The position numbers and the translations under genes were made by a program. This document shows positions 1 to 64,000 of a DNA stretch of 64,000 nucleotides, one piece after another. The notes under the pieces were generated by a model. That model did no database searches and had not been told where the DNA came from. It saw only the letters and a list, made by a program, of their open reading frames with translations. The stretch comes from Oscillospiraceae bacterium (GTDB lineage Bacteria; Bacillota; Clostridia; Oscillospirales; Oscillospiraceae). Positions within the stretch are counted from its first letter, which is position 1. Every line of letters begins with the position of its first letter. The stretch covers positions 1 to 64,000 of the forward strand of contig SVLO01000009.1 in the NCBI GenBank assembly GCA_015067885.1, read 5' to 3'.

Positions 1-7
1 ATTTATT

Positions 8-505
8 GTGTTTATTATGGCAAGAGCCAATTCTACCTATCATCCTCATTTGCTATTTAAGCGATATGTTATCATCAAAAACAAAACCATTTCAAAGCTA
101 TTGATCGGCCAATCTGATCCTGTAAATGGCCGCACAAAAAATGCAAAAGCAAACCAAAACAAACTTACATATTGCGGAATAATTTTTTATTCCCTTTTTC
201 TTTTATTAGTTTGTTTCTCTATTATTATGGCATTGCTTCCGGATCTTCCTTGCAATAGTTTCATCTTTGATTCGAAAACTTTATTTTTGGCTGGAAACAC
301 TCTTAACGAGAAACTTCCAGTTATATTTGCTTTTACGCTGCTCTTTGCTGAAGCTGCCTTTCATTTTGTTAATACTTCAAAATACGCAGTCGAGAAAACT
401 ACCGCAAAACGATTTACACGATTTCTATATTACTTTTTTGCGATAATGTTTTCCGCGGGTATGATTGGTAGCCTTTGGATGTTTGTTGAATCTATTCTGA
501 GGTAA
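8..505 (+). CDS. Small three-helix membrane protein, unknown function
   Basis: I do not recognise this protein. The reading frame is open to the window edge, so it may be truncated at its 5' end; the first possible starts are GTG at 8 and ATG at 17. A polar basic N-terminal stretch is followed by about three hydrophobic segments (residues ~54-78, ~103-122 and ~138-160), so it should be an inner-membrane protein. Codon use is AT-rich, unlike the genes after 3 kb, which suggests recent acquisition. The ribosome site of the following RAYT gene (GAGG) lies in its last codons and only a few bases separate the two, so they may be co-transcribed. Confidence 0.55.
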   Translation: MFIMARANSTYHPHLLFKRYVIIKNKTISKLLIGQSDPVNGRTKNAKANQNKLTYCGIIFYSLFLLLVCFSIIMALLPDLPCNSFIFDSKTLFLAGNTLNEKLPVIFAFTLLFAEAAFHFVNTSKYAVEKTTAKRFTRFLYYFFAIMFSAGMIGSLWMFVESILR

Positions 506-509
506 GCAT

Positions 510-992
510 ATGAATGAGCTTCCAAAACGCAAAGCCATTCGCATTGAAGATTACGATTATTCCACCCCGGGGGCATATTTCATTACGGTCTGCACCGCAA
601 ACAGAGAGAAAATCTTCTGGTCTGATCGTAGGGGCGAACTGTGTTCGCCCGCCAATCCACCGTTGTCGGATATTGGAATTATTGTGGATAATGAAATCAA
701 AAAACTGAATACCGTGTATGATGCTGTTCGGGTTGATAAGTATTGTATCATGCCGGATCATATTCATTTCATCATTTCAATTAACACCGACGAGAACGGG
801 CGCACACAGTGCGCCCCTACGATATCACGGGTGATAAAGCAATTCAAAGGGTCGATTACAAAACAGGTTGGCAGACCCATTTGGCAGAAATCCTTTTATG
901 ACCACGGGATACGGAATCAGCAGGATTACGATGAGATTTGGCAGTATATAGAGAACAATCCTCTAAAATATGCATTGAAAAAGGCACCGTGA
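510..992 (+). CDS. REP-associated tyrosine transposase (RAYT, Y1_Tnp / IS200-like)
   Basis: A 160-residue single-domain HUH nuclease of the Y1 transposase superfamily. Visible family marks are YFITVCT near the N-terminus, the metal-binding HUH motif in MPDHIHFIIS (~81-90), and the C-terminal block WQKSFYDH followed by YIENNP; Tyr130 is a candidate nucleophile. Known RAYTs are domesticated transposases that cut and move REP hairpins preceded by GTAG. GTAG-headed hairpins lie in and around this gene, and two of them are inside the reading frame, encoding roughly residues 40-47 and 96-104. The family usually has a loop at such places, so the insertions may be tolerated, but activity is unproven. 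The start has GAGG seven bases upstream. The stop codon overlaps the terminator hairpin. Confidence 0.85.
   Translation: MNELPKRKAIRIEDYDYSTPGAYFITVCTANREKIFWSDRRGELCSPANPPLSDIGIIVDNEIKKLNTVYDAVRVDKYCIMPDHIHFIISINTDENGRTQCAPTISRVIKQFKGSITKQVGRPIWQKSFYDHGIRNQQDYDEIWQYIENNPLKYALKKAP
628..650 (+). repeat. GTAG-headed REP-like hairpin inside the RAYT gene
   Basis: GTAG followed by the palindrome GGGCGAAC-TGT-GTTCGCCC. It is read in frame as part of the RAYT protein. Confidence 0.75.
798..820 (-). repeat. GTAG-headed REP-like hairpin inside the RAYT gene, reverse orientation
   Basis: On the minus strand it reads GTAG then GGGCGCAC-TGT-GTGCGCCC. It keeps the same head and stem length as the copy at 628 but has a compensated change in the stem, and it too is in frame. 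Confidence 0.75.
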
Positions 993-1007
993 AAACGGTG
1001 CCTTTTT
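982..1007 (+). terminator. Terminator of the RAYT gene overlapping its stop codon
   Basis: AGGCACCGT-GAAA-ACGGTGCCT with a GNRA loop, followed by TTTT. The TGA stop codon at 990-992 lies at the stem-loop junction, so the last codons form the 5' arm. Confidence 0.8.
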
Positions 1008-1009
1008 GC

Positions 1010-1032
1010 GGGCGAACGCAGTTCGCCCCTAC
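1010..1032 (-). repeat. GTAG-headed REP-like hairpin downstream of RAYT
   Basis: On the minus strand: GTAG, then GGGCGAAC-TGC-GTTCGCCC. It differs from the copy at 628 mainly in the loop. Confidence 0.75.
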
Positions 1033-1052
1033 GGGAATGTACGATAGGGATT

Positions 1053-1076
1053 GTAGGGGCGACCTGTGTGTCACCC
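1053..1076 (+). repeat. Degenerate GTAG-headed REP-like hairpin
   Basis: GTAGGGGCGAC, a short spacer, then GTCACCC. One stem mismatch. It pairs head-to-head in inverted orientation with the copy at 1010 and ends just before the stop codon of the spoVAC fragment. Confidence 0.6.
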
Positions 1077-1077
1077 G

Positions 1078-1200
1078 TTAGAACAGCGTTGTTATCCAAT
1101 AGATAATTCCATAGACTACACTTGCGCTCACGCCGTACACGATCACAGGGCCGGCGATGGTGAACATCTTTGCTCCGACGCCCAGGATGAAGCCCTCTGC
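1078..1200 (-). pseudogene. 3' fragment of spoVAC (duplicated C-terminus)
   Basis: The minus strand encodes a C-terminal fragment beginning near EGFILGVGAKMFTIAGP and ending GIIYWITTLF-stop. It matches the C-terminal ~40 residues of the intact spoVAC at 2585-3025 almost residue for residue, and the DNA is also clearly alike (for example GATGGTGAACATCTTTGCTC in both). Similarity stops abruptly near position 1200 and no start codon or N-terminal part exists. It is the remnant of a second spoVAC copy, now separated from the intact one by the merR gene, and a REP-like element abuts its stop codon. Confidence 0.85.
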
Positions 1201-1274
1201 TGGTGTCAACTCAGAACCCAAATTTCGTGTCTGCTAGGACTAAAATTATGCCGAAATACAATGCTTTACGAAAA

Positions 1275-2507
1275 TCATTTCCATTCCAACAACAAAAAGT
1301 ACGGATTCTCTTCTCTGCCACAGTCCATTGAATAACTGGCAATATACCGCACTCCACCGATATTCTCGTTGTAAGCAAATATCAAATAATAGTAATCAAT
1401 TTCTGCTTTCGCTTCTTCAAAATCAAGAGTCTCATCCGTAAAACTCAGGCAAGTCCATTCGCCCCATTCTGCTTGCTGTTTTGCGCCATCCGGATGATAA
1501 TTATGGATTCGGTTTAGTTCTTCAGAAAATTCATTCTCTGGCAGAACCCATTCCGCGTAAATATGAAAACTGGGATCAATAACTTCTTGAAAATAGTAAT
1601 AATATTTAGTTGTTTCTAAGAATTTGTCCGGTGGATACCATTTTGAGTCTTCTGCTACAGCACTTCTCGGTATATTCGCAGGAAATACCTTATAAATATC
1701 ATCCCCATACATTTTCACATGGTTTCCCATTATTAAATAGTTTTCAGGATTATGTGTTTCTGAATAAACAGGCGGCATTAACATGATCGATGCCATTCCT
1801 ATCGGTTGCATAATTGTCAAAATCGCTATTCCGAAAACAACTCCTGCAATCCACCTTCGTTTTTTACGTTCCTTGGGAAGCAATGCATGTTTTCGATAAA
1901 GAAACAAGACTACCGCTGACAAAAAAATTGGAATCAGAATATATGCTGTTCCGATGTAATTTACAGGATTCATATAAAATTGCGGAAATACAAAATCTTC
2001 ACGGTATGTAAGCCACACACCAAGGCCAAACACTCCCCAAACTGCAAGTATGATGATTGCTACGGATCGCATAAATCCCTTTTCAAACCGCTCACCTTTT
2101 GATTCTTTTTTATCCGCTTCGGGCAGCGGAACACTTTCAATTCTTTCCTTAATTTTCGCGCATACATTTTCAATTGTTATAGGTTCTTCTTCAGAAAAAT
2201 CTTTTAGGGCTCCTACGATTCTTTGTCCCATAACCACGGATTCCCGCTTGGCAGACAGGTACTCAAGCAGGACTTCCCGTGCAGCTTCTCCTCCCTGTTT
2301 AAGTGTCTTAATTTGTTCCAAAGAAAAATCTGCTTTGCGCAGCGTTGCAATTTGATCAAAACAATCTATGTCTGCTTGCGTAAAAATATAGTTATTGCGT
2401 CCGGTATAAGATTTTTGGTTTTCAGGCGTTACCAAACCATTTTCAATATACAAGCGAATGGCACGGTCTGTCAGCCCAGTTGCGGCAATTACTTCTTTGA
2501 TTTTCAA
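1275..2507 (-). CDS. Membrane-anchored MerR-family regulator with extracytoplasmic domain
   Basis: Residues 1-~70 form a MerR winged-helix domain (IKEVIAATGLTDRAIRLYIE), followed by a helical linker to ~125. Three hydrophobic segments (~147-167, ~185-203 and ~221-245) then lead to a ~165-residue aromatic, acidic C-terminal domain predicted to be outside the membrane. Most MerR proteins are soluble with a small effector domain, so this is a one-component transmembrane design. The start is TTG, seven bases after AGGAGG; no better ATG exists. The promoter has the 19-bp spacer typical of MerR targets, suggesting autoregulation. Codon use is AT-rich like the first kilobase. It lies between a spoVAC fragment and intact spoVAC. 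The signal sensed is unknown. Confidence 0.85.
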   Translation of the reverse strand: MKIKEVIAATGLTDRAIRLYIENGLVTPENQKSYTGRNNYIFTQADIDCFDQIATLRKADFSLEQIKTLKQGGEAAREVLLEYLSAKRESVVMGQRIVGALKDFSEEEPITIENVCAKIKERIESVPLPEADKKESKGERFEKGFMRSVAIIILAVWGVFGLGVWLTYREDFVFPQFYMNPVNYIGTAYILIPIFLSAVVLFLYRKHALLPKERKKRRWIAGVVFGIAILTIMQPIGMASIMLMPPVYSETHNPENYLIMGNHVKMYGDDIYKVFPANIPRSAVAEDSKWYPPDKFLETTKYYYYFQEVIDPSFHIYAEWVLPENEFSEELNRIHNYHPDGAKQQAEWGEWTCLSFTDETLDFEEAKAEIDYYYLIFAYNENIGGVRYIASYSMDCGREENPYFLLLEWK

Positions 2508-2528
2508 AAAAACACCTCCTGTGACATG

Positions 2529-2559
2529 ATTATACTATTTCACCTAAGGTAAATGTCAA
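2529..2559 (-). promoter_or_regulatory. MerR-type promoter with 19-bp spacer and dyad
   Basis: Minus strand: TTGACA, a 19-bp spacer, then TATAAT. The spacer contains the dyad ACCTTAGGT. Both hexamers are consensus, but the spacer is 2 bp longer than optimal, as in promoters that MerR proteins untwist to activate. It drives the TTG-started merR gene at 2507. Confidence 0.9.
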
Positions 2560-2566
2560 TATATTT

Positions 2567-2602
2567 AGAAAAAATGTCAGTCCGTCAAAGGACGAACTGA
2601 CA
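2567..2602 (-). terminator. Intrinsic terminator of spoVAC
   Basis: Minus strand: TGTCAGTTCGTC-CTTT-GACGGACTGACA followed by TTTTTTCT. There is one mismatch in a 12-bp stem. It overlaps the last codons of spoVAC. Confidence 0.85.
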
Positions 2603-3025
2603 AAAATAATAGATTATCCCATACACCACGCTGGCACTCACACCATACACGATCACCGGGCCAGCGATGGTGAACATCTTTGCTCCGACGCCCAGTATAA
2701 AGCCTTCTGTCTTGAACTCTACTGCCGGGGCGGCGATGGAATTGGCGAACCCGGTAATCGGTACCAGTGTACCTGCTCCGGCATGCTTTGCGATATTATC
2801 GTAAAGGCTCAGGCCTGTAAGCAGCGCCGACAGTGCCACCAGGCTCATAGCTGTGGCCGTACCCGCATCGGTCTTGTCCAGACCCAAGGCTTTGAATCCG
2901 TTCATTGCCAACTGACCCAAAGTGCAGATAAGCCCGCCGATCCAGAAAGCGTTAAAACAGTCTTTCCACATTGGCGATTTCGGTGACAGCTCCCCTACCA
3001 GCTGCTGATATCGTTTTTCCGTCAT
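2585..3025 (-). CDS. spoVAC: Stage V sporulation protein AC
   Basis: A 146-residue membrane protein of the SpoVAC/SpoVAE family, part of the SpoVA channel that moves Ca-dipicolinate into the developing spore and out at germination. Hydrophobic segments alternate with the conserved GTLVPITGFANSIAAP and GFILGVGAKMFTIAGP blocks. The ORF track starts 16 codons earlier, but GGAGGG lies just upstream of ATG at 3025, so that start is chosen. The usual partners spoVAD and spoVAE are not next to it; instead a merR gene and a broken second spoVAC copy lie downstream. It is marked by a terminator overlapping its 3' end. Confidence 0.92.
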   Translation of the reverse strand: MTEKRYQQLVGELSPKSPMWKDCFNAFWIGGLICTLGQLAMNGFKALGLDKTDAGTATAMSLVALSALLTGLSLYDNIAKHAGAGTLVPITGFANSIAAPAVEFKTEGFILGVGAKMFTIAGPVIVYGVSASVVYGIIYYFCQFVL

Positions 3026-3071
3026 GATGATCCCTCCAAAAACAGTTTTCCGAAGAATCGCAAAAATATAC

Positions 3072-3108
3072 AAAGCGCCGCTGCACAGTTTTCGCTGTAC
3101 AGCGGCGT
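3072..3108 (-). terminator. Terminator after rnc
   Basis: CGCCGCTGTACAG-CGAAAA-CTGTGCAGCGGCG on the minus strand, one mismatch, with only a short T run after it (CTTTG). Read on the plus strand it is followed by TTCTTTT. It closes the ktrB-to-rnc run. Confidence 0.65.
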
Positions 3109-3112
3109 TCTT

Positions 3113-3796
3113 TTATGCATTGGAGCGCAGCATTTCAATTGCCTCCCGCGCGGCATCCTGCTCAGCGCGTTTTTTGCTTCTGCCGGTGCCGGTACCGACT
3201 ACATTGCCGTTGAGACTGACCTCTACCAGGAACTGCTTGTCGTGATCCGGGCCGGATTCTCCCACCAGGCTATAGGTAAGTGTCTGGTTTTTCTTTTGCT
3301 GCACCAGTTCCTGCAGGGCTGTTTTATAATCCGCATTGTGGAGTTTTTTCACAGGGACCTCTGTGAGGATAAATTTCTCAATAAAGCCTCTGGCAGCCTC
3401 CATGCCGCCATCCAAAAATGCTGCCGCAATGACCGATTCTACTGCATCTGCCAAAATGGATGCCCGGGTTCTTCCGCCAAAGCGGTCCTCGCCGTGGCCA
3501 AGCAATAGATGCTGGCCCAGGCCGATCTTATTGGCCACTGCTGCCAGGCTGGTCTCGCAGACCATATCTGCCCGCATGCGGGTCAGCTCACCCTCGGGAC
3601 GGTCCGGAAAACTCTGGTAAAGATACTCCGCAACCACCATGCCCAGAATCGAGTCGCCCAAAAATTCCAGCCGCTCATTGCTCTTGAGGCTGTCATGCCA
3701 GCGTTCATTGGCATAGGAAGAGTGGGTCAGCGCATTCTGCAGCAAGCTGATGTTCCGAAACCGGTAACCGATGGCGCTCTCCAGATCCTTAATCAT
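3113..3796 (-). CDS. rnc: Ribonuclease III
   Basis: 227 residues, the normal length. The RNase III signature ERLEFLGDSIL (41-51) supplies catalytic Glu/Asp residues, a second acidic pair lies in ADAVESVIAAAFLDGG, and a double-stranded-RNA-binding domain follows from ~155 (ALQELVQQKK to the AREAIEML helix). It processes rRNA precursors and other structured RNAs in the cytoplasm. Its ATG overlaps the plsX stop by eight bases, and AAGGAG lies upstream, so it is translationally coupled to plsX. In many Firmicutes acpP sits between plsX and rnc; here no acpP is present. Confidence 0.96.
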   Translation of the reverse strand: MIKDLESAIGYRFRNISLLQNALTHSSYANERWHDSLKSNERLEFLGDSILGMVVAEYLYQSFPDRPEGELTRMRADMVCETSLAAVANKIGLGQHLLLGHGEDRFGGRTRASILADAVESVIAAAFLDGGMEAARGFIEKFILTEVPVKKLHNADYKTALQELVQQKKNQTLTYSLVGESGPDHDKQFLVEVSLNGNVVGTGTGRSKKRAEQDAAREAIEMLRSNA

Positions 3797-4826
3797 TGGC
3801 GGTCTCCTTCATGCGGCTGAGCATCTGCAGACCCTGCTCCAACTCTGCGGAAATATCGCTCTTGGCGGCTTCCATAGCCTGATGTACAGCATTGCGGAAA
3901 GCCAGCGCATCGGAAGAACCGTGGGCCTTGATCACGGGCTTGCGAATACCCAGGAAGGGTGTGCCGCCGATTTCCCGATAATCCATCATCTTTTTAAATG
4001 CCTTGATATCCTTCATCACCAGGGCTGCTGCCAGCTTACTGATGATGTTCTTCTTGAACATCCGGGATACCAGGCTGCCCATAAACATGGCAGTACCCTC
4101 AATGGATTTCAGCAGCACGTTACCGGCAAAGCCATCGCAAACCACCACATCCACAGCGCCCATTGGTACAGCTCTTGCCTCTACATTGCCCACAAAGTTG
4201 ATCAGGCCCTGATCGGAGGCTTCCTTCAGCAGGCTGTAAGCTTCTTTCTGCAGGGGAGTGCCCTTGGAATCCTCGGTGCCGATATTCAGCAGGCCGATCC
4301 TGGGATTCTCCACACCCAAAGCCTTTTTCGCGTACAAAGCGCCTACCAGGCCAAACTGCAGCAAAAATTCCGGTGTGCACTCGGCGTTGGCACCGCAATC
4401 CAGGATGACAGTCTTACCGCCGGCTTTATTGGGCATAGCAGGACCCATGGCCGCACGGCGGATACCCTTCACACGCTTTACCAGCAGCGTAGCACCGGTG
4501 AGCAGTGCACCGGTGGAACCGGCAGAAATAAAGGCATCGCCCTGTCCGTCAGCGAGCATTTTCAGGCCAACTACCATAGAAGAGCCCTTACGCTTGTGGA
4601 TAATGGAGCTGGGATCATCGTGCATATCCACCACATCATCGGCATTGGCGATCTGCACGCCATCGGGCAGGTTGTCAATGCCGTTTTTCCGCATCGCTTC
4701 CAGGATTGCCTCTCCACGGCCTACCAGGGTGATCTGTGCACCAAAATCCTTTGCTGCCTGGATCGCGCCCAGCACGGGAGCTTCGGGGGCCAGATCGCCG
4801 CCCATTGCGTCAAGAATGATTCTCAT
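3789..4826 (-). CDS. plsX: Phosphate acyltransferase PlsX
   Basis: 345 residues. PlsX turns acyl-ACP and phosphate into acyl-phosphate, the acyl donor for PlsY in phospholipid synthesis, and acts at the membrane surface. The N-terminus RIILDAMGGDLAPEAPVLGA is diagnostic, with later blocks GALLTGATLLVKRVKGI, VILDCGANAECTPEFL and VVCDGFAGNVLLKSIEG. AGAGGTG precedes the ATG. It follows trmFO after about 70 bases and overlaps rnc. FapR, fabD and acpP are not adjacent, so this is a pared-down version of the usual lipid cluster. Confidence 0.96.
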   Translation of the reverse strand: MRIILDAMGGDLAPEAPVLGAIQAAKDFGAQITLVGRGEAILEAMRKNGIDNLPDGVQIANADDVVDMHDDPSSIIHKRKGSSMVVGLKMLADGQGDAFISAGSTGALLTGATLLVKRVKGIRRAAMGPAMPNKAGGKTVILDCGANAECTPEFLLQFGLVGALYAKKALGVENPRIGLLNIGTEDSKGTPLQKEAYSLLKEASDQGLINFVGNVEARAVPMGAVDVVVCDGFAGNVLLKSIEGTAMFMGSLVSRMFKKNIISKLAAALVMKDIKAFKKMMDYREIGGTPFLGIRKPVIKAHGSSDALAFRNAVHQAMEAAKSDISAELEQGLQMLSRMKETAND

Positions 4827-4895
4827 AGCCGCACCTCTTTCTTTGGGGCAGAAAGCGCCTGCCGCTTCACAGCCCCTATGTTCATAGTTCTCTTC

Positions 4896-6200
4896 TCAGA
4901 TACCCCGGGCCTTCATCTCGTCAATGATCGCCAGGGAACGGTTGGCAATTGCCAGATTTTTTTCTGCTTTCTTACGGATACGCTGCTCCAAAGGAGCAAT
5001 GATACTGAAATTGATGTTCATAGGCTGGAATTCTGTGATCCGCTCATCGCTGACATACAGACCCAGCGCACCGATGGCCGTGGTCTGGGGGAAATCCGGA
5101 AGTTCTCTTCCCTGAACCTTGGCTGCCATAGCCACCGCTGCCAGGAAACCGGATGCGGCACTCTCCACATAGCCTTCCACGCCGGTCATCTGTCCGGCAA
5201 AGGCCACCAGAGGATCGCGCCGGTCGGCATAGTATCTGTCCAGCAGCTTGGGAGACTGCAGGAAGGTATTCTGGTGCATCACACCATAGCGGACGAATTC
5301 GGCATCATGCAGTGCCGGGATCATAGAGAATACCCGCTTCTGTTCGCCAAATTTCAGGTGTGTCTGGAAGCCTACCAGATTGAACACACTCTTTGCCGCA
5401 TTGTCCTGCCGCAGCTGTACGACTGCGTAGGGCTCCTTACCGGTTTTGGGATCCGTCAGGCCCACAGGCTTCAGCGGACCATAGCGCAGAGTGTCAAACC
5501 CCCGGCGAGCCATGACTTCCACGGGCATACAGCCTTCAAAGACATTCTTATCCTCAAAGCCATGGACTTCCGCTTCCTCTGCCGATACCAGTTCCTTCAT
5601 GAAGGCCTCATACTCTTCCCGGTTCATGGCACAGTTGATATAATCCGCAGTACCCCGGTCATACCGGGACTGCCACCAGGCAAGGTCCATATCCACGGAT
5701 TCTGCCGTAACCAGAGGCGCCGCCGCATCAAAAAAATGCAGGTATCCGGTGCCGAAGTATTCACCGATGGCTTTGCTGAGCGCATCGGAAGTCAGAGGGC
5801 CTGTGGCAATGATCACAGGGCCTTCCGGCACCTGGGTCACTTCCTCAGCTCTGACTGTGATATTGGGATGATTGCGGATCTTCTCTGTAATCATGGCAGA
5901 GAAACCGTGGCGATCCACCGCCAGGCATCCGCCTGCCTCCACACGGGTGGCATCGGCGCAGGCGATGATCAGGCTGTCCAGCCGCCGCAGCTCTTCTTTC
6001 AGCAATCCAACAGCATTTTCCAGCCGGTCTCCCCGCAGGGAGTTGGAGCACACCAATTCACCGAAATCCGTGCTGTGATGTGCAGGACTCATCTTGTGAG
6101 GCTTCATCTCCACAAGATCTACCTGGATCCCCCGCTGTGCCAACTGCCAGGCAGCCTCGGAGCCGGCCAGTCCCGCGCCTACTACGGTTACTTTATTCAT
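4896..6200 (-). CDS. trmFO: Methylenetetrahydrofolate-tRNA-(uracil-5)-methyltransferase
   Basis: 434 residues, typical of TrmFO, the folate- and FAD-dependent enzyme that makes ribothymidine at position 54 of tRNA in Gram-positive bacteria. The N-terminal dinucleotide-binding motif is VTVVGAGLAGSEAAWQLA, followed by the family blocks ELVCSNSLRGDRLENAVG and ARRGFDTLRYGPLKPVGL, and GLYVSDERI near the C-terminus. Its start overlaps the topA stop as ATGA. The order dprA-topA-trmFO is conserved in many Firmicutes and supports the assignment. Confidence 0.96.
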   Translation of the reverse strand: MNKVTVVGAGLAGSEAAWQLAQRGIQVDLVEMKPHKMSPAHHSTDFGELVCSNSLRGDRLENAVGLLKEELRRLDSLIIACADATRVEAGGCLAVDRHGFSAMITEKIRNHPNITVRAEEVTQVPEGPVIIATGPLTSDALSKAIGEYFGTGYLHFFDAAAPLVTAESVDMDLAWWQSRYDRGTADYINCAMNREEYEAFMKELVSAEEAEVHGFEDKNVFEGCMPVEVMARRGFDTLRYGPLKPVGLTDPKTGKEPYAVVQLRQDNAAKSVFNLVGFQTHLKFGEQKRVFSMIPALHDAEFVRYGVMHQNTFLQSPKLLDRYYADRRDPLVAFAGQMTGVEGYVESAASGFLAAVAMAAKVQGRELPDFPQTTAIGALGLYVSDERITEFQPMNINFSIIAPLEQRIRKKAEKNLAIANRSLAIIDEMKARGI

Positions 6201-8404
6201 TCCTTTTTCCCCTCTTTTTTTCGGGTTGTCTTTTTTGTGGTTTTCTTGGCGGCAGACTTTGCCGGTTTCTTTTCTGCCGGGGCTTCCTCTCCGGTCTTCT
6301 TCTGATAATAGCCCCGCTTATCCTCCGGCAGGAAGTTGCTGCAGCTTTCGTTGATGCAGAAAGGCTTCATACGGCCTCTGCCGGATTTCTTGAACAGTGT
6401 CTGACCGCAGACTTCACAGTCCTTGTCCGTAGGCACATCCCAGCTCATAAATCCGCATTCGGCACCCCGCTCACAGGCATAGTAAGCGTAACCGCGCTTG
6501 GACTTGCGCTTCAGGATGGTACTGCCGCATTTGGGGCAGCGGCCCGGCATTTTCTCTACGATGGGCTTGGTATTGGTACATTCCGGCCAGCCGGGGCAGG
6601 CCAGGAACTTGCCGAAACGGCCGATCTTGACCACCATGTTTCTGCCGCAGACCTCACATACCTCTTCTGTGACCTCATCAGGCACTTTCAGCCGCTTGCC
6701 TTCCAGCGCCTGCTCTGCATCCAGCATTTCCTGATGGAAGCCCCGGTAGAATTCCTCCATGACTTCCTTCCAGTTCCGCTTACCGGCTTCCACATCGTCC
6801 AGCTCCTGCTCCATATTGGCGGTGAACTCCACATCGATGATGTCGTTGAAACGCTCCATCATCAATCCGGTGACGACCTCGCCCAGAGCAGTAGGCGCCA
6901 GACGCTTGTCTACTTTATTGACATATTCCCTGTCCTGAATGGTAGAAACAATGGTGGCATAGGTAGAGGGTCTGCCCACGCCCTTTTCCTCCATGGCTTT
7001 GACCAGGGTCGCTTCGGTATACCGGGCCGGGGGCTGGGTAAAGTGCTGCTCCTTTTCCATCTTGGAAGCAAGGGCTTTGTCCCCTTCCTGCAGATCCGGC
7101 AGCGGGGATCCCACAGCCTCGGCTTCCTCATCTCTGCCCTCTTCATAGACAGCGATAAAGCCGGCAAACTTCATGCTCTGGTGGCTGCTGCGGAATACAT
7201 GGCCCGCACAGGTGCTGTCGATGGATACCGTGTCATACACGGCATTGGCCATCTGGGAAGCCAGGAATCGGCTCCAGATCAGCTTATACAGCCGATACTG
7301 TTCCCGGGTCAGGCTGGATTGGATCCGTTCCGGATCCAGTTCCACATGGGTAGGACGAATGGCCTCGTGGGCATCCTGCGCCCCGGACTTCGTCTTGAAT
7401 ACATGGTGCTTGCCGTAGTAATAGGCATCACCGTAACGGTGGCGAATAAAGCCGGCTGCCTCATTCATGGCCTCGTTAGACAGGCGCAGAGAGTCTGTAC
7501 GCATATAGGTGATCAGACCCAGCGTGCCCTCACCTTCCACATCCACGCCTTCATACAGCTGCTGTGCAACCGCCATGGTGCGCTTGGGCGTCATGTTCAG
7601 CTTTCTGGAAGCTTCCTGCTGCAAAGTGGAAGTGGTAAAGGGCGGCGCGGCACTGCGTTTCTTTTCCGCGCGCTTGACGTTGGTCACAGTAAATTCCTTA
7701 CCGGTAATATCCGCAATGATCTTCTGGACCTGCGCTTCATTTTCCAGTTCCTTTTTCCGGGCATCGCCATGGTAGCGAGCCACAAAGCTGCCGGGTTTTC
7801 CGATGCGCTCCAGTGTCACATCCAAAGACCAGTACTCCCTGGGAATGAATGCACGGATCTCATTTTCCCGATCCACCACCAGGCGGGTCGCCACAGACTG
7901 TACACGACCGGCAGACAGGCCCCGACGAACCTTCTTCCAAAGCAGCGGGGACAGCTGATAGCCCACGACACGGTCCAGCACACGGCGTGCCTGCTGCGCA
8001 TCTACCAGAGCATAGTCAATATCTCTGGGGTTCGCAATGGATTCTTTGACCACCTTCTGGGTGATCTCGTTGAAGGTCACCCGCTTACCCTTGCCCTCAG
8101 GCAGTTCCAGCAGTTCCTTCAGGTGCCAGGAGATGGCTTCTCCCTCACGGTCAGGGTCCGTTGCCAGATAGACAGTCTGCACTTTCTCTGCAGCCTTCTT
8201 CAGTTCAGAAATAATATCCTCTTTGCCGGCAACGGGAACATACTCCGGTTCAAAGTTCTTCAGGTCGACACCCATTGTGCTCTTGGGCAGATCCCGCAGG
8301 TGACCCATACTGGCTTTCACGGTGTAGTCCGGTCCCAGATATTTTCCAATGGTCTTCGCCTTGGACGGCGACTCCACAATTACAAGATTCGACGCTTTTG
8401 CCAT
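6197..8404 (-). CDS. topA: DNA topoisomerase I
   Basis: 735 residues; type IA topoisomerase that relaxes negative supercoils. The Toprim domain is at the N-terminus (LVIVESPSKAKTIGKYLG; TDPDREGEAIS ~82-92), and the catalytic tyrosine is Tyr300 in LITYMRTDSLRLS. Three four-cysteine zinc-ribbon repeats occupy the C-terminal part (starts CEVCGRNM, CPKCGSTI, CEVCGQTL), followed by a lysine-rich tail of KK/TTKK repeats thought to contact DNA. GGAGG lies seven bases before the ATG. It sits between dprA and trmFO, overlapping trmFO by four bases. Confidence 0.97.
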   Translation of the reverse strand: MAKASNLVIVESPSKAKTIGKYLGPDYTVKASMGHLRDLPKSTMGVDLKNFEPEYVPVAGKEDIISELKKAAEKVQTVYLATDPDREGEAISWHLKELLELPEGKGKRVTFNEITQKVVKESIANPRDIDYALVDAQQARRVLDRVVGYQLSPLLWKKVRRGLSAGRVQSVATRLVVDRENEIRAFIPREYWSLDVTLERIGKPGSFVARYHGDARKKELENEAQVQKIIADITGKEFTVTNVKRAEKKRSAAPPFTTSTLQQEASRKLNMTPKRTMAVAQQLYEGVDVEGEGTLGLITYMRTDSLRLSNEAMNEAAGFIRHRYGDAYYYGKHHVFKTKSGAQDAHEAIRPTHVELDPERIQSSLTREQYRLYKLIWSRFLASQMANAVYDTVSIDSTCAGHVFRSSHQSMKFAGFIAVYEEGRDEEAEAVGSPLPDLQEGDKALASKMEKEQHFTQPPARYTEATLVKAMEEKGVGRPSTYATIVSTIQDREYVNKVDKRLAPTALGEVVTGLMMERFNDIIDVEFTANMEQELDDVEAGKRNWKEVMEEFYRGFHQEMLDAEQALEGKRLKVPDEVTEEVCEVCGRNMVVKIGRFGKFLACPGWPECTNTKPIVEKMPGRCPKCGSTILKRKSKRGYAYYACERGAECGFMSWDVPTDKDCEVCGQTLFKKSGRGRMKPFCINESCSNFLPEDKRGYYQKKTGEEAPAEKKPAKSAAKKTTKKTTRKKEGKKE

Positions 8405-8436
8405 GAATATCCTCCGCTGTGTTAATAGAATTGCGC

Positions 8437-9582
8437 TTAAGGATCGGTTCTTTCCACCCAGCCGCCGGGCTGTGTTGCCACGATCCCCTTGACCTCCAGC
8501 ATGGTCAAAGCTGCCAGAGCCGTACCCGCAGGGAGCCCGGTCTTGGCGATAATGGTATCCATAAGCTGCCGTTGGCTGCCCAGGCAGGACAGGATCAACC
8601 GTTCTGTCTCGTCCAGGTCTTCAGCAGCACAATTATCCACGTCACTATACGGCGCAGCAGCCGGAATGTCAATGGCTTTTTTGTCGCAAGCCGTTGCCGC
8701 AGCCGCTTTTTTCCGGAGCTTCTCCGGGAAAATATGCACATACTCACTGAGCAGATCCCAACCGGAGGCAACTGCCATCGCCCCATCCCGGAGCAAGGCG
8801 TTGCTGCCCTCACAGGAATCCACACCAATATTTCCCGGCACAACAAACACATCCCTGCCCTGCTCCATAGCCTGCCGGGCAGTGATCAATGCACCGCTGG
8901 TTTTCGGCGCTTCCACCACCAGCACACCGCAGGAAAGGCCGCTGATAATTCGGTTGCGCTTCGGAAAATTCCACCGGTTGGGTGGCGTGCCGGGAGGGAA
9001 TTCCGACAGCAGGCAGCCCTGCTGATCCATGGTGGTATACAGCTTTCGGTTGCACGCCGGATAGACCCGGTCCACACCGCAGCCCAGTACACCCACAGCA
9101 CCTTTTCCTTGCTTCAGGGCACCTTCCGTAGCCTGGGCATCAATGCCCTCGGCCATGCCGGAAACCACCAACGCACCGCAGGCAGCGATTTCTCCGCCCA
9201 GCTTTCTGGCAGCGCTTAATCCGTAAGCCGATGCGCCGCGGGTTCCCACCACGCCAATGGTAGGGTTGGAATCAAAGTCCGGCAGAATTCCCCGGTAATA
9301 CAGTACCAGAGGCGGATCTGCAATGTTTTTCAGCCGTTTGGGGTAAAGTTCATCATTCCAGGTAAGGATGCGGATCTTCTTTTTTGCACAGGCTGCCAAA
9401 ATCTTTTCCGCTTCGTCCAAGTCTCTGTCCTGCAATGATACCACGGCCTCAGAACTGAGACCGTCCGGGAACACTTTTGCAAAATAACAATCCTCGGGGG
9501 TTCCGAAATATTCCAATACCGCCAGCTTTTCCCGGTCATTCAGATGCTGCCGGGTGGCCAGCCATATCCAGTAAATCAGCAT
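8437..9582 (-). CDS. dprA: DNA processing protein DprA/Smf
   Basis: 381 residues. DprA binds single-stranded DNA taken up during transformation and loads RecA. The Rossmann-like core shows GVVGTRGASAYGLSAARKLG, VVSGMAEGIDAQA and GVDRVYPACN, the three usual blocks. An N-terminal helical region and a C-terminal winged-helix-like end (~320-381) complete the normal architecture. It lies 18 bases after the methylase gene and ~32 before topA. The start ATG has only a weak upstream site (GGGGTG), so the start is moderately sure. No com genes are in view. Confidence 0.94.
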   Translation of the reverse strand: MLIYWIWLATRQHLNDREKLAVLEYFGTPEDCYFAKVFPDGLSSEAVVSLQDRDLDEAEKILAACAKKKIRILTWNDELYPKRLKNIADPPLVLYYRGILPDFDSNPTIGVVGTRGASAYGLSAARKLGGEIAACGALVVSGMAEGIDAQATEGALKQGKGAVGVLGCGVDRVYPACNRKLYTTMDQQGCLLSEFPPGTPPNRWNFPKRNRIISGLSCGVLVVEAPKTSGALITARQAMEQGRDVFVVPGNIGVDSCEGSNALLRDGAMAVASGWDLLSEYVHIFPEKLRKKAAAATACDKKAIDIPAAAPYSDVDNCAAEDLDETERLILSCLGSQRQLMDTIIAKTGLPAGTALAALTMLEVKGIVATQPGGWVERTDP

Positions 9583-9600
9583 TTCGGCACCCCTTGTCTT

Positions 9601-10350
9601 TTAGTTTTGTTTCATCTGCCACATGACGATGGCCGCAGCAATGGCGGCATTGAGCGACTCACAGTTGGGATTCATGGGGATGATCAGCTCCTGATCTGCC
9701 GCATCCAGGATCTCCTGGCGCACGCCCTGACCCTCACTGCCGATCACCACTGCAGCCTGCTGCAGATTTGCTTTCCGCAGATCTTTTGCTCTTTCTGTCA
9801 GTGCCGTCACTGCCACGGGAATGCCTGCCTCCCGGCAACATGCCTGCACAGATTCCCAGTCTGCCTGCACCACCGCTGTGCGGAACACAGCGCCCATAGA
9901 CGCGCGCACCACCTTATGACTGTAGGGATCGGCGCAGCCTTCCAGCAGCACCACCGGCACTTCCAGTGCATCGGCAGTCCGCAGGATCGTGCCCAAATTC
10001 CCGGGGTCCTGAATCCCATCCAGCAGCAGCATGCCCGGTTTGGGAACGAACTGCGTCCGCTGAGGGAGGCGGCAAAGGAACAGCGCACCCTGGGGTGTCT
10101 GCATGGGAGAAATGTATTCCATGATCTCTCCGGGAACCCGGATGACGCGAACGGCATCCGGCACCTGCACCTGCACACCATCAGACAGAATCACCGTATC
10201 CAGTCCCGGCCACCAGCGCACTGCCTCAGCAAGCAGCTTCACACCGTCCGCCACAAACAGGCCGGCCTGCTGCCGCTCCCTGCGGGAGGACACAAGCCTG
10301 CGAACCTGCTGGATCAGCGGATTCTTTCGGGCTGTAATTCTCTGCTCCAT
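9601..10350 (-). CDS. SpoU/TrmH-family RNA 2'-O-methyltransferase
   Basis: About 249 residues. SPOUT-fold methyltransferase with the three knot motifs: DGIQDPGNLGTILRTADAL, VIGSEGQGV and IPMNPNCESLNAAIAAAI. The N-terminal ~75 residues form a substrate-binding domain as in RlmB/TsnR types, so the substrate is probably 23S rRNA, though tRNA cannot be ruled out. The ATG at 10350 shares one base with the ktrA stop (TGATG), so translation is coupled; the track start is a GTG one codon earlier. Confidence 0.9.
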   Translation of the reverse strand: MEQRITARKNPLIQQVRRLVSSRRERQQAGLFVADGVKLLAEAVRWWPGLDTVILSDGVQVQVPDAVRVIRVPGEIMEYISPMQTPQGALFLCRLPQRTQFVPKPGMLLLDGIQDPGNLGTILRTADALEVPVVLLEGCADPYSHKVVRASMGAVFRTAVVQADWESVQACCREAGIPVAVTALTERAKDLRKANLQQAAVVIGSEGQGVRQEILDAADQELIIPMNPNCESLNAAIAAAIVMWQMKQN

Positions 10351-10997
10351 CACAGCTTCTGCACCTTCTCCAGGGCAAGGGTATCGCCCAGCACAACCAT
10401 AATATCCTTGCTGGCGATCTGGTAATCGGCACCGGGAGATACATTGATCTCACCGTCGCACTTCACTGCCAGAATATTCACGCCCAGCTTTGCCCGGACA
10501 TTCAATTCCTTCAGGCTTTTGCCTACCCAGCTATTGGGAGCCGGTACTTCAATAATACCGTAGTCCGCCGACAATTCGATATAATCCAACACATTGTGGG
10601 AAGACAGGCTCTTTGCCAGCCGTGCCGCATTTTCCTGCTCCGGGATCACCACCTGGTCAGCGCCCAGCTTCAGCAGCACCTGCCGGTGGGTCTCATCATG
10701 GGCTTTGCAAACGACCTTGGGAATTCCCAGTTCCTTCACATTCAGGGTAGCCAGCACACTGTCGCCCAGACTGCCGCCAATGGCAACGATGGCGCAGTCA
10801 AAATTTCGGGCACCCAAAGCGCGCAAAACATCCTTATCTCTGGCATCCGCCACTACCGCGTGGGTCACATCCGGGCTGATATGCTGCACCAGTTCGCTGC
10901 TGTTGTCCACTGCCAGGACCTCACAACCCAATTCGCACAGCCGCCGGGACACTTCCGAGCCGAAACGGCCCAATCCAATTACAAGATATGATTTCAT
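10350..10997 (-). CDS. ktrA: Potassium uptake regulatory subunit KtrA (TrkA family)
   Basis: About 215 residues. RCK_N Rossmann domain at the N-terminus (YLVIGLGRFGSEVSRRL, acidic end of strand beta2 at EVLAVDNS), then an RCK_C domain from ~135. Such subunits form a nucleotide-gated ring on KtrB; c-di-AMP binding to RCK_C is known in the family. The start is placed at MKSYLV because TAGGAG lies seven bases upstream; the track's earlier start overlaps ktrB. It follows ktrB by about ten bases, so the two form one transcription unit. Confidence 0.93.
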   Translation of the reverse strand: MKSYLVIGLGRFGSEVSRRLCELGCEVLAVDNSSELVQHISPDVTHAVVADARDKDVLRALGARNFDCAIVAIGGSLGDSVLATLNVKELGIPKVVCKAHDETHRQVLLKLGADQVVIPEQENAARLAKSLSSHNVLDYIELSADYGIIEVPAPNSWVGKSLKELNVRAKLGVNILAVKCDGEINVSPGADYQIASKDIMVVLGDTLALEKVQKL

Positions 10998-11007
10998 AAA
11001 CATACTC

Positions 11008-12390
11008 CTAACCAATGAGAAGATTCGTGTTTGCGTAACGGAACCGCTCCTGTGCCTTATCCGCCATCAGGAATCCAAGGCTGATGGTCAGCACGCCCAC
11101 GCGGCCAAAATACATATACAGGATGATCAGGATCTGGGCCGGGATTCCCAGGCTTCCGGTAACACCGGCAGTCAGGCCCACAGTGGCCAGCGCGGATACT
11201 GCCTCAAACAAACCATCGGTAAAGCTTACCGGGCTGGTAGCACTGATGAAGATCGCGCCGAAGACACTCAGACCCACAACGATAGACACGATGGTCATAG
11301 CATCGAGGACCTTATCGGCAGGGATCGTCCTGCGGAAGATGCACACCGTTTCTCTGCCCCTGGCTCTTGTCCACATAAAGAGCAGCAGCACGACCAGCGT
11401 AACGGTTTTAATACCGCCGGCTGTGGAACCGGAAGAACCGCCTACCAGCATCAGCAGCATGCTCACGCCTTTTCCGGCATCTGTCAGCAGTGCCTGATCC
11501 ACACCGGCAAAACCTGCTGTACGCACCGTTACCGACTGGAAGAAAGCATTGAGGATTTTCTGGGGAACCGACATAGCACCCAGCGTGTCGGGATTATTCC
11601 ATTCCAGCAAGCAAAAAGCCACAGCACCGCCCAAAATCAAGACCGCACTGGTGATCAGCACCAGTTTGGTGTATACACTGAATTTCCGGAATGTCCGCAC
11701 TCTGGCCACTTCTTCCCATACAAAGAAGCCAAGGCCGCCAACGATGATCAGCAGCATCAGTGTAACGCAGACCACCACATCGTTGTTAAATATCGTCATG
11801 CTCGCACCGGGCGCAATGACACCGAATACATCAAAGCCTGCGTTGCAGAATGCGGAAATGGCATGAAAGAAGCCCCACCAAAGAGCCTGCTTCAATCCAA
11901 ACTCCGGCAGGAAGCGGACAAACAGGATCAGGGCACCTGCCAGCTGCATACCAAGGCTTCCGAAAACGACCAGTTTCTGCAGCCGGACAACACCTTCCAT
12001 CTCGTTGAGGCTCAGGGCCTGGGCCATCACCATGCGCTGCTTCAGTCCCACCTTTCGCCGCAGCAGGAAGATCACCAGGGATGCGGCAGACATAAAGCCC
12101 AAACCGCCGATTTCGATCATCGCCAGGATCACACCCTGACCAAATCCGCTCCACTGCGTCCAGGTATCAAAGAGCACCAGTCCCGTCACGCAGGTAGCCG
12201 AGGTGGCCGTAAACAACGCCGGAAGGAAGCCGCAGCTTTCTCCACTGCGGGAGGCTCCGGGCAGGCTCAGCAATCCGGCACCTGCCAGGATAATGCCTGC
12301 GAAAACCAGTGCGATGATCTGTGTGGAGTTTAAGCGAACGCGATAACTGCGCAGACGCGAACGAAGCTTTTTCCTGGGCACAGCCGCCAT
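11008..12390 (-). CDS. ktrB: Potassium transporter KtrB (TrkH/KtrB family)
   Basis: 460 residues, the pore subunit of the Ktr potassium uptake system. Multiple membrane spans form four pseudo-repeats with selectivity-filter loops, such as TATSATCVTGLVLFDT, CNAGFD and GSSGSTAGGIKT. The basic N-terminus is cytoplasmic. AAGGAG lies a few bases before the ATG. A clear promoter lies ~55-80 bases upstream. It is the first gene of the minus-strand run toward rnc, although the downstream genes probably have their own promoters too. Confidence 0.95.
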   Translation of the reverse strand: MAAVPRKKLRSRLRSYRVRLNSTQIIALVFAGIILAGAGLLSLPGASRSGESCGFLPALFTATSATCVTGLVLFDTWTQWSGFGQGVILAMIEIGGLGFMSAASLVIFLLRRKVGLKQRMVMAQALSLNEMEGVVRLQKLVVFGSLGMQLAGALILFVRFLPEFGLKQALWWGFFHAISAFCNAGFDVFGVIAPGASMTIFNNDVVVCVTLMLLIIVGGLGFFVWEEVARVRTFRKFSVYTKLVLITSAVLILGGAVAFCLLEWNNPDTLGAMSVPQKILNAFFQSVTVRTAGFAGVDQALLTDAGKGVSMLLMLVGGSSGSTAGGIKTVTLVVLLLFMWTRARGRETVCIFRRTIPADKVLDAMTIVSIVVGLSVFGAIFISATSPVSFTDGLFEAVSALATVGLTAGVTGSLGIPAQILIILYMYFGRVGVLTISLGFLMADKAQERFRYANTNLLIG

Positions 12391-12444
12391 CTTCTCCTTC
12401 CAAAACCACCCTTTCCGGTGGCAATACTTCTGAATATACCTTAT

Positions 12445-12472
12445 ATTATACCGATTTTGTCTATGATTGCAA
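12445..12472 (-). promoter_or_regulatory. Promoter of ktrBA
   Basis: Minus strand TTGCAA, a 16-bp spacer, TATAAT. It points toward ktrB. The 235-base gap between ktrB and the adenine deaminase gene holds this promoter, the divergent one below and nothing else recognised; no c-di-AMP riboswitch was noticed. Confidence 0.75.
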
Positions 12473-12557
12473 GTGTGTTTTCCGAATTCTGCCCACAGGA
12501 GGCAATTGTTCCGTTTCTCTTGGCATTATGCTTCTTTCGAATTTTAAATTTTATGCA

Positions 12558-12586
12558 AATTGTTTATTTTACTTTTCAACCGTACT
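12558..12586 (+). promoter_or_regulatory. Possible promoter of ade
   Basis: TTGTTT, about 17 bases, then TACTAT, followed closely by TATGAT. AT-rich, weak match to consensus; placed about 40 bases before the start of adenine deaminase. No purine riboswitch was recognised. Confidence 0.4.
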
Positions 12587-12625
12587 ATGATATGATAGGA
12601 AAAATCAAATCGGGAGGATGCATAT

Positions 12626-14359
12626 ATGGGATATAAAGAAACCTGGTCCGGCAAAATCAACCGGAAACTGATCAAAAAGCAGCATATTATCGATGTTGCG
12701 GCAGGTCGCTGCAAGGCCGATCTGGTTCTGAAAAATGCCACTTATGTCAATGTATTCTCCGCCGAGTTGGAAACCCAGGACATTGCCGTTGCGGAAGGCC
12801 TGATCGTAGGTCTTGGCAGCTATGAGGGCATTCAGGAAGTGGACATGACCGGAAAAATCGTATGCCCCGGCTTTATCGATTCTCATATCCATCTGGAATC
12901 CAGCCTGGTCTCCCCTGTGGAATTTGCCCGGGCTGTCATCCCCCATGGCACTACCACCGTCATTACGGATCCCCACGAAATCACCAATGTTATGGGTACT
13001 GACGGTATCGACTATATGCTGGCAGCCACCGAAGAGCTGCCTGTGGATGTGCGGTTTATGATCCCCTCCTGTGTCCCTGCCTCTGCGCTGGATGAAAGCG
13101 GTGCCAATCTGGACTACCGGGACATCGACAGTTTCTTCACCCACCCCAGAGTACAGGGCCTGGCAGAAATGATGAATTACCCCGGTATCATCGCCGCAAG
13201 CGCAGAACCTGTTTCCAAGATCGTCACCTCTCAGGCCCATCACAAGAAGATCGATGGCCATGCCCCCGGTATTCGGGACAAGGATCTCAACGCCTATATT
13301 TCCGCAGGCGTGTATTCCGATCATGAGTGTGCCGATCTGGAAGACGCCATGGCCAAGCTGCGGCTGGGCCAGTTCATCATGATCCGGGAAGGTACCGCTG
13401 CCCGGAACCTGGAAGCTTTGATAGACCTGATCAAATCCGAAAGGATGTTTGACCGCTGCATGTTCTGCACCGACGACAAGCATCCCAACGATCTGTTGGA
13501 AAAAGGTCACATCGATTACATCTGCCGTCAGGCTGTGGCACTGGGTGCCGACCCTATCCGTACCGTCCAGGTAGCCTGTCTCCACGCGGCCCGGTACTTC
13601 CTGCTGAATAACCGCGGTGCCATTGCCCCGGGTTACCTGGCAGACTTCGCCATTGTGGAAGATCTGAAAGATTTCCATGTGGTTACGGTTTACAAGAAAG
13701 GCGAGTTGGTTTATCACGACGGTCAGGTGGCTAAGATCGCTGCACCCGTGATCCCGCCCCATCTGGAATCTGCCGCGCACAACACGTTCCACCTGCCGGT
13801 GCTGACCCCTGCCATGTTTGAAAACCACCGGCAAAGAGGTGTGATCGGTATGATCCCCGGTCAGATCATCACAGAAGACCGGGGCTATGCCAACAGCGTG
13901 GATACGCAGAAGGATATTCTGAAAATGGCAGTCATTGAACGCCATAAGAATACCGGCCACATCGGTATCGGTTACCTCAATGGCTATGGTCTGAAAGCGG
14001 GTGCTGTGGCCACCTCCGTCTCTCACGACAGCCACAATATTATTTGTGTCGGTGCCACTGACACGGATATGGCCTTTGCCGCCAACCGCATTGCCGAAAA
14101 TCACGGCGGCATCGTGGTGGTAAAGGATGGCCGGATCCTGGCCGAGCTGCCTCTGGAGATTGCGGGTCTGATGAGTGACAAGCCCTTGGCCGAAGTCAAT
14201 GACCTGCTGGAAACCGCCAAGGAAGCTGCCTATACCCTGGGTGTGGGCAAGGAGATCGACCCCTTCATGACTCTCTCCTTCATGAGCCTTCCTGTGATTC
14301 CCACCGTGCGCCTGACTACCCGCGGCGTTGTGGATGTCATCACCCAGCAGTATATCTAA
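12626..14359 (+). CDS. ade: Adenine deaminase
   Basis: 577 residues, usual for the AdeC type. It hydrolyses adenine to hypoxanthine and ammonia in purine salvage; a dinuclear metal site is expected. Visible motifs are PGFIDSHIHLESS (metal-binding HxH), TDPHEITNVMG, KIDGHAPG and YSDHEC, with the family C-terminal domain around GIGYLNGYGLKAGAVATSVS. GGGAGG lies upstream of the ATG. It is a single-gene unit, divergent from ktrB, with its own terminator. Confidence 0.96.
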   Translation: MGYKETWSGKINRKLIKKQHIIDVAAGRCKADLVLKNATYVNVFSAELETQDIAVAEGLIVGLGSYEGIQEVDMTGKIVCPGFIDSHIHLESSLVSPVEFARAVIPHGTTTVITDPHEITNVMGTDGIDYMLAATEELPVDVRFMIPSCVPASALDESGANLDYRDIDSFFTHPRVQGLAEMMNYPGIIAASAEPVSKIVTSQAHHKKIDGHAPGIRDKDLNAYISAGVYSDHECADLEDAMAKLRLGQFIMIREGTAARNLEALIDLIKSERMFDRCMFCTDDKHPNDLLEKGHIDYICRQAVALGADPIRTVQVACLHAARYFLLNNRGAIAPGYLADFAIVEDLKDFHVVTVYKKGELVYHDGQVAKIAAPVIPPHLESAAHNTFHLPVLTPAMFENHRQRGVIGMIPGQIITEDRGYANSVDTQKDILKMAVIERHKNTGHIGIGYLNGYGLKAGAVATSVSHDSHNIICVGATDTDMAFAANRIAENHGGIVVVKDGRILAELPLEIAGLMSDKPLAEVNDLLETAKEAAYTLGVGKEIDPFMTLSFMSLPVIPTVRLTTRGVVDVITQQYI

Positions 14360-14363
14360 ACAC

Positions 14364-14390
14364 AAAAGCCCGGATCGATTCCGGGCTTTT
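14364..14390 (+). terminator. Terminator of ade
   Basis: AAAAGCCCGG-ATCGATT-CCGGGCTTTT. It sits just after the ade stop codon. Confidence 0.85.
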
Positions 14391-14400
14391 CCTATGCAAA

Positions 14401-14425
14401 CATCCCCGGCCATTGGCCGGGGATG
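14401..14425 (-). terminator. Terminator of the rpe operon
   Basis: Perfect stem CATCCCCGGCC/GGCCGGGGATG with a three-base loop, followed on the minus strand by a short TTTG run. It faces the ade terminator between convergent genes. Confidence 0.7.
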
Positions 14426-14431
14426 TTACCG

Positions 14432-15082
14432 TTATGCTTCGATGCTCTTAACAAAAGCGGGCTTGTCGGCTGCCTTGAAGTAGGCAGAGCCGGCGACCAG
14501 CACATCGGCACCGTTTTCTTTGCAGACTTCACCGGTAACCAGATCCACACCACCGTCCACTTCCAGATGGCAGGCAGGATTCACTTCGTCCAGCATGCCG
14601 CGCAGCTGCTTCAGCTTGGGCATCATGTCAGCCATGAACTTCTGGCCGCCAAAGCCGGGCTCCACGGTCATCACCAGCACCAGATCCACCATGGGCAGGT
14701 ACTCGGCAATGGCTTCGGCAGGGGTCTTGGGCTTGACCACGATACCGGGCTTAACACCCAGGGAACGGATCAGCTCCAGGGTCTTCTTGATATTTTCGGG
14801 GGTATCGGCCTCTACATGGATGGTCAGGTAATCGGCACCGGCCTTGCAGAAATTCTCAGCGTACTTGATGGGAGTGTCGATCATCAGGTGCACATCCAGC
14901 ACCAGGTCGGTGACAGGCCGCATGGACTGCACCAGAGAATAACCAAAGGACAGATTGGGCACAAAGTGACCGTCCATGATATCCACATGGAGCCACTTGC
15001 AGCCAGCTTCCTTGCATGCAGCAAAGTCGCGCTGCATGTTCATATAATCACAGGACAGAATAGAAGGGGAAAGAATAGCCAT
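14432..15082 (-). CDS. rpe: Ribulose-phosphate 3-epimerase
   Basis: 216 residues, TIM-barrel. Interconverts ribulose-5-P and xylulose-5-P, or an analogous ketose phosphate such as allulose-6-P. Motifs: LSPSILSCDYMN, HVDIMDGHFVPN (metal ligands), VHLMIDTP, EPGFGGQKFM and EVDGGV. It is the last gene of the sugar operon, 15 bases after the kinase, with GGAGG before the ATG. Because it sits beside an isomerase and a sugar kinase, it may be a pathway-specific epimerase rather than the general pentose-phosphate one. Confidence 0.93.
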   Translation of the reverse strand: MAILSPSILSCDYMNMQRDFAACKEAGCKWLHVDIMDGHFVPNLSFGYSLVQSMRPVTDLVLDVHLMIDTPIKYAENFCKAGADYLTIHVEADTPENIKKTLELIRSLGVKPGIVVKPKTPAEAIAEYLPMVDLVLVMTVEPGFGGQKFMADMMPKLKQLRGMLDEVNPACHLEVDGGVDLVTGEVCKENGADVLVAGSAYFKAADKPAFVKSIEA

Positions 15083-15097
15083 TGTTATGTTCCTCCG

Positions 15098-16552
15098 TTA
15101 ATTGATGCCGTTGATTTCCAGCGCTGCCTTGTACAGGGCGCAGAACCGGCGATACTTCTTTTCCAGGCGTACACTGGGATGGGGCTCATACTGATGCAGC
15201 AATGCAACACAGTGCTCCGCTGCAGCTGCATAGCCGGCAAAGTGGCCGTCACTGACAGCAGCGATCATGGCCGCGCCCAGGCAGGCAGCTTCCTTTTCCT
15301 TGGGGATCGCCACCGGCAGTCCGGTGATGTCTGCCTGCATCTGGCACCAGATGGCGCTCTTGGCACCGCCGCCGGTGGCAATGATGGACTTCAGATCCAC
15401 ACCGTTGGCTGCAATATGATCACAGTTTTTCCGAAGCACGAAGGCCACGCCTTCCATAACGGCGCCGGCCATATCGATGGCATCGTGCTCCTGCCGCAGG
15501 CCCCAGAAAACGCCGTTAGCCTCCGCGTCAAACTCCGGTGCGTTGGTACCTACCAGGTAAGGCAGGAACAGCAGCTCGTTGGGTTCCCGCTTGGCCAGCT
15601 CCGCGTTCATGGTATCGTAGTCCACTGCCATGCAGCTGCGCTTGAACCATTCCAGGCTCACGCCGCCGCTTTCCGCAACGGGCAGCATGATATGGGTATC
15701 GGGAATGAAACCGTAGTGCATGGCAATGCCGCTGTCCTTGGAAGTGTTCTCGCTGCCCATGGTGGCCAGGGCCATGACCGTGCCGGTGGACAGGGTGATG
15801 CCGCCGGGGGCGATGTTGCCGGTGCCGATCATGCCGGCAAAATGGTCCAGCGTGCCCACATTGATCTTGGTGGCAGTGGTCAGGTGCATTTTTTCTGCCA
15901 CATCTGCCTTCAGGCTGCCTGCCACAGAGCAGGGCTCACACAGCGCAGGAAGCTGATCGTAACGAATGCCAATGGCATCCATCATCTCTTTCCAGTAGAC
16001 CTTCTTATAAATATCGAAGTAGAAAGAGAAGGTGGCAATGGACATATCGCTCAGCTTCTCACCGGTGAGGCAGTAAACGATATAGTCCTTCAGCAGCATA
16101 TAGGTTGCCGCGTTTTCATAGATCTCGGTGCGGTTATTCTTCAGCCACAGGATCTTGGTGGCAGGCCATGTGGGCAGCACGGCCATCTGGCCGGTGACTT
16201 CCTCACAGATCGCATGGCTGAACTGCTTCTCCAGCACCTTGCATTCTTCGGTGCTGCGCTCATCCATCCAGGAGATGGCATTCATCAGCGGCATGCCGTC
16301 CGCACCCAGCACCACCAGGGATTCTGCCTGGCCGGTGAAGGCGATCTGATCTACATGGGATACCTTGTTGGCAGCCATCATGTCGCCCAGCAGGCCCACC
16401 AGATCGGTATAATACGCATAAGCATCGAATTCCACAAAGCCATTGTCCCGGATATAGTTGACGGGGCGGCTCTGACGGTCGATGAGATGAAAGCTCTTGT
16501 CATAAATGGCAGCCTTGATATTGGTGCTGCCCAGATCCACGCCGATATACAT
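15098..16552 (-). CDS. FGGY-family sugar kinase (xylulokinase-like)
   Basis: 484 residues. Actin-like ATPase-fold kinase that phosphorylates a sugar or polyol. N-terminal phosphate-binding loop GVDLGSTNIKAAIYD; ISWMDERS substrate-side block; catalytic aspartate region VGTLDHFAGMIGTG; ATP-binding ATGGGAKSAIWCQMQAD and CLGAAMIAAV. Overall pattern resembles xylulose kinases, but ribulo- or erythrulo-kinase activity is possible. GGGAGG precedes the ATG. A strong stem-loop lies between it and the upstream isomerase gene. Confidence 0.88.
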   Translation of the reverse strand: MYIGVDLGSTNIKAAIYDKSFHLIDRQSRPVNYIRDNGFVEFDAYAYYTDLVGLLGDMMAANKVSHVDQIAFTGQAESLVVLGADGMPLMNAISWMDERSTEECKVLEKQFSHAICEEVTGQMAVLPTWPATKILWLKNNRTEIYENAATYMLLKDYIVYCLTGEKLSDMSIATFSFYFDIYKKVYWKEMMDAIGIRYDQLPALCEPCSVAGSLKADVAEKMHLTTATKINVGTLDHFAGMIGTGNIAPGGITLSTGTVMALATMGSENTSKDSGIAMHYGFIPDTHIMLPVAESGGVSLEWFKRSCMAVDYDTMNAELAKREPNELLFLPYLVGTNAPEFDAEANGVFWGLRQEHDAIDMAGAVMEGVAFVLRKNCDHIAANGVDLKSIIATGGGAKSAIWCQMQADITGLPVAIPKEKEAACLGAAMIAAVSDGHFAGYAAAAEHCVALLHQYEPHPSVRLEKKYRRFCALYKAALEINGIN

Positions 16553-16573
16553 ATGGTTTCCTCCCTTTGGGAG

Positions 16574-16602
16574 AAAAGGCTATCCAAGCGGATAGCCTTT
16601 TC
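16574..16602 (-). promoter_or_regulatory. Intra-operon stem-loop between isomerase and kinase genes
   Basis: GGCTATCC-GCTT-GGATAGCC with an A run on one side and TTTTCTCC after it on the minus strand. It looks like an intrinsic terminator placed inside the operon, so it may lower expression of the kinase and epimerase or protect the upstream message. Confidence 0.6.
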
Positions 16603-16609
16603 CTGATTA

Positions 16610-17974
16610 TTACATGACCAGTTCGATATCCATCATTTCGCAGAAGTCGCGGATGGCTTCCACATAATCGCCGTAGGCGAAGATCACATGCTGGCTGCAG
16701 ACATTCTGTGCGAACTCTTCCACAGTGCAGGAATCGGGGAAGACTTCCAGGCTGGGCAGCTGGGGAGCGGGATCATCCCAGCCGAACTCATTCCATGCGG
16801 GGGGAGTCTTGGCCTCGGCGGTGTAGACGTGCATCTTGTACCAGCCGTTGACGTAAGCCAGGCGGGCGCAGGTGACATAGCCGGTCTTTACCTTGGAGAC
16901 ATTCAGCAGGCTGGCGTTCAGCAGGCCGAAGGCTGCGGGCAGCACGGTGACATCGCCGTCGGTAATGGCAGCGGGCACGAAGTCGGGCACGCCGATGAGC
17001 ATGGAGTTCTCAAAGAACTCGTAGTACTCCATGTAAGGCACGATCTCCTGGCCGGAGATGTACTTCATGATCAGCTGGGTGACAGCGCCCATAACGTCGT
17101 TTTCAGGCACAGTCAGCACGCTGCAGTAGTGCTCCAGGAGCATAAAGACCATTGCAGGGGGGAAGCCTTCCAGCTTCTTCATGCCGTCCACATCGATGAG
17201 GGTGATGGCTTCCCAGCCACGCTCCTCGATCTTCTTGGCAATAGCCAGGGCATACTTGACGCCCTTTTCAATAACGGAATCGTCGCAAGCCTTCTTGAAT
17301 ACCCAATTGGTCTTCACATACTCGATGCCCTCGGCGATCTTCTCAGCCTCCAGGGTGTCGATGGTGCGAACCATCTCCAGCATCTCGTAGGTCTCCACTT
17401 CCACGCCGATCTGGCCGCGCATGGAGTTGCCTTCGTACTGGGTGCCGTAGAGCAGCATGTCACGGTAGCCCATGGTGCCGACCTTAGCGGAGCGCAGGTT
17501 CTTTCTTGCACGGCAGGCAGCGATGTAGGAGGTGATCTTCTCCATGGGCCATTCCTTGCCGATGATGTTGTAGATATACTTGAAGGTGTAGCCCAGAGCC
17601 TCGAAAGCGGGACGGATGGCAGTGGTACCGGCCTGCTCAGCAGTGGTGATGATCCGGCCGTTTTCCTTCCAGCCGCACAGGCCCCACAGGATCATGGGAA
17701 CATGGCGGAAGTGATCGGTGACGCGGACAACCGCATGGGTGGGAACCCAACCGGCAACGCAGACCACCAGGCAGTCCAGATCCAGGCCTTCCAGCTTGGC
17801 GTAGGCAGCATCTGCAGTCTCATAAGCGGGATCGTCAATGACCAGACCGCCGTCCACAACGCCTGCAACCTTAGCCTGCAGGGCTGCCAGAGCCTCGTCA
17901 TGCTTCATCTGCAGACGCTCAATGGGGGTGTTGACCTCACCAAAACATACATAACCAACAATGTTCTTCTTCAT
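16610..17974 (-). CDS. L-fucose/L-arabinose isomerase-family protein
   Basis: 454 residues. N-terminal VGYVCFGEVN, VVCVAGWVPTHAVVRV and a central region resembling FucI/AraA aldose-ketose isomerases (GYRDMLLYGTQYE; PENDVMGAVTQLIMKYISG). The usual C-terminal metal-site histidine (HCG or HxG) is not visible; the matching place reads SMLIGVPDFVP. The protein may bind a different sugar or use an altered metal site. TAAGGAG precedes the ATG. It follows the DeoR gene in the same operon and is followed by a stem-loop and the kinase. The substrate is unknown. Confidence 0.8.
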   Translation of the reverse strand: MKKNIVGYVCFGEVNTPIERLQMKHDEALAALQAKVAGVVDGGLVIDDPAYETADAAYAKLEGLDLDCLVVCVAGWVPTHAVVRVTDHFRHVPMILWGLCGWKENGRIITTAEQAGTTAIRPAFEALGYTFKYIYNIIGKEWPMEKITSYIAACRARKNLRSAKVGTMGYRDMLLYGTQYEGNSMRGQIGVEVETYEMLEMVRTIDTLEAEKIAEGIEYVKTNWVFKKACDDSVIEKGVKYALAIAKKIEERGWEAITLIDVDGMKKLEGFPPAMVFMLLEHYCSVLTVPENDVMGAVTQLIMKYISGQEIVPYMEYYEFFENSMLIGVPDFVPAAITDGDVTVLPAAFGLLNASLLNVSKVKTGYVTCARLAYVNGWYKMHVYTAEAKTPPAWNEFGWDDPAPQLPSLEVFPDSCTVEEFAQNVCSQHVIFAYGDYVEAIRDFCEMMDIELVM

Positions 17975-18000
17975 AATGATACTCCTTAATAAGATTTTTC

Positions 18001-18786
18001 TTAATTTTCTTCATTGATATGCAGCTGTACACCGCATTCTTTCAGCTGCTGCAGTGCCTCCGGGTCTCCCCCGTCATTGGTCACCAGAGTCAGCATCGGG
18101 CTGCATTCGCAGACACGGCTGAAGCCTGCCCGGCCGATTTTGCTGCTGTCTGCCGCGATCAGCTGCTGCTTGGCTCCTGCTGCCATCATCCGGTCGATAA
18201 TTGCCTCTTCCGCATGATGGGTGGTAATACCGCCTTTGGCGCTGATCCCATCCACCGACAGGATCGCCCAGTCCGCCTGATACTTGCTCAGCTGTTCCTG
18301 CGCATCACCGCCATGGGTAAAACCGTATTGGGCGTTGATCTCTCCGCCTACCAGAAGCACCCGGAAAGAGGGTACAGCGCCCAGTCTGGCGGCAACATTC
18401 AAGGAATTGGTAACGATGTTCAAATTTCTTCTGGCGGCCAGCTCCAAGGCCACAATTTCGCTGGTGGTGCCGGAATTGATAAACAGCGTATCTCCATCGC
18501 GCACCATCTGGGCGATGGCATGTCCGATACTCTGCTTTTGGGAAGCATTGACGATCTGGCTGCTGCCGGTCTCCACGACCCCGGGTCTGCGCACAGCACC
18601 GCCCTGGACACGCATCAGATGTCCTTCCTGCTCCAAAATGCTCAGATCATTGCGGATCGTGACCGGGGTGACCCCCAGGGATTCACACAATGCGCTGACA
18701 GTGACCTTTCCCTCCAGACGAAGCTGTTCCAGTATCCGTTTTCTGCGAATATCGATCTTGAGCCTGCTGTCTGTCAAGGTCTTCAC
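18001..18786 (-). CDS. DeoR/GlpR-family sugar-phosphate-responsive repressor
   Basis: 261 residues. DeoR winged helix at the N-terminus (RKRILEQLRLEGKVTVSALCESLGVTP, then TIRNDLSILEQEG), followed by a phosphosugar-sensing domain with MVRDGDTLFINSGTTS, RNLNIVTNSLNVA and AILSVDGIS. Members repress sugar operons until a phosphorylated intermediate binds. Start: GTG at 18786 lies very near AAGGA; TTG at 18777 has better spacing, so the start is uncertain by three codons. It lies between the SIS gene (seven bases) and the isomerase gene. Mirror-image boxes at both promoters of the divergent locus are candidate operators. Confidence 0.92.
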   Translation of the reverse strand: MKTLTDSRLKIDIRRKRILEQLRLEGKVTVSALCESLGVTPVTIRNDLSILEQEGHLMRVQGGAVRRPGVVETGSSQIVNASQKQSIGHAIAQMVRDGDTLFINSGTTSEIVALELAARRNLNIVTNSLNVAARLGAVPSFRVLLVGGEINAQYGFTHGGDAQEQLSKYQADWAILSVDGISAKGGITTHHAEEAIIDRMMAAGAKQQLIAADSSKIGRAGFSRVCECSPMLTLVTNDGGDPEALQQLKECGVQLHINEEN

Positions 18787-18793
18787 ATCCTTA

Positions 18794-19399
18794 TCAAAGT
18801 GCTTTGTTATTCAGCCGCTCGCCAACTGCTCCGCCGGGATGAATCAGGGCAAACTGCTCAGCCTGGTAACCGGTCTGCTCCACCATGGCTGCCTGCAGTG
18901 CATGGAAGATCATACACAGCGCGGTGGTGGAAGTGGTGCCCTGGGCATTCCACTTGTCGGTCTCGCGGTTGACGTGCTGCTTCAGCACCACATCGGCAGA
19001 CAGAGCCAGAGGAGACTCCAGGTTCTCGGTAATGGTAATGATGGAAACGCCCTTAGCCTTGCAGATATCCACGATGGGCAGCAGTTCCTTGGTCTTGCCG
19101 CCGCGGGAAGCAAACACCATAACATCACCCTTCTGCAGGAAACCGGTAGCGCCGTGGACAGCCTCAGCAGGGCTGATGAATCGGGCGGGCTGCTCGATGC
19201 AGCACATCAGGTGCGCAAAATGCTGGCAGATAATACCGGAATGACCGCAGCCGGCAGCACCGATCCGGGGAGCTGCGCACAGCAGCTCTACTGCCTTGGA
19301 AAACTGCTCGTCGTCGATATAGTCCTTCATCTCGTTGATGCAGGCTGCCTCGATATCATACGCAGCGCGGGCTGCCTGCAATGCTTCTTTTGTAATCAT
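18794..19399 (-). CDS. SIS-domain phosphosugar isomerase (hexuloisomerase-like)
   Basis: 201 residues, one SIS domain. The helical N-terminus leads to RIGAAGCGHSGIICQHFAH, VMVFASRGGKTKELLPIVDI and GVSIITITEN, the sugar-phosphate-binding folds. Length and layout match 6-phospho-3-hexuloisomerase and similar enzymes. Start set at MITKEAL because GGAGG lies upstream inside the track's longer version. First gene of the minus-strand sugar operon, with its own promoter. Confidence 0.82.
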   Translation of the reverse strand: MITKEALQAARAAYDIEAACINEMKDYIDDEQFSKAVELLCAAPRIGAAGCGHSGIICQHFAHLMCCIEQPARFISPAEAVHGATGFLQKGDVMVFASRGGKTKELLPIVDICKAKGVSIITITENLESPLALSADVVLKQHVNRETDKWNAQGTTSTTALCMIFHALQAAMVEQTGYQAEQFALIHPGGAVGERLNNKAL

Positions 19400-19458
19400 A
19401 GCCGTTACCTCCATATCAGTAAATGTGTCGGATTTTACCCCGATTCCATAGTTCTGCT

Positions 19459-19486
19459 AATGTAGAGGATAAAGGTTTTTCGTCAA
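19459..19486 (-). promoter_or_regulatory. Promoter of the SIS-deoR-isomerase-kinase-rpe operon
   Basis: Minus strand TTGACG, 16 bases, TACATT. The -35 box sits in TTGACGAAAA, which recurs in mirror image at the opposite promoter. Confidence 0.7.
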
Positions 19487-19568
19487 CTTTTCAATTCGCA
19501 AACTTCACAATTTTATCCAGTCCAAAATAGCCAACATTAACGAATCGAAAAAACAAAGCAAAATTACA

Positions 19569-19597
19569 TTGACGAAAAGAAAGCGCCTTGGTATAAT
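19569..19597 (+). promoter_or_regulatory. Promoter of the TIM-like gene operon
   Basis: TTGACG, 17 bases, TATAAT. The -35 again sits in TTGACGAAAA, pointing the other way from the box at 19477-19487. Confidence 0.85.
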
Positions 19598-19598
19598 G

Positions 19599-19611
19599 TG
19601 GTAAACTACCA
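19599..19611. promoter_or_regulatory. Dyad at the plus-strand start site, candidate operator
   Basis: TGGTA-AAC-TACCA immediately after the -10 box. The position suits a repressor; DeoR at 18001 is the obvious candidate. Inference only. Confidence 0.4.
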
Positions 19612-19630
19612 TGTAGAAAGGAATGTCTCT

Positions 19631-20329
19631 ATGGAAAAGCGCAAAATCGGTGTGCCCTTCTTTGAAATCGGCCCCAAGTCCTACCTGTACGGTGACGATA
19701 TTCTGGCACTGGCACAGGCTGCTGATGCTGCATCTGCCAAGTATGATGTCGACATCATCTTCACCTGCCCTGTTGTGGATATCCGCCGTGTAGCGGAGGC
19801 TACCTCCCATATCCACGTTTTTGCTCCGCATATGGATCCCATCTATCCCGGCCGCGGTCTGGCAGATACCCTTCCCGAATCTCTGGTTGCCGCAGGTGCT
19901 GCCGGCGTTATGCTGAACCATGTGGAGAAGCCCCTTGCCTTCGATGTCCTGGCTGAGACCATCAAGCGTGCCGACGAAGTGGGTCTGGTATCCATCGTTT
20001 GTGCCGACTCCATGGCCGATGCCAGTAAGATCGCTGCTCTGAACCCCGATATCGTGGTCGCTGAGCCCTCTGAGCTCATCGGTACCGGTATCAGCGTGGG
20101 TCCTGAGTATGTCAAGGCTGCCACTGAGTGTGTCAAGAGCGTCAATCCCGAGATCCTGGTCCTCACCGCTGCCGGTATCGCCAACGGTCAGGATGTTTAC
20201 AACACCATCATCGCCGGTGCCGATGCTACCGGTTCTTCTTCCGGCGTTGCCAAGGCTCCCGACAGAGCTGCCATGGTGGACGAAATGATCGCCGCAGTCC
20301 GCAAGGCCTGGGACGAGCGTCATAACTAA
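19631..20329 (+). CDS. Triose-phosphate-isomerase-like protein (archaeal-type TIM)
   Basis: 232 residues, shorter than classical TpiA but like archaeal TIMs and the sugar-locus isomerases such as those acting on erythrulose phosphate. The catalytic set seems present: Lys in GPKSYLYGDD, NHVEKP loop, and the base Glu in VVAEPSELIGTG followed by the phosphate-binding GIANGQD block. The track start at 19598 lies on the -10 box, so ATG at 19631, with GAAAGGA upstream, is used. First gene of the plus arm; YjbQ follows after 40 bases. Likely acts on a three- to five-carbon sugar phosphate. Confidence 0.85.
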   Translation: MEKRKIGVPFFEIGPKSYLYGDDILALAQAADAASAKYDVDIIFTCPVVDIRRVAEATSHIHVFAPHMDPIYPGRGLADTLPESLVAAGAAGVMLNHVEKPLAFDVLAETIKRADEVGLVSIVCADSMADASKIAALNPDIVVAEPSELIGTGISVGPEYVKAATECVKSVNPEILVLTAAGIANGQDVYNTIIAGADATGSSSGVAKAPDRAAMVDEMIAAVRKAWDERHN

Positions 20330-20369
20330 GTCATCCAATTAAATTAACATATAACTGGAGGAAATTAAA

Positions 20370-20990
20370 ATGGAACTTAAGATTATTCAGAAGGAAATCC
20401 AGCTTCAGTCCCGCGGTTGGGTCCCCACCTTCCACGACATCTCCACCGATGTTATGAAGATCGTTGAGGAGTCCGGCATCAAGAACGGTACCTGCGCTAT
20501 CGTTTCCCACCACACCACCTGCTCCGTCATGATCCAGGAGTGCTCCCACGACTTCGACACCTTCGATCTGGAGTACCTGCAGCATGACCTGCTGGACATC
20601 ATGCGCAAGATGATCCCCGACTACGTCAACGAGGGTGACTACCGTCATCCCGGCCCCGTCCACGCCCAGTTTGGCCGCTACGTGGACGAGCCCGGCAACT
20701 TCACCTCCATGAACACCGACGGTCACCTGCGCTCCTGCTTCTTCGGCCGCAGCGAGGCTATGACCATCAAGGACGGCGTGCTGGACGGCGGCGAGTTCGC
20801 TCACATCTACTTCATCGACTGGGACCATGTCCGCGCCCGTCGCCGTCAGGTGAACGTGACCATCATGGGCACCACCGAGGATGTCAACGACCGCAAGTAC
20901 AACGATGGCAAGGTGGTCAACACCCTGCGCAAGTTCACTGCCGACGATAAGGCTTATCTGGAGCAGTACGACGAGTGGAAGAAGCGCTAA
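20370..20990 (+). CDS. YjbQ/UPF0047-family protein, enlarged
   Basis: 206 residues, against about 135 for standard YjbQ. The family histidines are visible in IVSHHTTCSVMIQE and HPGPVHAQFGRY, with HIYFIDWDHVRARRRQV near the C-terminus. The extra residues come mainly from insertions after the first block and a C-terminal tail. Some YjbQ proteins have weak thiamine-phosphate-synthase activity, but the role is otherwise unclear, and the position inside a sugar operon suggests a metabolic or repair role. Codon use is strongly C/G-ending with AAG lysines, as in highly expressed genes. GGAGG precedes the ATG. Confidence 0.85.
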   Translation: MELKIIQKEIQLQSRGWVPTFHDISTDVMKIVEESGIKNGTCAIVSHHTTCSVMIQECSHDFDTFDLEYLQHDLLDIMRKMIPDYVNEGDYRHPGPVHAQFGRYVDEPGNFTSMNTDGHLRSCFFGRSEAMTIKDGVLDGGEFAHIYFIDWDHVRARRRQVNVTIMGTTEDVNDRKYNDGKVVNTLRKFTADDKAYLEQYDEWKKR

Positions 20991-21012
20991 GCTGATTTCA
21001 TACCGCAAACTG

Positions 21013-21048
21013 AAAACGGGTCTGTCCCAACGGACAGGCCCGTTTTTT
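21013..21048 (+). terminator. Terminator after yjbQ
   Basis: AACGGGTCTGTCC-CAAC-GGACAGGCCCGTTTTTT, one wobble. The lplA gene begins 18 bases later. Confidence 0.9.
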
Positions 21049-21065
21049 CCAACGAGGTGAGGACC

Positions 21066-22028
21066 ATGATCACAAAGCTATACTGTGTCCGCGGCACCGG
21101 CAGCGACCCCTACGCCAACCTGGCGCTGGAGGAGCGGCTGCTGGATACCCTTGAGCCGGGTCAGTGCATCCTGTACCTGTGGCAGAATGAGAATACGGTG
21201 GTCATCGGCCGCAACCAAAACGCCTGGAAGGAGTGCCGCACCGCCCTTTTGTGTGAGGAAGGGGGGCGGCTGGCCCGCCGTCTGTCCGGCGGCGGGGCGG
21301 TGTTCCACGATTTGGGCAACCTGAACTTCACCTTTTTGATGGCGGAGGAGGACTACGACCTGGACCGCCAGCTCGCCGTCATCGAGACCGCCTGCCGCAG
21401 CCTGGGTATCCCCGTGGCACGCTCCGGCCGCAACGATGTGCTGGCCGACGGGCGCAAATTCTCCGGCAACGCCTTCTACCACCACAGGGGCCGGGCCTAC
21501 CACCACGGCACGCTGATGGTGGCGGTGGATGGGGACAAGCTGGGTCGGTACTTGAGTCCCTCCAAAGCGAAATTGCAGGCCAAAGGGGTGGACTCCGTCC
21601 GCTCCCGGGTGGTCAATCTGTCCGAATTCTGCCCCGGCCTGACCTGCCGGGAGCTGGCTGACCGGCTGGAGGGGGCCTTTGGCCTGACTTACGGCCTTGC
21701 GGTGGAGCGAATGGAGGCCCCCGACGCGGCGGACCTGCGGGCCAAGTACGCAAGCGACGAATGGCTCTACGGCCCCCGGCTGCCCCTGAGCCTGGAGTGT
21801 GAGCAGCGCTTTGACTGGGGCGAGGTGCAGATACAACTGCAGGTGGAGTCCGGCGCAGTGGCGGCGGCAAAGGTCTACTCCGACGCCATGGACGCGGACT
21901 TTGCCCCCGCGCTGGAGCGGGCGCTGACGGGCAGCGTGTTCTCCCGGGCGGCTCTGTGCGCCCGGGTGGAGGAATTGGGGCAATATGCCCCCGACCTGCG
22001 GTCTATGCTGGGTCAGTTGGATATCTGA
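21066..22028 (+). CDS. lplA: Lipoate-protein ligase A
   Basis: About 320 residues. Attaches lipoate to dehydrogenase E2 or glycine-cleavage H protein through a lipoyl-AMP. BPL_LplA fold with RRLSGGGAVFHDLGNLNFTF, GRNDVLADGRKFSGNAF and a conserved Lys near LSPSKAKLQAKGVDSV; a C-terminal accessory domain follows from ~245. ATG at 21066 with GAGGTGAGG just upstream is preferred to the track's GTG. No lipoyl-dependent complex is in the window, so it seems a bystander in the sugar locus. Confidence 0.93.
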   Translation: MITKLYCVRGTGSDPYANLALEERLLDTLEPGQCILYLWQNENTVVIGRNQNAWKECRTALLCEEGGRLARRLSGGGAVFHDLGNLNFTFLMAEEDYDLDRQLAVIETACRSLGIPVARSGRNDVLADGRKFSGNAFYHHRGRAYHHGTLMVAVDGDKLGRYLSPSKAKLQAKGVDSVRSRVVNLSEFCPGLTCRELADRLEGAFGLTYGLAVERMEAPDAADLRAKYASDEWLYGPRLPLSLECEQRFDWGEVQIQLQVESGAVAAAKVYSDAMDADFAPALERALTGSVFSRAALCARVEELGQYAPDLRSMLGQLDI

Positions 22029-22159
22029 GCCGGGTTTTGCTCCCGAACAGGTGGAAAAAGGCCTGTTCTCACCCTTGCAAAGGGTGGAAATGTGTGGTAA
22101 AATCAAGCTACCAATATTTTGGAACCATTTTGGAAAATTTTTGGAAAGGAATGATCCCC

Positions 22160-23125
22160 ATGATTAAAGTCGATCCTGCAACCAAGTTTGACTTCCAGCC
22201 CGCTGACTTTGTGCCCTTCAAGGACAAAGAGGTTTGCGAGCGTGTTCGCAAGCTCAGCGGCAAGGACCTGGAGAAGCGCGAGGCCTGGTGGCATCCCGAG
22301 TTCAACGTCAAGGTCATGATGAACCCCCACCCCGTGCTGATCGCCACCCTGTTCTCCCGCCTGAAGGAGGCTGCCGAGGCTGGCCGTCCCTTCTCCATGA
22401 TCCTGGGCAACCCCGAGCCTGACACCTACATCCCCCTGGCCCAGCTGATCAACTACTTCCAGATCGACTGCTCCAAGGTGTCCCTGTTCGCCGAGGACGA
22501 GTGGGCCGACCAGGACGGCAACATCGCCCCTGTCACCTACGAGGCCGGCTTCGCCCACTCCATGCTGAAGTACCTGTACTATCAGATCGACGAGAAGCTG
22601 CGTATGCCTCTGGAGAACGTCTACTACCCCACCAACGCCAACATCAAGGACTACTCCAAGATCATCCACGAGGTTTCCGGCGGCGGCGCCGACATCGCCT
22701 CCACCTCTCCCGGCTGGACCGGCCACATGGCCTTCGTGGACCCCATCCCCGAGTTCATCGGCAGCGGTGACATCGAGGAGTGGCTGAACCAGCCCGCTCA
22801 GCTGGTCACTCTGCATCCCATGACCATCATGCAGAACTCCCTGAACGGCACCTTCGGCCAGTCCGGTGACATCGCCAACGTGCCTCCCAAGGCTGCCACC
22901 ATTGGTCCTCTGGACGTGATGCGCGCCAAGGAGCGTATCGAGGTCCATGCCCTGGCCACCTGCGGTACCTTCTCCAGCTGGCAGCGTATGACCTCTCGTC
23001 TGGTCACCCACGGCCCCATCACTCCCTACATCCCCTCCACCATGCTGCAGACCAAGAAGACCCAGGTCTACATCAGCGAGGAGCTGGCTGCGCCCTTCGA
23101 GTGCTGGGAGAAGGTCGGCTACTAA
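22160..23125 (+). CDS. NagB-like sugar-phosphate isomerase/deaminase homologue with altered active site
   Basis: 321 residues. The fold resembles glucosamine-6-P deaminase/6-phosphogluconolactonase: SMILGNPEPDTYIPL, the SLFAEDEWAD loop (equivalent to the DEY loop) and SPGWTGHMAFVDP (equivalent to GxDGHIAFNEP). The Asp before Gly-His is Thr here and the downstream Glu is Asp, so ordinary deamination is doubtful. Start: ATG at 22160 after GGAAAGGA; ATG at 22151 is too close to that site. Codon bias is that of a highly expressed gene. It ends the plus arm of the sugar locus before a strong terminator. Confidence 0.75.
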   Translation: MIKVDPATKFDFQPADFVPFKDKEVCERVRKLSGKDLEKREAWWHPEFNVKVMMNPHPVLIATLFSRLKEAAEAGRPFSMILGNPEPDTYIPLAQLINYFQIDCSKVSLFAEDEWADQDGNIAPVTYEAGFAHSMLKYLYYQIDEKLRMPLENVYYPTNANIKDYSKIIHEVSGGGADIASTSPGWTGHMAFVDPIPEFIGSGDIEEWLNQPAQLVTLHPMTIMQNSLNGTFGQSGDIANVPPKAATIGPLDVMRAKERIEVHALATCGTFSSWQRMTSRLVTHGPITPYIPSTMLQTKKTQVYISEELAAPFECWEKVGY

Positions 23126-23151
23126 GCCGTACCCCACAGCGATATACCGAC

Positions 23152-23188
23152 AAAACCCGCCCTGCACAAGCGTGCAGGGCGGGTTTTT
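23152..23188 (+). terminator. Terminator of the NagB-like gene
   Basis: AACCCGCCCTGCAC-AAGC-GTGCAGGGCGGGTTTTT, perfect stem with a T run. Confidence 0.93.
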
Positions 23189-23303
23189 CTGTGCGCCGAG
23201 GGAGGGCGTTGGGAGATACGAGATGCAAATTAGAAATTAGGGATGAGGAACGAGAAATTTTGGGACGACCCGGCCCGCCGAATGTTCGTCCTGCGCCGAT
23301 GGT

Positions 23304-23354
23304 GTAGGGGCGCGCTGCGCGCGCCCGCGGGCGGCCATACGGGGCCGCCCCTAC
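23304..23354. repeat. Pair of GTAG-headed REP-like hairpins in inverted orientation
   Basis: Starts GTAGGGGCG and ends CGCCCCTAC. The first hairpin is GGGCGCGC-TGC-GCGCGCCC and the second GGGCGGCC-ATACGG-GGCCGCCC. It lies in a 583-base gap (23126-23708) with no supported gene. Confidence 0.75.
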
Positions 23355-23455
23355 GACAGACCTGCAAGTTTTCGCAATAGTCGGCGGGACTTCGATAGAC
23401 AGATAGATTTACAGAGGGTACGCAGGGCGGCAGCTCAATCGGAGCAGGCAAAGCC

Positions 23456-23509
23456 GGATATGACCGCCGACCATGTGGGTGCGATCCCACGGAGGTCGCC
23501 CAAAGGAAG
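23456..23509 (+). repeat. 54-nt structured intergenic repeat, copy A
   Basis: Contains CCGCCGACCATGTGGGTGCG and then ATCCCACGGAGGTCGCCC. It can fold as CCGCC/GGAGG outer stem, GAC-containing bulge, GTGGG/CCCAC inner stem and a GCGA loop. Copy B at 25943 matches at 43 of 54 positions. The next 100 bases hold three more hairpins (CATAGAAACC/GGTTTCTATG, CCGCCGC/GCGGCGG, CGCCCC/GGGGCG). Confidence 0.7.
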
Positions 23510-23511
23510 TA

Positions 23512-23534
23512 CATAGAAACCATGGGTTTCTATG
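23512..23534. repeat. Inverted repeat in the 23.1-23.7 kb gap
   Basis: CATAGAAACC-ATG-GGTTTCTATG, perfect ten-base arms. Begins two bases after copy A of the 54-nt repeat. Confidence 0.6.
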
Positions 23535-23601
23535 CTGATTTCTGGCTTCTTATGTTCAGCGACAAAAGAAACCCGCCGCCGGAGCGGCGGAACAGCCCCA
23601 T

Positions 23602-23627
23602 CCCGCCCCGCAGGGGCGAAATTTTGG
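23602..23627 (+). repeat. CGCCCCGCAGGG-GAAATTT repeat, copy 1
   Basis: CCCGCCCCGCAGGGGCGAAATTTT. The same block recurs twice, in opposite directions, near 63.25 kb. Confidence 0.65.
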
Positions 23628-23644
23628 AAAATTTTGCGGAAAAA

Positions 23645-23673
23645 TTGCAGTTGTGCGCGGAGTCTGTTATAAT
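23645..23673 (+). promoter_or_regulatory. Promoter of the MATE gene
   Basis: TTGCAG, 17 bases, TATAAT. The -10 lies about 36 bases before the ATG. Confidence 0.85.
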
Positions 23674-23708
23674 ATCCCGCAGATGATTTCGAAAAGGATG
23701 GGCGGAGG

Positions 23709-25094
23709 ATGGCGAAGGTAAAAATCGGGGTCCGGGACGTGCTGGGCGACCGGGGCTTGTATAAACAGATGGCCCGCATCGCCATACCTGTGTCCCTGCA
23801 GGGCCTCGTCACTGTCAGCATCAACCTGATGGACACCATCATGCTCAGCGGCATGGGGGACGCCCAGCTGTCCGCCTCATCCCTGGCGGGCCAGTTTATC
23901 AACCTGTTTATGATCTGCTGCATGGGTATCGGTATGGGCGCTTCCGTGCTGACCAGCCGCTACTGGGGCATGAGGGATTTGCTCAGTCTGAAAAAGACGG
24001 TCACCATCATGCTGCGGCTGGCGACGGTTTTTGCCGCGGTGTTCACCCTTGCCACCATCGTGGCGCCGGGCCTGATCATGCGCCTGTACACCGACGAGGA
24101 GAATTTGATCTACTATGGAATCCTGTACCTGAAGTGGATGGTTCCCACCTACATCTGCACCGGCTTGAGCCTGACCTGTACCATCGTGCTTCGCACAGTG
24201 GGGCAGGTGCGGGTACCCATGGCGACGAGTATTGCGGCGTTTTTTGTTAACGTGTTCTCTAACTGGGTGTTTATTTTCGGCAAGCTGGGGGCGCCCCGGA
24301 TGGAAATCGAGGGCGCGGCGCTGGGTACGCTGATCGCCCGCGTGTTTGAATTGGCCTGCATCTGCGGCTGGTTCTTTTTCAAGGACGACCGCATCGGCTA
24401 CCGGGTGAAGGATCTGATAATGAAGTGCCGGGACCTGCTGCGGGAGTATATCCGAATCAGCATCCCGGTTCTGGTCAGCGACAGCTTGCTGGCCCTGGGC
24501 AACAACGCCGTGGCCATGGTCATGGGACATATTGGCGAGGCCTTTGTGGCGGCCAACTCCGTGACCGTGGTGGTGCAGCAGCTCAGCAGCGTGCTGACCC
24601 AGGGCATCTCTAACGCCAGCGGCATCATCACCGGCCACACCATGGGCCGGGGAGAGGGAGACAAGGCCCAGCGACAGGGCTACGCCTTCCTGTTTATGAG
24701 CTTTGTCATCGGTTGTGTGGCGGCGCTGGTGATTTTGGTTCTGCGTGGGCCGATCATTAACTTCTATGAGGTGTCCGAGGAGGCCAAAAGCATCGCCTGG
24801 GAGCTGATGGACGCCATTTTGATCATCGTTATTTTCCAGTCCATGAGTTCGATTTTGACCAAGGGCGTGCTGCGGGCCGGCGGGGACACCAAGTTTCTGA
24901 TGGCCGGGGACATCCTGTTTTTGTGGGTGGCGTCCATTCCCCTGGGGTATTTGGCCGGATTGGTATTTGAATGGCCGCCCTTTTGGACCTACACCTTTTT
25001 GAAGATCGATCAGGTCATCAAATGCGTGTGGTGTTTCTTCCGCCTGCGCAGCGGCAAGTGGATGAAGAAAATTTATTCCGCTCAAGGAGGCTGA
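23709..25094 (+). CDS. MATE-family efflux transporter
   Basis: 461 residues with about 12 membrane helices in two repeats. MATE proteins export drugs or metabolites against sodium or protons. Visible blocks: KQMARIAIPVSLQGLVTVSI at the first helix, NLMDTIMLSGMGDAQLSASSLA, and the repeat-2 counterpart IRISIPVLVSDSLLALGNNA. The start ATG lies in GGCGGAGGATGG; the ribosome site is AAAAGG or GGCGG, so the start is only fairly sure. One base separates its stop from the next gene. Confidence 0.92.
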   Translation: MAKVKIGVRDVLGDRGLYKQMARIAIPVSLQGLVTVSINLMDTIMLSGMGDAQLSASSLAGQFINLFMICCMGIGMGASVLTSRYWGMRDLLSLKKTVTIMLRLATVFAAVFTLATIVAPGLIMRLYTDEENLIYYGILYLKWMVPTYICTGLSLTCTIVLRTVGQVRVPMATSIAAFFVNVFSNWVFIFGKLGAPRMEIEGAALGTLIARVFELACICGWFFFKDDRIGYRVKDLIMKCRDLLREYIRISIPVLVSDSLLALGNNAVAMVMGHIGEAFVAANSVTVVVQQLSSVLTQGISNASGIITGHTMGRGEGDKAQRQGYAFLFMSFVIGCVAALVILVLRGPIINFYEVSEEAKSIAWELMDAILIIVIFQSMSSILTKGVLRAGGDTKFLMAGDILFLWVASIPLGYLAGLVFEWPPFWTYTFLKIDQVIKCVWCFFRLRSGKWMKKIYSAQGG

Positions 25095-25095
25095 C

Positions 25096-25824
25096 ATGGG
25101 AACCTTAATTAACTGTGGATTGATTTTACTGGGCGGCATTGTTGGTCTGCTGTTCAAAAAGGCGGTCAGCCCGGAGATGGAGCGCTCCGTCCAAAAGGCG
25201 GTGGGCGTGGCCGTGGTGATGGTGGGTCTGTGCGGCGCCCTGAGCGTTATGCTGAGTATGGAGGACGGCAAGCTGAAAAGCTCCGGCGAGCTGCTGCTGG
25301 TGGTCAGTCTTGCCCTGGGTACCTTCGTCGGCGAGGCGCTGAAGCTGGACCGGCGCATTGACAGCGGCTGCAAGGCCATAGAGCGCAAGTTCAAGGCCAG
25401 CAATTTTTCCGCCGGCTTTATCACCGCAAGTCTGATCTACTGCATTGGGGCCATGGCCATCGTGGGATCCATCCAGGACGGCCTGCTGGGGGACAGCAGC
25501 ACCCTGATCACCAAGGGCATCATCGACGGTATCACCTCGGTGGTGCTGGCGGCGACACTGGGCTACGGCGTGCTGTTCTCCGTTATCCCGGTGCTGATAT
25601 ACCAGGGGGCCATGACCCTGCTGGCCGGGACCCTGGACGGCGTGCTGCAGGGGCAGCTGCTGGACAATATCTGTATGGTGGGCTACGTGCTGGTGCTGTG
25701 TATCGGCATCAACTTCCTGTCCAATAAGGACAATCAGATCAAGACGGTGAATATGCTGCCGGCGGTCTTGGTGCCGGTGGGGTATGAGGTGATACACAGA
25801 CTGTCGCTTTGGATGCTGAACTGA
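25096..25824 (+). CDS. DUF554 family membrane protein
   Basis: 242 residues. Seven or so hydrophobic segments; the N-terminus GTLINCGLILLGGIVGLLFK and the blocks ALGTFVGEALKLDRRID and YCIGAMAIVGSIQDGL are those of DUF554 (YdfK/YqgA-type) proteins, which are possible transporters of unknown substrate. AAGGAGG lies in the end of the MATE gene, so translation is coupled. A terminator follows. Confidence 0.9.
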   Translation: MGTLINCGLILLGGIVGLLFKKAVSPEMERSVQKAVGVAVVMVGLCGALSVMLSMEDGKLKSSGELLLVVSLALGTFVGEALKLDRRIDSGCKAIERKFKASNFSAGFITASLIYCIGAMAIVGSIQDGLLGDSSTLITKGIIDGITSVVLAATLGYGVLFSVIPVLIYQGAMTLLAGTLDGVLQGQLLDNICMVGYVLVLCIGINFLSNKDNQIKTVNMLPAVLVPVGYEVIHRLSLWMLN

Positions 25825-25830
25825 ACGACA

Positions 25831-25862
25831 ACGGGCGCACCGCCGGGGTGCGCCCGTTTCGT
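25831..25862 (+). terminator. Terminator of MATE-DUF554 operon
   Basis: ACGGGCGCACC-GCCGG-GGTGCGCCCGT followed by TTCGTTT. Confidence 0.8.
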
Positions 25863-25890
25863 TTGCGGGGGGCGAGGAATGAGGAATGTC

Positions 25891-25921
25891 GTAGGGGCCG
25901 GCGTCCTCGACGGCCCGCAAC
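25891..25921 (+). repeat. GTAG-headed REP-like hairpin
   Basis: GTAG then GGGCCGGCGTC-CTC-GACGGCCC. Same head as the copies near the RAYT gene, with a longer imperfect stem. Confidence 0.65.
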
Positions 25922-25942
25922 TTAATAGAAGTTTGCAGGGTC

Positions 25943-25996
25943 AGATATGTCCGCCGACTGCGTGGGGGTGACCCCACGGCGGTCACCCAAAGAAAG
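25943..25996 (+). repeat. 54-nt structured intergenic repeat, copy B
   Basis: CCGCCGACTGCGTGGGGGTG then ACCCCACGGCGGTCACCC. Compared with copy A, the outer stem gains a G-C pair, the inner stem gains a G-C pair, and the loop GCGA becomes GTGA, so the fold is kept. Confidence 0.7.
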
Positions 25997-26026
25997 CGAG
26001 CATCCCCCACGGGATGCTCGCTTTTT
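25993..26026. terminator. Bidirectional terminator
   Basis: AAAGCGAGCATCCC-CCAC-GGGATGCTCGCTTTTT. It serves the lipoprotein gene on the minus strand and any transcript coming through from the left. Confidence 0.85.
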
Positions 26027-26040
26027 GCCGAAGCAGGCGC

Positions 26041-26757
26041 TTATTCAAAGACCTTGCCCAAAAAGCTCACGTCGCTTTGGCTGTCGCTTATGACCCACTC
26101 GTTGTTGGTGTTTACGGCGACCAGGGTAATGGAACCCTTTTGGGGTGTCAGCTCCGCAATGCTGCGGGTCAGCTCCACCTTAAGGTTCTCGATAACGGGG
26201 GCGATGGCGGCCTTGATAATATCGGTCATGGAGCCGTCACCCAACATCATCATAAATCCGCCGCCCATAACGGCCAGCATGATTTCCGACTCCAGATCCT
26301 CCATGTCGATTTTTGCGATGGCGGCATCCAAAAGTTCGGTCATGGTGACAAGAGAAACGTATTCCACGTCTACGGTAAAGACCACGGTATCGCCCTGGAT
26401 CTGGGCGTTTGTGATTTTATAGGACGCGTAGGACTCGTAGGCGGAGAATATCTCGTCCACGATCTCCTGAAACTCGTCGGTGGAAATGCCCAGGGCCTCA
26501 AAGGTGGCGAAGGGGACGAGCATACGGTCTTTCAACTCGTCCAGACTCAAAAAAGCGATCTGGCTGTAATCGACCTGGGCGTCGGTTTCCTCCGCCATGG
26601 CCTTCAGGTCCAGCTTGCAAAAGGCGGTCATATAGGCATCGACCGGAACCTGAGCCGCCTGGATCGTCTTGGCGTCTTTGTCATCCGCCGGCTGACAGGC
26701 GGAAAGCGAACACATAAGCGCGACGACGGTAAGCAGCGAAATGACTTTCTTAAACAT
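26041..26757 (-). CDS. Secreted lipoprotein, unknown function
   Basis: 238 residues. A lipoprotein signal peptide is clear: MFKK, a hydrophobic stretch, and lipobox LSAC with Cys21. The mature part is acidic and helical (for example QEIVDEIFSAYESYASYK), with no catalytic motif I recognise; it is like the many DUF5105-type surface lipoproteins. The start at 26757 has AGAGGGG upstream; the track's extra 39 residues are rejected. A promoter lies 55-80 bases upstream. Confidence 0.8.
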   Translation of the reverse strand: MFKKVISLLTVVALMCSLSACQPADDKDAKTIQAAQVPVDAYMTAFCKLDLKAMAEETDAQVDYSQIAFLSLDELKDRMLVPFATFEALGISTDEFQEIVDEIFSAYESYASYKITNAQIQGDTVVFTVDVEYVSLVTMTELLDAAIAKIDMEDLESEIMLAVMGGGFMMMLGDGSMTDIIKAAIAPVIENLKVELTRSIAELTPQKGSITLVAVNTNNEWVISDSQSDVSFLGKVFE

Positions 26758-26811
26758 ATAAACCCCTCTTTCTCTCTGTGCGGCGAAACGTGCTGCAAAA
26801 ACAGCGTGTTC

Positions 26812-26840
26812 AGTATAACACGGCGCGGGTGTATTGACAA
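26812..26840 (-). promoter_or_regulatory. Promoter of the lipoprotein gene
   Basis: Minus strand TTGTCA, 17 bases, TATACT. Confidence 0.8.
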
Positions 26841-26930
26841 GTGCTTTTAGGAGCGGGTTTTGTATGTGTTCCATGGTTTTGGCCGAGGTGACGGTGTGAC
26901 GAGGGGGTGGTGGGGCGGCGCTGAAATAAA

Positions 26931-26959
26931 TTGATATTTCCTTGGGTGTATGCTACAAT
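26931..26959 (+). promoter_or_regulatory. Promoter of the plus-strand polysaccharide operon
   Basis: TTGATA, 17 bases, TACAAT. About 100 bases of leader precede the first start codon. Confidence 0.8.
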
Positions 26960-27056
26960 ACAGGTATATTTCGACGTGGTGTGCCGCAAGCGAAGCTGCC
27001 GTGGGTTGGCCGAGTCTGTTGCCGCAGGGAGCGCGCGGGCGAAGGAGGAGTCCAAA

Positions 27057-29408
27057 ATGGGCAAAAACAACAGAAGGACCGGGGGCCGGACATTGGCGCA
27101 GTTGCCCCTTGTGTCGGGCGTGATGCCGTATTTGATGGCGATCGTGTTTTTCTACGCGGTGTGTCTGTGTTCCACCACCACGGTGAAGGTCACGGCGCTG
27201 GTGCTGCTGGCGGCGGCGCTGCTGGTGGGCGGTATTCGGGCCAAGGCGCTGTGGCAGCAGGTTCGCTGGCCGCTGATGGCGCTGCTGGCGGTGGTCGCCA
27301 TGGATTTCGTGTCCACGCTCTACGCGGTTTCGGGCAAGTTCGCCCTGACTGAATTTGTAAAGGTCGCGGCCGCCTTCTCGTTGACGCTGCTCCTGCTGGC
27401 CCTGACACCCAAGAAGGAAGAAACTCTCGGCGCGAGCGTGGCAGCCGTGCTGGCCCGGGCGACGGCCCTGATGGGACTGGTGAGCATCGATTTGCTGTCC
27501 ACCCGCTGGATCAGTGGCGCCGTGCTGAGCGTTCTGCGGCGGTTCAGCTTTGACTTTATCATGCTCAGCGGTGTGGAAGAGGGGGTTCGTATGATCTCTC
27601 TGTTCCGCAACCCCAACGTCTTTGCCGGTGTGGCCGGTATCGGCGTGCTGCTGTCCCTTGGGCTGGTCCACTCCTGCCAACCGGGGAAGAGGCGTATGGA
27701 GCATTTGGTATTTCTGTTCATCAATGCCCTGTCCTTCGTGCTGGCCTTCAGCATGGGTGCCACGGCCACCATTGCCGTGGCTTTCGTGGTGTATCTGCTG
27801 CTGGAACAGTCCACCCGGCGGGCAGGACTGCTTGTGTTGATGCTGGAAACGCTGCTTGTTACGATTGCGGCGGTCATTCCGATCTCGGTTACGGCCTTCG
27901 ATGCCTGGAACGGAGTCCAGCCGATCCCCTTACTGTGCGTAGTCTTTGGAAGCGTGGTGCTGTGTCTGCTGGACCGCTACGTGGTCGGCCGTTTGGAGGA
28001 GCGATTGGCCGGGCGCGGCAAGGCCGCGCTGGCGGCTGTGGCGGGACTGGTGGCGGCGGTGCTGGTGTTTGCCGTGGTCGCCTATAATCTGACCGGAGCC
28101 ACGGAGCTTGGGGCGGGGGAAAGCCTGCGCCGCAGCATCTATCCTCAGCCGGGACAGTACACCCTCAGTGCGCAGACCTCTGCCCCGGTCAAGGTGGTCA
28201 TCGAAAGCCAAAATCGGGAGCAGACCATGATGCACACCAGGACGGAGCTGTACCGGGGAGATTTGGCCCGGGCGGAGTTTACCGTCCCGGAGGACTGCCT
28301 TGTGGTTTACGTTACCCTCAGCGCCGGGGAGGATGTCCGGCTGGAACAGGTGCTGTGGTCCGGAGCCGATGACGGCGGAGCGGTCCCCCTGGGATACAAG
28401 CTGCTGCCCGGCTTTGTGGCAAACCGTATCCAGGGCTTGTTTGCCAACCAAAACGCCATTCAGCGCACCGTGTTTTTTGAGGATGGCATCAAACTCTTTC
28501 AGCGCAGCCCGGTGGTTGGCCGGGGAATGGGCAGCTATGAAAACGGCGTACCCAGCGTGCAGCAGTTTTTCTATGAAACCAAGTACGCCCACAACCATTA
28601 CATTCAGGTGCTGGCGGAAACCGGAGCCATCGGACTGCTGCTCTTCGTGGGTCTGCTGGCGGTCTGCGCCGTGGTGATCCTGCGCTGCCGGCGGCAGCGG
28701 CCGGATACGGCGCTGACCGCGTGCCTGGGCGGGGCGCTGGCCTTTATGGCCGGCCACGCCGGAGTAGAGGTGGTATTTTCCTACTACGCCTACCTGCCCT
28801 TTGCCTTCGGTGTGTTCGCGCTGATCAATCTGTGCTGCGCCCGGCCCGTGGGACGAAAGGCGGTGCGCGGGGGCGTTTTGGCGGTCGCCGCGGCGGTCTT
28901 GGGCGTGTTTCTTGTTCTGCTGGCCAACAACGTGAGTGTAAAGCGGATAACGGAGAAGAGCCGGGTCACCTTTGAGGAGCTGGCGCAAGCGGCGGCAAAG
29001 GACCGGTACGAATGGGCGGACTATATGCTCACCTACGTGTCCGCCGCCCATAACGCGCCGGACAGCCCTGAAGTGCAGGCCCAGGCGGCGGAGTACGCCG
29101 CCCGGCTGGAGCGGGTGGACTCCAACACCATTCCCCTGTACCTGGCTGAATATTACTTTGACAGCGGGAACGTGGAGCGGGCAATGGCTATGCTGGAAAA
29201 ATACGTGACGTACGTTTCCTCCGACCCGAAGGTGTGGCAAAAAGCGGTGGACGTGATGGAGGCAAACGAGGTTGATGCCCAGCCCTTCCGTGACGGCGTG
29301 GCGCGCATTGTCGATCTTTTGCGGCAGTGGAATGAGGAGAATATGGGCCAAATTACCCTTACCCCATCCAATCAGGCGTTTCTGCAGAGAATGGGCGTAC
29401 AACAGTAA
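27057..29408 (+). CDS. Wzy/O-antigen-ligase-family polymerase with C-terminal helical repeats
   Basis: 783 residues. Around a dozen hydrophobic segments in residues 15-~370 and ~525-620, with the Wzy_C/O-antigen-ligase block KYAHNHYIQVLAETGAIGLL. Between them is a ~150-residue extracytoplasmic beta-rich loop (~365-500). The C-terminal ~150 residues look like a TPR-type helical domain (LYLAEYYFDSGNVERAMAML). Such proteins polymerise or ligate lipid-linked glycans outside the membrane. Start ATG at 27057 follows GAAGGAGG; the longer frame in the track overlaps the promoter. Confidence 0.85.
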   Translation: MGKNNRRTGGRTLAQLPLVSGVMPYLMAIVFFYAVCLCSTTTVKVTALVLLAAALLVGGIRAKALWQQVRWPLMALLAVVAMDFVSTLYAVSGKFALTEFVKVAAAFSLTLLLLALTPKKEETLGASVAAVLARATALMGLVSIDLLSTRWISGAVLSVLRRFSFDFIMLSGVEEGVRMISLFRNPNVFAGVAGIGVLLSLGLVHSCQPGKRRMEHLVFLFINALSFVLAFSMGATATIAVAFVVYLLLEQSTRRAGLLVLMLETLLVTIAAVIPISVTAFDAWNGVQPIPLLCVVFGSVVLCLLDRYVVGRLEERLAGRGKAALAAVAGLVAAVLVFAVVAYNLTGATELGAGESLRRSIYPQPGQYTLSAQTSAPVKVVIESQNREQTMMHTRTELYRGDLARAEFTVPEDCLVVYVTLSAGEDVRLEQVLWSGADDGGAVPLGYKLLPGFVANRIQGLFANQNAIQRTVFFEDGIKLFQRSPVVGRGMGSYENGVPSVQQFFYETKYAHNHYIQVLAETGAIGLLLFVGLLAVCAVVILRCRRQRPDTALTACLGGALAFMAGHAGVEVVFSYYAYLPFAFGVFALINLCCARPVGRKAVRGGVLAVAAAVLGVFLVLLANNVSVKRITEKSRVTFEELAQAAAKDRYEWADYMLTYVSAAHNAPDSPEVQAQAAEYAARLERVDSNTIPLYLAEYYFDSGNVERAMAMLEKYVTYVSSDPKVWQKAVDVMEANEVDAQPFRDGVARIVDLLRQWNEENMGQITLTPSNQAFLQRMGVQQ

Positions 29409-29426
29409 TGGTTTGAGGTGAATGGT

Positions 29427-30818
29427 ATGATCAAAGAAAATCAGAAACTGATCAACCAACTGAACGTACTCAGTGATGGGGTCATCATTCTGCTGATGAT
29501 GCCGCTGGCCTGGTGGATCCGATTTTTCCTCATGCCCGGCGGGCGATTTTCGGTACCCTTTTCCGGCTATATGCTGTTGGCGCTGGGGATGGTGGTCCTG
29601 TGCCTGTTCACCTATGCGGGGGCCGGTATGTACCAGTCCTTTCGCCGGGTATCCATTTTGAAGGAGCTGACCCGGCTGTGGCTGGCCAGCCTGCTGGACA
29701 TGGCGCTGGGATTGAGTATGCTGTTCGTTCTGCGCGGCATTGATTTTTCCCGTTGGACCATGGCGCTGTTCTTTCTGTTGAGCGTCGGATGCCTGAGCGC
29801 AAAGCGGGTGCTTGGGCGCAGGGTCATGCGACAACTGCGCGCCAAGGGCTACAATCAAAAACACGTTGTTGTTTTGGGCAACGGTCCCACGGCGGACCGA
29901 TACCTGCAGGTCATTGGGAGCCAACGCCACCTGGGCTACCACGCGGCCGGATACGTTGCCGGCTGTCCGGCAGAGGGCATGGAAGGGCTGCGCTACTTCG
30001 GCACCTATGACCGGTTGGAAACGATTTTGGATGAGCAGCGCCCGGACGAGGTGGTCTGCGCCCTGGAGCCGGAGGATTATAAGCACACGCCGGCCCTGAT
30101 CGCCGCCTGCGAGAAGACCGGGACCAAGCTGGCCATTATCCCCTTCTACTCCGCGTACATGACCGCGAACCCGCAGTTTGACGACATTGGCGGCGTCCCC
30201 CTGCTGAATATCCGAAGGCTTCCGCTGGACAACTGGGGCAACGCCTTTGTCAAGCGGGCGGCGGATCTGGTGATTTCGGGGGTTCTGCTGCTGCTGACCA
30301 GCCCCGTCATGCTCCTTTGCGCCGTGGGCGTGAAGCTGTCCTCTCCGGGACCCGTCATCTTCCGGCAGGAGCGGGTAGGCCGGGGCAAAAAGACGTTTTA
30401 TATGTACAAATTCCGCTCCATGCGGGTCAACGATACCCAGGACACCGGCTGGAGCCGGGCGCAGGACTGTCGCAAGACGGGCTTTGGCGCGTTTATCCGC
30501 AAATTCTCTTTGGATGAATTGCCCCAGCTGGTCAACGTGTTCCGGGGGGATATGAGCCTGGTGGGACCCCGGCCCGAGGTACCCTATTACGTGGAGCAGT
30601 TCAAAGAGGAGGTCCCCCTCTACATGGTCAAGCATCAGGTGCGCCCCGGCATTACCGGCTGGGCCCAGGTCAACGGTCTGCGGGGGGATACCTCCATCAA
30701 AGCGCGCATTGAGCATGACCTGTACTACATCGAAAACTGGAACGTACTTCTGGACGTGAAGATTTTGTTTATGACCATCTTTGGAGGGAAATTTATCAAC
30801 GACGAAGCGCTGAAATAA
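29427..30818 (+). CDS. Undecaprenyl-phosphate sugar phosphotransferase (WbaP/WcaJ-like)
   Basis: 463 residues. Four to five N-terminal helices, a Rossmann-like CoA-binding domain (VVVLGNGPTADRYL ~150), a membrane re-entry helix (~275), and the catalytic bacterial sugar transferase domain: FRQERVGRGKKTFYMYKFRS, SLDELPQLVNVFRGDMSLVG and GPRPEVPYYV, ending with GITGWAQVNGLRG. It starts glycan synthesis by moving a sugar-1-phosphate onto undecaprenyl phosphate. ATG at 29427 has GAGGTG six bases upstream. Follows the polymerase after 18 bases. Confidence 0.94.
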   Translation: MIKENQKLINQLNVLSDGVIILLMMPLAWWIRFFLMPGGRFSVPFSGYMLLALGMVVLCLFTYAGAGMYQSFRRVSILKELTRLWLASLLDMALGLSMLFVLRGIDFSRWTMALFFLLSVGCLSAKRVLGRRVMRQLRAKGYNQKHVVVLGNGPTADRYLQVIGSQRHLGYHAAGYVAGCPAEGMEGLRYFGTYDRLETILDEQRPDEVVCALEPEDYKHTPALIAACEKTGTKLAIIPFYSAYMTANPQFDDIGGVPLLNIRRLPLDNWGNAFVKRAADLVISGVLLLLTSPVMLLCAVGVKLSSPGPVIFRQERVGRGKKTFYMYKFRSMRVNDTQDTGWSRAQDCRKTGFGAFIRKFSLDELPQLVNVFRGDMSLVGPRPEVPYYVEQFKEEVPLYMVKHQVRPGITGWAQVNGLRGDTSIKARIEHDLYYIENWNVLLDVKILFMTIFGGKFINDEALK

Positions 30819-30847
30819 CGGCCCGGCGTTGAGGAAAGGAGCCGCCC

Positions 30848-31978
30848 ATGGGACACAAGGTGCTGTTTACCGCATCTACATACTCGCATATCCGCAACTT
30901 CCATCTGCCCTATTTGAAGCTGTTCGGGGATGCGGGGTGGCGGGTCCGCGTGGCCTGCGGCGGCGGGGAGATGGACCTCCCCGGTGCGGACGCCGTTCTC
31001 CATGTACCCTTTCGCAAGACCATGACGGCTCTGGGCAACCTCCGGGCGGCGGCGAGGCTGCGCCGGGACATCCGGGCGGAGGGCTATGACCTTGTCATCA
31101 CCCACACCTCCCTGGCGGCCTTTTTCACCCGGCTGGCCCTGCTGGGGCTGAAAGGGCGGCCCACGGTCATCAATATGGTCCACGGTTATCTGTTTGATAA
31201 CCGCACCGGCGGGTTGAAACGGCGGATTTTGCTGACTGCCGAACGGTTGACGGCGCCGGTGACCGACCTGGTTTTGACCATGAACCGGGAGGACTATGAG
31301 ATCGCCTGCAAATACAAATTGGGCCGCCGGGTGGAGAATGTCCCCGGTGTGGGGGTGGACTTTGCCAAACTGGACGGGGACCGAAGGCAGGCGGCTGCCG
31401 CCCTGCGGCGGGAGCTGGGCATCGCCCCGGAGGCCTTCGTGCTGTTCTACGCCGCGGAGCTGTCCGGCCGCAAGAGCCAGCCGGTGCTGATCCGGGCCAT
31501 GGAGCGCCTGCCCCGGCGGGCGGTGCTGGTGCTGGCCGGAGCGGGGGCGGAGGAGCGGCGTTGCCGCCGGCTCGCCCGGGAGCTGGGCGTGGAGGACCGG
31601 GTGATCTTCCCGGGCCATGTGAGCGACGTTCCCCTGTGGTACGCAATGGCGGACGCGGTGGCACCCTCCAGCCGCAGCGAGGGGTTGCCCTTCAACGTTA
31701 TGGAGGCCATGTACCGCGGCCTGCCTGTGGTGGCAAGCGCGGTAAAGGGTCACACCGACCTGATCGACCACGGCGAAACCGGCCTGCTGTACCCCTACGG
31801 CGACCATGTGGCCTGCGCCGAAGCCGTAGCGCGGCTGATGGAGGATCCGGTGCTGGCCCACGCTTTGGGTGAAAACGCCCGGGAGCAGGTGGTGCGGTAT
31901 GATTTGGGTCCTGTGGGCGAACTGGTATTTGACCGATATCTGTCCTGCGTGGAGCAGGCGGAGCCGGTAACGCGATAA
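30848..31978 (+). CDS. Glycosyltransferase family 4
   Basis: 376 residues. Two Rossmann halves of the GT-B fold: N-terminal KVLFTASTYSHIRNFHLPYL and HTSLAAFFTRLALL; C-terminal donor-binding region with VPGVGVDFAKLDG, VIFPGHVSDVP and the motif PSSRSEGLPFNVMEAMYRGLPVV, which is the GT4 E-x7-E region. Adds a sugar from a nucleotide donor to the lipid-linked acceptor. GGAAAGGAG precedes the ATG. Last gene of the plus-strand arm; specificity unknown. Confidence 0.92.
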   Translation: MGHKVLFTASTYSHIRNFHLPYLKLFGDAGWRVRVACGGGEMDLPGADAVLHVPFRKTMTALGNLRAAARLRRDIRAEGYDLVITHTSLAAFFTRLALLGLKGRPTVINMVHGYLFDNRTGGLKRRILLTAERLTAPVTDLVLTMNREDYEIACKYKLGRRVENVPGVGVDFAKLDGDRRQAAAALRRELGIAPEAFVLFYAAELSGRKSQPVLIRAMERLPRRAVLVLAGAGAEERRCRRLARELGVEDRVIFPGHVSDVPLWYAMADAVAPSSRSEGLPFNVMEAMYRGLPVVASAVKGHTDLIDHGETGLLYPYGDHVACAEAVARLMEDPVLAHALGENAREQVVRYDLGPVGELVFDRYLSCVEQAEPVTR

Positions 31979-31981
31979 AAT

Positions 31982-32022
31982 AAAAAACCGTGTATCCGCC
32001 AAACGGCGGATACACGGTTTTT
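31982..32022. terminator. Bidirectional terminator between convergent polysaccharide operons
   Basis: AACCGTGTATCCGCC-AAAC-GGCGGATACACGGTTTTT with an A run on the other side. Confidence 0.93.
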
Positions 32023-32027
32023 GTTTG

Positions 32028-32768
32028 TCACTTTTTGTCCAAAAAGGCCTGATAGCGGTCGCAGATGCCCTGCACGTCGTCACCGAACTCCACCTGCTGA
32101 CCCTTGTGCAGCCACAGAATTTTGTTGCACATTTGGCGCACCTGGGCGATGGAGTGGGAAACCAGGATGGTGGTGGCACCGCCGGTGATGATCTCGCGCA
32201 TTTTGGCCTCGCTCTTTTTGCGGAAGGCGCCGTCGCCTACGGACAGCACCTCGTCCAAGATCAGAATGTCCGGCCGGACCAGGGAGGCGATGGAGAAGGC
32301 CAGCCGGGACTTCATACCGGAGGACAACTGCTTGAAGGGGCGGTCCTCAAAATCCTTCAGCTCGGCAAAGTCGATGATCTGGTCGTACATTTCCTTCATG
32401 AATTTGCGGGTGTAGCCCAGCATGGCGCCCCGGAGATAGGTGTTCTCCCGGACGGTCAGGTCGCCGTCAAAGCCGCTGCCCAGCTCCAGCAGGGCGGCGA
32501 TGGTACCCTCCCGCTTGACCCAGCCGGTGGTAGGTTCCATAATGCCGGAAACGGCCTTGAGCAGGGTGGACTTGCCCGCGCCGTTGCTGCCGATGATGCC
32601 CAGCATATCGCCCTTTTCCAGGGAGAAGGTGATATCCTTGTCCGCCCAAAACTCCGTGACCCGATATTTGCCCCTCAGCTTGCGCAGCACGTACTCTTTC
32701 AGGCCGATGTCCTTGAAGTCCCCCGTCATGTAACGGATGGAAACGCCGTTTACTTCCAATATGCTCAT
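32028..32768 (-). CDS. ABC transporter ATP-binding protein, polysaccharide export (TagH/RfbE-like)
   Basis: About 246 residues. Walker A GSNGAGKSTLLKAVSG, signature LSSGMKSRLAFSIAS, Walker B PDILILDEVLSVGD and the switch His in LVSHSIAQV. No extra C-terminal carbohydrate-binding domain like that of long RfbE/Wzt proteins is present. With the permease upstream it exports a polymer or lipid-linked glycan. Start at MSILEV, because GGAGGG precedes that ATG; the track starts five codons earlier. Confidence 0.93.
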   Translation of the reverse strand: MSILEVNGVSIRYMTGDFKDIGLKEYVLRKLRGKYRVTEFWADKDITFSLEKGDMLGIIGSNGAGKSTLLKAVSGIMEPTTGWVKREGTIAALLELGSGFDGDLTVRENTYLRGAMLGYTRKFMKEMYDQIIDFAELKDFEDRPFKQLSSGMKSRLAFSIASLVRPDILILDEVLSVGDGAFRKKSEAKMREIITGGATTILVSHSIAQVRQMCNKILWLHKGQQVEFGDDVQGICDRYQAFLDKK

Positions 32769-32779
32769 AGCGCCCTCCG

Positions 32780-33547
32780 TCACACGTAATACAGGAATTT
32801 GGTGTTGTACTTCTTATACATCCGGCAGCCGACACCCAGCACGATGATCACATACGCCGCCATGAGCAGGTGGAACCAAAGGGAGGGGACGGTGGCCTCG
32901 ATAACGATCTTGCGGAAGTAGCGGATAAAGAGGTACACCGGATTGAGCAGGAACAGGTTTTGCACCGTGGGGCTGTATCCGTCGATGCTGTAGAAGATGG
33001 CGGACATATACATCAAAAGCTGCACGAAGACCGACCAAAGGTACTGCACGTCCCGGAAGAAGACGTACAGGGCGGACAGGACCAGGCCCACGCCCAGATT
33101 GAACAGCACCAGGCAGGCCGTGGGGTACAGCAGACAGACGAACTTCCAGGTGAAGGTGATGTTGTCCAGCAGACAGAACAGGAAGAACACGCACAGGGTC
33201 AGGCCGAAGTTGATCAGGGTCTGTACGTTCTTGGACAGCAGGAACATATACTTGGGGACGTTCACCTTGGTGAAGATGCCGGCGTTGCTCATCAGGGAGG
33301 TCATACCCTGACTTGTGGCCTCGTTGAAGTAGGAAAATACGAGGTTGCCGCAGAACAGATAGGTGGTGTAATGCTCCACAGAGCGGCCGAAAAACTGCGT
33401 GAAGACCAGCCGCATGACCAGCAGGGTCAGCAGCGGGGACAGCACGCTCCAGGCCATGCCCAAAACGGTGCGCTTGTATTTCTTTTTGAAGTCGCGCTTG
33501 ACCAGTTCCTCGAAGAGGAATTGGTGCTGAAACAGCGTTGTCTTCAT
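32780..33547 (-). CDS. ABC-2 type polysaccharide exporter permease (TagG/RfbA-like)
   Basis: 255 residues with six hydrophobic segments. The cytoplasmic N-terminus ELVKRDFKKKYKRTVLGMAW is the classical ABC-2 polysaccharide permease opening, and LLNPVYLFIRYFRKIVIE near the end is also typical. It forms the channel partner of the ATPase encoded 11 bases further on. The track's 34 extra residues are dropped: the start at 33547 lies four bases after the pyruvyltransferase stop. Confidence 0.92.
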   Translation of the reverse strand: MKTTLFQHQFLFEELVKRDFKKKYKRTVLGMAWSVLSPLLTLLVMRLVFTQFFGRSVEHYTTYLFCGNLVFSYFNEATSQGMTSLMSNAGIFTKVNVPKYMFLLSKNVQTLINFGLTLCVFFLFCLLDNITFTWKFVCLLYPTACLVLFNLGVGLVLSALYVFFRDVQYLWSVFVQLLMYMSAIFYSIDGYSPTVQNLFLLNPVYLFIRYFRKIVIEATVPSLWFHLLMAAYVIIVLGVGCRMYKKYNTKFLYYV

Positions 33548-33551
33548 ACTC

Positions 33552-34676
33552 TCAGTTCTTTCGTCGTAATTTATAGCGCAGCCAAGCCAGAAAATACTTT
33601 GCGATATATCGCAAACCCACTTGTCCGCTGGCAAACTGCCGCAAAACAACGTCTTTGTAGTGCGGCTTGGGAGCGTTCGCTTTTTGGGCTAGGGTCAGGG
33701 CGTGCGCCAAAGAGGCTTCCAGCAAGGCCTTCATCGTCTGCATTTGCCAGGTGCGGATGGCCTGTTCGTCCCGGGCGGGGAGCGGCTGTACCGGGCAATT
33801 CAAAAAGGCACGAATCTCCCGAATCATGCGCTCCCGGAAAGGGATGTGCTTTTCTGCGTTTTGGGGCGGGTTTGCAAAGGAGAACGGAAACTGTCCGGCG
33901 GCAATCTGCCGGGGAGTGGCGGTTTCCATCCAGTCCACGTAGGGCTGGAAGCGCTTGTCGTCCATATCGGGTCGTACCAGAAGGACGGGGACGCCCATGG
34001 CCAGGCAGGGCAGGGCACAGTGCAGGCGGCAGGTTACGACGCAGCGGGCGTTCTGATAGAGGGCCAAAAGTTCCTTTACCTTCGATTCCCGCACGCTCCA
34101 GGGCGTTCCCTCCTCGTATTTGGGGATGGAGTGGGTGATTTTTTTCACCTGCATACCCTCGGACCTGGCTTGCTTTGTAATCAGGGCCTCGGCCTCCTGC
34201 TCAATATCTACGATACAGATGTAGTTACCCGGTTTTTCGGGGATGTTTCGGGGCAAGGTCAGGGTTAGGCAGCCGGAAAAGAAGGCGGGAATCCCGCGCT
34301 CCTCCAGCAGCCTTTGTGTGTCCAGATCCCGGCAGCCGATGGGACCCCACTGGTTCAGATAGGTTTGCCCTTCTCCCTCCAAAAATGTGCTTTTCATATA
34401 CTTGTCATAGTAAAAATAAGACTCTTCGGAGTAGTTGAAGGCGAAAAATGTGGGGATGATGTCTTTGCTGGGGGGCCAATTCCATTTTTGGTGCATATAC
34501 CAGCCGTTCATAATGGCCTTGACCGGCTCGCCGTGGTCGGACGAGAAGGTGTCCGTATTTTCCCGATCGATGATATAGTCGATTTGGGGCAACAGGCAGG
34601 CTGCGGCGTAGCTTTGAATGTCGTCGCCGATGTTTGTGGTATCTTTGTATATAACGAGTCCGTACTTGTTATCCAT
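33552..34676 (-). CDS. Polysaccharide pyruvyl transferase-family protein
   Basis: 374 residues. Features of the family: YKDTTNIGDDIQSYAA near the N-terminus, GPIGCRDLDTQRLLEERGIP, and CRLHCALPCLAMGVPVLLV. These enzymes add ketal pyruvate to glycans or act as related transferases. The last ~32 residues (VVLRQFASGQVGLRYI through WLRYKLRRKN) form a basic aromatic tail shared with the next two upstream genes. AGAGG lies upstream of the ATG. Sits between the GT8 gene and the permease. Confidence 0.87.
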   Translation of the reverse strand: MDNKYGLVIYKDTTNIGDDIQSYAAACLLPQIDYIIDRENTDTFSSDHGEPVKAIMNGWYMHQKWNWPPSKDIIPTFFAFNYSEESYFYYDKYMKSTFLEGEGQTYLNQWGPIGCRDLDTQRLLEERGIPAFFSGCLTLTLPRNIPEKPGNYICIVDIEQEAEALITKQARSEGMQVKKITHSIPKYEEGTPWSVRESKVKELLALYQNARCVVTCRLHCALPCLAMGVPVLLVRPDMDDKRFQPYVDWMETATPRQIAAGQFPFSFANPPQNAEKHIPFRERMIREIRAFLNCPVQPLPARDEQAIRTWQMQTMKALLEASLAHALTLAQKANAPKPHYKDVVLRQFASGQVGLRYIAKYFLAWLRYKLRRKN

Positions 34677-34680
34677 AGCA

Positions 34681-35688
34681 TTAAGACCTCTTTATTCTGA
34701 GCTTATAAGCGAACCACGCCTTGATATAACGCAGAATATATCGAAACCCGAGCTTTCCGGTCCGGTACATATCCAGCACCGCGGTTTCGGGGCCGGAGGG
34801 AACGGCTCTGGCGGCGGGGGTGGCACTGACAGCCGGAACCTCTGCGTTGAGACGAATCAAGTCGGCGGTCAACTGCTCGCAGTAGGGCGTGGAGCGGATA
34901 TATTCCATGAAGTATATATACGAGGGGATGAAAAGCTGGGCCCACGGTTTTCCCTGGTCCAGATAATGGAGAATGTGGAACTGGCCGGGCTGAGCCGCGC
35001 CGGATTGAAGGTCGCGCTCAAAATAGCGGTAATAGGTGTTCCAGCCGGAATCCAAATATTCAATTCGCCCCTTACACACAAAGTTGAGCACGTCCTGATC
35101 CATCCACAGAAAGTCCCGTCTGACGGCCAGCGTATCCATACATTTTTTGCGGATCTCTTCCTGCCGGAACAGCTTCGCGTTGATTAGCAGGACTCCGGCG
35201 TTGATGTATTGTTCCGGCTCCATACCAAGGGTTTTTCGCAAATAGGCCCGCTTGCTTTTGTTTTCCTCCGGAGTGTTTCGGAACACAACAACGCCGCCCA
35301 AAATGTTGTTTCCCATATCAAGTTCAAGCAGACGGGCAAGGTCCGTATTTACGATGATGTCGCAATCCAAATAGACTATGGTGTCGTACTGGGGCAGGAC
35401 TTCGCCGATATACAGCCGCAGATAAGTGGTGATGGAAATGCGCCCGCGGGCGTAGAGGACGTCTTTGTCCATAAGCGCGGTGACGGAAATGCATTGAATG
35501 GAAACGTTCGCCTTGGCCTGGGAACAGAGCTTTGCAATGTTTTTCTCGCTCAAACTATCGTAGAACACGTAAATGTCATAGAAATTGTCCGGAGAGCTTT
35601 GCGCAATGATGGACGCAATTGCCACGCTGCAATAGGGAGCGAACTTATCGTCTGTGGCCAGCACAGCGGGTATCGTTTTTTGATACAT
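34681..35688 (-). CDS. Glycosyltransferase family 8
   Basis: 335 residues. GT-A fold enzyme. N-terminal IPAVLATDDKFAPYCSVAIA, the metal-binding DxD in TIVYLDCDIIVNTDL, the YINAGVLLINAKLFR block and WMDQDVLNFV; HILHYLDQGKPW supplies the second metal-site His. A Pro/Ala-rich linker (~290-305) leads to the shared C-terminal tail (LGFRYI...AWFAYKLR). AGGAG precedes the ATG. One base separates it from the preceding gene. Confidence 0.93.
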   Translation of the reverse strand: MYQKTIPAVLATDDKFAPYCSVAIASIIAQSSPDNFYDIYVFYDSLSEKNIAKLCSQAKANVSIQCISVTALMDKDVLYARGRISITTYLRLYIGEVLPQYDTIVYLDCDIIVNTDLARLLELDMGNNILGGVVVFRNTPEENKSKRAYLRKTLGMEPEQYINAGVLLINAKLFRQEEIRKKCMDTLAVRRDFLWMDQDVLNFVCKGRIEYLDSGWNTYYRYFERDLQSGAAQPGQFHILHYLDQGKPWAQLFIPSYIYFMEYIRSTPYCEQLTADLIRLNAEVPAVSATPAARAVPSGPETAVLDMYRTGKLGFRYILRYIKAWFAYKLRIKRS

Positions 35689-35689
35689 A

Positions 35690-36745
35690 TTATGGTCTCC
35701 TCTTGAGTTTGTATGTCAGCCACGCCCGGCTGCAGTTCAGCAGGCAGCGCAGTCCGTGCCTGCCGGCGGCAAATTGCCGCACAACATCGGTGTTGGCGAC
35801 AGGGGTTGAGCCGGATCGGCGCATCAGCGCGTCTGCGATGCGCTGGCCGCCCCAATGCTTGACTAGGCAATTCATTCCGGCGTCTTTTTCCTCTGCTTTC
35901 AGACCGAAAAACACGTCGATACAGTATTGAATCAGTCGATTTTCAATGGCGCGAAATTCCTGAATATACTCCTGAAAGATACCGTTGCGCTCCAAAAATT
36001 CTTGGATGGTTTGGATGACGCCTTCTTGGTCGCAGTACCGGTCAAAGCGTGCCAAACTTGTGCTGGGAGAACCGCTTACGCCCACGCCGTAGTTGTAGTG
36101 GTACAGCTTGTCCTCGATACCGACGAAGAGGGTTGCGTTGCAAGCCAAAATGAAAAAAGCGCAGGCATCCTCGGCCATAGTGCAATACTGATCCGGGATC
36201 TCCGAATAGCTCTGTTTGCACAGTGCGGCCCTGTAAAACTTGTTCCAGATATTGTGGGTGCAGGTACGCGGGATAAAACAGCTTCTGGCAATCTCGCGGC
36301 CGGTCAGCCGGTCGGCGTGCATGCTGTACCGCCGCTCCAACTGCGTGCGGATGCTGCCGACATCGCCGTCCACGATGACACCGAAGGCAATGATATCCGC
36401 ACCGGTCTGTTCCATGTTTCGGTACAGGACTTCGCAGGCGTTGGGTTCAATGTGGTCGTCGGAGTCCACGAACAGGATGGCCTCGCCGGTGGCCTGCATA
36501 ACGCCGTCCTTTCGGGCTTGCAGCAAACCCTTGTTTTTTTCGTGTTTGAGTATACGGATGCGGCTGTCCTTCCGGCAATACTCGTCCAAAATCGTTAAAC
36601 TGCCGTCGGTAGAGCCGTCATCCACGCAGATGATTTCGATTTCGGGCAGCGTTTGGGCCAAAATACTGTCCAGGCAATGGGCCAAATACGGCTCTACGTT
36701 GTATACCGGGATGACCACGGATACTTTTGGGGGTGTTGTGTTCAT
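35690..36745 (-). CDS. Glycosyltransferase family 2
   Basis: 351 residues. GT-A fold: VSVVIPVYNVEPYLAHCLDS, IICVDDGSTDGS, and the metal-binding ILFVDSDDHIEPN. The catalytic region continues with GVSGSPSTSLARFDRY. The last ~32 residues (VVRQFAAGRHGLR...AWLTYKLKRRP) match the tails of the two following proteins. A ribosome site (GATGAGG) lies upstream of ATG. Specificity unknown. Confidence 0.92.
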   Translation of the reverse strand: MNTTPPKVSVVIPVYNVEPYLAHCLDSILAQTLPEIEIICVDDGSTDGSLTILDEYCRKDSRIRILKHEKNKGLLQARKDGVMQATGEAILFVDSDDHIEPNACEVLYRNMEQTGADIIAFGVIVDGDVGSIRTQLERRYSMHADRLTGREIARSCFIPRTCTHNIWNKFYRAALCKQSYSEIPDQYCTMAEDACAFFILACNATLFVGIEDKLYHYNYGVGVSGSPSTSLARFDRYCDQEGVIQTIQEFLERNGIFQEYIQEFRAIENRLIQYCIDVFFGLKAEEKDAGMNCLVKHWGGQRIADALMRRSGSTPVANTDVVRQFAAGRHGLRCLLNCSRAWLTYKLKRRP

Positions 36746-36778
36746 AATTCTACCTCATCTCAAGGGGGCGTGCGCTGA

Positions 36779-37780
36779 TTACAGCACCCTGCCATTCTTG
36801 CATTTATACAGCCAGCCGATGAATCCGGCGGCGGCGAAGGCCCACCAGGTCGCGTAGGGGGTCAGGCGCAGGACCAGCCGGCCGGCCAGGCCGAGGCCGG
36901 TGTGGGCCAGGGCATCCCGCAGGCGGGGTCTGGCAAAGGCGGCGATGTCCCGGAGTTGCTCCCGGTACTCCGCTCGCATGGCTTTTGGGGAGGAATAATA
37001 GCCGCTCCAGATGTGGGCGGCGGAGGCGAGGCACTGTGCCTCCAGCAGGGGGCGGAACTGGGGCCAGTCGGCGGCCATTTCGTCGTACCGCTGCCGCGCG
37101 GCCAGGAAAAAGTTGATGCGGTTGGCGATGGAGGCGTCGGCAAGGATGCTGCCCTGCCGCTGCAGATAGTGGTACTTCGCCTCCGGCAGCAGTACCGTCC
37201 GGCGTGCCGCCATAAACAGGCGGTGGACCACCGCGATGTCCTCGAAGGTCTTGCCCACGGGGAAGCGGACGGCGTCGAACAGCTCCCGCTTCCACAGCTT
37301 GTCCCAGACGAAGTTGTGCAGGACCTTGTCCTCCAGCAGGTGCCGCAGGGCCGCCTCCCGCTCCATGACCTCCGACCGGGGCCAGCCCTTGGGCTCGGAG
37401 CGGTTGGGGAATTCTTCAAAGCGCCCGCAGAAGGCAATGTCGGCGTCGGCGCGCTGCAGATTGGTCAGCAGGTATTCGAACATATCCGGCTCCACCCAGT
37501 CGTCGCTGTCCACAAAGCCGAAATAGTCGCCGGTGGCAACGTCCAAGGCGGCGTTGCGGGCGGCGGACAGGCCGCCGTTTTGCCGGTGGATGACGAGGAT
37601 GCGCCCGTCCCGGGCGGCGTACTCGTCGCAGATGGCGGGGCAGTTGTCCGGGGAGCCGTCGTCCACCAGGATGATTTCTAAATTTCGGTAGGTCTGATTG
37701 ACGATGCTGTCCAAACACTTGCGCAGGTACGGCTCCACCTTATAGACCGGGACGATGATCGAAATTTTTGGGGTTTCCAT
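36779..37780 (-). CDS. Glycosyltransferase family 2, second copy
   Basis: About 333 residues. ISIIVPVYKVEPYLRKCLDS, IILVDDGSPDNC, FGFVDSDDWVEPD and DKLWKRELFD are the classical EPS-type GT2 blocks. The C-terminus ends in a hydrophobic segment (TWWAFAAAGFIGWLYKC) and a basic end, so it may be membrane-anchored in another way from its neighbours. Start options overlap the previous stop (ATG 37786) or lie six bases on (ATG 37780); GAGGG eight bases upstream favours 37780. Confidence 0.9.
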   Translation of the reverse strand: METPKISIIVPVYKVEPYLRKCLDSIVNQTYRNLEIILVDDGSPDNCPAICDEYAARDGRILVIHRQNGGLSAARNAALDVATGDYFGFVDSDDWVEPDMFEYLLTNLQRADADIAFCGRFEEFPNRSEPKGWPRSEVMEREAALRHLLEDKVLHNFVWDKLWKRELFDAVRFPVGKTFEDIAVVHRLFMAARRTVLLPEAKYHYLQRQGSILADASIANRINFFLAARQRYDEMAADWPQFRPLLEAQCLASAAHIWSGYYSSPKAMRAEYREQLRDIAAFARPRLRDALAHTGLGLAGRLVLRLTPYATWWAFAAAGFIGWLYKCKNGRVL

Positions 37781-37785
37781 ATACA

Positions 37786-38898
37786 TCACCCTCTGAATGT
37801 GGTTTCCACCGTGGACGCAACGCAGGCAACGTCAAACCCGGCCCGGGCCACGGCCTCGTGTGCGGATTGACGTTCGCCGCTTGTGCAATTCAGCAGGGCG
37901 GCGGCCCATTCCGCGGCCCCGGCGGACAGGGGCAGTTGCTGAACGTTGGGGGTAATAAAGGCTTGATTGGTAATATGCTCGGAGCAAACGATGGGCAGGC
38001 CGGCGGCCTGGGCCTCCACCGCCACTACGGGCAGCCCCTCGAACCGACTGGGGAAGGCAAGAACGTCCATTGCCCAGAACAGCCGCTCCACCTGATTGGT
38101 GGTGCCGTAGAAGATCACCCGGTCCGCGATGCCGAGGGCCTTTGCCTTTTCTTCCAGGGCGGGGCGGTCCTCCCCCTCGCCCACCAGCAGCAGGCGGCAA
38201 TCGGGGCGAAGCTTAATTGCCTCGGCCATCACGTCCAGCAGGAAGGCTTGGTTTTTCTGATAGCACAGCCGACCCACACTGCCCATAACGAACTGATCGG
38301 CAAGGCCCAGCTCCTGCCGCGCGGCGTCCCGGGCGGCGGGGTCGAACCGGAACCGCCCGGTGTCGATCCCGTTGGGGATGAAGGTGTAACCCCGGGCCTG
38401 CAGCAGGCGGGCGGGGAACATGAACTCCGCAGCCCTCTGGGAACAGGCCCAAAGGGCGGTGGCGTCCCCGGTGTAGCGCCGGGCATACCGGCGGTGGAGC
38501 CACAGCTTGAGGGGGCGGGTGAGGCTTTGGCGCAGGTCGGTGTTGTGGCTGTGGGCGATGCGGACCGGCACCCCGGCCTGTTTGGCCAGGTGGGCGTAAT
38601 ACAGGGACATACCCTGAAAGATGTTCAGATGCACCACGTCGTATTGCCGCTGCTGCAGCAGGGCGCGGAACATACGATGGTTGGCGGCCAGGTCGTTTTG
38701 CTTGCCGGAAAGCTGGTAAAACCGCACGCCGCAGTCCTGCAGCGGTTGGGTGAACACGCTGGAGTCCAACCGGGCGGCCACTAAATCCACCTCCAAACCG
38801 GACAGGTCGGCGCGGCGCAGCACGTTGCACAGGAAGGACTCAATCCCGCCGGACTCCCAGCGTTCACAGAACACGCAAATTCGTTTTGTCGCTTTCAT
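37786..38898 (-). CDS. Glycosyltransferase family 4
   Basis: 370 residues, GT-B fold. N-terminal RICVFCERWESGGIESFLCN, mid-block FIPNGIDTGRFRFDP, then VGRLCYQKNQAFLLDV, VIFYGTTNQVERLFWAMD and FPSRFEGLPVVAVEAQAAGL, which include the nucleotide-diphosphate-binding glutamates. Start at MKATKR, because GGAGG lies five bases before it; the track starts four codons earlier within that site. First gene of the seven-gene minus-strand polysaccharide operon. Confidence 0.92.
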   Translation of the reverse strand: MKATKRICVFCERWESGGIESFLCNVLRRADLSGLEVDLVAARLDSSVFTQPLQDCGVRFYQLSGKQNDLAANHRMFRALLQQRQYDVVHLNIFQGMSLYYAHLAKQAGVPVRIAHSHNTDLRQSLTRPLKLWLHRRYARRYTGDATALWACSQRAAEFMFPARLLQARGYTFIPNGIDTGRFRFDPAARDAARQELGLADQFVMGSVGRLCYQKNQAFLLDVMAEAIKLRPDCRLLLVGEGEDRPALEEKAKALGIADRVIFYGTTNQVERLFWAMDVLAFPSRFEGLPVVAVEAQAAGLPIVCSEHITNQAFITPNVQQLPLSAGAAEWAAALLNCTSGERQSAHEAVARAGFDVACVASTVETTFRG

Positions 38899-38962
38899 AG
38901 GCGCCTCCATTCAACGGCGGGTGGCGAGGTGGCGGAGAGGAACGCGCTTTCATACAAATTAA

Positions 38963-38991
38963 ATTCTACCACAAACAGGCCGTAATTGCAA
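38963..38991 (-). promoter_or_regulatory. Promoter of the minus-strand polysaccharide operon
   Basis: Minus strand TTGCAA, 17 bases, TAGAAT. It lies right after the lysR terminator. Confidence 0.8.
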
Positions 38992-38996
38992 CAACT

Positions 38997-39019
38997 GCGC
39001 CCCATTCTTGTTGGGGCGC
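38997..39019 (-). terminator. Hairpin after lysR
   Basis: GCGCCCCA-ACAAGAA-TGGGGCGC on the minus strand, then AGTTGTTG. The T run is poor, so terminator strength is uncertain. Confidence 0.55.
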
Positions 39020-39033
39020 GGTCGTTCTGCGTG

Positions 39034-39966
39034 TCAGGGGAACCGCCGCTGGATGTTCTTCAGCAGCTCGTTGGCCAGCAGGGAACGCACGGTGTTCTCC
39101 CGCTGGATGTAGCCGAACTCTGCCTGGATGGTACCTTCGGCAAAGGGGATGAAGCGCACGTCGGAATAGAATCCCTCCGGGGCGTAGGGGACGTCCACGT
39201 AGGCGCCGATGGCGTAGCCGTCCACAAGGCCCAGCATATTGCGCAGCACGTTGAAGTTGTTGACGGTGATCTCGTGCCGGGGGGTCAGGTGGATGCCCCG
39301 GGTGATGTGCAGGTAGTCGGTGATAGTCTGGGTATTGAACTCCCGGCCCGCCAGGCGCAGGAAGGGCAGGGAGCGGATCTTGTCGAAATCCACCTGGGTA
39401 TCCCCGGCGGAGAAGCGGGGGTTGGAGGCACCCACGTAGATACCGGTGCGCATTTGGCCGATGGTGTGATACTCCAGCTTGCGCAGGGCCAACTGCCGCA
39501 TGAGGACGGACTTGGTGAAGTGGTACACGGTGCAAAAACCGATCTCCGCCCGGCTTTGGGCCACGTGGTCCAGCAGCTTGATACCGGCGGAGTCCAGCAG
39601 GTTGATCTTGACGAAGTTGGGGTCGTACCGCTGCAGCAGACGGGCCACCTCCATCTCCACCACCCGGTGGCTGACCGACACTAAATTCAGCTCCAGCGGC
39701 ACCCGGTTGTTGTCCACCCGGCAGGCGGCGGTCATGGCGTCCACCTGCTGCAAAATCTCCCGGGCGCGGTCCACGAACTCCGCCCCGGCGGCGGTCAGGG
39801 TCATGCCGGTGCTGCTGCGGTGGAAGAGCTTGGCGTTCAGCTCCTCCTCCGCCCGCTTGATGGACAGGGACAGGTTGGGCTGGGACACGAAGAGGTTGGC
39901 TGCGGCCTGGGACAGGGTGCCGGTGTCGGCCACCTCGATGATTTGCTCCAACTGGGAAAGATTCAT
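39034..39966 (-). CDS. LysR-family transcriptional regulator
   Basis: 310 residues. Winged-helix domain: MNLSQLEQIIEVADTGTLSQ, AAANLFVSQPNLSLSIKRAE. The effector-binding domain starts near residue 90 (VPLELNLVSVSHRVVEMEVA). Start ATG at 39966 follows AGGAGGGG; the track's 197 upstream codons are not coding. Divergent from the CoA-transferase operon, which it most probably controls in response to a pathway compound. Confidence 0.94.
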   Translation of the reverse strand: MNLSQLEQIIEVADTGTLSQAAANLFVSQPNLSLSIKRAEEELNAKLFHRSSTGMTLTAAGAEFVDRAREILQQVDAMTAACRVDNNRVPLELNLVSVSHRVVEMEVARLLQRYDPNFVKINLLDSAGIKLLDHVAQSRAEIGFCTVYHFTKSVLMRQLALRKLEYHTIGQMRTGIYVGASNPRFSAGDTQVDFDKIRSLPFLRLAGREFNTQTITDYLHITRGIHLTPRHEITVNNFNVLRNMLGLVDGYAIGAYVDVPYAPEGFYSDVRFIPFAEGTIQAEFGYIQRENTVRSLLANELLKNIQRRFP

Positions 39967-40107
39967 GGGAACCCCTCCTGACATAATATTAAAAAAACAA
40001 ATAGTTCGGTCGGGTCGGCACCAGTTTAGCACGAAAAAAGCAGATGCGCAAGGGGAAAATAAAAGACGTGGACTCGTTGTTGCGCCTGGAAAAATAAGAA
40101 TACGCCG

Positions 40108-40163
40108 CCGGATGGGGCGGGAAAGGGCCGCGCTATAAGTTTTGTTAATGACACCCCATCCGG
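40108..40163. repeat. Inverted repeat between lysR and the CoA-transferase gene
   Basis: CCGGATGGGG and CCCCATCCGG, perfect ten-base arms 36 bases apart. The 288-base gap 39967-40254 holds this and no gene. It may be an operator or an RNA stem. Confidence 0.5.
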
Positions 40164-40254
40164 ATTTGGCAATGGTTGGGGGAGAGCGGGTGTGATAAGG
40201 TGTATTCGTAATATCCCGCAGTCTGTCGACCGCGGAGAAAATGAGGTGCGAACG

Positions 40255-41466
40255 ATGGGAAAACCTCTGGAAGGTATTAAGGTAGTGGAGCTGGCCACCT
40301 ACGTGGCGGCCCCCACAGTGTGCAGAATGATGGCCGACCTGGGCGCCGATGTGGTGAAGATCGAGGGTCGGGGCGGTGACGCCTGGCGCATGACGGCCAT
40401 GGGCATGACCAACTCGCCGGCGGACGAAAACCCGGCCTTTGACGTGTTCAACGCGGGCAAGCAGTCCATCTGCCTGAATTTGAAGGACCCCAAGGGCAAA
40501 GAGGTCTTTTTCAAGCTGCTGGAGCAGGCTGACGTGCTGGTGACTAACACCCGGCACCAGTCCCTGGTGAAGCTGGGGGTGGACTACGAGTCCATCAAGG
40601 ACCGCTTCCCCCGGCTGATCTATGCCACCCTCACCGGCTACGGCTACGAGGGTCCCGACTGCGACGCCCCCGGCTTTGACAACGTAGCCTTTTGGTCCCG
40701 GTCGGGCATTTTGGCATCCCTGCTGGTGGACGCTCCGGGCAACTATCCCCTGAACACCCGGGGGGCAATGGGGGACGTGACCTCCGGTTCCATCCTGTTT
40801 GGCGGCGTGATGACCGCCCTGTATCAGCGGGAACGGACGGGTAAGGGCGACTTTGTCACCATGTCCCTCTACAACGCCGGCATTTGGGTGTCCGGCGGCT
40901 GCATGATGATGGCGGAGAAGCCCTACAGCTACCCCTTCCCGGCCCCCCGCTTCGGCAACAGCAACCCCATGAACCTGCCCTACCGCTGTGCCGACGGGCA
41001 GTGGATGCGCTGCACCATCTTTGAGTATGAGCGCTACGCGGACAAGCTATTTGCCGCCATGGGCATTGCCGACGACATCGCCGCCCTGGGCATTACCGAT
41101 ATGAACAGCCTGACGGCCCTGTCGGACCGGGCCGGCCCCCTGCTGGAGCGGGCCTTTGCCACCCGGACGGCGGAGGAATGGCTGGAGAAATTCAAGGTGC
41201 TGGACATCGTGTGCGGCAAGCTGAACCTCTACGCCGATGTGTTTGAGGACGAGCAGGCCCTGGCCAACGAGTACATTCAGTCCTACCATTGTTTGAACGG
41301 CGCCGAACGGATGATCACCACCGCCCCGGTCCGGCTGGGTTCTCAGGGGGCGCTGAAGGTGGGCCAGCCCTTCGCCCCCGGTCAGCACGGGGAGGAGATC
41401 TTGCGCGCTTTGGGATACTCCGACGAGGACGTGGCCGGAATGAAGACCTCCGGCGCACTGTTCTGA
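40255..41466 (+). CDS. Class III CoA transferase (CaiB/BaiF/FRC family)
   Basis: 403 residues. N-terminal GIKVVELATYVAAPTVCRMM, then DLGADVVKIEGRGGDAWR; the catalytic Asp should be in GAMGDVTSGSILFGG. These enzymes move CoA from one acid to another, so this one probably activates the pathway acid at the expense of an acyl-CoA. ATG at 40255 is preferred: GAGGTG lies upstream and the 21 earlier codons match no family. First gene of a four-gene operon. Confidence 0.92.
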   Translation: MGKPLEGIKVVELATYVAAPTVCRMMADLGADVVKIEGRGGDAWRMTAMGMTNSPADENPAFDVFNAGKQSICLNLKDPKGKEVFFKLLEQADVLVTNTRHQSLVKLGVDYESIKDRFPRLIYATLTGYGYEGPDCDAPGFDNVAFWSRSGILASLLVDAPGNYPLNTRGAMGDVTSGSILFGGVMTALYQRERTGKGDFVTMSLYNAGIWVSGGCMMMAEKPYSYPFPAPRFGNSNPMNLPYRCADGQWMRCTIFEYERYADKLFAAMGIADDIAALGITDMNSLTALSDRAGPLLERAFATRTAEEWLEKFKVLDIVCGKLNLYADVFEDEQALANEYIQSYHCLNGAERMITTAPVRLGSQGALKVGQPFAPGQHGEEILRALGYSDEDVAGMKTSGALF

Positions 41467-41478
41467 GGGGGCGCGAGC

Positions 41479-41970
41479 ATGACGGATTATCAAACCAAAA
41501 GCCTGTGCTTTGACGACATTGAAAAGGGGCAGGAGTACCTGACCGCCAGCCGTATGGTCACCGGGCAGGACGTGCTGGACTTCGCCCGGCTCACCGGCGA
41601 CCACAACCGCCTGCATACCGACCCGGAGTACGCCAAAGGCACCGCCTTCGGCGCACCCATTGCCCACGGCCTGCTGACCCTGTCGGTGGCCAACGGCCTT
41701 TATATGCAGCTTGGCCTGTTTGAAAAGTACACCGTGGCCAATCTGGGCATCGAGAGCTGGAACTTCAAAAAGCCGGTGTTTTTCGGGGACAGCCTGCACG
41801 TTCATTTGCAGTTGGAGGGCAAGCGGCAGACCTCCGACCCCCGGCGGGGCGTGATCCGCTGGAAGGTGACAGTGGTCAATCAAAAGGGACAGTCGGTGGC
41901 CGAGGGCATTTGGAACAAGATGTTTCTGACCCGGGCGGCCATCGGACAGAGCGAGGAGGAGAACGGATGA
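41479..41970 (+). CDS. MaoC-like (R)-specific enoyl-CoA hydratase
   Basis: 163 residues, single hot-dog fold. The hydratase motif is FARLTGDHNRLHTDPEYAKG followed by FGAPIAHGLLTLS, giving catalytic Asp and His. It hydrates or dehydrates short acyl-CoAs to the (R)-3-hydroxy form, in step with the ketoreductase two genes on. Ribosome site weak (GAGGGGGCG). Its stop overlaps the thiolase start by four bases (ATGA). Confidence 0.9.
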   Translation: MTDYQTKSLCFDDIEKGQEYLTASRMVTGQDVLDFARLTGDHNRLHTDPEYAKGTAFGAPIAHGLLTLSVANGLYMQLGLFEKYTVANLGIESWNFKKPVFFGDSLHVHLQLEGKRQTSDPRRGVIRWKVTVVNQKGQSVAEGIWNKMFLTRAAIGQSEEENG

Positions 41971-43163
41971 GAGAAGTTGTTATCGTAGACGGTATGCGCA
42001 CGGCCTTCGGCCGCAACGGCGGGTCCCTGCGCAGCTTTTATACTACCGACCTGTGCGCGGCGGTGCTGAAAGCGCTCACGGCCAAGTACGACCTGCCCGC
42101 CCGGGCGGCCATCGACAGCGTGGTGCTGGGCAGCGCCTTCCACGACGTGCATTGCAACAACCTGGCCCGCTACTCGGTTTTGAGTGCCGGTCTGCCCTAT
42201 ACCACCCCGGCCACCTTTATGGAGATGCAGTGCGGTTCCGGCATCGCCGCCATCAACCACGCCGCCATGCAGATCCTGTGCGGGGCGGCGGAGGTTGCCA
42301 TCGCCGGGGGCGGCGAGTCCTGCAGCCAGCGGTTTGCCAAGTTTTCCATGGCGGTGGAGCCGTATAAGGCCATCCCGCCCGCGGCGGTACCCAACTTCCT
42401 GGCCCCGGAAAAGGCGGATCAGATGGATATGATCAACATCTCCGACGACATGGCCAAGAAATGGGACATTTCCAGAGAAGCCTGCGACGCGTTCGCCCTG
42501 CGCAGCCAGCAGTTGGCGGCACAGACCGTGGAAAGTGGCTGGTTCGACGGCGAGATCGTCCCCATGGAAGTGCCTGCCCGCAGTAAAAAGGAGCCGGGAT
42601 TTACCTTTGACAAGGACGAGCATCCCCGGCCCGGCACGACCATGGAGGGCCTTGCCAAGCTGCGCACCGTCAACGAGGACGGCGTGACCACTGCCGGCAA
42701 CGCCAGCGCGCGGAACGACGGCGCCTCTGCCCTGCTGCTGATGAGCGGGGAAAAGGCGAGAGAGCTGGGATTGACCCCCATCGCCCGCTGGGTGGCGGGG
42801 GCCGACGTGGGCGTGGACCCCAAGTGCATGGGCATCGGCCCGGTGTTCTCAAATTTGAAGGCCCTGAAACTGGCGGGCCTGTCCCTGGACGACGTGGACG
42901 TGTTTGAGTGCAACGAGGCCTTTGCGGCCCAAAATCTAGCCTGTATCCGGGAGCTGGAGAACCAAACCGGCGGCAAGATCGATATGGATAAGTGGAACCC
43001 CAACGGCGGCGCCATCGCCTTCGGACACCCCAACGGGGCCTCCGGCGGCCGCATTGCCATCGCGGCAGTGCGCCAACTGGAGCGCAGAGGGGGCCGGTAC
43101 GGCCTTGTGTCCTCCTGCTGCGGCGGCGGCCTGGGCGTGTCGGCTCTGTTTGAACGGATGTAA
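41967..43163 (+). CDS. Acetyl-CoA acetyltransferase (thiolase)
   Basis: 398 residues. Biosynthetic-type thiolase: REVVIVDGMRTAFGRNGG, nucleophile Cys in MEMQCGSGIAAINH, NEAFA, the His in GGAIAFGHPNGASGGR and a second Cys in SSCCGGGLGVSALF. The last is CCGGGLG rather than CIGGGQG. Condenses two acyl-CoAs or cleaves a 3-ketoacyl-CoA. ATGA overlap with maoC fixes the start, dropping 19 residues of the track. Confidence 0.95.
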   Translation: MREVVIVDGMRTAFGRNGGSLRSFYTTDLCAAVLKALTAKYDLPARAAIDSVVLGSAFHDVHCNNLARYSVLSAGLPYTTPATFMEMQCGSGIAAINHAAMQILCGAAEVAIAGGGESCSQRFAKFSMAVEPYKAIPPAAVPNFLAPEKADQMDMINISDDMAKKWDISREACDAFALRSQQLAAQTVESGWFDGEIVPMEVPARSKKEPGFTFDKDEHPRPGTTMEGLAKLRTVNEDGVTTAGNASARNDGASALLLMSGEKARELGLTPIARWVAGADVGVDPKCMGIGPVFSNLKALKLAGLSLDDVDVFECNEAFAAQNLACIRELENQTGGKIDMDKWNPNGGAIAFGHPNGASGGRIAIAAVRQLERRGGRYGLVSSCCGGGLGVSALFERM

Positions 43164-43183
43164 TCAGAAAGGAGAAAACGATC

Positions 43184-43933
43184 ATGAAAAATCTTGCGGG
43201 AAAATTCGCGGTGGTCACCGGTGCGGGTAAGGGCATCGGCGCCGCCATCGCCAAGCGCTTTTTGGAGGAGGATGTGGCCGGCGTAGCGCTGCTGGACATG
43301 AACTTCGAGCTGGTGCAGCAGACCGCCCGGGAGCTGGACCCCACCGGGGAGCGGGCGGTGGCCTACGCCTGCAACATCACCGACGTGGAGCAGGTCAATG
43401 CCGTGGTAGACGAGATCGTGGCCAAGTTTGGCCGCATTGATATCCTCATCAACAACGCCGGTATTACCAAGGACCGTATGCTGCACAAAATGGCGGACGA
43501 GGACTGGCTGGCGGTGCTGAACGTCAACCTGACCGGCACGTACAATATGTGCCGCAAAATCGTACCCATGCTGCGAGAGCAGGAAAGCGGCAGCATCGTC
43601 AACATCTCCTCCACCGCTGCCTATGGCAACGCCGGACAGACCAACTACTCCGCCACCAAGGCCGGCCTGCAGGGCTTCACCCGGGCCCTGGCCCTGGAGC
43701 TGGGCCGTAAGAATGTCCGGGCCAACTGTATCGCCCCCGGCTTCATCGAAACGGACATGATGCTGGCCGTCCCGGCCGAGCAGCTGAAGGCCTCCATCGA
43801 CAACAAGGTACCCATGCACCGCCTGGGTCAGCCGGAGGAGCTGGCGGCCGCCGTGGCCTTTTTGGCCGGCGACGATGCCAGTTGGATCACCGGACAGACC
43901 CTGTTCGTCAGCGGCGGCTACCGTATGCCCTGA
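43184..43933 (+). CDS. FabG/PhaB-like 3-oxoacyl reductase (SDR)
   Basis: 249 residues. Cofactor loop VVTGAGKGIGAAIAKRF, NNAGITKDRML, catalytic Ser in VNISSTAAYG, YSATKAG with Tyr/Lys, and C-terminal ITGQTLFVSGG. With thiolase and MaoC protein it forms a ketoacyl to (R)-hydroxyacyl to enoyl module. AAGGAG precedes ATG, 20 bases after the thiolase. Could act on ACP or CoA thioesters; the neighbours favour CoA. Confidence 0.93.
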   Translation: MKNLAGKFAVVTGAGKGIGAAIAKRFLEEDVAGVALLDMNFELVQQTARELDPTGERAVAYACNITDVEQVNAVVDEIVAKFGRIDILINNAGITKDRMLHKMADEDWLAVLNVNLTGTYNMCRKIVPMLREQESGSIVNISSTAAYGNAGQTNYSATKAGLQGFTRALALELGRKNVRANCIAPGFIETDMMLAVPAEQLKASIDNKVPMHRLGQPEELAAAVAFLAGDDASWITGQTLFVSGGYRMP

Positions 43934-43942
43934 TGCACAAGC

Positions 43943-43980
43943 AAAAAGCGCCCCGTGTCGCGGACACGGGGCGCTTTTTT
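43943..43980. terminator. Terminator between fabG-like gene and the deacetylase gene
   Basis: AAAAAGCGCCCCGTGTC-GCG-GACACGGGGCGCTTTTTT. Symmetric, so it can serve both convergent genes. Confidence 0.93.
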
Positions 43981-44749
43981 ATGCCGGGCATTGCCGCCCG
44001 GTGTGGTCGATGGTGTAGTTCCCGGTCAAAATCAGTTGGGAGATGGGAACGAAGGTGTACCCGTCGGCCAAGAGCTGCTCGATAATGGCGGGCAGGGCCT
44101 GGGGGGTATGCTTGGCGGCGTTGTGGAACAGCACGATGGAGCCGGGGCAGACCTTGCCCGTGACCCGCTTGGTGATTTGGTCGGCGGACAGGTCCTTCCA
44201 GTCCAGGCTGTCCACGTCCCATTGGATGGGTTCCATGCCCATGGAGCGGATAGTCCGGATGGAATTGTCGTCGTAGTCGCCGTAGGGCAGGCGAATGAGG
44301 GTGGGGCAGACCCCGGTGATGGCCCGGATCTTCTCGTTACAGGCGGTCAGGTCGTCGGTGATCTGCTGGGCGGACAGCCGGGGCAGGTGGGCGTGGGTGT
44401 TGGAGTGGTTCATGATCTCGTGTCCCGCGTCGTGGAGCGCCTTCACCGACTCCGGATAGCGGTCCACCCAGTCCCCTACCACGAAGAAGGTGGCCTTGAC
44501 GTTGTACCGGGCCATAATGTCGATAAGCTGCTGGGTGTCCTCATTACCCCAGGCGGCATCGAAGCTGATGGACAGCAGCTTTTGATCCCGCTGTACGCAG
44601 TAAATGGGCAACTGTCGTGGGCCGGTGGACGCCCCCACGGCGGCAGGGTAGTTTACCGTCCAAAAGATGGCGCAGGTGGCGAGCAGACAGGCGAACGCGG
44701 TCAGATGTTTTCGGCGGAAGTACACGACACTGAACACAGGCTTTTTCAT
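43979..44749 (-). CDS. Polysaccharide deacetylase, PdaB-like sporulation type
   Basis: 256 residues. One N-terminal membrane anchor (HLTAFACLLATCAIFWTV) followed by a NodB domain. Motifs: SISFDAAWGNED (catalytic Asp; metal Asp), HEIMNHSNTHAHL (metal histidines), RLPYGDYDD, WDVDSLDW and IVLFHNAAKHTP. The spacing matches the sporulation-associated PdaB group, which is needed for spore peptidoglycan. GGGAGG precedes ATG. Probably active outside the membrane. Confidence 0.9.
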   Translation of the reverse strand: MKKPVFSVVYFRRKHLTAFACLLATCAIFWTVNYPAAVGASTGPRQLPIYCVQRDQKLLSISFDAAWGNEDTQQLIDIMARYNVKATFFVVGDWVDRYPESVKALHDAGHEIMNHSNTHAHLPRLSAQQITDDLTACNEKIRAITGVCPTLIRLPYGDYDDNSIRTIRSMGMEPIQWDVDSLDWKDLSADQITKRVTGKVCPGSIVLFHNAAKHTPQALPAIIEQLLADGYTFVPISQLILTGNYTIDHTGRQCPA

Positions 44750-44812
44750 ACGGTTGACCTCCCAAATGTGCTTTATGGGAGTATATGTGCCGGGACAGGC
44801 GGAGCATACCGC

Positions 44813-45676
44813 CTATTCAGCCCGATTTTCTGCCAACAGCCTGCGATAGGTCGAGGGGGCCATGCCCTTTTGCTTGCGGAACAGGCGGCTGAAGTACAGA
44901 GGGTTGTCGTAGCCCACGGCGGTGGCGATCTGGGTCAGGTTCCAGTCCGTGTCCCGCATGAGTGTAATGGCGTTGGTTATGCGCAGGGATAGAATATACT
45001 GCATGGGGGTCTGTCCCGTGACCTGTTTGAAGCAGCGCAGGAACCAGCTTATGCTGACGTTTTGGCTTGCGGCGTAGTCCCGGATGCTGATGGGGGTGTT
45101 GTAGTGTTGGGCAAAGTAGCGGCGGGCATCCTCCATCTGCCGGTGCAGGGCGGGGGTGAGGGCGGCGGTCGGCGGCGGGGTGCGGCGGCTGAGCAGAAAC
45201 AACTGCCGCAGGTACAGCTCCAGCATGGTTTGGAAGTTGGCCCGGCGGGTCTGCAGCTCACAGATCATGCTGTCAAACACCTGGCCCAGGGCTGGGTCCG
45301 GTCCGGCGAAACAGATGCTGTCCCGGGGCGAAAAACCGCTGCTTGCAAGGATCTCCTCCACTTGACCGCCGGTGAAATGCACCCAGTAGGTCTGGGTGTG
45401 GTCCCTGCCGTGGTAGCGGTAGTGCTGGGGCTGGTGGGGACGGAAGAGTACCATGTGTCCGGCGGTGAGCTGGTGAGCCTTGCCGCCGATGACGAATTCC
45501 GCCCTGCCGCTGACCACGTAGAGCAGTTGATAGTCCGGGCGGCCCATGGGCCGCTGGGTGCAGGAACGGTCGTCCCCGCTGAGCCGATAGTTGCCGCAGC
45601 TGCACACCAGCAGAGGGACGGTGTGGTCGGCAAAGGGAATTTCGGGTATATTCAGATAGCCGCAAGAGATATACAC
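44813..45676 (-). CDS. AraC-family regulator with cupin sensor
   Basis: 287 residues. Cupin-like sugar-binding N-terminal half (ELNIPEIPF-like opening; LTAGHMVLFRPHQPQHYRYH), followed by two HTH motifs at the C-terminus (ISIRDYAASQNVSISWFLRC and NLTQIATAVGYDNPLYFSRL). Start GTG at 45676 with GGAG eight bases upstream. Divergent from lacZ, which it most likely controls by sugar binding. Confidence 0.92.
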   Translation of the reverse strand: MYISCGYLNIPEIPFADHTVPLLVCSCGNYRLSGDDRSCTQRPMGRPDYQLLYVVSGRAEFVIGGKAHQLTAGHMVLFRPHQPQHYRYHGRDHTQTYWVHFTGGQVEEILASSGFSPRDSICFAGPDPALGQVFDSMICELQTRRANFQTMLELYLRQLFLLSRRTPPPTAALTPALHRQMEDARRYFAQHYNTPISIRDYAASQNVSISWFLRCFKQVTGQTPMQYILSLRITNAITLMRDTDWNLTQIATAVGYDNPLYFSRLFRKQKGMAPSTYRRLLAENRAE

Positions 45677-45746
45677 AGCAGTCGCTCCTTACAGTTTGGT
45701 TGCGGCCATTGTATCATTTTGTGCATGTTTTGTCTAATGTTATTCA

Positions 45747-48856
<3,110 letters not shown>

Positions 48857-48860
48857 GCGC

Positions 48861-48899
48861 AAAAAACGCCCCCGGATGCCATGCATCCGGGGGCGTTTT
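48861..48899. terminator. Terminator of lacZ
   Basis: AAAACGCCCCCGGATGC-CAT-GCATCCGGGGGCGTTTT. Symmetric between convergent genes. Confidence 0.9.
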
Positions 48900-48907
48900 A
48901 CTGTCTG

Positions 48908-49732
48908 TTACAGGGCGGTGTAGCCGCCGTCGATGGGGATGTTCAGGCCGGTGAGGTAGGCACCGGCGTCGGAGGCCAGGGTCAGGATCAAACCGGACAC
49001 GTCCTCCTGATTGGCCAGGCGACCAAGCTGGGTGTGCTTGGAGTACTGCCGGGCAAAGTCCTCGCTGGTGCGGTGGGAGTTCAGACCGCCGGGGCAGACG
49101 GCGTTGATACGCACACCGTACTGGCCGTAGTAGCTGGCAGCATGGCGAATCCAGGCAGTTAGACCGGATTTGTCTACGGCGTAGGTGTGGCCGCCAGCGC
49201 CCGGGGCGCCGAAGGTGCCCTGTTCGGGGACGTCGTAGTTGTGCTTCTCCACGCCGATCAGACCCATCATGGAGCCAAAGACCACGATGGAGCCGCTGTG
49301 CTGTTTTACCATCTGCTGGCCGGCCAGCTGCACCATACGGATGGTGGCCGCGGAGTTGGTGCGCACGTTGGCTTCGATGGCATCGTCGCCGGTATCCCAC
49401 GGGGTGGGGCCGTTTTTGGTGGAGGTGGGGATGGTGCGGCTGCAGTGGATAAAGGCGTCCAGGCTGCCGGCATCGGCGATGACGGTTTGGAACATGGCCT
49501 CGATGCTGGCGGGGTCGCCCTGGTCGAAGGGGACGGCGGTGACCTTGACCCCCTTCTCGGCGCTGAGCTGCTCCACGAATTCCCGGGCGCTTTCCACCGA
49601 GTGGCTGGCCAGGTACAGGTTGGCACCCGCGTCGGCCAGGGCCATGGTGGCGCCCAGCCCGTACATCACGCGGCCGCCGGTGATCAGGACGTTTTTGCCC
49701 TTCATGGAGAACAAATCGTAGGTATTAAACAT
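48908..49732 (-). CDS. SDR oxidoreductase (active-site intact)
   Basis: 274 residues. Cofactor loop NVLITGGRVMYGLGATMALA, SIVVFGSMMG (Ser), then an insertion EKHNYDVPEQGTFGAPG, and catalytic Tyr/Lys in HTYAVDKSGL. C-terminal INAVCPGGL and DAGAYLTGLNIPIDGGYT. The same HNYD insertion is present in the paralogue before it in the operon, but that one lacks the Tyr/Lys. Start ATG at 49732 follows GGAGGGG; 28 track residues removed. Last gene of the operon; likely oxidises a sugar derivative. Confidence 0.9.
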   Translation of the reverse strand: MFNTYDLFSMKGKNVLITGGRVMYGLGATMALADAGANLYLASHSVESAREFVEQLSAEKGVKVTAVPFDQGDPASIEAMFQTVIADAGSLDAFIHCSRTIPTSTKNGPTPWDTGDDAIEANVRTNSAATIRMVQLAGQQMVKQHSGSIVVFGSMMGLIGVEKHNYDVPEQGTFGAPGAGGHTYAVDKSGLTAWIRHAASYYGQYGVRINAVCPGGLNSHRTSEDFARQYSKHTQLGRLANQEDVSGLILTLASDAGAYLTGLNIPIDGGYTAL

Positions 49733-49745
49733 GATGACCCCTCCC

Positions 49746-50510
49746 TTACTTTGCGGTGTAGCCGCCGTCCACAGGCAGGGTGATGCCGGTGACGTAGGCG
49801 GAGGCATCGGATGCAAGGAAGGTCACCGCGGCGGCGATATCCTCCGCCGTGGCAAGACGCTTGATCTGACTGTGGGCGGCAAAGGCATCCTCAAAGGATT
49901 TGGGCTGCTTGCCCGCCATGGGGGCGAAGGCCAGGGCGTTACAGCGGCAGCCGTATTCGCCCAAATAACCTGCGGCCTGGCGCGCGTAATTGACGCAACT
50001 GCCCCGGACGTAGCCTCGCAGCAGGGAGAAGTCCCGCTCGTAGAGTTCCGGACAGCCGTCGTAGTTGTGGGGGTCGTAACCCACCAGGGCGCCGTAGTCG
50101 GTGGACAGGATCACGCTGCCGTGGCCCTGGGCCGCCATCAGGCGGCCGACGGCCTGCACCGTGAGGATCATGCCGCCCATAGTGGTCTGGGCCTGGGCGT
50201 TGATGGAGTCGAAATCGTGGCTCCAGCCCGAGGCGGTATCCATGTTCAGCACGTTTTCCACCAGCACGTCCACGCTGCCCATCTCACCCTTTGCCCAGGC
50301 GGAAAGGGCGTCGGCTTCGTCGGCGTCGGTGTGGCGGTAGGGGAAAAATCCCTCGCTCTCCACGCCGTCCACAGGGGTGGCGCCCGCCGTCCAGACCCGG
50401 GCGCCGGCGGCGCGCAGACCGGCGATCAGCTCCGCACCGTAGGGATGCTCGCCGCCCACCACCAGCGCGTTCTTGCCGGCCAGGGAGAAGGAGGTCAACA
50501 GATTCTGCAT
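49746..50510 (-). CDS. SDR-family paralogue lacking the catalytic Tyr/Lys pair
   Basis: 254 residues. Same fold and length as the gene after it, ending DASAYVTGITLPVDGGYTAK. The cofactor loop reads ALVVGGEHPYGAELIAGL, and where the active partner has YAVDK this protein reads FSLLR; the Ser is in SVILSTDYGALV. The shared insertion DPHNYDGCPELY is kept. Probably a non-catalytic or differently acting subunit. AAGGAGGG precedes ATG. Lies 13 bases before its paralogue. Confidence 0.85.
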   Translation of the reverse strand: MQNLLTSFSLAGKNALVVGGEHPYGAELIAGLRAAGARVWTAGATPVDGVESEGFFPYRHTDADEADALSAWAKGEMGSVDVLVENVLNMDTASGWSHDFDSINAQAQTTMGGMILTVQAVGRLMAAQGHGSVILSTDYGALVGYDPHNYDGCPELYERDFSLLRGYVRGSCVNYARQAAGYLGEYGCRCNALAFAPMAGKQPKSFEDAFAAHSQIKRLATAEDIAAAVTFLASDASAYVTGITLPVDGGYTAK

Positions 50511-50522
50511 GGGGAACCCTCC

Positions 50523-51497
50523 TTATCGCTCGGAAATCTCGGACAGGTAGACCCGGCGGCCGCCCTCTTCCCGGCTGCGGATACCGGCCACCAAGATCTT
50601 GGCACACTCGATGGTTTCCTCAAAGGGGAAGGGATGCACGCCGGTGCGCAGGTAGTCCACGAAGACCTCCAACTGCTTTTTGAAGGAGTAGAAGGAGTCA
50701 CCGCTGGCCACGTTCTTGGACGCGTACTCGCCGCACAGCCACAGGCCGGGGGCGGGGGTGTTCATGGGGATGGTCACGTGGCAGCCATCCTTGTGGTACA
50801 GGTTGACAAAGGGCCGCTCGTAGGTACCCAGATTTTCCACCCACTCAAAGCCGCAGCCCACCAGGTGGAAAAAGGCTTCGATGGCGTGCATACCGTAGGT
50901 CTCCCACTTCTTGGCCATGGGGGAGATGATGTAGCGGAACTTGCCAAACTCGAAGTGGCGATCGTAGTAGATCTCGATCTCTTTCTTGTAGCGCAGGGAG
51001 GAGCCGGACATGATGTGAGCGCCCTCGTCATACCACTTGACCATGGTGCGCAGGTCCTCCTCATTGTCGGCCAGGGGCTTGTCGATGAAGATGGGCAGGC
51101 CCGCCTCGATAAAGGGACGGCAGCGCTCTACGTGTTCGGCACCGATGTCGGTGGCGCAGATGATGGCGTCCACCTGGCCGATCATATCCTCGGGCTTATC
51201 CACCACGTTGGGGATGAAGGTGGCCCGGGCGCAGTTTTCCGCCATCTCCCGCTCGGCGTAGCCGGTGAAGCACACGTGGGTGACCTTGACACCGGGGATA
51301 CCGAAGGTATCCTTGGGCTGCTTGGACAGGTAGGCGGGGATGGTGGGGTACTCCTTAGCGGTCCACTTGACCATCTCCTCGTGGTCGTAGCCGTTGATCA
51401 TGGCGCTCCAGGAAAAGGGGTGGGCGTTGCCCTCGGTCATGCCCAGCATGCCAATGCGGATCTCCTCATTGCCCAAAGGGAACATGGGCTTTTCCAT
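50523..51497 (-). CDS. Gfo/Idh/MocA-family oxidoreductase
   Basis: 324 residues. Rossmann-type N-terminal half with EIRIGMLGMTEGNAHPFSWS (unusual, not GxGxxG), VDAIICATDIGAEH and AGLPIFIDKPLADNEEDL (the EKP-like lysine motif DKP). The C-terminal half is the sheet domain with GMHAIEAFFHLVGCG carrying the family's His. NAD(P)-dependent sugar or inositol-type dehydrogenation is likely. The weak nucleotide-binding glycine pattern is odd. Second-to-last block of the glycan operon; a GAGG-like site precedes ATG. Confidence 0.87.
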   Translation of the reverse strand: MEKPMFPLGNEEIRIGMLGMTEGNAHPFSWSAMINGYDHEEMVKWTAKEYPTIPAYLSKQPKDTFGIPGVKVTHVCFTGYAEREMAENCARATFIPNVVDKPEDMIGQVDAIICATDIGAEHVERCRPFIEAGLPIFIDKPLADNEEDLRTMVKWYDEGAHIMSGSSLRYKKEIEIYYDRHFEFGKFRYIISPMAKKWETYGMHAIEAFFHLVGCGFEWVENLGTYERPFVNLYHKDGCHVTIPMNTPAPGLWLCGEYASKNVASGDSFYSFKKQLEVFVDYLRTGVHPFPFEETIECAKILVAGIRSREEGGRRVYLSEISER

Positions 51498-51538
51498 AAT
51501 AATTACCTCGATTCTTGCTTTTGGTAGAATGATTGGGT

Positions 51539-52006
51539 TTAGTCCAAAGACATGGGGACCTTGACCACAATGCGGCGGGCGGTGGCGGGCTCGCCGATGG
51601 CGATGTCGGGGCCGTGGGCATCCTGAGGCATGAAGACGATGAAGTAGCCGGGCTTCATGGGCACCTCAAGCGCGTCGTCATCCAGGTCGGCCAGCAGGCA
51701 GTCTCGCTCCTCCACGTACGCCTCGGTGATGTTCTTCAGGTCGGGGGTGGACTTCCAGGCCAGCTTCTCCTCGCCGGCGGCGAAGATCATGATGTCGGCG
51801 TACTTGCGGTGGGCCTCGAAGATGACCTCGCTGCGGTCCTTGGTGGTAGGCTCGAACTGCAGGAAACGGACACCGTTTTCCAGCTCGGTCTTGGCACCCT
51901 TCTCGAACTTGGCGGGGTCATACTCCATGACGGCGGTCAGCGCGGTCTTCCACTGGGGGCCAAGACCAAAGTAGTGGGGGGCGTTTTCGATGCGATCAAT
52001 AATCAT
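51539..52006 (-). CDS. YhcH/YjgK/YiaL (DUF386) family protein
   Basis: 155 residues, cupin-like. Visible: the opening MIIDRIENAPHYFGLG, VRFLQFEPTTKDRSEVIFEAHRKYADI (metal residues), and GYFIVFMPQDAHGPDIAIGE near the C-terminus. Often located in sialic acid, uronate or galactoside loci and thought to be an anomerase or isomerase. MIIDRI start at 52006 has AAGGAGG nine bases upstream and overlaps the yesL stop by 11 bases. Confidence 0.9.
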   Translation of the reverse strand: MIIDRIENAPHYFGLGPQWKTALTAVMEYDPAKFEKGAKTELENGVRFLQFEPTTKDRSEVIFEAHRKYADIMIFAAGEEKLAWKSTPDLKNITEAYVEERDCLLADLDDDALEVPMKPGYFIVFMPQDAHGPDIAIGEPATARRIVVKVPMSLD

Positions 52007-52667
52007 TTTCTGCATCCTCCTTGTTGTTTTTTGTTGTATCCATTCCCAACGTCTGCTGTGCAAAGCGGATGAAGGGTTTGTTCATAAGCCAGACGGCGGC
52101 CCATGCCACCATGGAGAAGTAAAAAAAGACCCACAGTACGGCCAGCACCAGGAAAATGGGGAAGGTGGTGGGGAAAAAGGCCAGGGCGAAGGGGAGGGCG
52201 AACAGCACGGCGACAACGGCGGCGCGCAGGAAGTTGGACATGGCCAGCTCCACACCATACCGCAGCAGCCGGAACAGCTTGGCCTCAAACCGGGAGTAGA
52301 AGATGAAGACGGTGAAGGTGATGGACAGGGCCAGCAGCGCGCACAGGGCCACAAAAATCAGTTGGAGCTGCGCCCCCTCCCGCCAATGGGGGATGAGGGA
52401 AACGCAGTGGGAGACCAGCAGACCGTCAATAGGCAGCAAGATCAGCCATGCGGCGGTGGCGCGCCAAAAGCCGGCGCGGAAGGCGTGGAAGAAGGCGCGG
52501 AAGCAGGGTTCTTTCTTGATCAGGGCGCGCTGGCCGGCACACAGGGCGGTCAAAGATGCCCCTACAGTGACCACGGGCAGGCTGCAAAGCAGGAACAGAA
52601 CGTTCAGCACCGCCACGTGCATCACCCAGTCCAGCAGGGAAAAGGCCCAAGAGGAAAGCTTTTTCAT
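51996..52667 (-). CDS. YesL-like DUF624 membrane protein
   Basis: 223 residues with five to six membrane spans. LLDWVMHVAVLNVLFLLCSL and PVVTVGASLTALCAG are hallmark DUF624/YesL blocks, seen next to YesN-type sensors and sugar ABC permeases. Function unknown. AAGGAGAAACC precedes ATG. It lies between the AraC sensor and DUF386 gene and overlaps the latter, so these genes are translationally linked. Confidence 0.9.
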   Translation of the reverse strand: MKKLSSWAFSLLDWVMHVAVLNVLFLLCSLPVVTVGASLTALCAGQRALIKKEPCFRAFFHAFRAGFWRATAAWLILLPIDGLLVSHCVSLIPHWREGAQLQLIFVALCALLALSITFTVFIFYSRFEAKLFRLLRYGVELAMSNFLRAAVVAVLFALPFALAFFPTTFPIFLVLAVLWVFFYFSMVAWAAVWLMNKPFIRFAQQTLGMDTTKNNKEDAENDY

Positions 52668-52689
52668 GGTTTCTCCTTTCGACCCCGGG

Positions 52690-54795
52690 TCACTGGACGC
52701 TGGCCTTATAGTCGGCGGGGGTCATCTGATAATACTTCTTAAAATTGCGGTAGAAGGTACTGATGGCGGGGTAGCCGCATTGTTCGGCCACTTCGTTGAT
52801 GGAGCAATCGGTCTGCTGCAGCAGGCGGGCGGCCTCCTGCATACGGCATTGCAGCAGGAAATTGCTGAAATTCATGCCGGTGGTGGATTGAATGGCGTTG
52901 TGGGTAAACCGCTCCGACACGTCGAACTGGCTGGACAGGGAGAACAGGCACAGGGTGGGGTCGGAGAAGTTGGTGCGAATAAAGGTCACCAGGTCCTCAC
53001 ACAACTGCTGCTTGTCTGACAGCTGCATGGCGGCTTTTTGGCGGAACAATTCGTTGACAACACCGCGCAACTGCTGGAGATTGGCGGTGGGGGTGCCTGT
53101 GGGGAGGTAGGAGCAGGCGTTGCCGTCGGGGAAGGGCAGGTTGCCGGCGGCGGCAGCGTCCCGCAACAGGAAGAGGATGCTGTAGAACAGCTCCTCCGGG
53201 TGGGGGCCGGGGTTGGCACAGGCCTGGTCCAGCAGGGCAAGCAGCTCCGGCTGGTTCCAGGTGGTCAGGGCCTGCTGAAATCGTTTCAGGTCGAAGACGG
53301 CGGAGGACGGGGCGGCGCCGTTGCCGGTGGAATCGGCAAACTGAAGGATGGGCCGGCGGCTGTCCGCGCTGATACAGAACTGGGCCTGTCGGATCGCGGC
53401 GGAAAGCTCGTCAAGACCAGTGAAGGGGGCGCTGATACCGCAGAAAAGGCGGGACGGCGTTTCGATATTCAGGGTGGTCAGAGTGGCGTGGAACAGCTCT
53501 GACTCGGCGGCTTCGGCCGGGAAGAGGACGAGGGTTTCCTGGGGGGCGATATACTCGCAGAGGAACTGCTCGGGCAGCGCGCTGCGAAGCAGATGGAACA
53601 TGGGTTCATCGGACGGAGCGGTGCTGTGGTCCCGGACCACGGCGGCGTACTGGGGCTGCAGAAACTGGGGCAGGGCATCGGACAGAGATTGATACTCCTC
53701 CTGACGGACGGGCTGGCCGGAGAAGGAGCGCAGCAGCAGGCTGGAGGTCAGCATACCGTGCAGTGCGGTGGCCCGCTGCTGGGTGGTACGCAGAAAGCTG
53801 TCGATGGTGGCCAGCTCGTTTTCGGAGGGGGTCTGAGCTTCGTCCATGGCGTGTGTTTTGATCAGTTGACGGAAGGGGCGCACGCTCAGGTGGGAGAACA
53901 GAAAGCAAATGGCGATACCGATGACCATGCAGACCAAAAAAATCAGCAGGGGGATGGTGCGCACGTTTTGGGTGGTCTGCTGGAAAAAGGTGCGGGGGAT
54001 GCCGATGACGGCGGTGCAGGAAAGGCTTGGGACTGCGGAGGTAAGCTGGATAAAGCCGTCCTCGGCGACCTCACCGTAAGAGAACATCACGGTGCCGTCG
54101 GAACGCACCAGCTGCAGATAGGTGTCATCGGGCAGAGTGCTGAGATGGAAATGCTCGCTGATGGTGGCGCCGGAGTACAAAAAGCCGTACGTGTCGCTGC
54201 CGTAGGTGGAGGAGGCAAGCACGGTCAGGTATGGGGCGGGAGCAGCGCCGGCCACGGACACGTTTTGGGCGGGGATCAGATGCAGGCTGTTGTGGCCGCG
54301 GGGCTGATCCAGGGCGGTGCGCAGCACCTCGCCGCCGTCCTCGTAGACCAGGTAGGAGGAAAAACACTTTTCCCCCTCGGTAAAGATGCTGCTGCGCGTC
54401 AAACACACCCGGGACTGGCCGAACAGCAGGAAACATTCGCTGGGCAGGTCCAGCATGGAGCATTGCACGACGAAGGAGTCCCGCAGAGAGAGCAGTGAGG
54501 GATACGCCTGCCGCGCCAGGGGGTAGCTGCTGTTGGCGATAGTGGAATAATCGTTGTTGTCCTCCAACGCGGCGGGGAGAGTGTGGGTCAGGAACAGCGC
54601 CCGGGAGAAGGAGTGGCAGTTCTGGTCAAAGCTCTCCTGCGCCTGCTCCAGGTAAGTACCCTGCAGGGATTGGGTGAACTGCCGGGTGGAAATGGACAGT
54701 GCGGCCAGAAAAAGCGCGACCACGGTGCTGAGCAAAATAAAGTACTGCCAAAACAGGGGCAGACGCGCGGCAAGGCGGCCGAAAAACTGACGCAC
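52690..54795 (-). CDS. Membrane-bound AraC-type sensor-regulator (YesN-associated group)
   Basis: About 701 residues. N-terminal membrane helix (WQYFILLSTVVALFLAALSI), ~240 extracytoplasmic residues, a second helix (IPLLIFLVCMVIGIAICFLF), a long cytoplasmic part and a C-terminal AraC domain (INEVAEQCGYPAISTFYRNF). It probably senses external sugar and regulates this locus. The track start ATG lies on a TATAAT sequence, so it cannot be the start of a message from that promoter; GTG at 54795 has GGAAG upstream and is chosen. Divergent from the permease operon. Confidence 0.88.
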   Translation of the reverse strand: MRQFFGRLAARLPLFWQYFILLSTVVALFLAALSISTRQFTQSLQGTYLEQAQESFDQNCHSFSRALFLTHTLPAALEDNNDYSTIANSSYPLARQAYPSLLSLRDSFVVQCSMLDLPSECFLLFGQSRVCLTRSSIFTEGEKCFSSYLVYEDGGEVLRTALDQPRGHNSLHLIPAQNVSVAGAAPAPYLTVLASSTYGSDTYGFLYSGATISEHFHLSTLPDDTYLQLVRSDGTVMFSYGEVAEDGFIQLTSAVPSLSCTAVIGIPRTFFQQTTQNVRTIPLLIFLVCMVIGIAICFLFSHLSVRPFRQLIKTHAMDEAQTPSENELATIDSFLRTTQQRATALHGMLTSSLLLRSFSGQPVRQEEYQSLSDALPQFLQPQYAAVVRDHSTAPSDEPMFHLLRSALPEQFLCEYIAPQETLVLFPAEAAESELFHATLTTLNIETPSRLFCGISAPFTGLDELSAAIRQAQFCISADSRRPILQFADSTGNGAAPSSAVFDLKRFQQALTTWNQPELLALLDQACANPGPHPEELFYSILFLLRDAAAAGNLPFPDGNACSYLPTGTPTANLQQLRGVVNELFRQKAAMQLSDKQQLCEDLVTFIRTNFSDPTLCLFSLSSQFDVSERFTHNAIQSTTGMNFSNFLLQCRMQEAARLLQQTDCSINEVAEQCGYPAISTFYRNFKKYYQMTPADYKASVQ

Positions 54796-54823
54796 ATTCT
54801 CACTTCCTTTCAAACTGACACCC

Positions 54824-54829
54824 ATTATA
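54824..54829 (-). promoter_or_regulatory. -10 box of the AraC sensor gene
   Basis: TATAAT on the minus strand, overlapping the ATG used by the ORF track. No good -35 lies 17 bases upstream, so it may need an activator. The leader would be only about 20 bases. Confidence 0.55.
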
Positions 54830-54839
54830 AAACAAAATC

Positions 54840-55220
54840 GACAAAATGGCTAGAGCTAAAATGAAAAATGCGAGAAGGAAAATGGCGGGACAGAAAAAGA
54901 GGGGGCGAAATCACGAGCGAAAAATGAGAATTGCGCCGTTGAATTTTCGGCGGAACGACGAAAATGAAAAAACGGCAGAATGACGAAGCGCGAAACGGTT
55001 GCAAACAGGGGGTTTTTGCGAGGTTGTTGAGCGAGAGGAAGGAAATATTGTGCAACCTGCCCAAAAACCGGAATTGAGGCGCTTGCTGGCAACAAATGGA
55101 AATCAAGGAAAAAACAAGGAGAAAAACTTGGGGTAAAATCGGGAAAATGCGAAAAATGAGAAAAAGGATGGGGGAATGGATATTGCGAAAATGAGGGCGA
55201 GGAATTAAAATATACACTGG
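54840..55220. other. Purine-biased non-coding block between divergent glycan operons
   Basis: About 380 bases with no supported gene. The plus strand is rich in GAAAA, AATGAGAA and GGGGG runs such as GAAAAATGAGAA, which recurs with small changes at ~54858, ~54920 and ~55150. ORFs in this stretch are low complexity. It may be a degraded gene, a binding platform, or the gene of a small RNA ending in the hairpin at 55225. Confidence 0.5.
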
Positions 55221-55224
55221 ACGT

Positions 55225-55250
55225 CCCCCTTTGACGGGGGTTTTGTTGTT
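55225..55250 (+). terminator. Possible terminator at the end of the purine-rich block
   Basis: CCCCC-TTTGAC-GGGGG followed by TTTTGTTGTT. Short stem; no gene upstream on the plus strand. Confidence 0.45.
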
Positions 55251-55279
55251 GCTTTTGACGAGAGAGGGAAAATCCGCTC

Positions 55280-55308
55280 TTGCATAAAAGCGTAAACACA
55301 TATATAAT
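55280..55308 (+). promoter_or_regulatory. Promoter of the sugar ABC permease operon
   Basis: TTGCAT, 17 bases, TATAAT. The -10 is covered by the dyad ACACAT-ATATA-ATGTGT (55296-55312), a candidate operator. Confidence 0.8.
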
Positions 55309-55314
55309 GTGTAC

Positions 55315-55486
55315 AATAACGATGCCGTCTGCGTATCGGCGTCCGCACTGCCTGTCAGGGCAGACACATCATCTGAACAGGGTCGGCGTGTTGTGCCGGG
55401 CCTTTTGATGGTGTCGCCGGACAGTCCCCCTTTCCGGCGAGGCCGAGAACGTGGGGCAACCCACAAGCGAGAAAGGAAGTTTGCGC
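55315..55486 (+). promoter_or_regulatory. Structured leader of the permease operon
   Basis: About 170 bases from the promoter to ATG. Stem-loops include CGCCGG...CCGGCG (55415-55439) and GTGGG-GCAA-CCCAC (55451-55464), the latter just before the ribosome site. Not recognised as a known riboswitch. Confidence 0.45.
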
Positions 55487-56452
55487 ATGAACACTACCGC
55501 CAAAAACACCTTGGCCGACCAGAGCGTAGTCCGTAAAATCGGATTTTGGCTCCGGGTCCGCAAGAACTGGCAGCTGCATCTGCTGATGATCCTGCCTGTT
55601 CTGTACCTGCTGATTTTCTACTACTCCCCCATGTACGGTTTGCAGATCGCCTTCAAGGACTACCGTGTCCGCGACGGTATCTGGGGCAGTGACTGGGTCG
55701 GCTTCAAGCACTTTGTTGACTTCTTCCAGGCGACAAACTTCTGGGAGCTGATCAAGAACACGTTGTTCCTGTCCCTGTACAACATCATCGTGGCCTTCCC
55801 CATTCCCATTGTGCTGGCCCTGATGCTGCACGTCAGCGAGCGCAAGATCCTCAAGAAGCTGACTCAGAACGTGTCCTATATGCCCCACTTCATCTCTGTG
55901 GTGGTTCTGGTCGGTATCGTCAACCAGATCCTCAACCCCGTGGGTGTCGTGACCAACCTTTATAATGCTTTTGGCGGCGTAGGTATCGCGCCGGATATCC
56001 GCGCCAGCGCCGCTGCCTTCCGTCACCTGTACGTGTGGTCCGGTGTGTGGCAGCAGATGGGTTGGAGTACCATCATCTACGTGGCCGCTTTGGCCGGCGT
56101 GTCCCACGAGCTGCACGAGGCGGCCGAGCTGGACGGTGCCAGCCGCTGGAAGCGCGTGCTGAACGTGGACCTGCCCACCATCCTGCCCACCATCTGCATT
56201 ATGCTGATCCTGCGATTCGGCTCCGCCATGAGCGTGGGTTATGAGAAGGTCTATCTGATGCAGAACAACCTGAACCTGTCCACCTCCGAGGTTATTTCTA
56301 CTTACGTGTACAAAGTCGGCTTTACCAAGATGAATCAGCAGTCTTTCGGTTCCGCCATTGACCTGTTCAATGCGGTTATCAACACCGTGATGCTGGTCAG
56401 TGTGAACACGATCACCAGCAAGCTGACCAACGGCGAACAGAGCCTGTTCTGA
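55487..56452 (+). CDS. Carbohydrate ABC transporter permease, LplB-like
   Basis: 321 residues. Six hydrophobic segments after a basic N-terminus; LMILPVLYLLIFYYSPMYGL is typical of LplB/YteP-type permeases. The cytoplasmic EAA loop, which contacts the ATPase, is EAAELDGASRWKRVLNVDLP. Start ATG at 55487 after GAAAGGAAG. It pairs with the next gene to form the transmembrane channel. No solute-binding protein or ATPase is in the window, so those are encoded elsewhere. Confidence 0.92.
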   Translation: MNTTAKNTLADQSVVRKIGFWLRVRKNWQLHLLMILPVLYLLIFYYSPMYGLQIAFKDYRVRDGIWGSDWVGFKHFVDFFQATNFWELIKNTLFLSLYNIIVAFPIPIVLALMLHVSERKILKKLTQNVSYMPHFISVVVLVGIVNQILNPVGVVTNLYNAFGGVGIAPDIRASAAAFRHLYVWSGVWQQMGWSTIIYVAALAGVSHELHEAAELDGASRWKRVLNVDLPTILPTICIMLILRFGSAMSVGYEKVYLMQNNLNLSTSEVISTYVYKVGFTKMNQQSFGSAIDLFNAVINTVMLVSVNTITSKLTNGEQSLF

Positions 56453-56470
56453 GAAAGTGAGGCGATAGTT

Positions 56471-57397
56471 ATGGCTAAGACGAAAGACATTCGTATCAAG
56501 CACCACCGCGGCTGGGACGACCGATTCCTGTACGCTTCCACCGACATCATCCTGGTGCTGCTGCTGGTTATCGTGGCGTACCCCATCATCTACGTTTTGT
56601 CCAACTCCTTCTCCGCCGGCGTTGCCGTTTCCAGCGGCCGCGTGTTGCTTTGGCCCGTCGGAGCTTCGGGCGAGCTGGCCTTCTCGGTAGAGGGCTATAA
56701 GATCATTTTTGACTACAACAACGTGTGGACCGGCTTTGCAAACAGCATTTTCTACACCGTTGTGGGTACGGTGATCAACATGGTCCTGTCCGTGCTGGCG
56801 GCCTACCCCCTGTCCCGCCCCCACTACCAGGGTCGCGGCGTGGTTACCGTTATGTTCACCATGACCATGATCTTCTCCGCCGGTATGATCCCCACCTATC
56901 TGATGATGAGTAAGCTGGGCCTGACCAACAGCCGTTTGGGTATCCTGCTGTTGGGCGGTATCAGCGCCTACAACATGATCATCATCCGTACCTACTTCAA
57001 GAGCAGCATCCCCGGTGAGCTGATTGAGGCCGCCCGTATCGACGGCTGCTCCGAGCTGCGCACGCTGATCAGCGTGGTGCTGCCCCTGTCCAAGGCGGTG
57101 CTGTCCGTGGTTACCCTGTACTACGCCGTGGGCCACTGGAACAACTACTTCACCTGCATGCTGTATCTGCGTGATGCCAGCAAGCAGCCTTTGCAGATCG
57201 TGCTGCGTAACATCCTGGACGCTCAGCAGGTGGACCAAATGGTCACCGACCCCGAGCTGCGTCGTCAGATGGCCGGTATGGCCGACCTGATCAAGTACTG
57301 CTTGATCGTGGTCACCTCCGCCCCCATCATTGCCATGTACCCCTTCGTCCAGAAGTTCTTTGAGAAGGGCGTTATGATCGGCGGCGTCAAGGGCTAA
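56471..57397 (+). CDS. Carbohydrate ABC transporter permease, LplC/YtcP-like
   Basis: 308 residues with six hydrophobic segments. EAA loop: EAARIDGCSELRTLISVVLP; GGISAYNMIIIRTYFKSSIP lies just before it; C-terminal ITVAPIIAMYPFVQ-like end and GVMIGGVKG are characteristic. Second half of the channel. A weak GTGAGG site precedes ATG, 18 bases after the first permease. Confidence 0.93.
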   Translation: MAKTKDIRIKHHRGWDDRFLYASTDIILVLLLVIVAYPIIYVLSNSFSAGVAVSSGRVLLWPVGASGELAFSVEGYKIIFDYNNVWTGFANSIFYTVVGTVINMVLSVLAAYPLSRPHYQGRGVVTVMFTMTMIFSAGMIPTYLMMSKLGLTNSRLGILLLGGISAYNMIIIRTYFKSSIPGELIEAARIDGCSELRTLISVVLPLSKAVLSVVTLYYAVGHWNNYFTCMLYLRDASKQPLQIVLRNILDAQQVDQMVTDPELRRQMAGMADLIKYCLIVVTSAPIIAMYPFVQKFFEKGVMIGGVKG

Positions 57398-57416
57398 TTC
57401 AAATAGTCTATACATT

Positions 57417-57447
57417 GTTTGCCCCGGGCTTTGTGCCCGGGGCAAAC
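57417..57447 (+). promoter_or_regulatory. Strong stem-loop after the permease genes without T run
   Basis: GTTTGCCCCGGGC-TTTGT-GCCCGGGGCAAAC, followed by TCAAC. It could stabilise the permease message or set its 3' end by processing rather than terminate transcription. Confidence 0.6.
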
Positions 57448-57504
57448 TCAACTCCGGAAAAATGGAAACCGGAGAAGGAAATGTGACACAGGAGGAGAAA
57501 GAAT

Positions 57505-58440
57505 ATGAAGAATATCAATATCCGTGGCCTGGACATCTCCCAGTTCAGCCTGGGTACCGTTCAGCTTGGCGTCAACTACGGCCTGGCCAACACCGTCGGC
57601 GTACCCAGTGAGGAGCAGGCATTCGGCCTGCTGAACGCCGCCCGCCAGGTGGGTGTCAACTGCCTGGATACCGCCAACGCCTACGGCACCAGCGAGCAGG
57701 TGGTGGGCGACTGGCACAAGGCTACCGGTGGCGGCATGAACATCGTCAGCAAGTTCAAGGTCCGTGACCCCGCCGACCCCATCGGTCAGTTCAAAGCGCA
57801 GTTGGCCCTTTCTCAGGAGCGGCTGGGTACCGTGGCCGGCTACCTGTTTCACGACGACAAGGACCTGCGTGCCTACGGCGACGTGATTCGGGACGAGTTC
57901 CTGCGGGCTAAGGAGGAGGGCAAGGTGTCCTTCGTGGGCGCCTCCGTCTACACCGCCGACGACGTGGAGTTTATGCTGGATAAGCACCCCTGGCTGGAGG
58001 CGGTTCAGCTCCCCATGAGCGTGCTGGACACCCGTATCGTGGAGCGCGGCCTGCTGGAGGAGCTGAACAAGCGCAACATCATCGTCTTTGTCCGCAGCGT
58101 GTTCCTGCAGGGTATGCTGTGCATGGAGAAAGCTCCCGAGCAGCACAGCCTCATGCAGCCAAGCCTGGATGCTGTGGCCGAGGTGGCTCGGGCCGGCGGC
58201 CTGACCATGCCCCAGCTTGCTGTGGCCTATATCCGTGACCTGCCCGGCGTGACCAGCCTGGTGCTGGGGTGCGAGAAGGCCGAGCAGGTGGTGGATAACG
58301 CCAACCTCATCAACACCCGCCCCCTGACCGCCGCCGAGATGGATGCCATCGGTGAGATCGGCCGCAAGGCTCCCATCGAGAAGACCATGGAAATTATCCG
58401 CAGCGCCAAGTGGGACCCCAAGACCGGCAAGGCCAAGTAA
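57505..58440 (+). CDS. Aldo/keto reductase
   Basis: 311 residues, TIM barrel. Catalytic tetrad partly visible: Asp/Tyr in CLDTANAYG, Lys in IVSKFKV, and FHDDKD at the place where LHH is usual, so the His is shifted or retained in a slightly different form. Reduces a sugar or ketone using NAD(P)H. AGGAGGAG precedes ATG. Likely in the same transcript as the permeases, downstream of the stem-loop. Confidence 0.9.
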   Translation: MKNINIRGLDISQFSLGTVQLGVNYGLANTVGVPSEEQAFGLLNAARQVGVNCLDTANAYGTSEQVVGDWHKATGGGMNIVSKFKVRDPADPIGQFKAQLALSQERLGTVAGYLFHDDKDLRAYGDVIRDEFLRAKEEGKVSFVGASVYTADDVEFMLDKHPWLEAVQLPMSVLDTRIVERGLLEELNKRNIIVFVRSVFLQGMLCMEKAPEQHSLMQPSLDAVAEVARAGGLTMPQLAVAYIRDLPGVTSLVLGCEKAEQVVDNANLINTRPLTAAEMDAIGEIGRKAPIEKTMEIIRSAKWDPKTGKAK

Positions 58441-58451
58441 ATAAAACCGAC

Positions 58452-58494
58452 AAACCCGGGCGCACAGCTTTGCTGTGCGCCCGGGTTTCTTTTG
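58452..58494 (+). terminator. Terminator of the permease-AKR operon
   Basis: AAACCCGGGCGCACAGC-TTT-GCTGTGCGCCCGGGTTTCTTTT. Confidence 0.92.
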
Positions 58495-58505
58495 CAAGAA
58501 AAATC

Positions 58506-58534
58506 TTGCCAAGAAAAGGGGGATACTGTATAAT
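58506..58534 (+). promoter_or_regulatory. Promoter of the Na/Pi cotransporter gene
   Basis: TTGCCA, 17 bases, TATAAT. Confidence 0.88.
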
Positions 58535-58607
58535 AGTGCTGTTATTACAATGGGTGAGAAGGTCGTCCTGCGTGACGGCGAAAACAAACGAAGGAGTTGT
58601 TTTTATT

Positions 58608-60416
58608 ATGAGTGCAATTCAACTGATCATTAAGGCAATTACCCTGCTGGGCGGCCTGGCCATGTTCCTGTACGGCATGGAACTCATGGGCGACGGTCTG
58701 AAGCAGGGGTCCGGTGCGGCGCTGAAAAACGTGCTGGGCAAGATGACTCAAAATGTGTTTATGGGTGTGCTGACCGGCGCGCTGGTCACCGCCATTATTC
58801 AAAGCTCCACCGCCACCATCGTGCTGACCGTGGGTCTGATCGGTGCCGGCATCCTGAATTTGAAGCAGGCGGTGGGCATCGTCATGGGCGCCAACATCGG
58901 CACCACCGTGACGGCGCAGATCATCCGTCTGATGGATATTGATAACAAGGGCGACTCCCTGCTGGCGTTCTTCAATCCCGATACGCTGGCGCCTTTGGCT
59001 CTGGTCATCGGTATCGTTCTGTTCATGTTTATCGGCAAGAACGTGTCCAAGAATGTGGGTATGATCTGCCTGGGCTTTGGTATTCTGTTCACCGGACTTG
59101 CCCTGATGACCGATGCGGTGGACTTTTTGAAGGACTCCGATACCTTCAAAAATATCATTGCCTATTTCGCTGATATGCCCCTGGTTTCCATGCTGCTTGG
59201 TGTGGTGCTGACGGTGATCATGCAGAGCTCCTCCGCCATGGTGGGTATTCTGCAGACCCTGGCATCCTCCACTGGCACCATCACCTTCGACGTGGTCTAC
59301 CCCATGATCATGGGCATCAACATCGGTACCTGCGTGACTACCGCGCTGGTCTGTTCCATCGGCACCGGCAAGGATGCCAAGCGTACCGGTGTGGTACATA
59401 TCGTGTTCAATGTGATAGGCACTGTGATTTTCATGGTCGCCATGACTCTGCTACGCCACTTCGGCTTCTTCCCCGAGCTGTGGGACAGCGTTTCCGACAG
59501 CGGTGTGATCGCGAACTTCCAGACCATCTTCAATCTGGTCACTGCCATCGTCCTGCTGCCCTTTGCCGGCGTACTGATGAAGATCGCCTGCAAGGTGGTC
59601 AAGGAGGACCCGCCCAAGGAGGACAAGTACCCCGAGCTGAAGGCCTTGGACAAGAAGTTGATGATTTCTCCCACCGTGGCGCTGAGCCAGGCGGGCCGCT
59701 CTTTGGGTGTGATGGCCCGGGCCGCTTTGGACAATACCAAGCTGAGCTTGGCTCAGTTCAAGGGCTATGACGAAGCGCGGGCGGCGGAAATTGCCGAGTG
59801 TGAGGAACAGTTGGACAACTTTGCCGACGATTCCGACAGCTTCCTCATCGAGCTGTTCCAGTACGTGGAGAACGAGCGTGACAACCGCCAGTTGAACATG
59901 GTCATGCAGTGTGTACCCGCGGTGGAGCGTATCGGTGACTATGCCACCAACTTCGACGAGCTGGCTAAAAAGTTGCACGACGCAGGGCTGACCTTCTCCG
60001 AAAGCGCCCAAAAGGAACTGGATATTTTGGGTGGCGCGGTGGAGGAGATCATCGGCCTGACCGCTTCCGCTTTGGAGGAGGACAACGAGGATACCGCCCG
60101 CCGTATCGAGCCGCTGGAAGAGGTCATCGATGACATGGTCCTGCTGCTGAAGGACCGCCATGCATCCCGCCTGCGCCAGGGTGTCTGTTCCGTGGATACG
60201 GGCCTGACCTTCATGGATATGCTGACCCATCTGGAGCGCGCGGCCGACCAGTGTTCCAGCATTGCCATGCTGATGCTGGGCCGCCACAACGAGGATATCA
60301 TGAAGAACCACCACCTCTACCTGCAGGAGCTGCACCAGTCCGGCGACCACTCCTATTTGGGCGAGCTGGAGGCGCGCACGGCGCAGTATTTGGAGCCGCT
60401 GCGCAACATTCAATAA
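58608..60416 (+). CDS. Na/Pi cotransporter family protein with C-terminal PhoU domain
   Basis: 602 residues. N-terminal ~330 residues contain two inverted repeats with glutamine-serine motifs AIIQSSTATIV (~65) and VIMQSSSAMVG (~206), the phosphate-binding sites of NptA/YjbB-type transporters. The C-terminal ~240 residues form PhoU-like helical bundles (LDNFADDSDSFLIELFQYVE). The track start is 66 codons too early; ATG at 58608 follows AAGGAG. It may import or export phosphate under PhoU control. Single gene, own promoter and terminator. Confidence 0.93.
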   Translation: MSAIQLIIKAITLLGGLAMFLYGMELMGDGLKQGSGAALKNVLGKMTQNVFMGVLTGALVTAIIQSSTATIVLTVGLIGAGILNLKQAVGIVMGANIGTTVTAQIIRLMDIDNKGDSLLAFFNPDTLAPLALVIGIVLFMFIGKNVSKNVGMICLGFGILFTGLALMTDAVDFLKDSDTFKNIIAYFADMPLVSMLLGVVLTVIMQSSSAMVGILQTLASSTGTITFDVVYPMIMGINIGTCVTTALVCSIGTGKDAKRTGVVHIVFNVIGTVIFMVAMTLLRHFGFFPELWDSVSDSGVIANFQTIFNLVTAIVLLPFAGVLMKIACKVVKEDPPKEDKYPELKALDKKLMISPTVALSQAGRSLGVMARAALDNTKLSLAQFKGYDEARAAEIAECEEQLDNFADDSDSFLIELFQYVENERDNRQLNMVMQCVPAVERIGDYATNFDELAKKLHDAGLTFSESAQKELDILGGAVEEIIGLTASALEEDNEDTARRIEPLEEVIDDMVLLLKDRHASRLRQGVCSVDTGLTFMDMLTHLERAADQCSSIAMLMLGRHNEDIMKNHHLYLQELHQSGDHSYLGELEARTAQYLEPLRNIQ

Positions 60417-60421
60417 ACGGC

Positions 60422-60458
60422 AAAACGGCAGCTGACCCCCGGTCGGCTGCCGTTTTTT
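60422..60458 (+). terminator. Terminator of the Na/Pi cotransporter gene
   Basis: AACGGCAGCTGACC-CCC-GGTCGGCTGCCGTTTTTT with one mismatch. Confidence 0.88.
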
Positions 60459-60470
60459 ACAGGAGAAACC

Positions 60471-61310
60471 ATGAAACGATTTCGGAAAGTGTATTTGGAA
60501 ATATCCAACCTGTGCAACCTGCGCTGCCGCTTCTGCCCCGGCACCGGGCGGAAGGCGGAGGCCATGGACCGGGAGCGGTTTGAGCATCTGCTGGAAAAAC
60601 TGGTGGGATGGACGGATCATCTCTACTTCCACCTGATGGGGGAACCCTTGTGCCACCCGCTGCTGGGCGAGTTTTTGGACCTGGCGGGGCAGCGGGGGTT
60701 CAAGGTGATTTTGACCACCAACGGCACCCTGCTGCCCGCGCGGCAGGAGCTGCTGTTGGCTGCCCCTGCCCTGCATAAGGTAAACATCTCCCTCCACGCC
60801 TTTGAGGCCAATGATCTGCCCGCCACTTTTGAGGACTATCTGTCCGGGTGCGTGGACTTCGGCCGGGCGGCGGCGGGAAGCAAGCTGGTGGTCTACCGCC
60901 TGTGGAACGAGGGGGGCGAGGACCGGCTGAATGAGCGGGTGCTTGAAGTCTTCCGCGGGGCGTTCCCGGGGGAGTGGAAGCCCCAGCGGCGGGGCGTGAA
61001 GCTGGCCGGGGGCGTATTTTTGGAGCATGGGGAGAAGTTTGACTGGCCCGACCTGTCCGCCCGGGAGGGTAGTGAGGACGTGTTTTGCTACGGTTTGCGT
61101 GACCAGATCGGCGTGCTGTGCGACGGCACGGTGGTACCCTGCTGCCTGGACCACGAGGGAGATGTGGTTCTCGGCAATTTGTTGGAACAGACCATGGGTG
61201 AGATCATGGCCGCCCCCCGCACCCGGGCCATCTGCGCCGGCTTTGCGCAGGGGAAAGCGGTGGAGGCGCTGTGCCGCAGGTGCGGCTTTGCAAAGCAAAA
61301 ATTCGGATAA
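60471..61310 (+). CDS. Radical SAM/SPASM protein, unknown substrate
   Basis: 279 residues. Radical SAM cluster CNLRCRFC (Cys15, Cys19, Cys22), then GEP motif in LMGEPLCHPLL and TTNGTLL. C-terminal SPASM-like half with conserved cysteines in FCYG, VVPCCLDHEGDVVLGN and CRRCGF, which likely bind a second iron-sulfur cluster. SPASM enzymes act on peptides, sugars or heme; no precursor peptide was seen nearby. AGGAG precedes ATG. Confidence 0.9.
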   Translation: MKRFRKVYLEISNLCNLRCRFCPGTGRKAEAMDRERFEHLLEKLVGWTDHLYFHLMGEPLCHPLLGEFLDLAGQRGFKVILTTNGTLLPARQELLLAAPALHKVNISLHAFEANDLPATFEDYLSGCVDFGRAAAGSKLVVYRLWNEGGEDRLNERVLEVFRGAFPGEWKPQRRGVKLAGGVFLEHGEKFDWPDLSAREGSEDVFCYGLRDQIGVLCDGTVVPCCLDHEGDVVLGNLLEQTMGEIMAAPRTRAICAGFAQGKAVEALCRRCGFAKQKFG

Positions 61311-61345
61311 AAAACGCGCCCAACGGTAAGTTGGGCGCGTTTTTG
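61311..61345. terminator. Bidirectional terminator between radical SAM and mgtC genes
   Basis: AAAACGCGCCCAAC-GGTAA-GTTGGGCGCGTTTTT. Confidence 0.9.
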
Positions 61346-62044
61346 TCAATATTCCTGTGCCACGGGGACAGCAATGAGGATGTAGTCAAAGGATTGGATT
61401 TTGGACAGCAGCTCGGCGGAACTTTTAGCCGCCGGGGTGACGATTTCCAGACCGATGTGTTCGGGAGTACCGCTTTTGGCGGGCAGCACCTGAATGGAGG
61501 ACACCTGATGGGAGATCTCGTTGACAAACTCGTTGACGTGGGAGATGTGGGACAGCTCCAAATAGTAGGTGTCGGAGTGCATCTGCTTGATGCCGTGTTC
61601 CAGCTTGGTGAAGATGGTGATGGTCACCGCCATCAGCAGCCACGCGGCGATGGCGCCGGCATAGAACCCCGCACCGATGGCCAGACCCAGGCAGGCGGTG
61701 GCCCACAGGCCGGCGGCGGTGGTCAGACCGGTGACCCGGGTGTGGTTGCGGGTGATGATGGTGCCGGCGCCCAAAAAGCCAACGCCGGTGATGACCTGGG
61801 CGCTGATGCGCATGGGGTCGCCGTCCAAATGAAGGATTTGGGTGGAGTACAGCCCCACCATTACCGTCATGGCGGAACCGAGGCACACCAAAATGTGGGT
61901 GCGCAGGCCGGCGGCCCGGCCGTGGCGGCCCCGCTCGGAGCCGATGCAGCCGCCGATGAACACCGCAAGCAGGATGCGGAACAGGGCGGAGGCCAGGTTG
62001 AATTGGGTCAATGTGGTATAAATATTGCTCAACAGTTCGTTCAA
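61346..62044 (-). CDS. MgtC/SapB-family membrane protein
   Basis: 232 residues. Four to five hydrophobic segments with the MgtC blocks GGCIGSERGRHGRAAGLRTH, VITGVGFLGAGTII and TGLTTAAGLWATACLGLAIG, then a C-terminal ACT-like domain from ~150. MgtC proteins inhibit ATP synthase or aid growth at low Mg in some bacteria; role here uncertain. No ATG precedes the family start; TTG at 62044 with GGGAGGG upstream is chosen over 70 extra track codons. Confidence 0.88.
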   Translation of the reverse strand: MNELLSNIYTTLTQFNLASALFRILLAVFIGGCIGSERGRHGRAAGLRTHILVCLGSAMTVMVGLYSTQILHLDGDPMRISAQVITGVGFLGAGTIITRNHTRVTGLTTAAGLWATACLGLAIGAGFYAGAIAAWLLMAVTITIFTKLEHGIKQMHSDTYYLELSHISHVNEFVNEISHQVSSIQVLPAKSGTPEHIGLEIVTPAAKSSAELLSKIQSFDYILIAVPVAQEY

Positions 62045-62122
62045 AGCAGTTCCCTCCCCGAAAATATTTCCAATAGGATACTGCAAAATGGTGTGGTTGT
62101 CAAGAAGAATTACGACAGCCGC

Positions 62123-62151
62123 TTGACCTGCGGTTCGGGATGGTATATGAT
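62123..62151 (+). promoter_or_regulatory. Promoter of galM
   Basis: TTGACC, 17 bases, TATGAT. Confidence 0.8.
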
Positions 62152-62183
62152 AAGAAAAGCAAAACCGGGGAGGTAATGTAACA

Positions 62184-63161
62184 ATGAAAAAAGTGACATT
62201 TGGCACACTGAATGGCGTGGAAATTATCAAATATACCCTGTCCTGCGGCGGCATGGAGGCCGATGTGATGACCTACGGCGCCACCCTGACCGCCCTGCGG
62301 GTGCCTGACCGGGAAGGAAAGCCCGTCAGCGTGGTCTTTGGCCATGAAACTCTGGAGGACTATTTGACCAAGTCCGGCTATCACGGGGCTACCGTGGGCC
62401 GCTTCGCCAACCGCATCGGCAAGAGCCGGTTCGTCATTGACGGTGTGACCTATCACGTGTCCGCCAACGAGGGGGCCAACTGCCTCCACGGCGGTAAGAC
62501 CGGCCTGGATAAGCGGATCTGGACCGTGGTGCGGGAGCAGGAGGACCTGTTGCAGCTGCACTACCTCAGCCCCGACGGGGAAGAGGGGTTCCCCGGCAAC
62601 CTGGACCTTACCGTGACCTACCGCCTGACGGCAGAGATGGGTCTGGTCATTGAGTACGACGCCGTCAGCGACAAGGACACCGTCATCAGCCTGACCAACC
62701 ATTCCTACTACAACGTGGGGGGTGTGGATACCACCACCGCCGGTCTGCTGCTGCACATTGATGCCGACCGCATCACTCCTGCTGACGAGGAGCTGATCCC
62801 CCACGGCGAATTCCGGGACGTGGAGGGTACGCTGTTTGATTTCCGCGCCCCCAAGCCCTTCGTGGGTGACCTGTCCGCCGACCCGGTGCTGGGTAAGCGG
62901 GGCTGCTATGACGAGAACTTCGTTCTCAACGGCAGCGGTATGCGCCGCATCGCCACCCTGGAGGGGGGCGATCGGGGCCTCAAGCTGGAGGTGTTTACCG
63001 ACCAGCCGGGTATGCAGATCTACACCGGCAACCCCAACGCCATCGCCCTGGAAACGCAGAATTTCCCCAATGCGGTCAATTGTCCCCAGTATCCCAGCCC
63101 CCTGCTGCGGGCCGGGGAGCATTACCGTACCAGTACTGAGTATCGGTTGCATAACGTGTAA
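62184..63161 (+). CDS. galM: Aldose 1-epimerase (galactose mutarotase)
   Basis: 325 residues, slightly short for the family. Beta-sandwich enzyme that interconverts alpha and beta anomers of hexoses, feeding the Leloir pathway after lacZ. Blocks: YGATLTALRVPDREG, GATVGRFANRIG, LTNHSYYNVGG (catalytic His) and ALETQNFPNAVNCPQYPS (catalytic Glu). GGGGAGG precedes ATG. Single-gene unit with own promoter and terminator. Confidence 0.95.
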   Translation: MKKVTFGTLNGVEIIKYTLSCGGMEADVMTYGATLTALRVPDREGKPVSVVFGHETLEDYLTKSGYHGATVGRFANRIGKSRFVIDGVTYHVSANEGANCLHGGKTGLDKRIWTVVREQEDLLQLHYLSPDGEEGFPGNLDLTVTYRLTAEMGLVIEYDAVSDKDTVISLTNHSYYNVGGVDTTTAGLLLHIDADRITPADEELIPHGEFRDVEGTLFDFRAPKPFVGDLSADPVLGKRGCYDENFVLNGSGMRRIATLEGGDRGLKLEVFTDQPGMQIYTGNPNAIALETQNFPNAVNCPQYPSPLLRAGEHYRTSTEYRLHNV

Positions 63162-63173
63162 AAGATAAAACGA

Positions 63174-63204
63174 GAACGACCGCCCAACGGGCGGTCGTTC
63201 TTTT
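63174..63204 (+). terminator. Terminator of galM
   Basis: GAACGACCGCCC-AAC-GGGCGGTCGTTCTTTTG. Confidence 0.9.
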
Positions 63205-63244
63205 GTGTTTGGAAAGAGTTTCACCCCCGGCGGGTGTTCGGAAG

Positions 63245-63298
63245 AATTTCGCCCTGCGGGGCGAGGTAGGGGATGTTCCGCCCCGCAGGGAGAAATTT
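63245..63298. repeat. Inverted pair of the CGCCCCGCAGGG-GAAATTT repeat
   Basis: Left arm AATTTCGCCCTGCGGGGCG, right arm CGCCCCGCAGGGAGAAATTT, about 15 bases between. The third copy is at 23602. Lies in the 276-base gap between galM and groL, which holds only hairpins. Confidence 0.65.
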
Positions 63299-63300
63299 AG

Positions 63301-63326
63301 CGGCCCGATGAGGGCATCGGGCCCTA
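63301..63326 (-). repeat. GTAG-headed REP-like hairpin
   Basis: Minus strand GTAGGGCCCGATG-CCCT-CATCGGGCC. Follows directly after the inverted pair above. Confidence 0.6.
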
Positions 63327-63385
63327 CGCAAGGGAGTGGTTTTTGCATTTTTGTCAGGGGCCTCAAACAGCAAGCCCAAGCCCGC

Positions 63386-63423
63386 GAAAAAAAGCAACCC
63401 CAAAACCGAAGTTTTGGGGTTGC
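63386..63423 (-). terminator. Terminator of groL
   Basis: Minus strand GCAACCCCAAAAC-TTCG-GTTTTGGGGTTGCTTTTTTT, a perfect stem with a UUCG loop. Confidence 0.95.
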
Positions 63424-63437
63424 CGGGGAAGGTTTGC

Positions 63438-64000
<563 letters not shown>

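Follow-up and report, generated by a model that had tools for sequence, protein, structure and literature searches.

Relics of a probable REPIN/MITE-like element family with pseudoknotted end modules in an Oscillospiraceae genome

Repeat relics in the window

The window (the whole analysed stretch of 64,000 nucleotides from an Oscillospiraceae genome) contains two copies of a repeat, at 23456-23509 and 25943-25996, which are identical at 43 of 54 positions without gaps, as had been reported in a first-pass annotation. The repeat pair is real: composition-matched random sequence yielded 25-28 of 54 at best in a small simulation with few replicates. The 54-nt unit proposed in the annotation is too narrow, since the repeat is far longer, with a conserved right part of about 200-240 nt and an intact element of about 510 bp. 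The features of the region, including matches to two covariance models (R1 and R2) described below, are as follows.

23304..23354, no strand assigned: palindrome GTAGGGGC...GCCCCTAC, a separate REP-like repeat at the element centre; same junction in the copies L021, L024, and L028
23380..23594, plus strand: decayed copy 1 of the mobile element, of which the right half remains; homologous to family-consensus positions 1-216 (74% match over 198 nt), ends GGCGGAACA
23425..23545, plus strand: match to model R1 (5' domain, long hairpin, and hairpin A), 122.5 bits, E 8e-29
23456..23509, plus strand: annotated 54-nt unit, copy 1; internal to the element, described fold unsupported
23512..23534, plus strand: hairpin A of the end module, CATAGAAACC ATG GGTTTCTATG; 100% paired across the 41 copies, with two-sided changes in 6 of its 10 pairs
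23535..23538, plus strand: pseudoknot strand 1, CTGA (helix 2 of the covariation test)
23539..23543, plus strand: pyrimidine linker TTTCT, the expected third strand in the groove of stem B; linker and purine strand covary family-wide, the match being imperfect in decayed copy 1
23545..23572, plus strand: stem-loop B with pseudoknot strand 2 (TCAG, 23556-23559) in the loop; supported by covariation and an R2 match at 23500-23577 (83.6 bits)
23573..23590, plus strand: terminal GC-rich hairpin C, right end; from the own-genome alignment, the element boundary being confirmed by an empty site at another copy
23604..23620, minus strand: left-terminus hairpin relic, TTTCGCCC..GGGGCG; at the orthologous locus of a relative, a full element has its left end at this place
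25923..25996, plus strand: copy 2, a right-half fragment without left half or pseudoknot module; consensus positions 72-130, 88%; R1 match of 90.0 bits, E 1e-20
25943..25996, plus strand: annotated 54-nt unit, copy 2; sequence match to copy 1
25993..26027, no strand assigned: strong terminator-like hairpin directly 3' of copy 2 (z-score -5.8), unrelated in sequence to hairpin A

Judging by their sequences, both copies are relics (decayed pieces) of a large mobile element family, because copy 1 is half lost and carries mismatches in stem B, and copy 2 retains an inner fragment only. The hairpin at 25993..26027 is probably the terminator of a host gene.

Each unit had been described as folding into a CCGCC/GGNGG outer stem and a GTGGG/CCCAC inner stem with a GNRA cap. 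In 13 copies this structure has 77.6% paired cells, which equals the value for shuffled alignments, and zero pairs with two-sided changes, and the two pairs regarded as improving it (G-C in columns 42/69 and 56/61) are confined to copy 2. This fold was rejected for absence of covariation, and the RNA element in the form described is not supported. An alternative set of helices in the own-genome copies has 95.3% paired cells, compared with 89.5% in shuffled and at most 48.5% in slid alignments, mainly owing to hairpin A just 3' of the annotated unit. The refuting outcome named in the annotation, loss of pairing in additional copies, applies to the reported stem; additional copies are nevertheless present, and pairings other than this one are preserved in them. 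The structural signal proper sits 3' of the reported unit, at 23512-23590, where either single-stranded DNA or RNA could be the acting form. The competing suggestion of a mobile unit is supported by the dispersed copies, the insertion/empty-site polymorphism, and the inverted paired ends described below. Of the GTAG hairpins noted upstream of both copies, the one at copy 1 (23304-23354) is confirmed, whereas copy 2 has only a partial one, at 25891.

Anatomy and distribution of the element family

A sequence search of the own genome (1.93 Mb in 43 contigs) identified 12 clear copies and several partial ones; at least 10 further full copies are present besides the two places in the window. Model R1 was built from 13 own-genome copies, and the end-module model R2 from copies found via R1; the distribution counts below depend on that chain, and the E-values of both short-calibrated models are rough.

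Intact elements are about 350-700 bp long, and each of their two ends bears an outward-facing structured module. Both ends are retained in four own-genome copies detected with R2 (L021, L023, L024, and L026), of which L023 and L026 are about 510 bp long and display the terminal similarity TGTT(T/C)CGCC. Other own-genome copies, including copy 1 of the window, consist of the right half alone, with the GTAGGGGC palindrome at the broken side. Diverged copies placed side by side show the module order AAAGGA..., hairpin A, 4-nt strand, T/C-rich linker, stem-loop B, and GC-rich terminal hairpin C. The modules found with R2 form inverted pairs that face outward, with a few hundred bases between the partners. 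Among neighbour modules less than 800 bp apart, the arrangements '-/+', '+/-', and '+/+' were observed 20, 0, and 2 times in G012, a one-contig genome of the same genus, and 6, 0, and 1 times in G205.

No conserved reading frame was seen in the element, which we judge to be non-coding from its size and the ORFs seen. A small ORF starting at the ATG of hairpin A was rejected, as in many copies the loop is ATT, GTA, GCA, or TT and early stops follow. The first own-genome alignment resembled a simple sRNA gene with an intrinsic terminator, but this 'terminator' is the pseudoknot module, which is present at both ends. A candidate autonomous copy of 2.9 kb in G366 proved to be two separate elements flanking host transporter genes.

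Several variants of the ends were observed. In L103 and L108, hairpin C is tandemly repeated together with the next 12-13 bases (AAATATCTTATCC and AACAACTCCACC), as if this hairpin could duplicate or move alone. In genus g95 (L190, L192, and L194; genome G366), one end is not the usual module but a long pyrimidine/purine hairpin with GGTTCTTTCCTTTTCCCGAAAAGGAAAGAAC nested in a second stem. Finally, at positions 63247-63295 of the window, a terminal hairpin (TTTCGCCCTGCGGGGCG) and its inverse face each other with no element body present, an arrangement suggestive of solo ends or the scar of an excision.

When 84,980 species genomes were scanned with a DNA pattern, close copies appeared in two Oscillospiraceae MAGs from goat caecum, in which R1 detects 6 and 13-14 copies, respectively; a single pattern match in Herbidospora was unconfirmed by R1 and is unrelated. 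Diverged multi-copy relatives were detected by R1 in further species and genera, and eight genomes of five genera contain 12-115 modules each (maxima 94-115). At E <= 1e-4, R2 matches are present in 96 of 401 sampled genomes of the family, mostly MAGs, and in 40 of its 106 genera. At E <= 1e-6, R2 hits extend to five other families of the order and, elsewhere in the phylum, to one distant family (four genomes), where the pseudoknot is kept with other letters. Carriage by phages, plasmids, or viruses was considered and dropped, the plasmid and phage records and viral patterns tried giving zero element matches. No Rfam 15 family scores above its gathering threshold in the window or at the element loci of the own genome and other genera, and the open-access literature searched contains no description of the element. 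It is a large and previously unlisted mobile-element family of gut Clostridia. Copy numbers reach about 100 modules per genome, and carriers belong to at least 40 genera of one major family of gut bacteria. A T-box leader (Rfam RF00230, 107.5 bits; L003, 2119-2362) is located near one element copy and is unrelated to the element.

Pseudoknot and linker of the end module

Both the stems and the pseudoknot are supported by covariation. In 41 distinct modules, the structure including the pseudoknot has 96.4% paired cells, compared with 77.7% in shuffled and at most 50.6% in slid alignments. Two-sided changes are observed in 17 of 25 pairs, including all four pseudoknot pairs, these counts being inflated by kinship, as copies within a genome are related and not independent events. 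The complementarity between the 4-nt strand and the stem B loop is maintained by different letters in different copies: CTGA/TCAG, CGGC/GCCG, CGCG/CGCG, CGTG/CACG, CGAA/TTCG, and TCAA/TTGA. At least four perfect linker-loop pairs are found in 71% of 131 distinct modules versus 19% (maximum 30%) with the loops re-dealt.

The pyrimidine linker and the purine strand of stem B, in turn, vary together, T with A and C with G. In 64 distinct modules, the combinations at the first linker position are T:A (32), C:G (26), T:G (1), and C:A (0); the second position shows T:A in 35 of 35 cases and C:G in 12 of the 18 cases with G. Matched linker and stem states coexist inside single genomes (G431, G385, and G366), switching together. 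This rule is that of a parallel pyrimidine triple helix (T-A-T and C-G-C), and such a helix can form in the present topology, that of an H-type pseudoknot whose linker crosses the second stem in its deep groove. As in major-groove triplex pseudoknots, the first loop obeys Hoogsteen complementarity to the second stem's purine strand and covaries with it. From this pattern we infer a physical triple helix in the end modules, in which the covariation expected of a triple helix is recorded more clearly than in most natural examples.

The linker also bears on the possibility that the modules are bidirectional intrinsic terminators around a neutral insert. The CTTTTT found 4 nt after hairpin A and the upstream AAAGG, which could lengthen its stem, agree with such a function. 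However, the T run is often TCTTT or CTTTT and tracks the purine strand of stem B, which is not a terminator rule, and pairing with the next loop constrains the 4-nt spacer. As to the GC-rich hairpin directly followed by a T run that marks intrinsic terminators, many copies have this spacer and interrupted T runs. We regard terminators as a very improbable explanation.

The stems are 98-99% Watson-Crick, with 10 G-U and 6 A-C among 1866 cells. A wobble count for strand choice in alignment A3 gave 15 G-U versus 12 A-C, some of them from misaligned rows, and favored neither strand decisively. Functional RNAs usually tolerate many more G-U pairs. Because G-U pairs are almost absent, we lean to a constraint at the DNA level (for example, folded single-stranded ends), although recent copying or arm-to-arm correction could also result in low G-U. 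As a counter-point, RNA pseudoknots also use a major-groove linker, and an RNA role is possible.

The scarcity of G-U pairs argues in particular against transcription of the element into small RNAs, with each half being a gene whose 3' module stops transcription and/or shields the product from exonucleases, and with spread by an unrelated process. The topology would match that of known RNA major-groove triplex pseudoknots, a promoter-like sequence TAGAC(A/G)-17-TACAAT precedes the right half in several copies, and internal promoters would read into the outward-facing modules. On the other hand, several copies have only a poor match to a -10-like box (TACGCA), and the module is lost from copy 2; all in all, we consider this explanation unlikely. 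A guide-RNA-like scaffold, with the modules as ends of TnpB/IscB-like RNAs and the flank read as guide, would account for modules that lie at element ends and face out, and a pseudoknot with a triplex is known in some Cas12-type guide RNAs. Nevertheless, such a scaffold seems scarcely credible here, given zero Rfam matches to known transposon-associated RNAs, the lack of a nuclease gene in every element seen, and the occurrence of modules at both ends.

Mobility and comparison with known mobile repeats

One insertion polymorphism was found. The flanks of L023 are contiguous in the related species G050 (C18:79059-79461; 82% identity across the joined flanks), and the site is occupied by the element in G047 and G048. 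The empty site confirms the element boundary at L023, and no target-site duplication was seen at this one site. The locus of copy 1 in the window is orthologous to a G047 locus (L067) holding a full element in the opposite orientation, and the left-terminus relic at 23604-23620 is retained where G047 has the left end. The orientation is the same at five of seven orthologous sites and inverted at two. In the two inverted cases (L025/L064 and window copy 1/L067), the body is inverted relative to the flanks between species, and one terminal hairpin stays with the same flank in both. This arrangement may reflect in-place inversion, replacement, or re-insertion.

The contig of G012 (C1, loci L249-L253), a closed chromosome, starts at dnaA, and in this one genome, on which the clustering rests (the G205 contig starts elsewhere than dnaA), 30 of 40 elements are less than 100 kb from dnaA, within 6.9% of the genome (binomial 5e-27). 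One of them is located between dnaA and dnaN. Many G012 matches are individually weak, with E up to 0.05, but gain support from the 20:0 pairing of modules and from the element between dnaA and dnaN, in which both pseudoknot and linker are intact.

On balance, we slightly favor the interpretation that these are non-autonomous mobile elements of the REPIN/MITE type whose ends are recognized in folded form by a trans-acting protein, the window copies being two decayed pieces. Each end would fold once its strand becomes single, during replication or transposase processing. Hairpin A would form, followed by an H-type pseudoknot in which the 4-nt strand pairs into the loop of stem B; the pyrimidine linker would lie as a third strand in the major groove of stem B (T-A-T and C-G-C triples), and the GC-rich terminal hairpin would follow. 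A protein supplied in trans would then recognize the fold, cut, and insert the element between genes. The ends are probably recognized as folded DNA, and the fold would be read by a trans-acting enzyme; a limited search for a transposase gene or an autonomous copy of the element found none. More tentatively, we suggest a new kind of transposon end, in which the enzyme recognizes both ends as single-stranded pseudoknots that incorporate a triple helix, and for at least one species insertion would be concentrated close to the origin of replication.

An ordinary inverted-repeat MITE, with a DDE transposase reading double-stranded ends and the hairpins and pseudoknot arising as palindrome by-products, is also in line with the two inverted ends, the short terminal similarity TGTT(T/C)CGCC, the intergenic insertions, and the lack of coding capacity. 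Yet the end sequences diverge strongly between and even within elements, whereas pairing, pseudoknot, and linker rule are kept, a pattern opposite to that predicted for double-strand recognition, which makes this alternative quite improbable. If the modules are indeed transposition ends, they represent a new transposition system; if they act as RNA, a new widespread RNA class. With the record of triple-helix covariation in these ends, it becomes directly testable whether cells employ triplexes of folded single-stranded DNA (or RNA) for recognition.

The family is REPIN/MITE-like, with an end structure for which we found no earlier description. With known MITEs, the element shares short length, no conserved ORF seen, inverted ends, and insertion polymorphism; it differs in being constrained in one-strand folding rather than in terminal sequence, and no target-site duplication was seen at the one empty site. 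Single-strand transposition as in IS200/IS605 would explain recognition of folded single-stranded ends. However, the ends of IS200/IS605 elements are not inverted copies of each other, unlike those described here, and no Y1 transposase is linked to the elements. In triplex RNA pseudoknots (telomerase RNA, SAM-II and preQ1-II riboswitches, and type III antitoxin RNAs), as in our modules, an H-type fold has a U/C-rich first loop opposite a purine strand, but these are RNAs of known function, whereas the element is a dispersed, paired end structure with almost no G-U.

REPINs are doublets of hairpin-forming REP sequences moved by RAYT transposases (PMC3116915). Like them, the element is non-autonomous, intergenic, and multi-copy, its unit consists of two inverted structured repeats with a spacer ('-/+' versus '+/-' of 20:0 in G012 and 6:0 in G205), and singlets resemble decayed remnants. 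In contrast, its ends are pseudoknot/triplex modules of about 80-100 nt rather than a short GTAG-headed hairpin, and the spacer is 300-600 nt. In place of the REP core, a GTAG tetranucleotide with a short imperfect hairpin, the ends contain TGTT(T/C)CGCC, hairpin C, stem B, the pseudoknot, and hairpin A. No R2 module lies near the RAYT gene of the window (510-992), the sole RAYT examined, which is surrounded by GTAGGGGC repeats instead. REPIN-like in anatomy, the element is thus no REPIN by the features compared.

This gene (510-992, plus strand) encodes a REP-associated tyrosine transposase of 160 aa, which scores above the cut-off of PF01797 and just under that of NF047646 (75.5 bits, cut-off 80). 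The GTAGGGGC palindromes occur inside or beside it at 628, 813, 1025, and 1053. The GTAG hairpins of the first-pass annotation are probably the REPs of this transposase and look like a second mobile repeat, separate from the pseudoknot element. An identical junction, GATGGTGTAGGGGC, is found in L021, L024, L028, and at 23304-23354 of the window, which suggests a single entry of the GTAG repeat into the element, followed by joint spread of the resulting composite.
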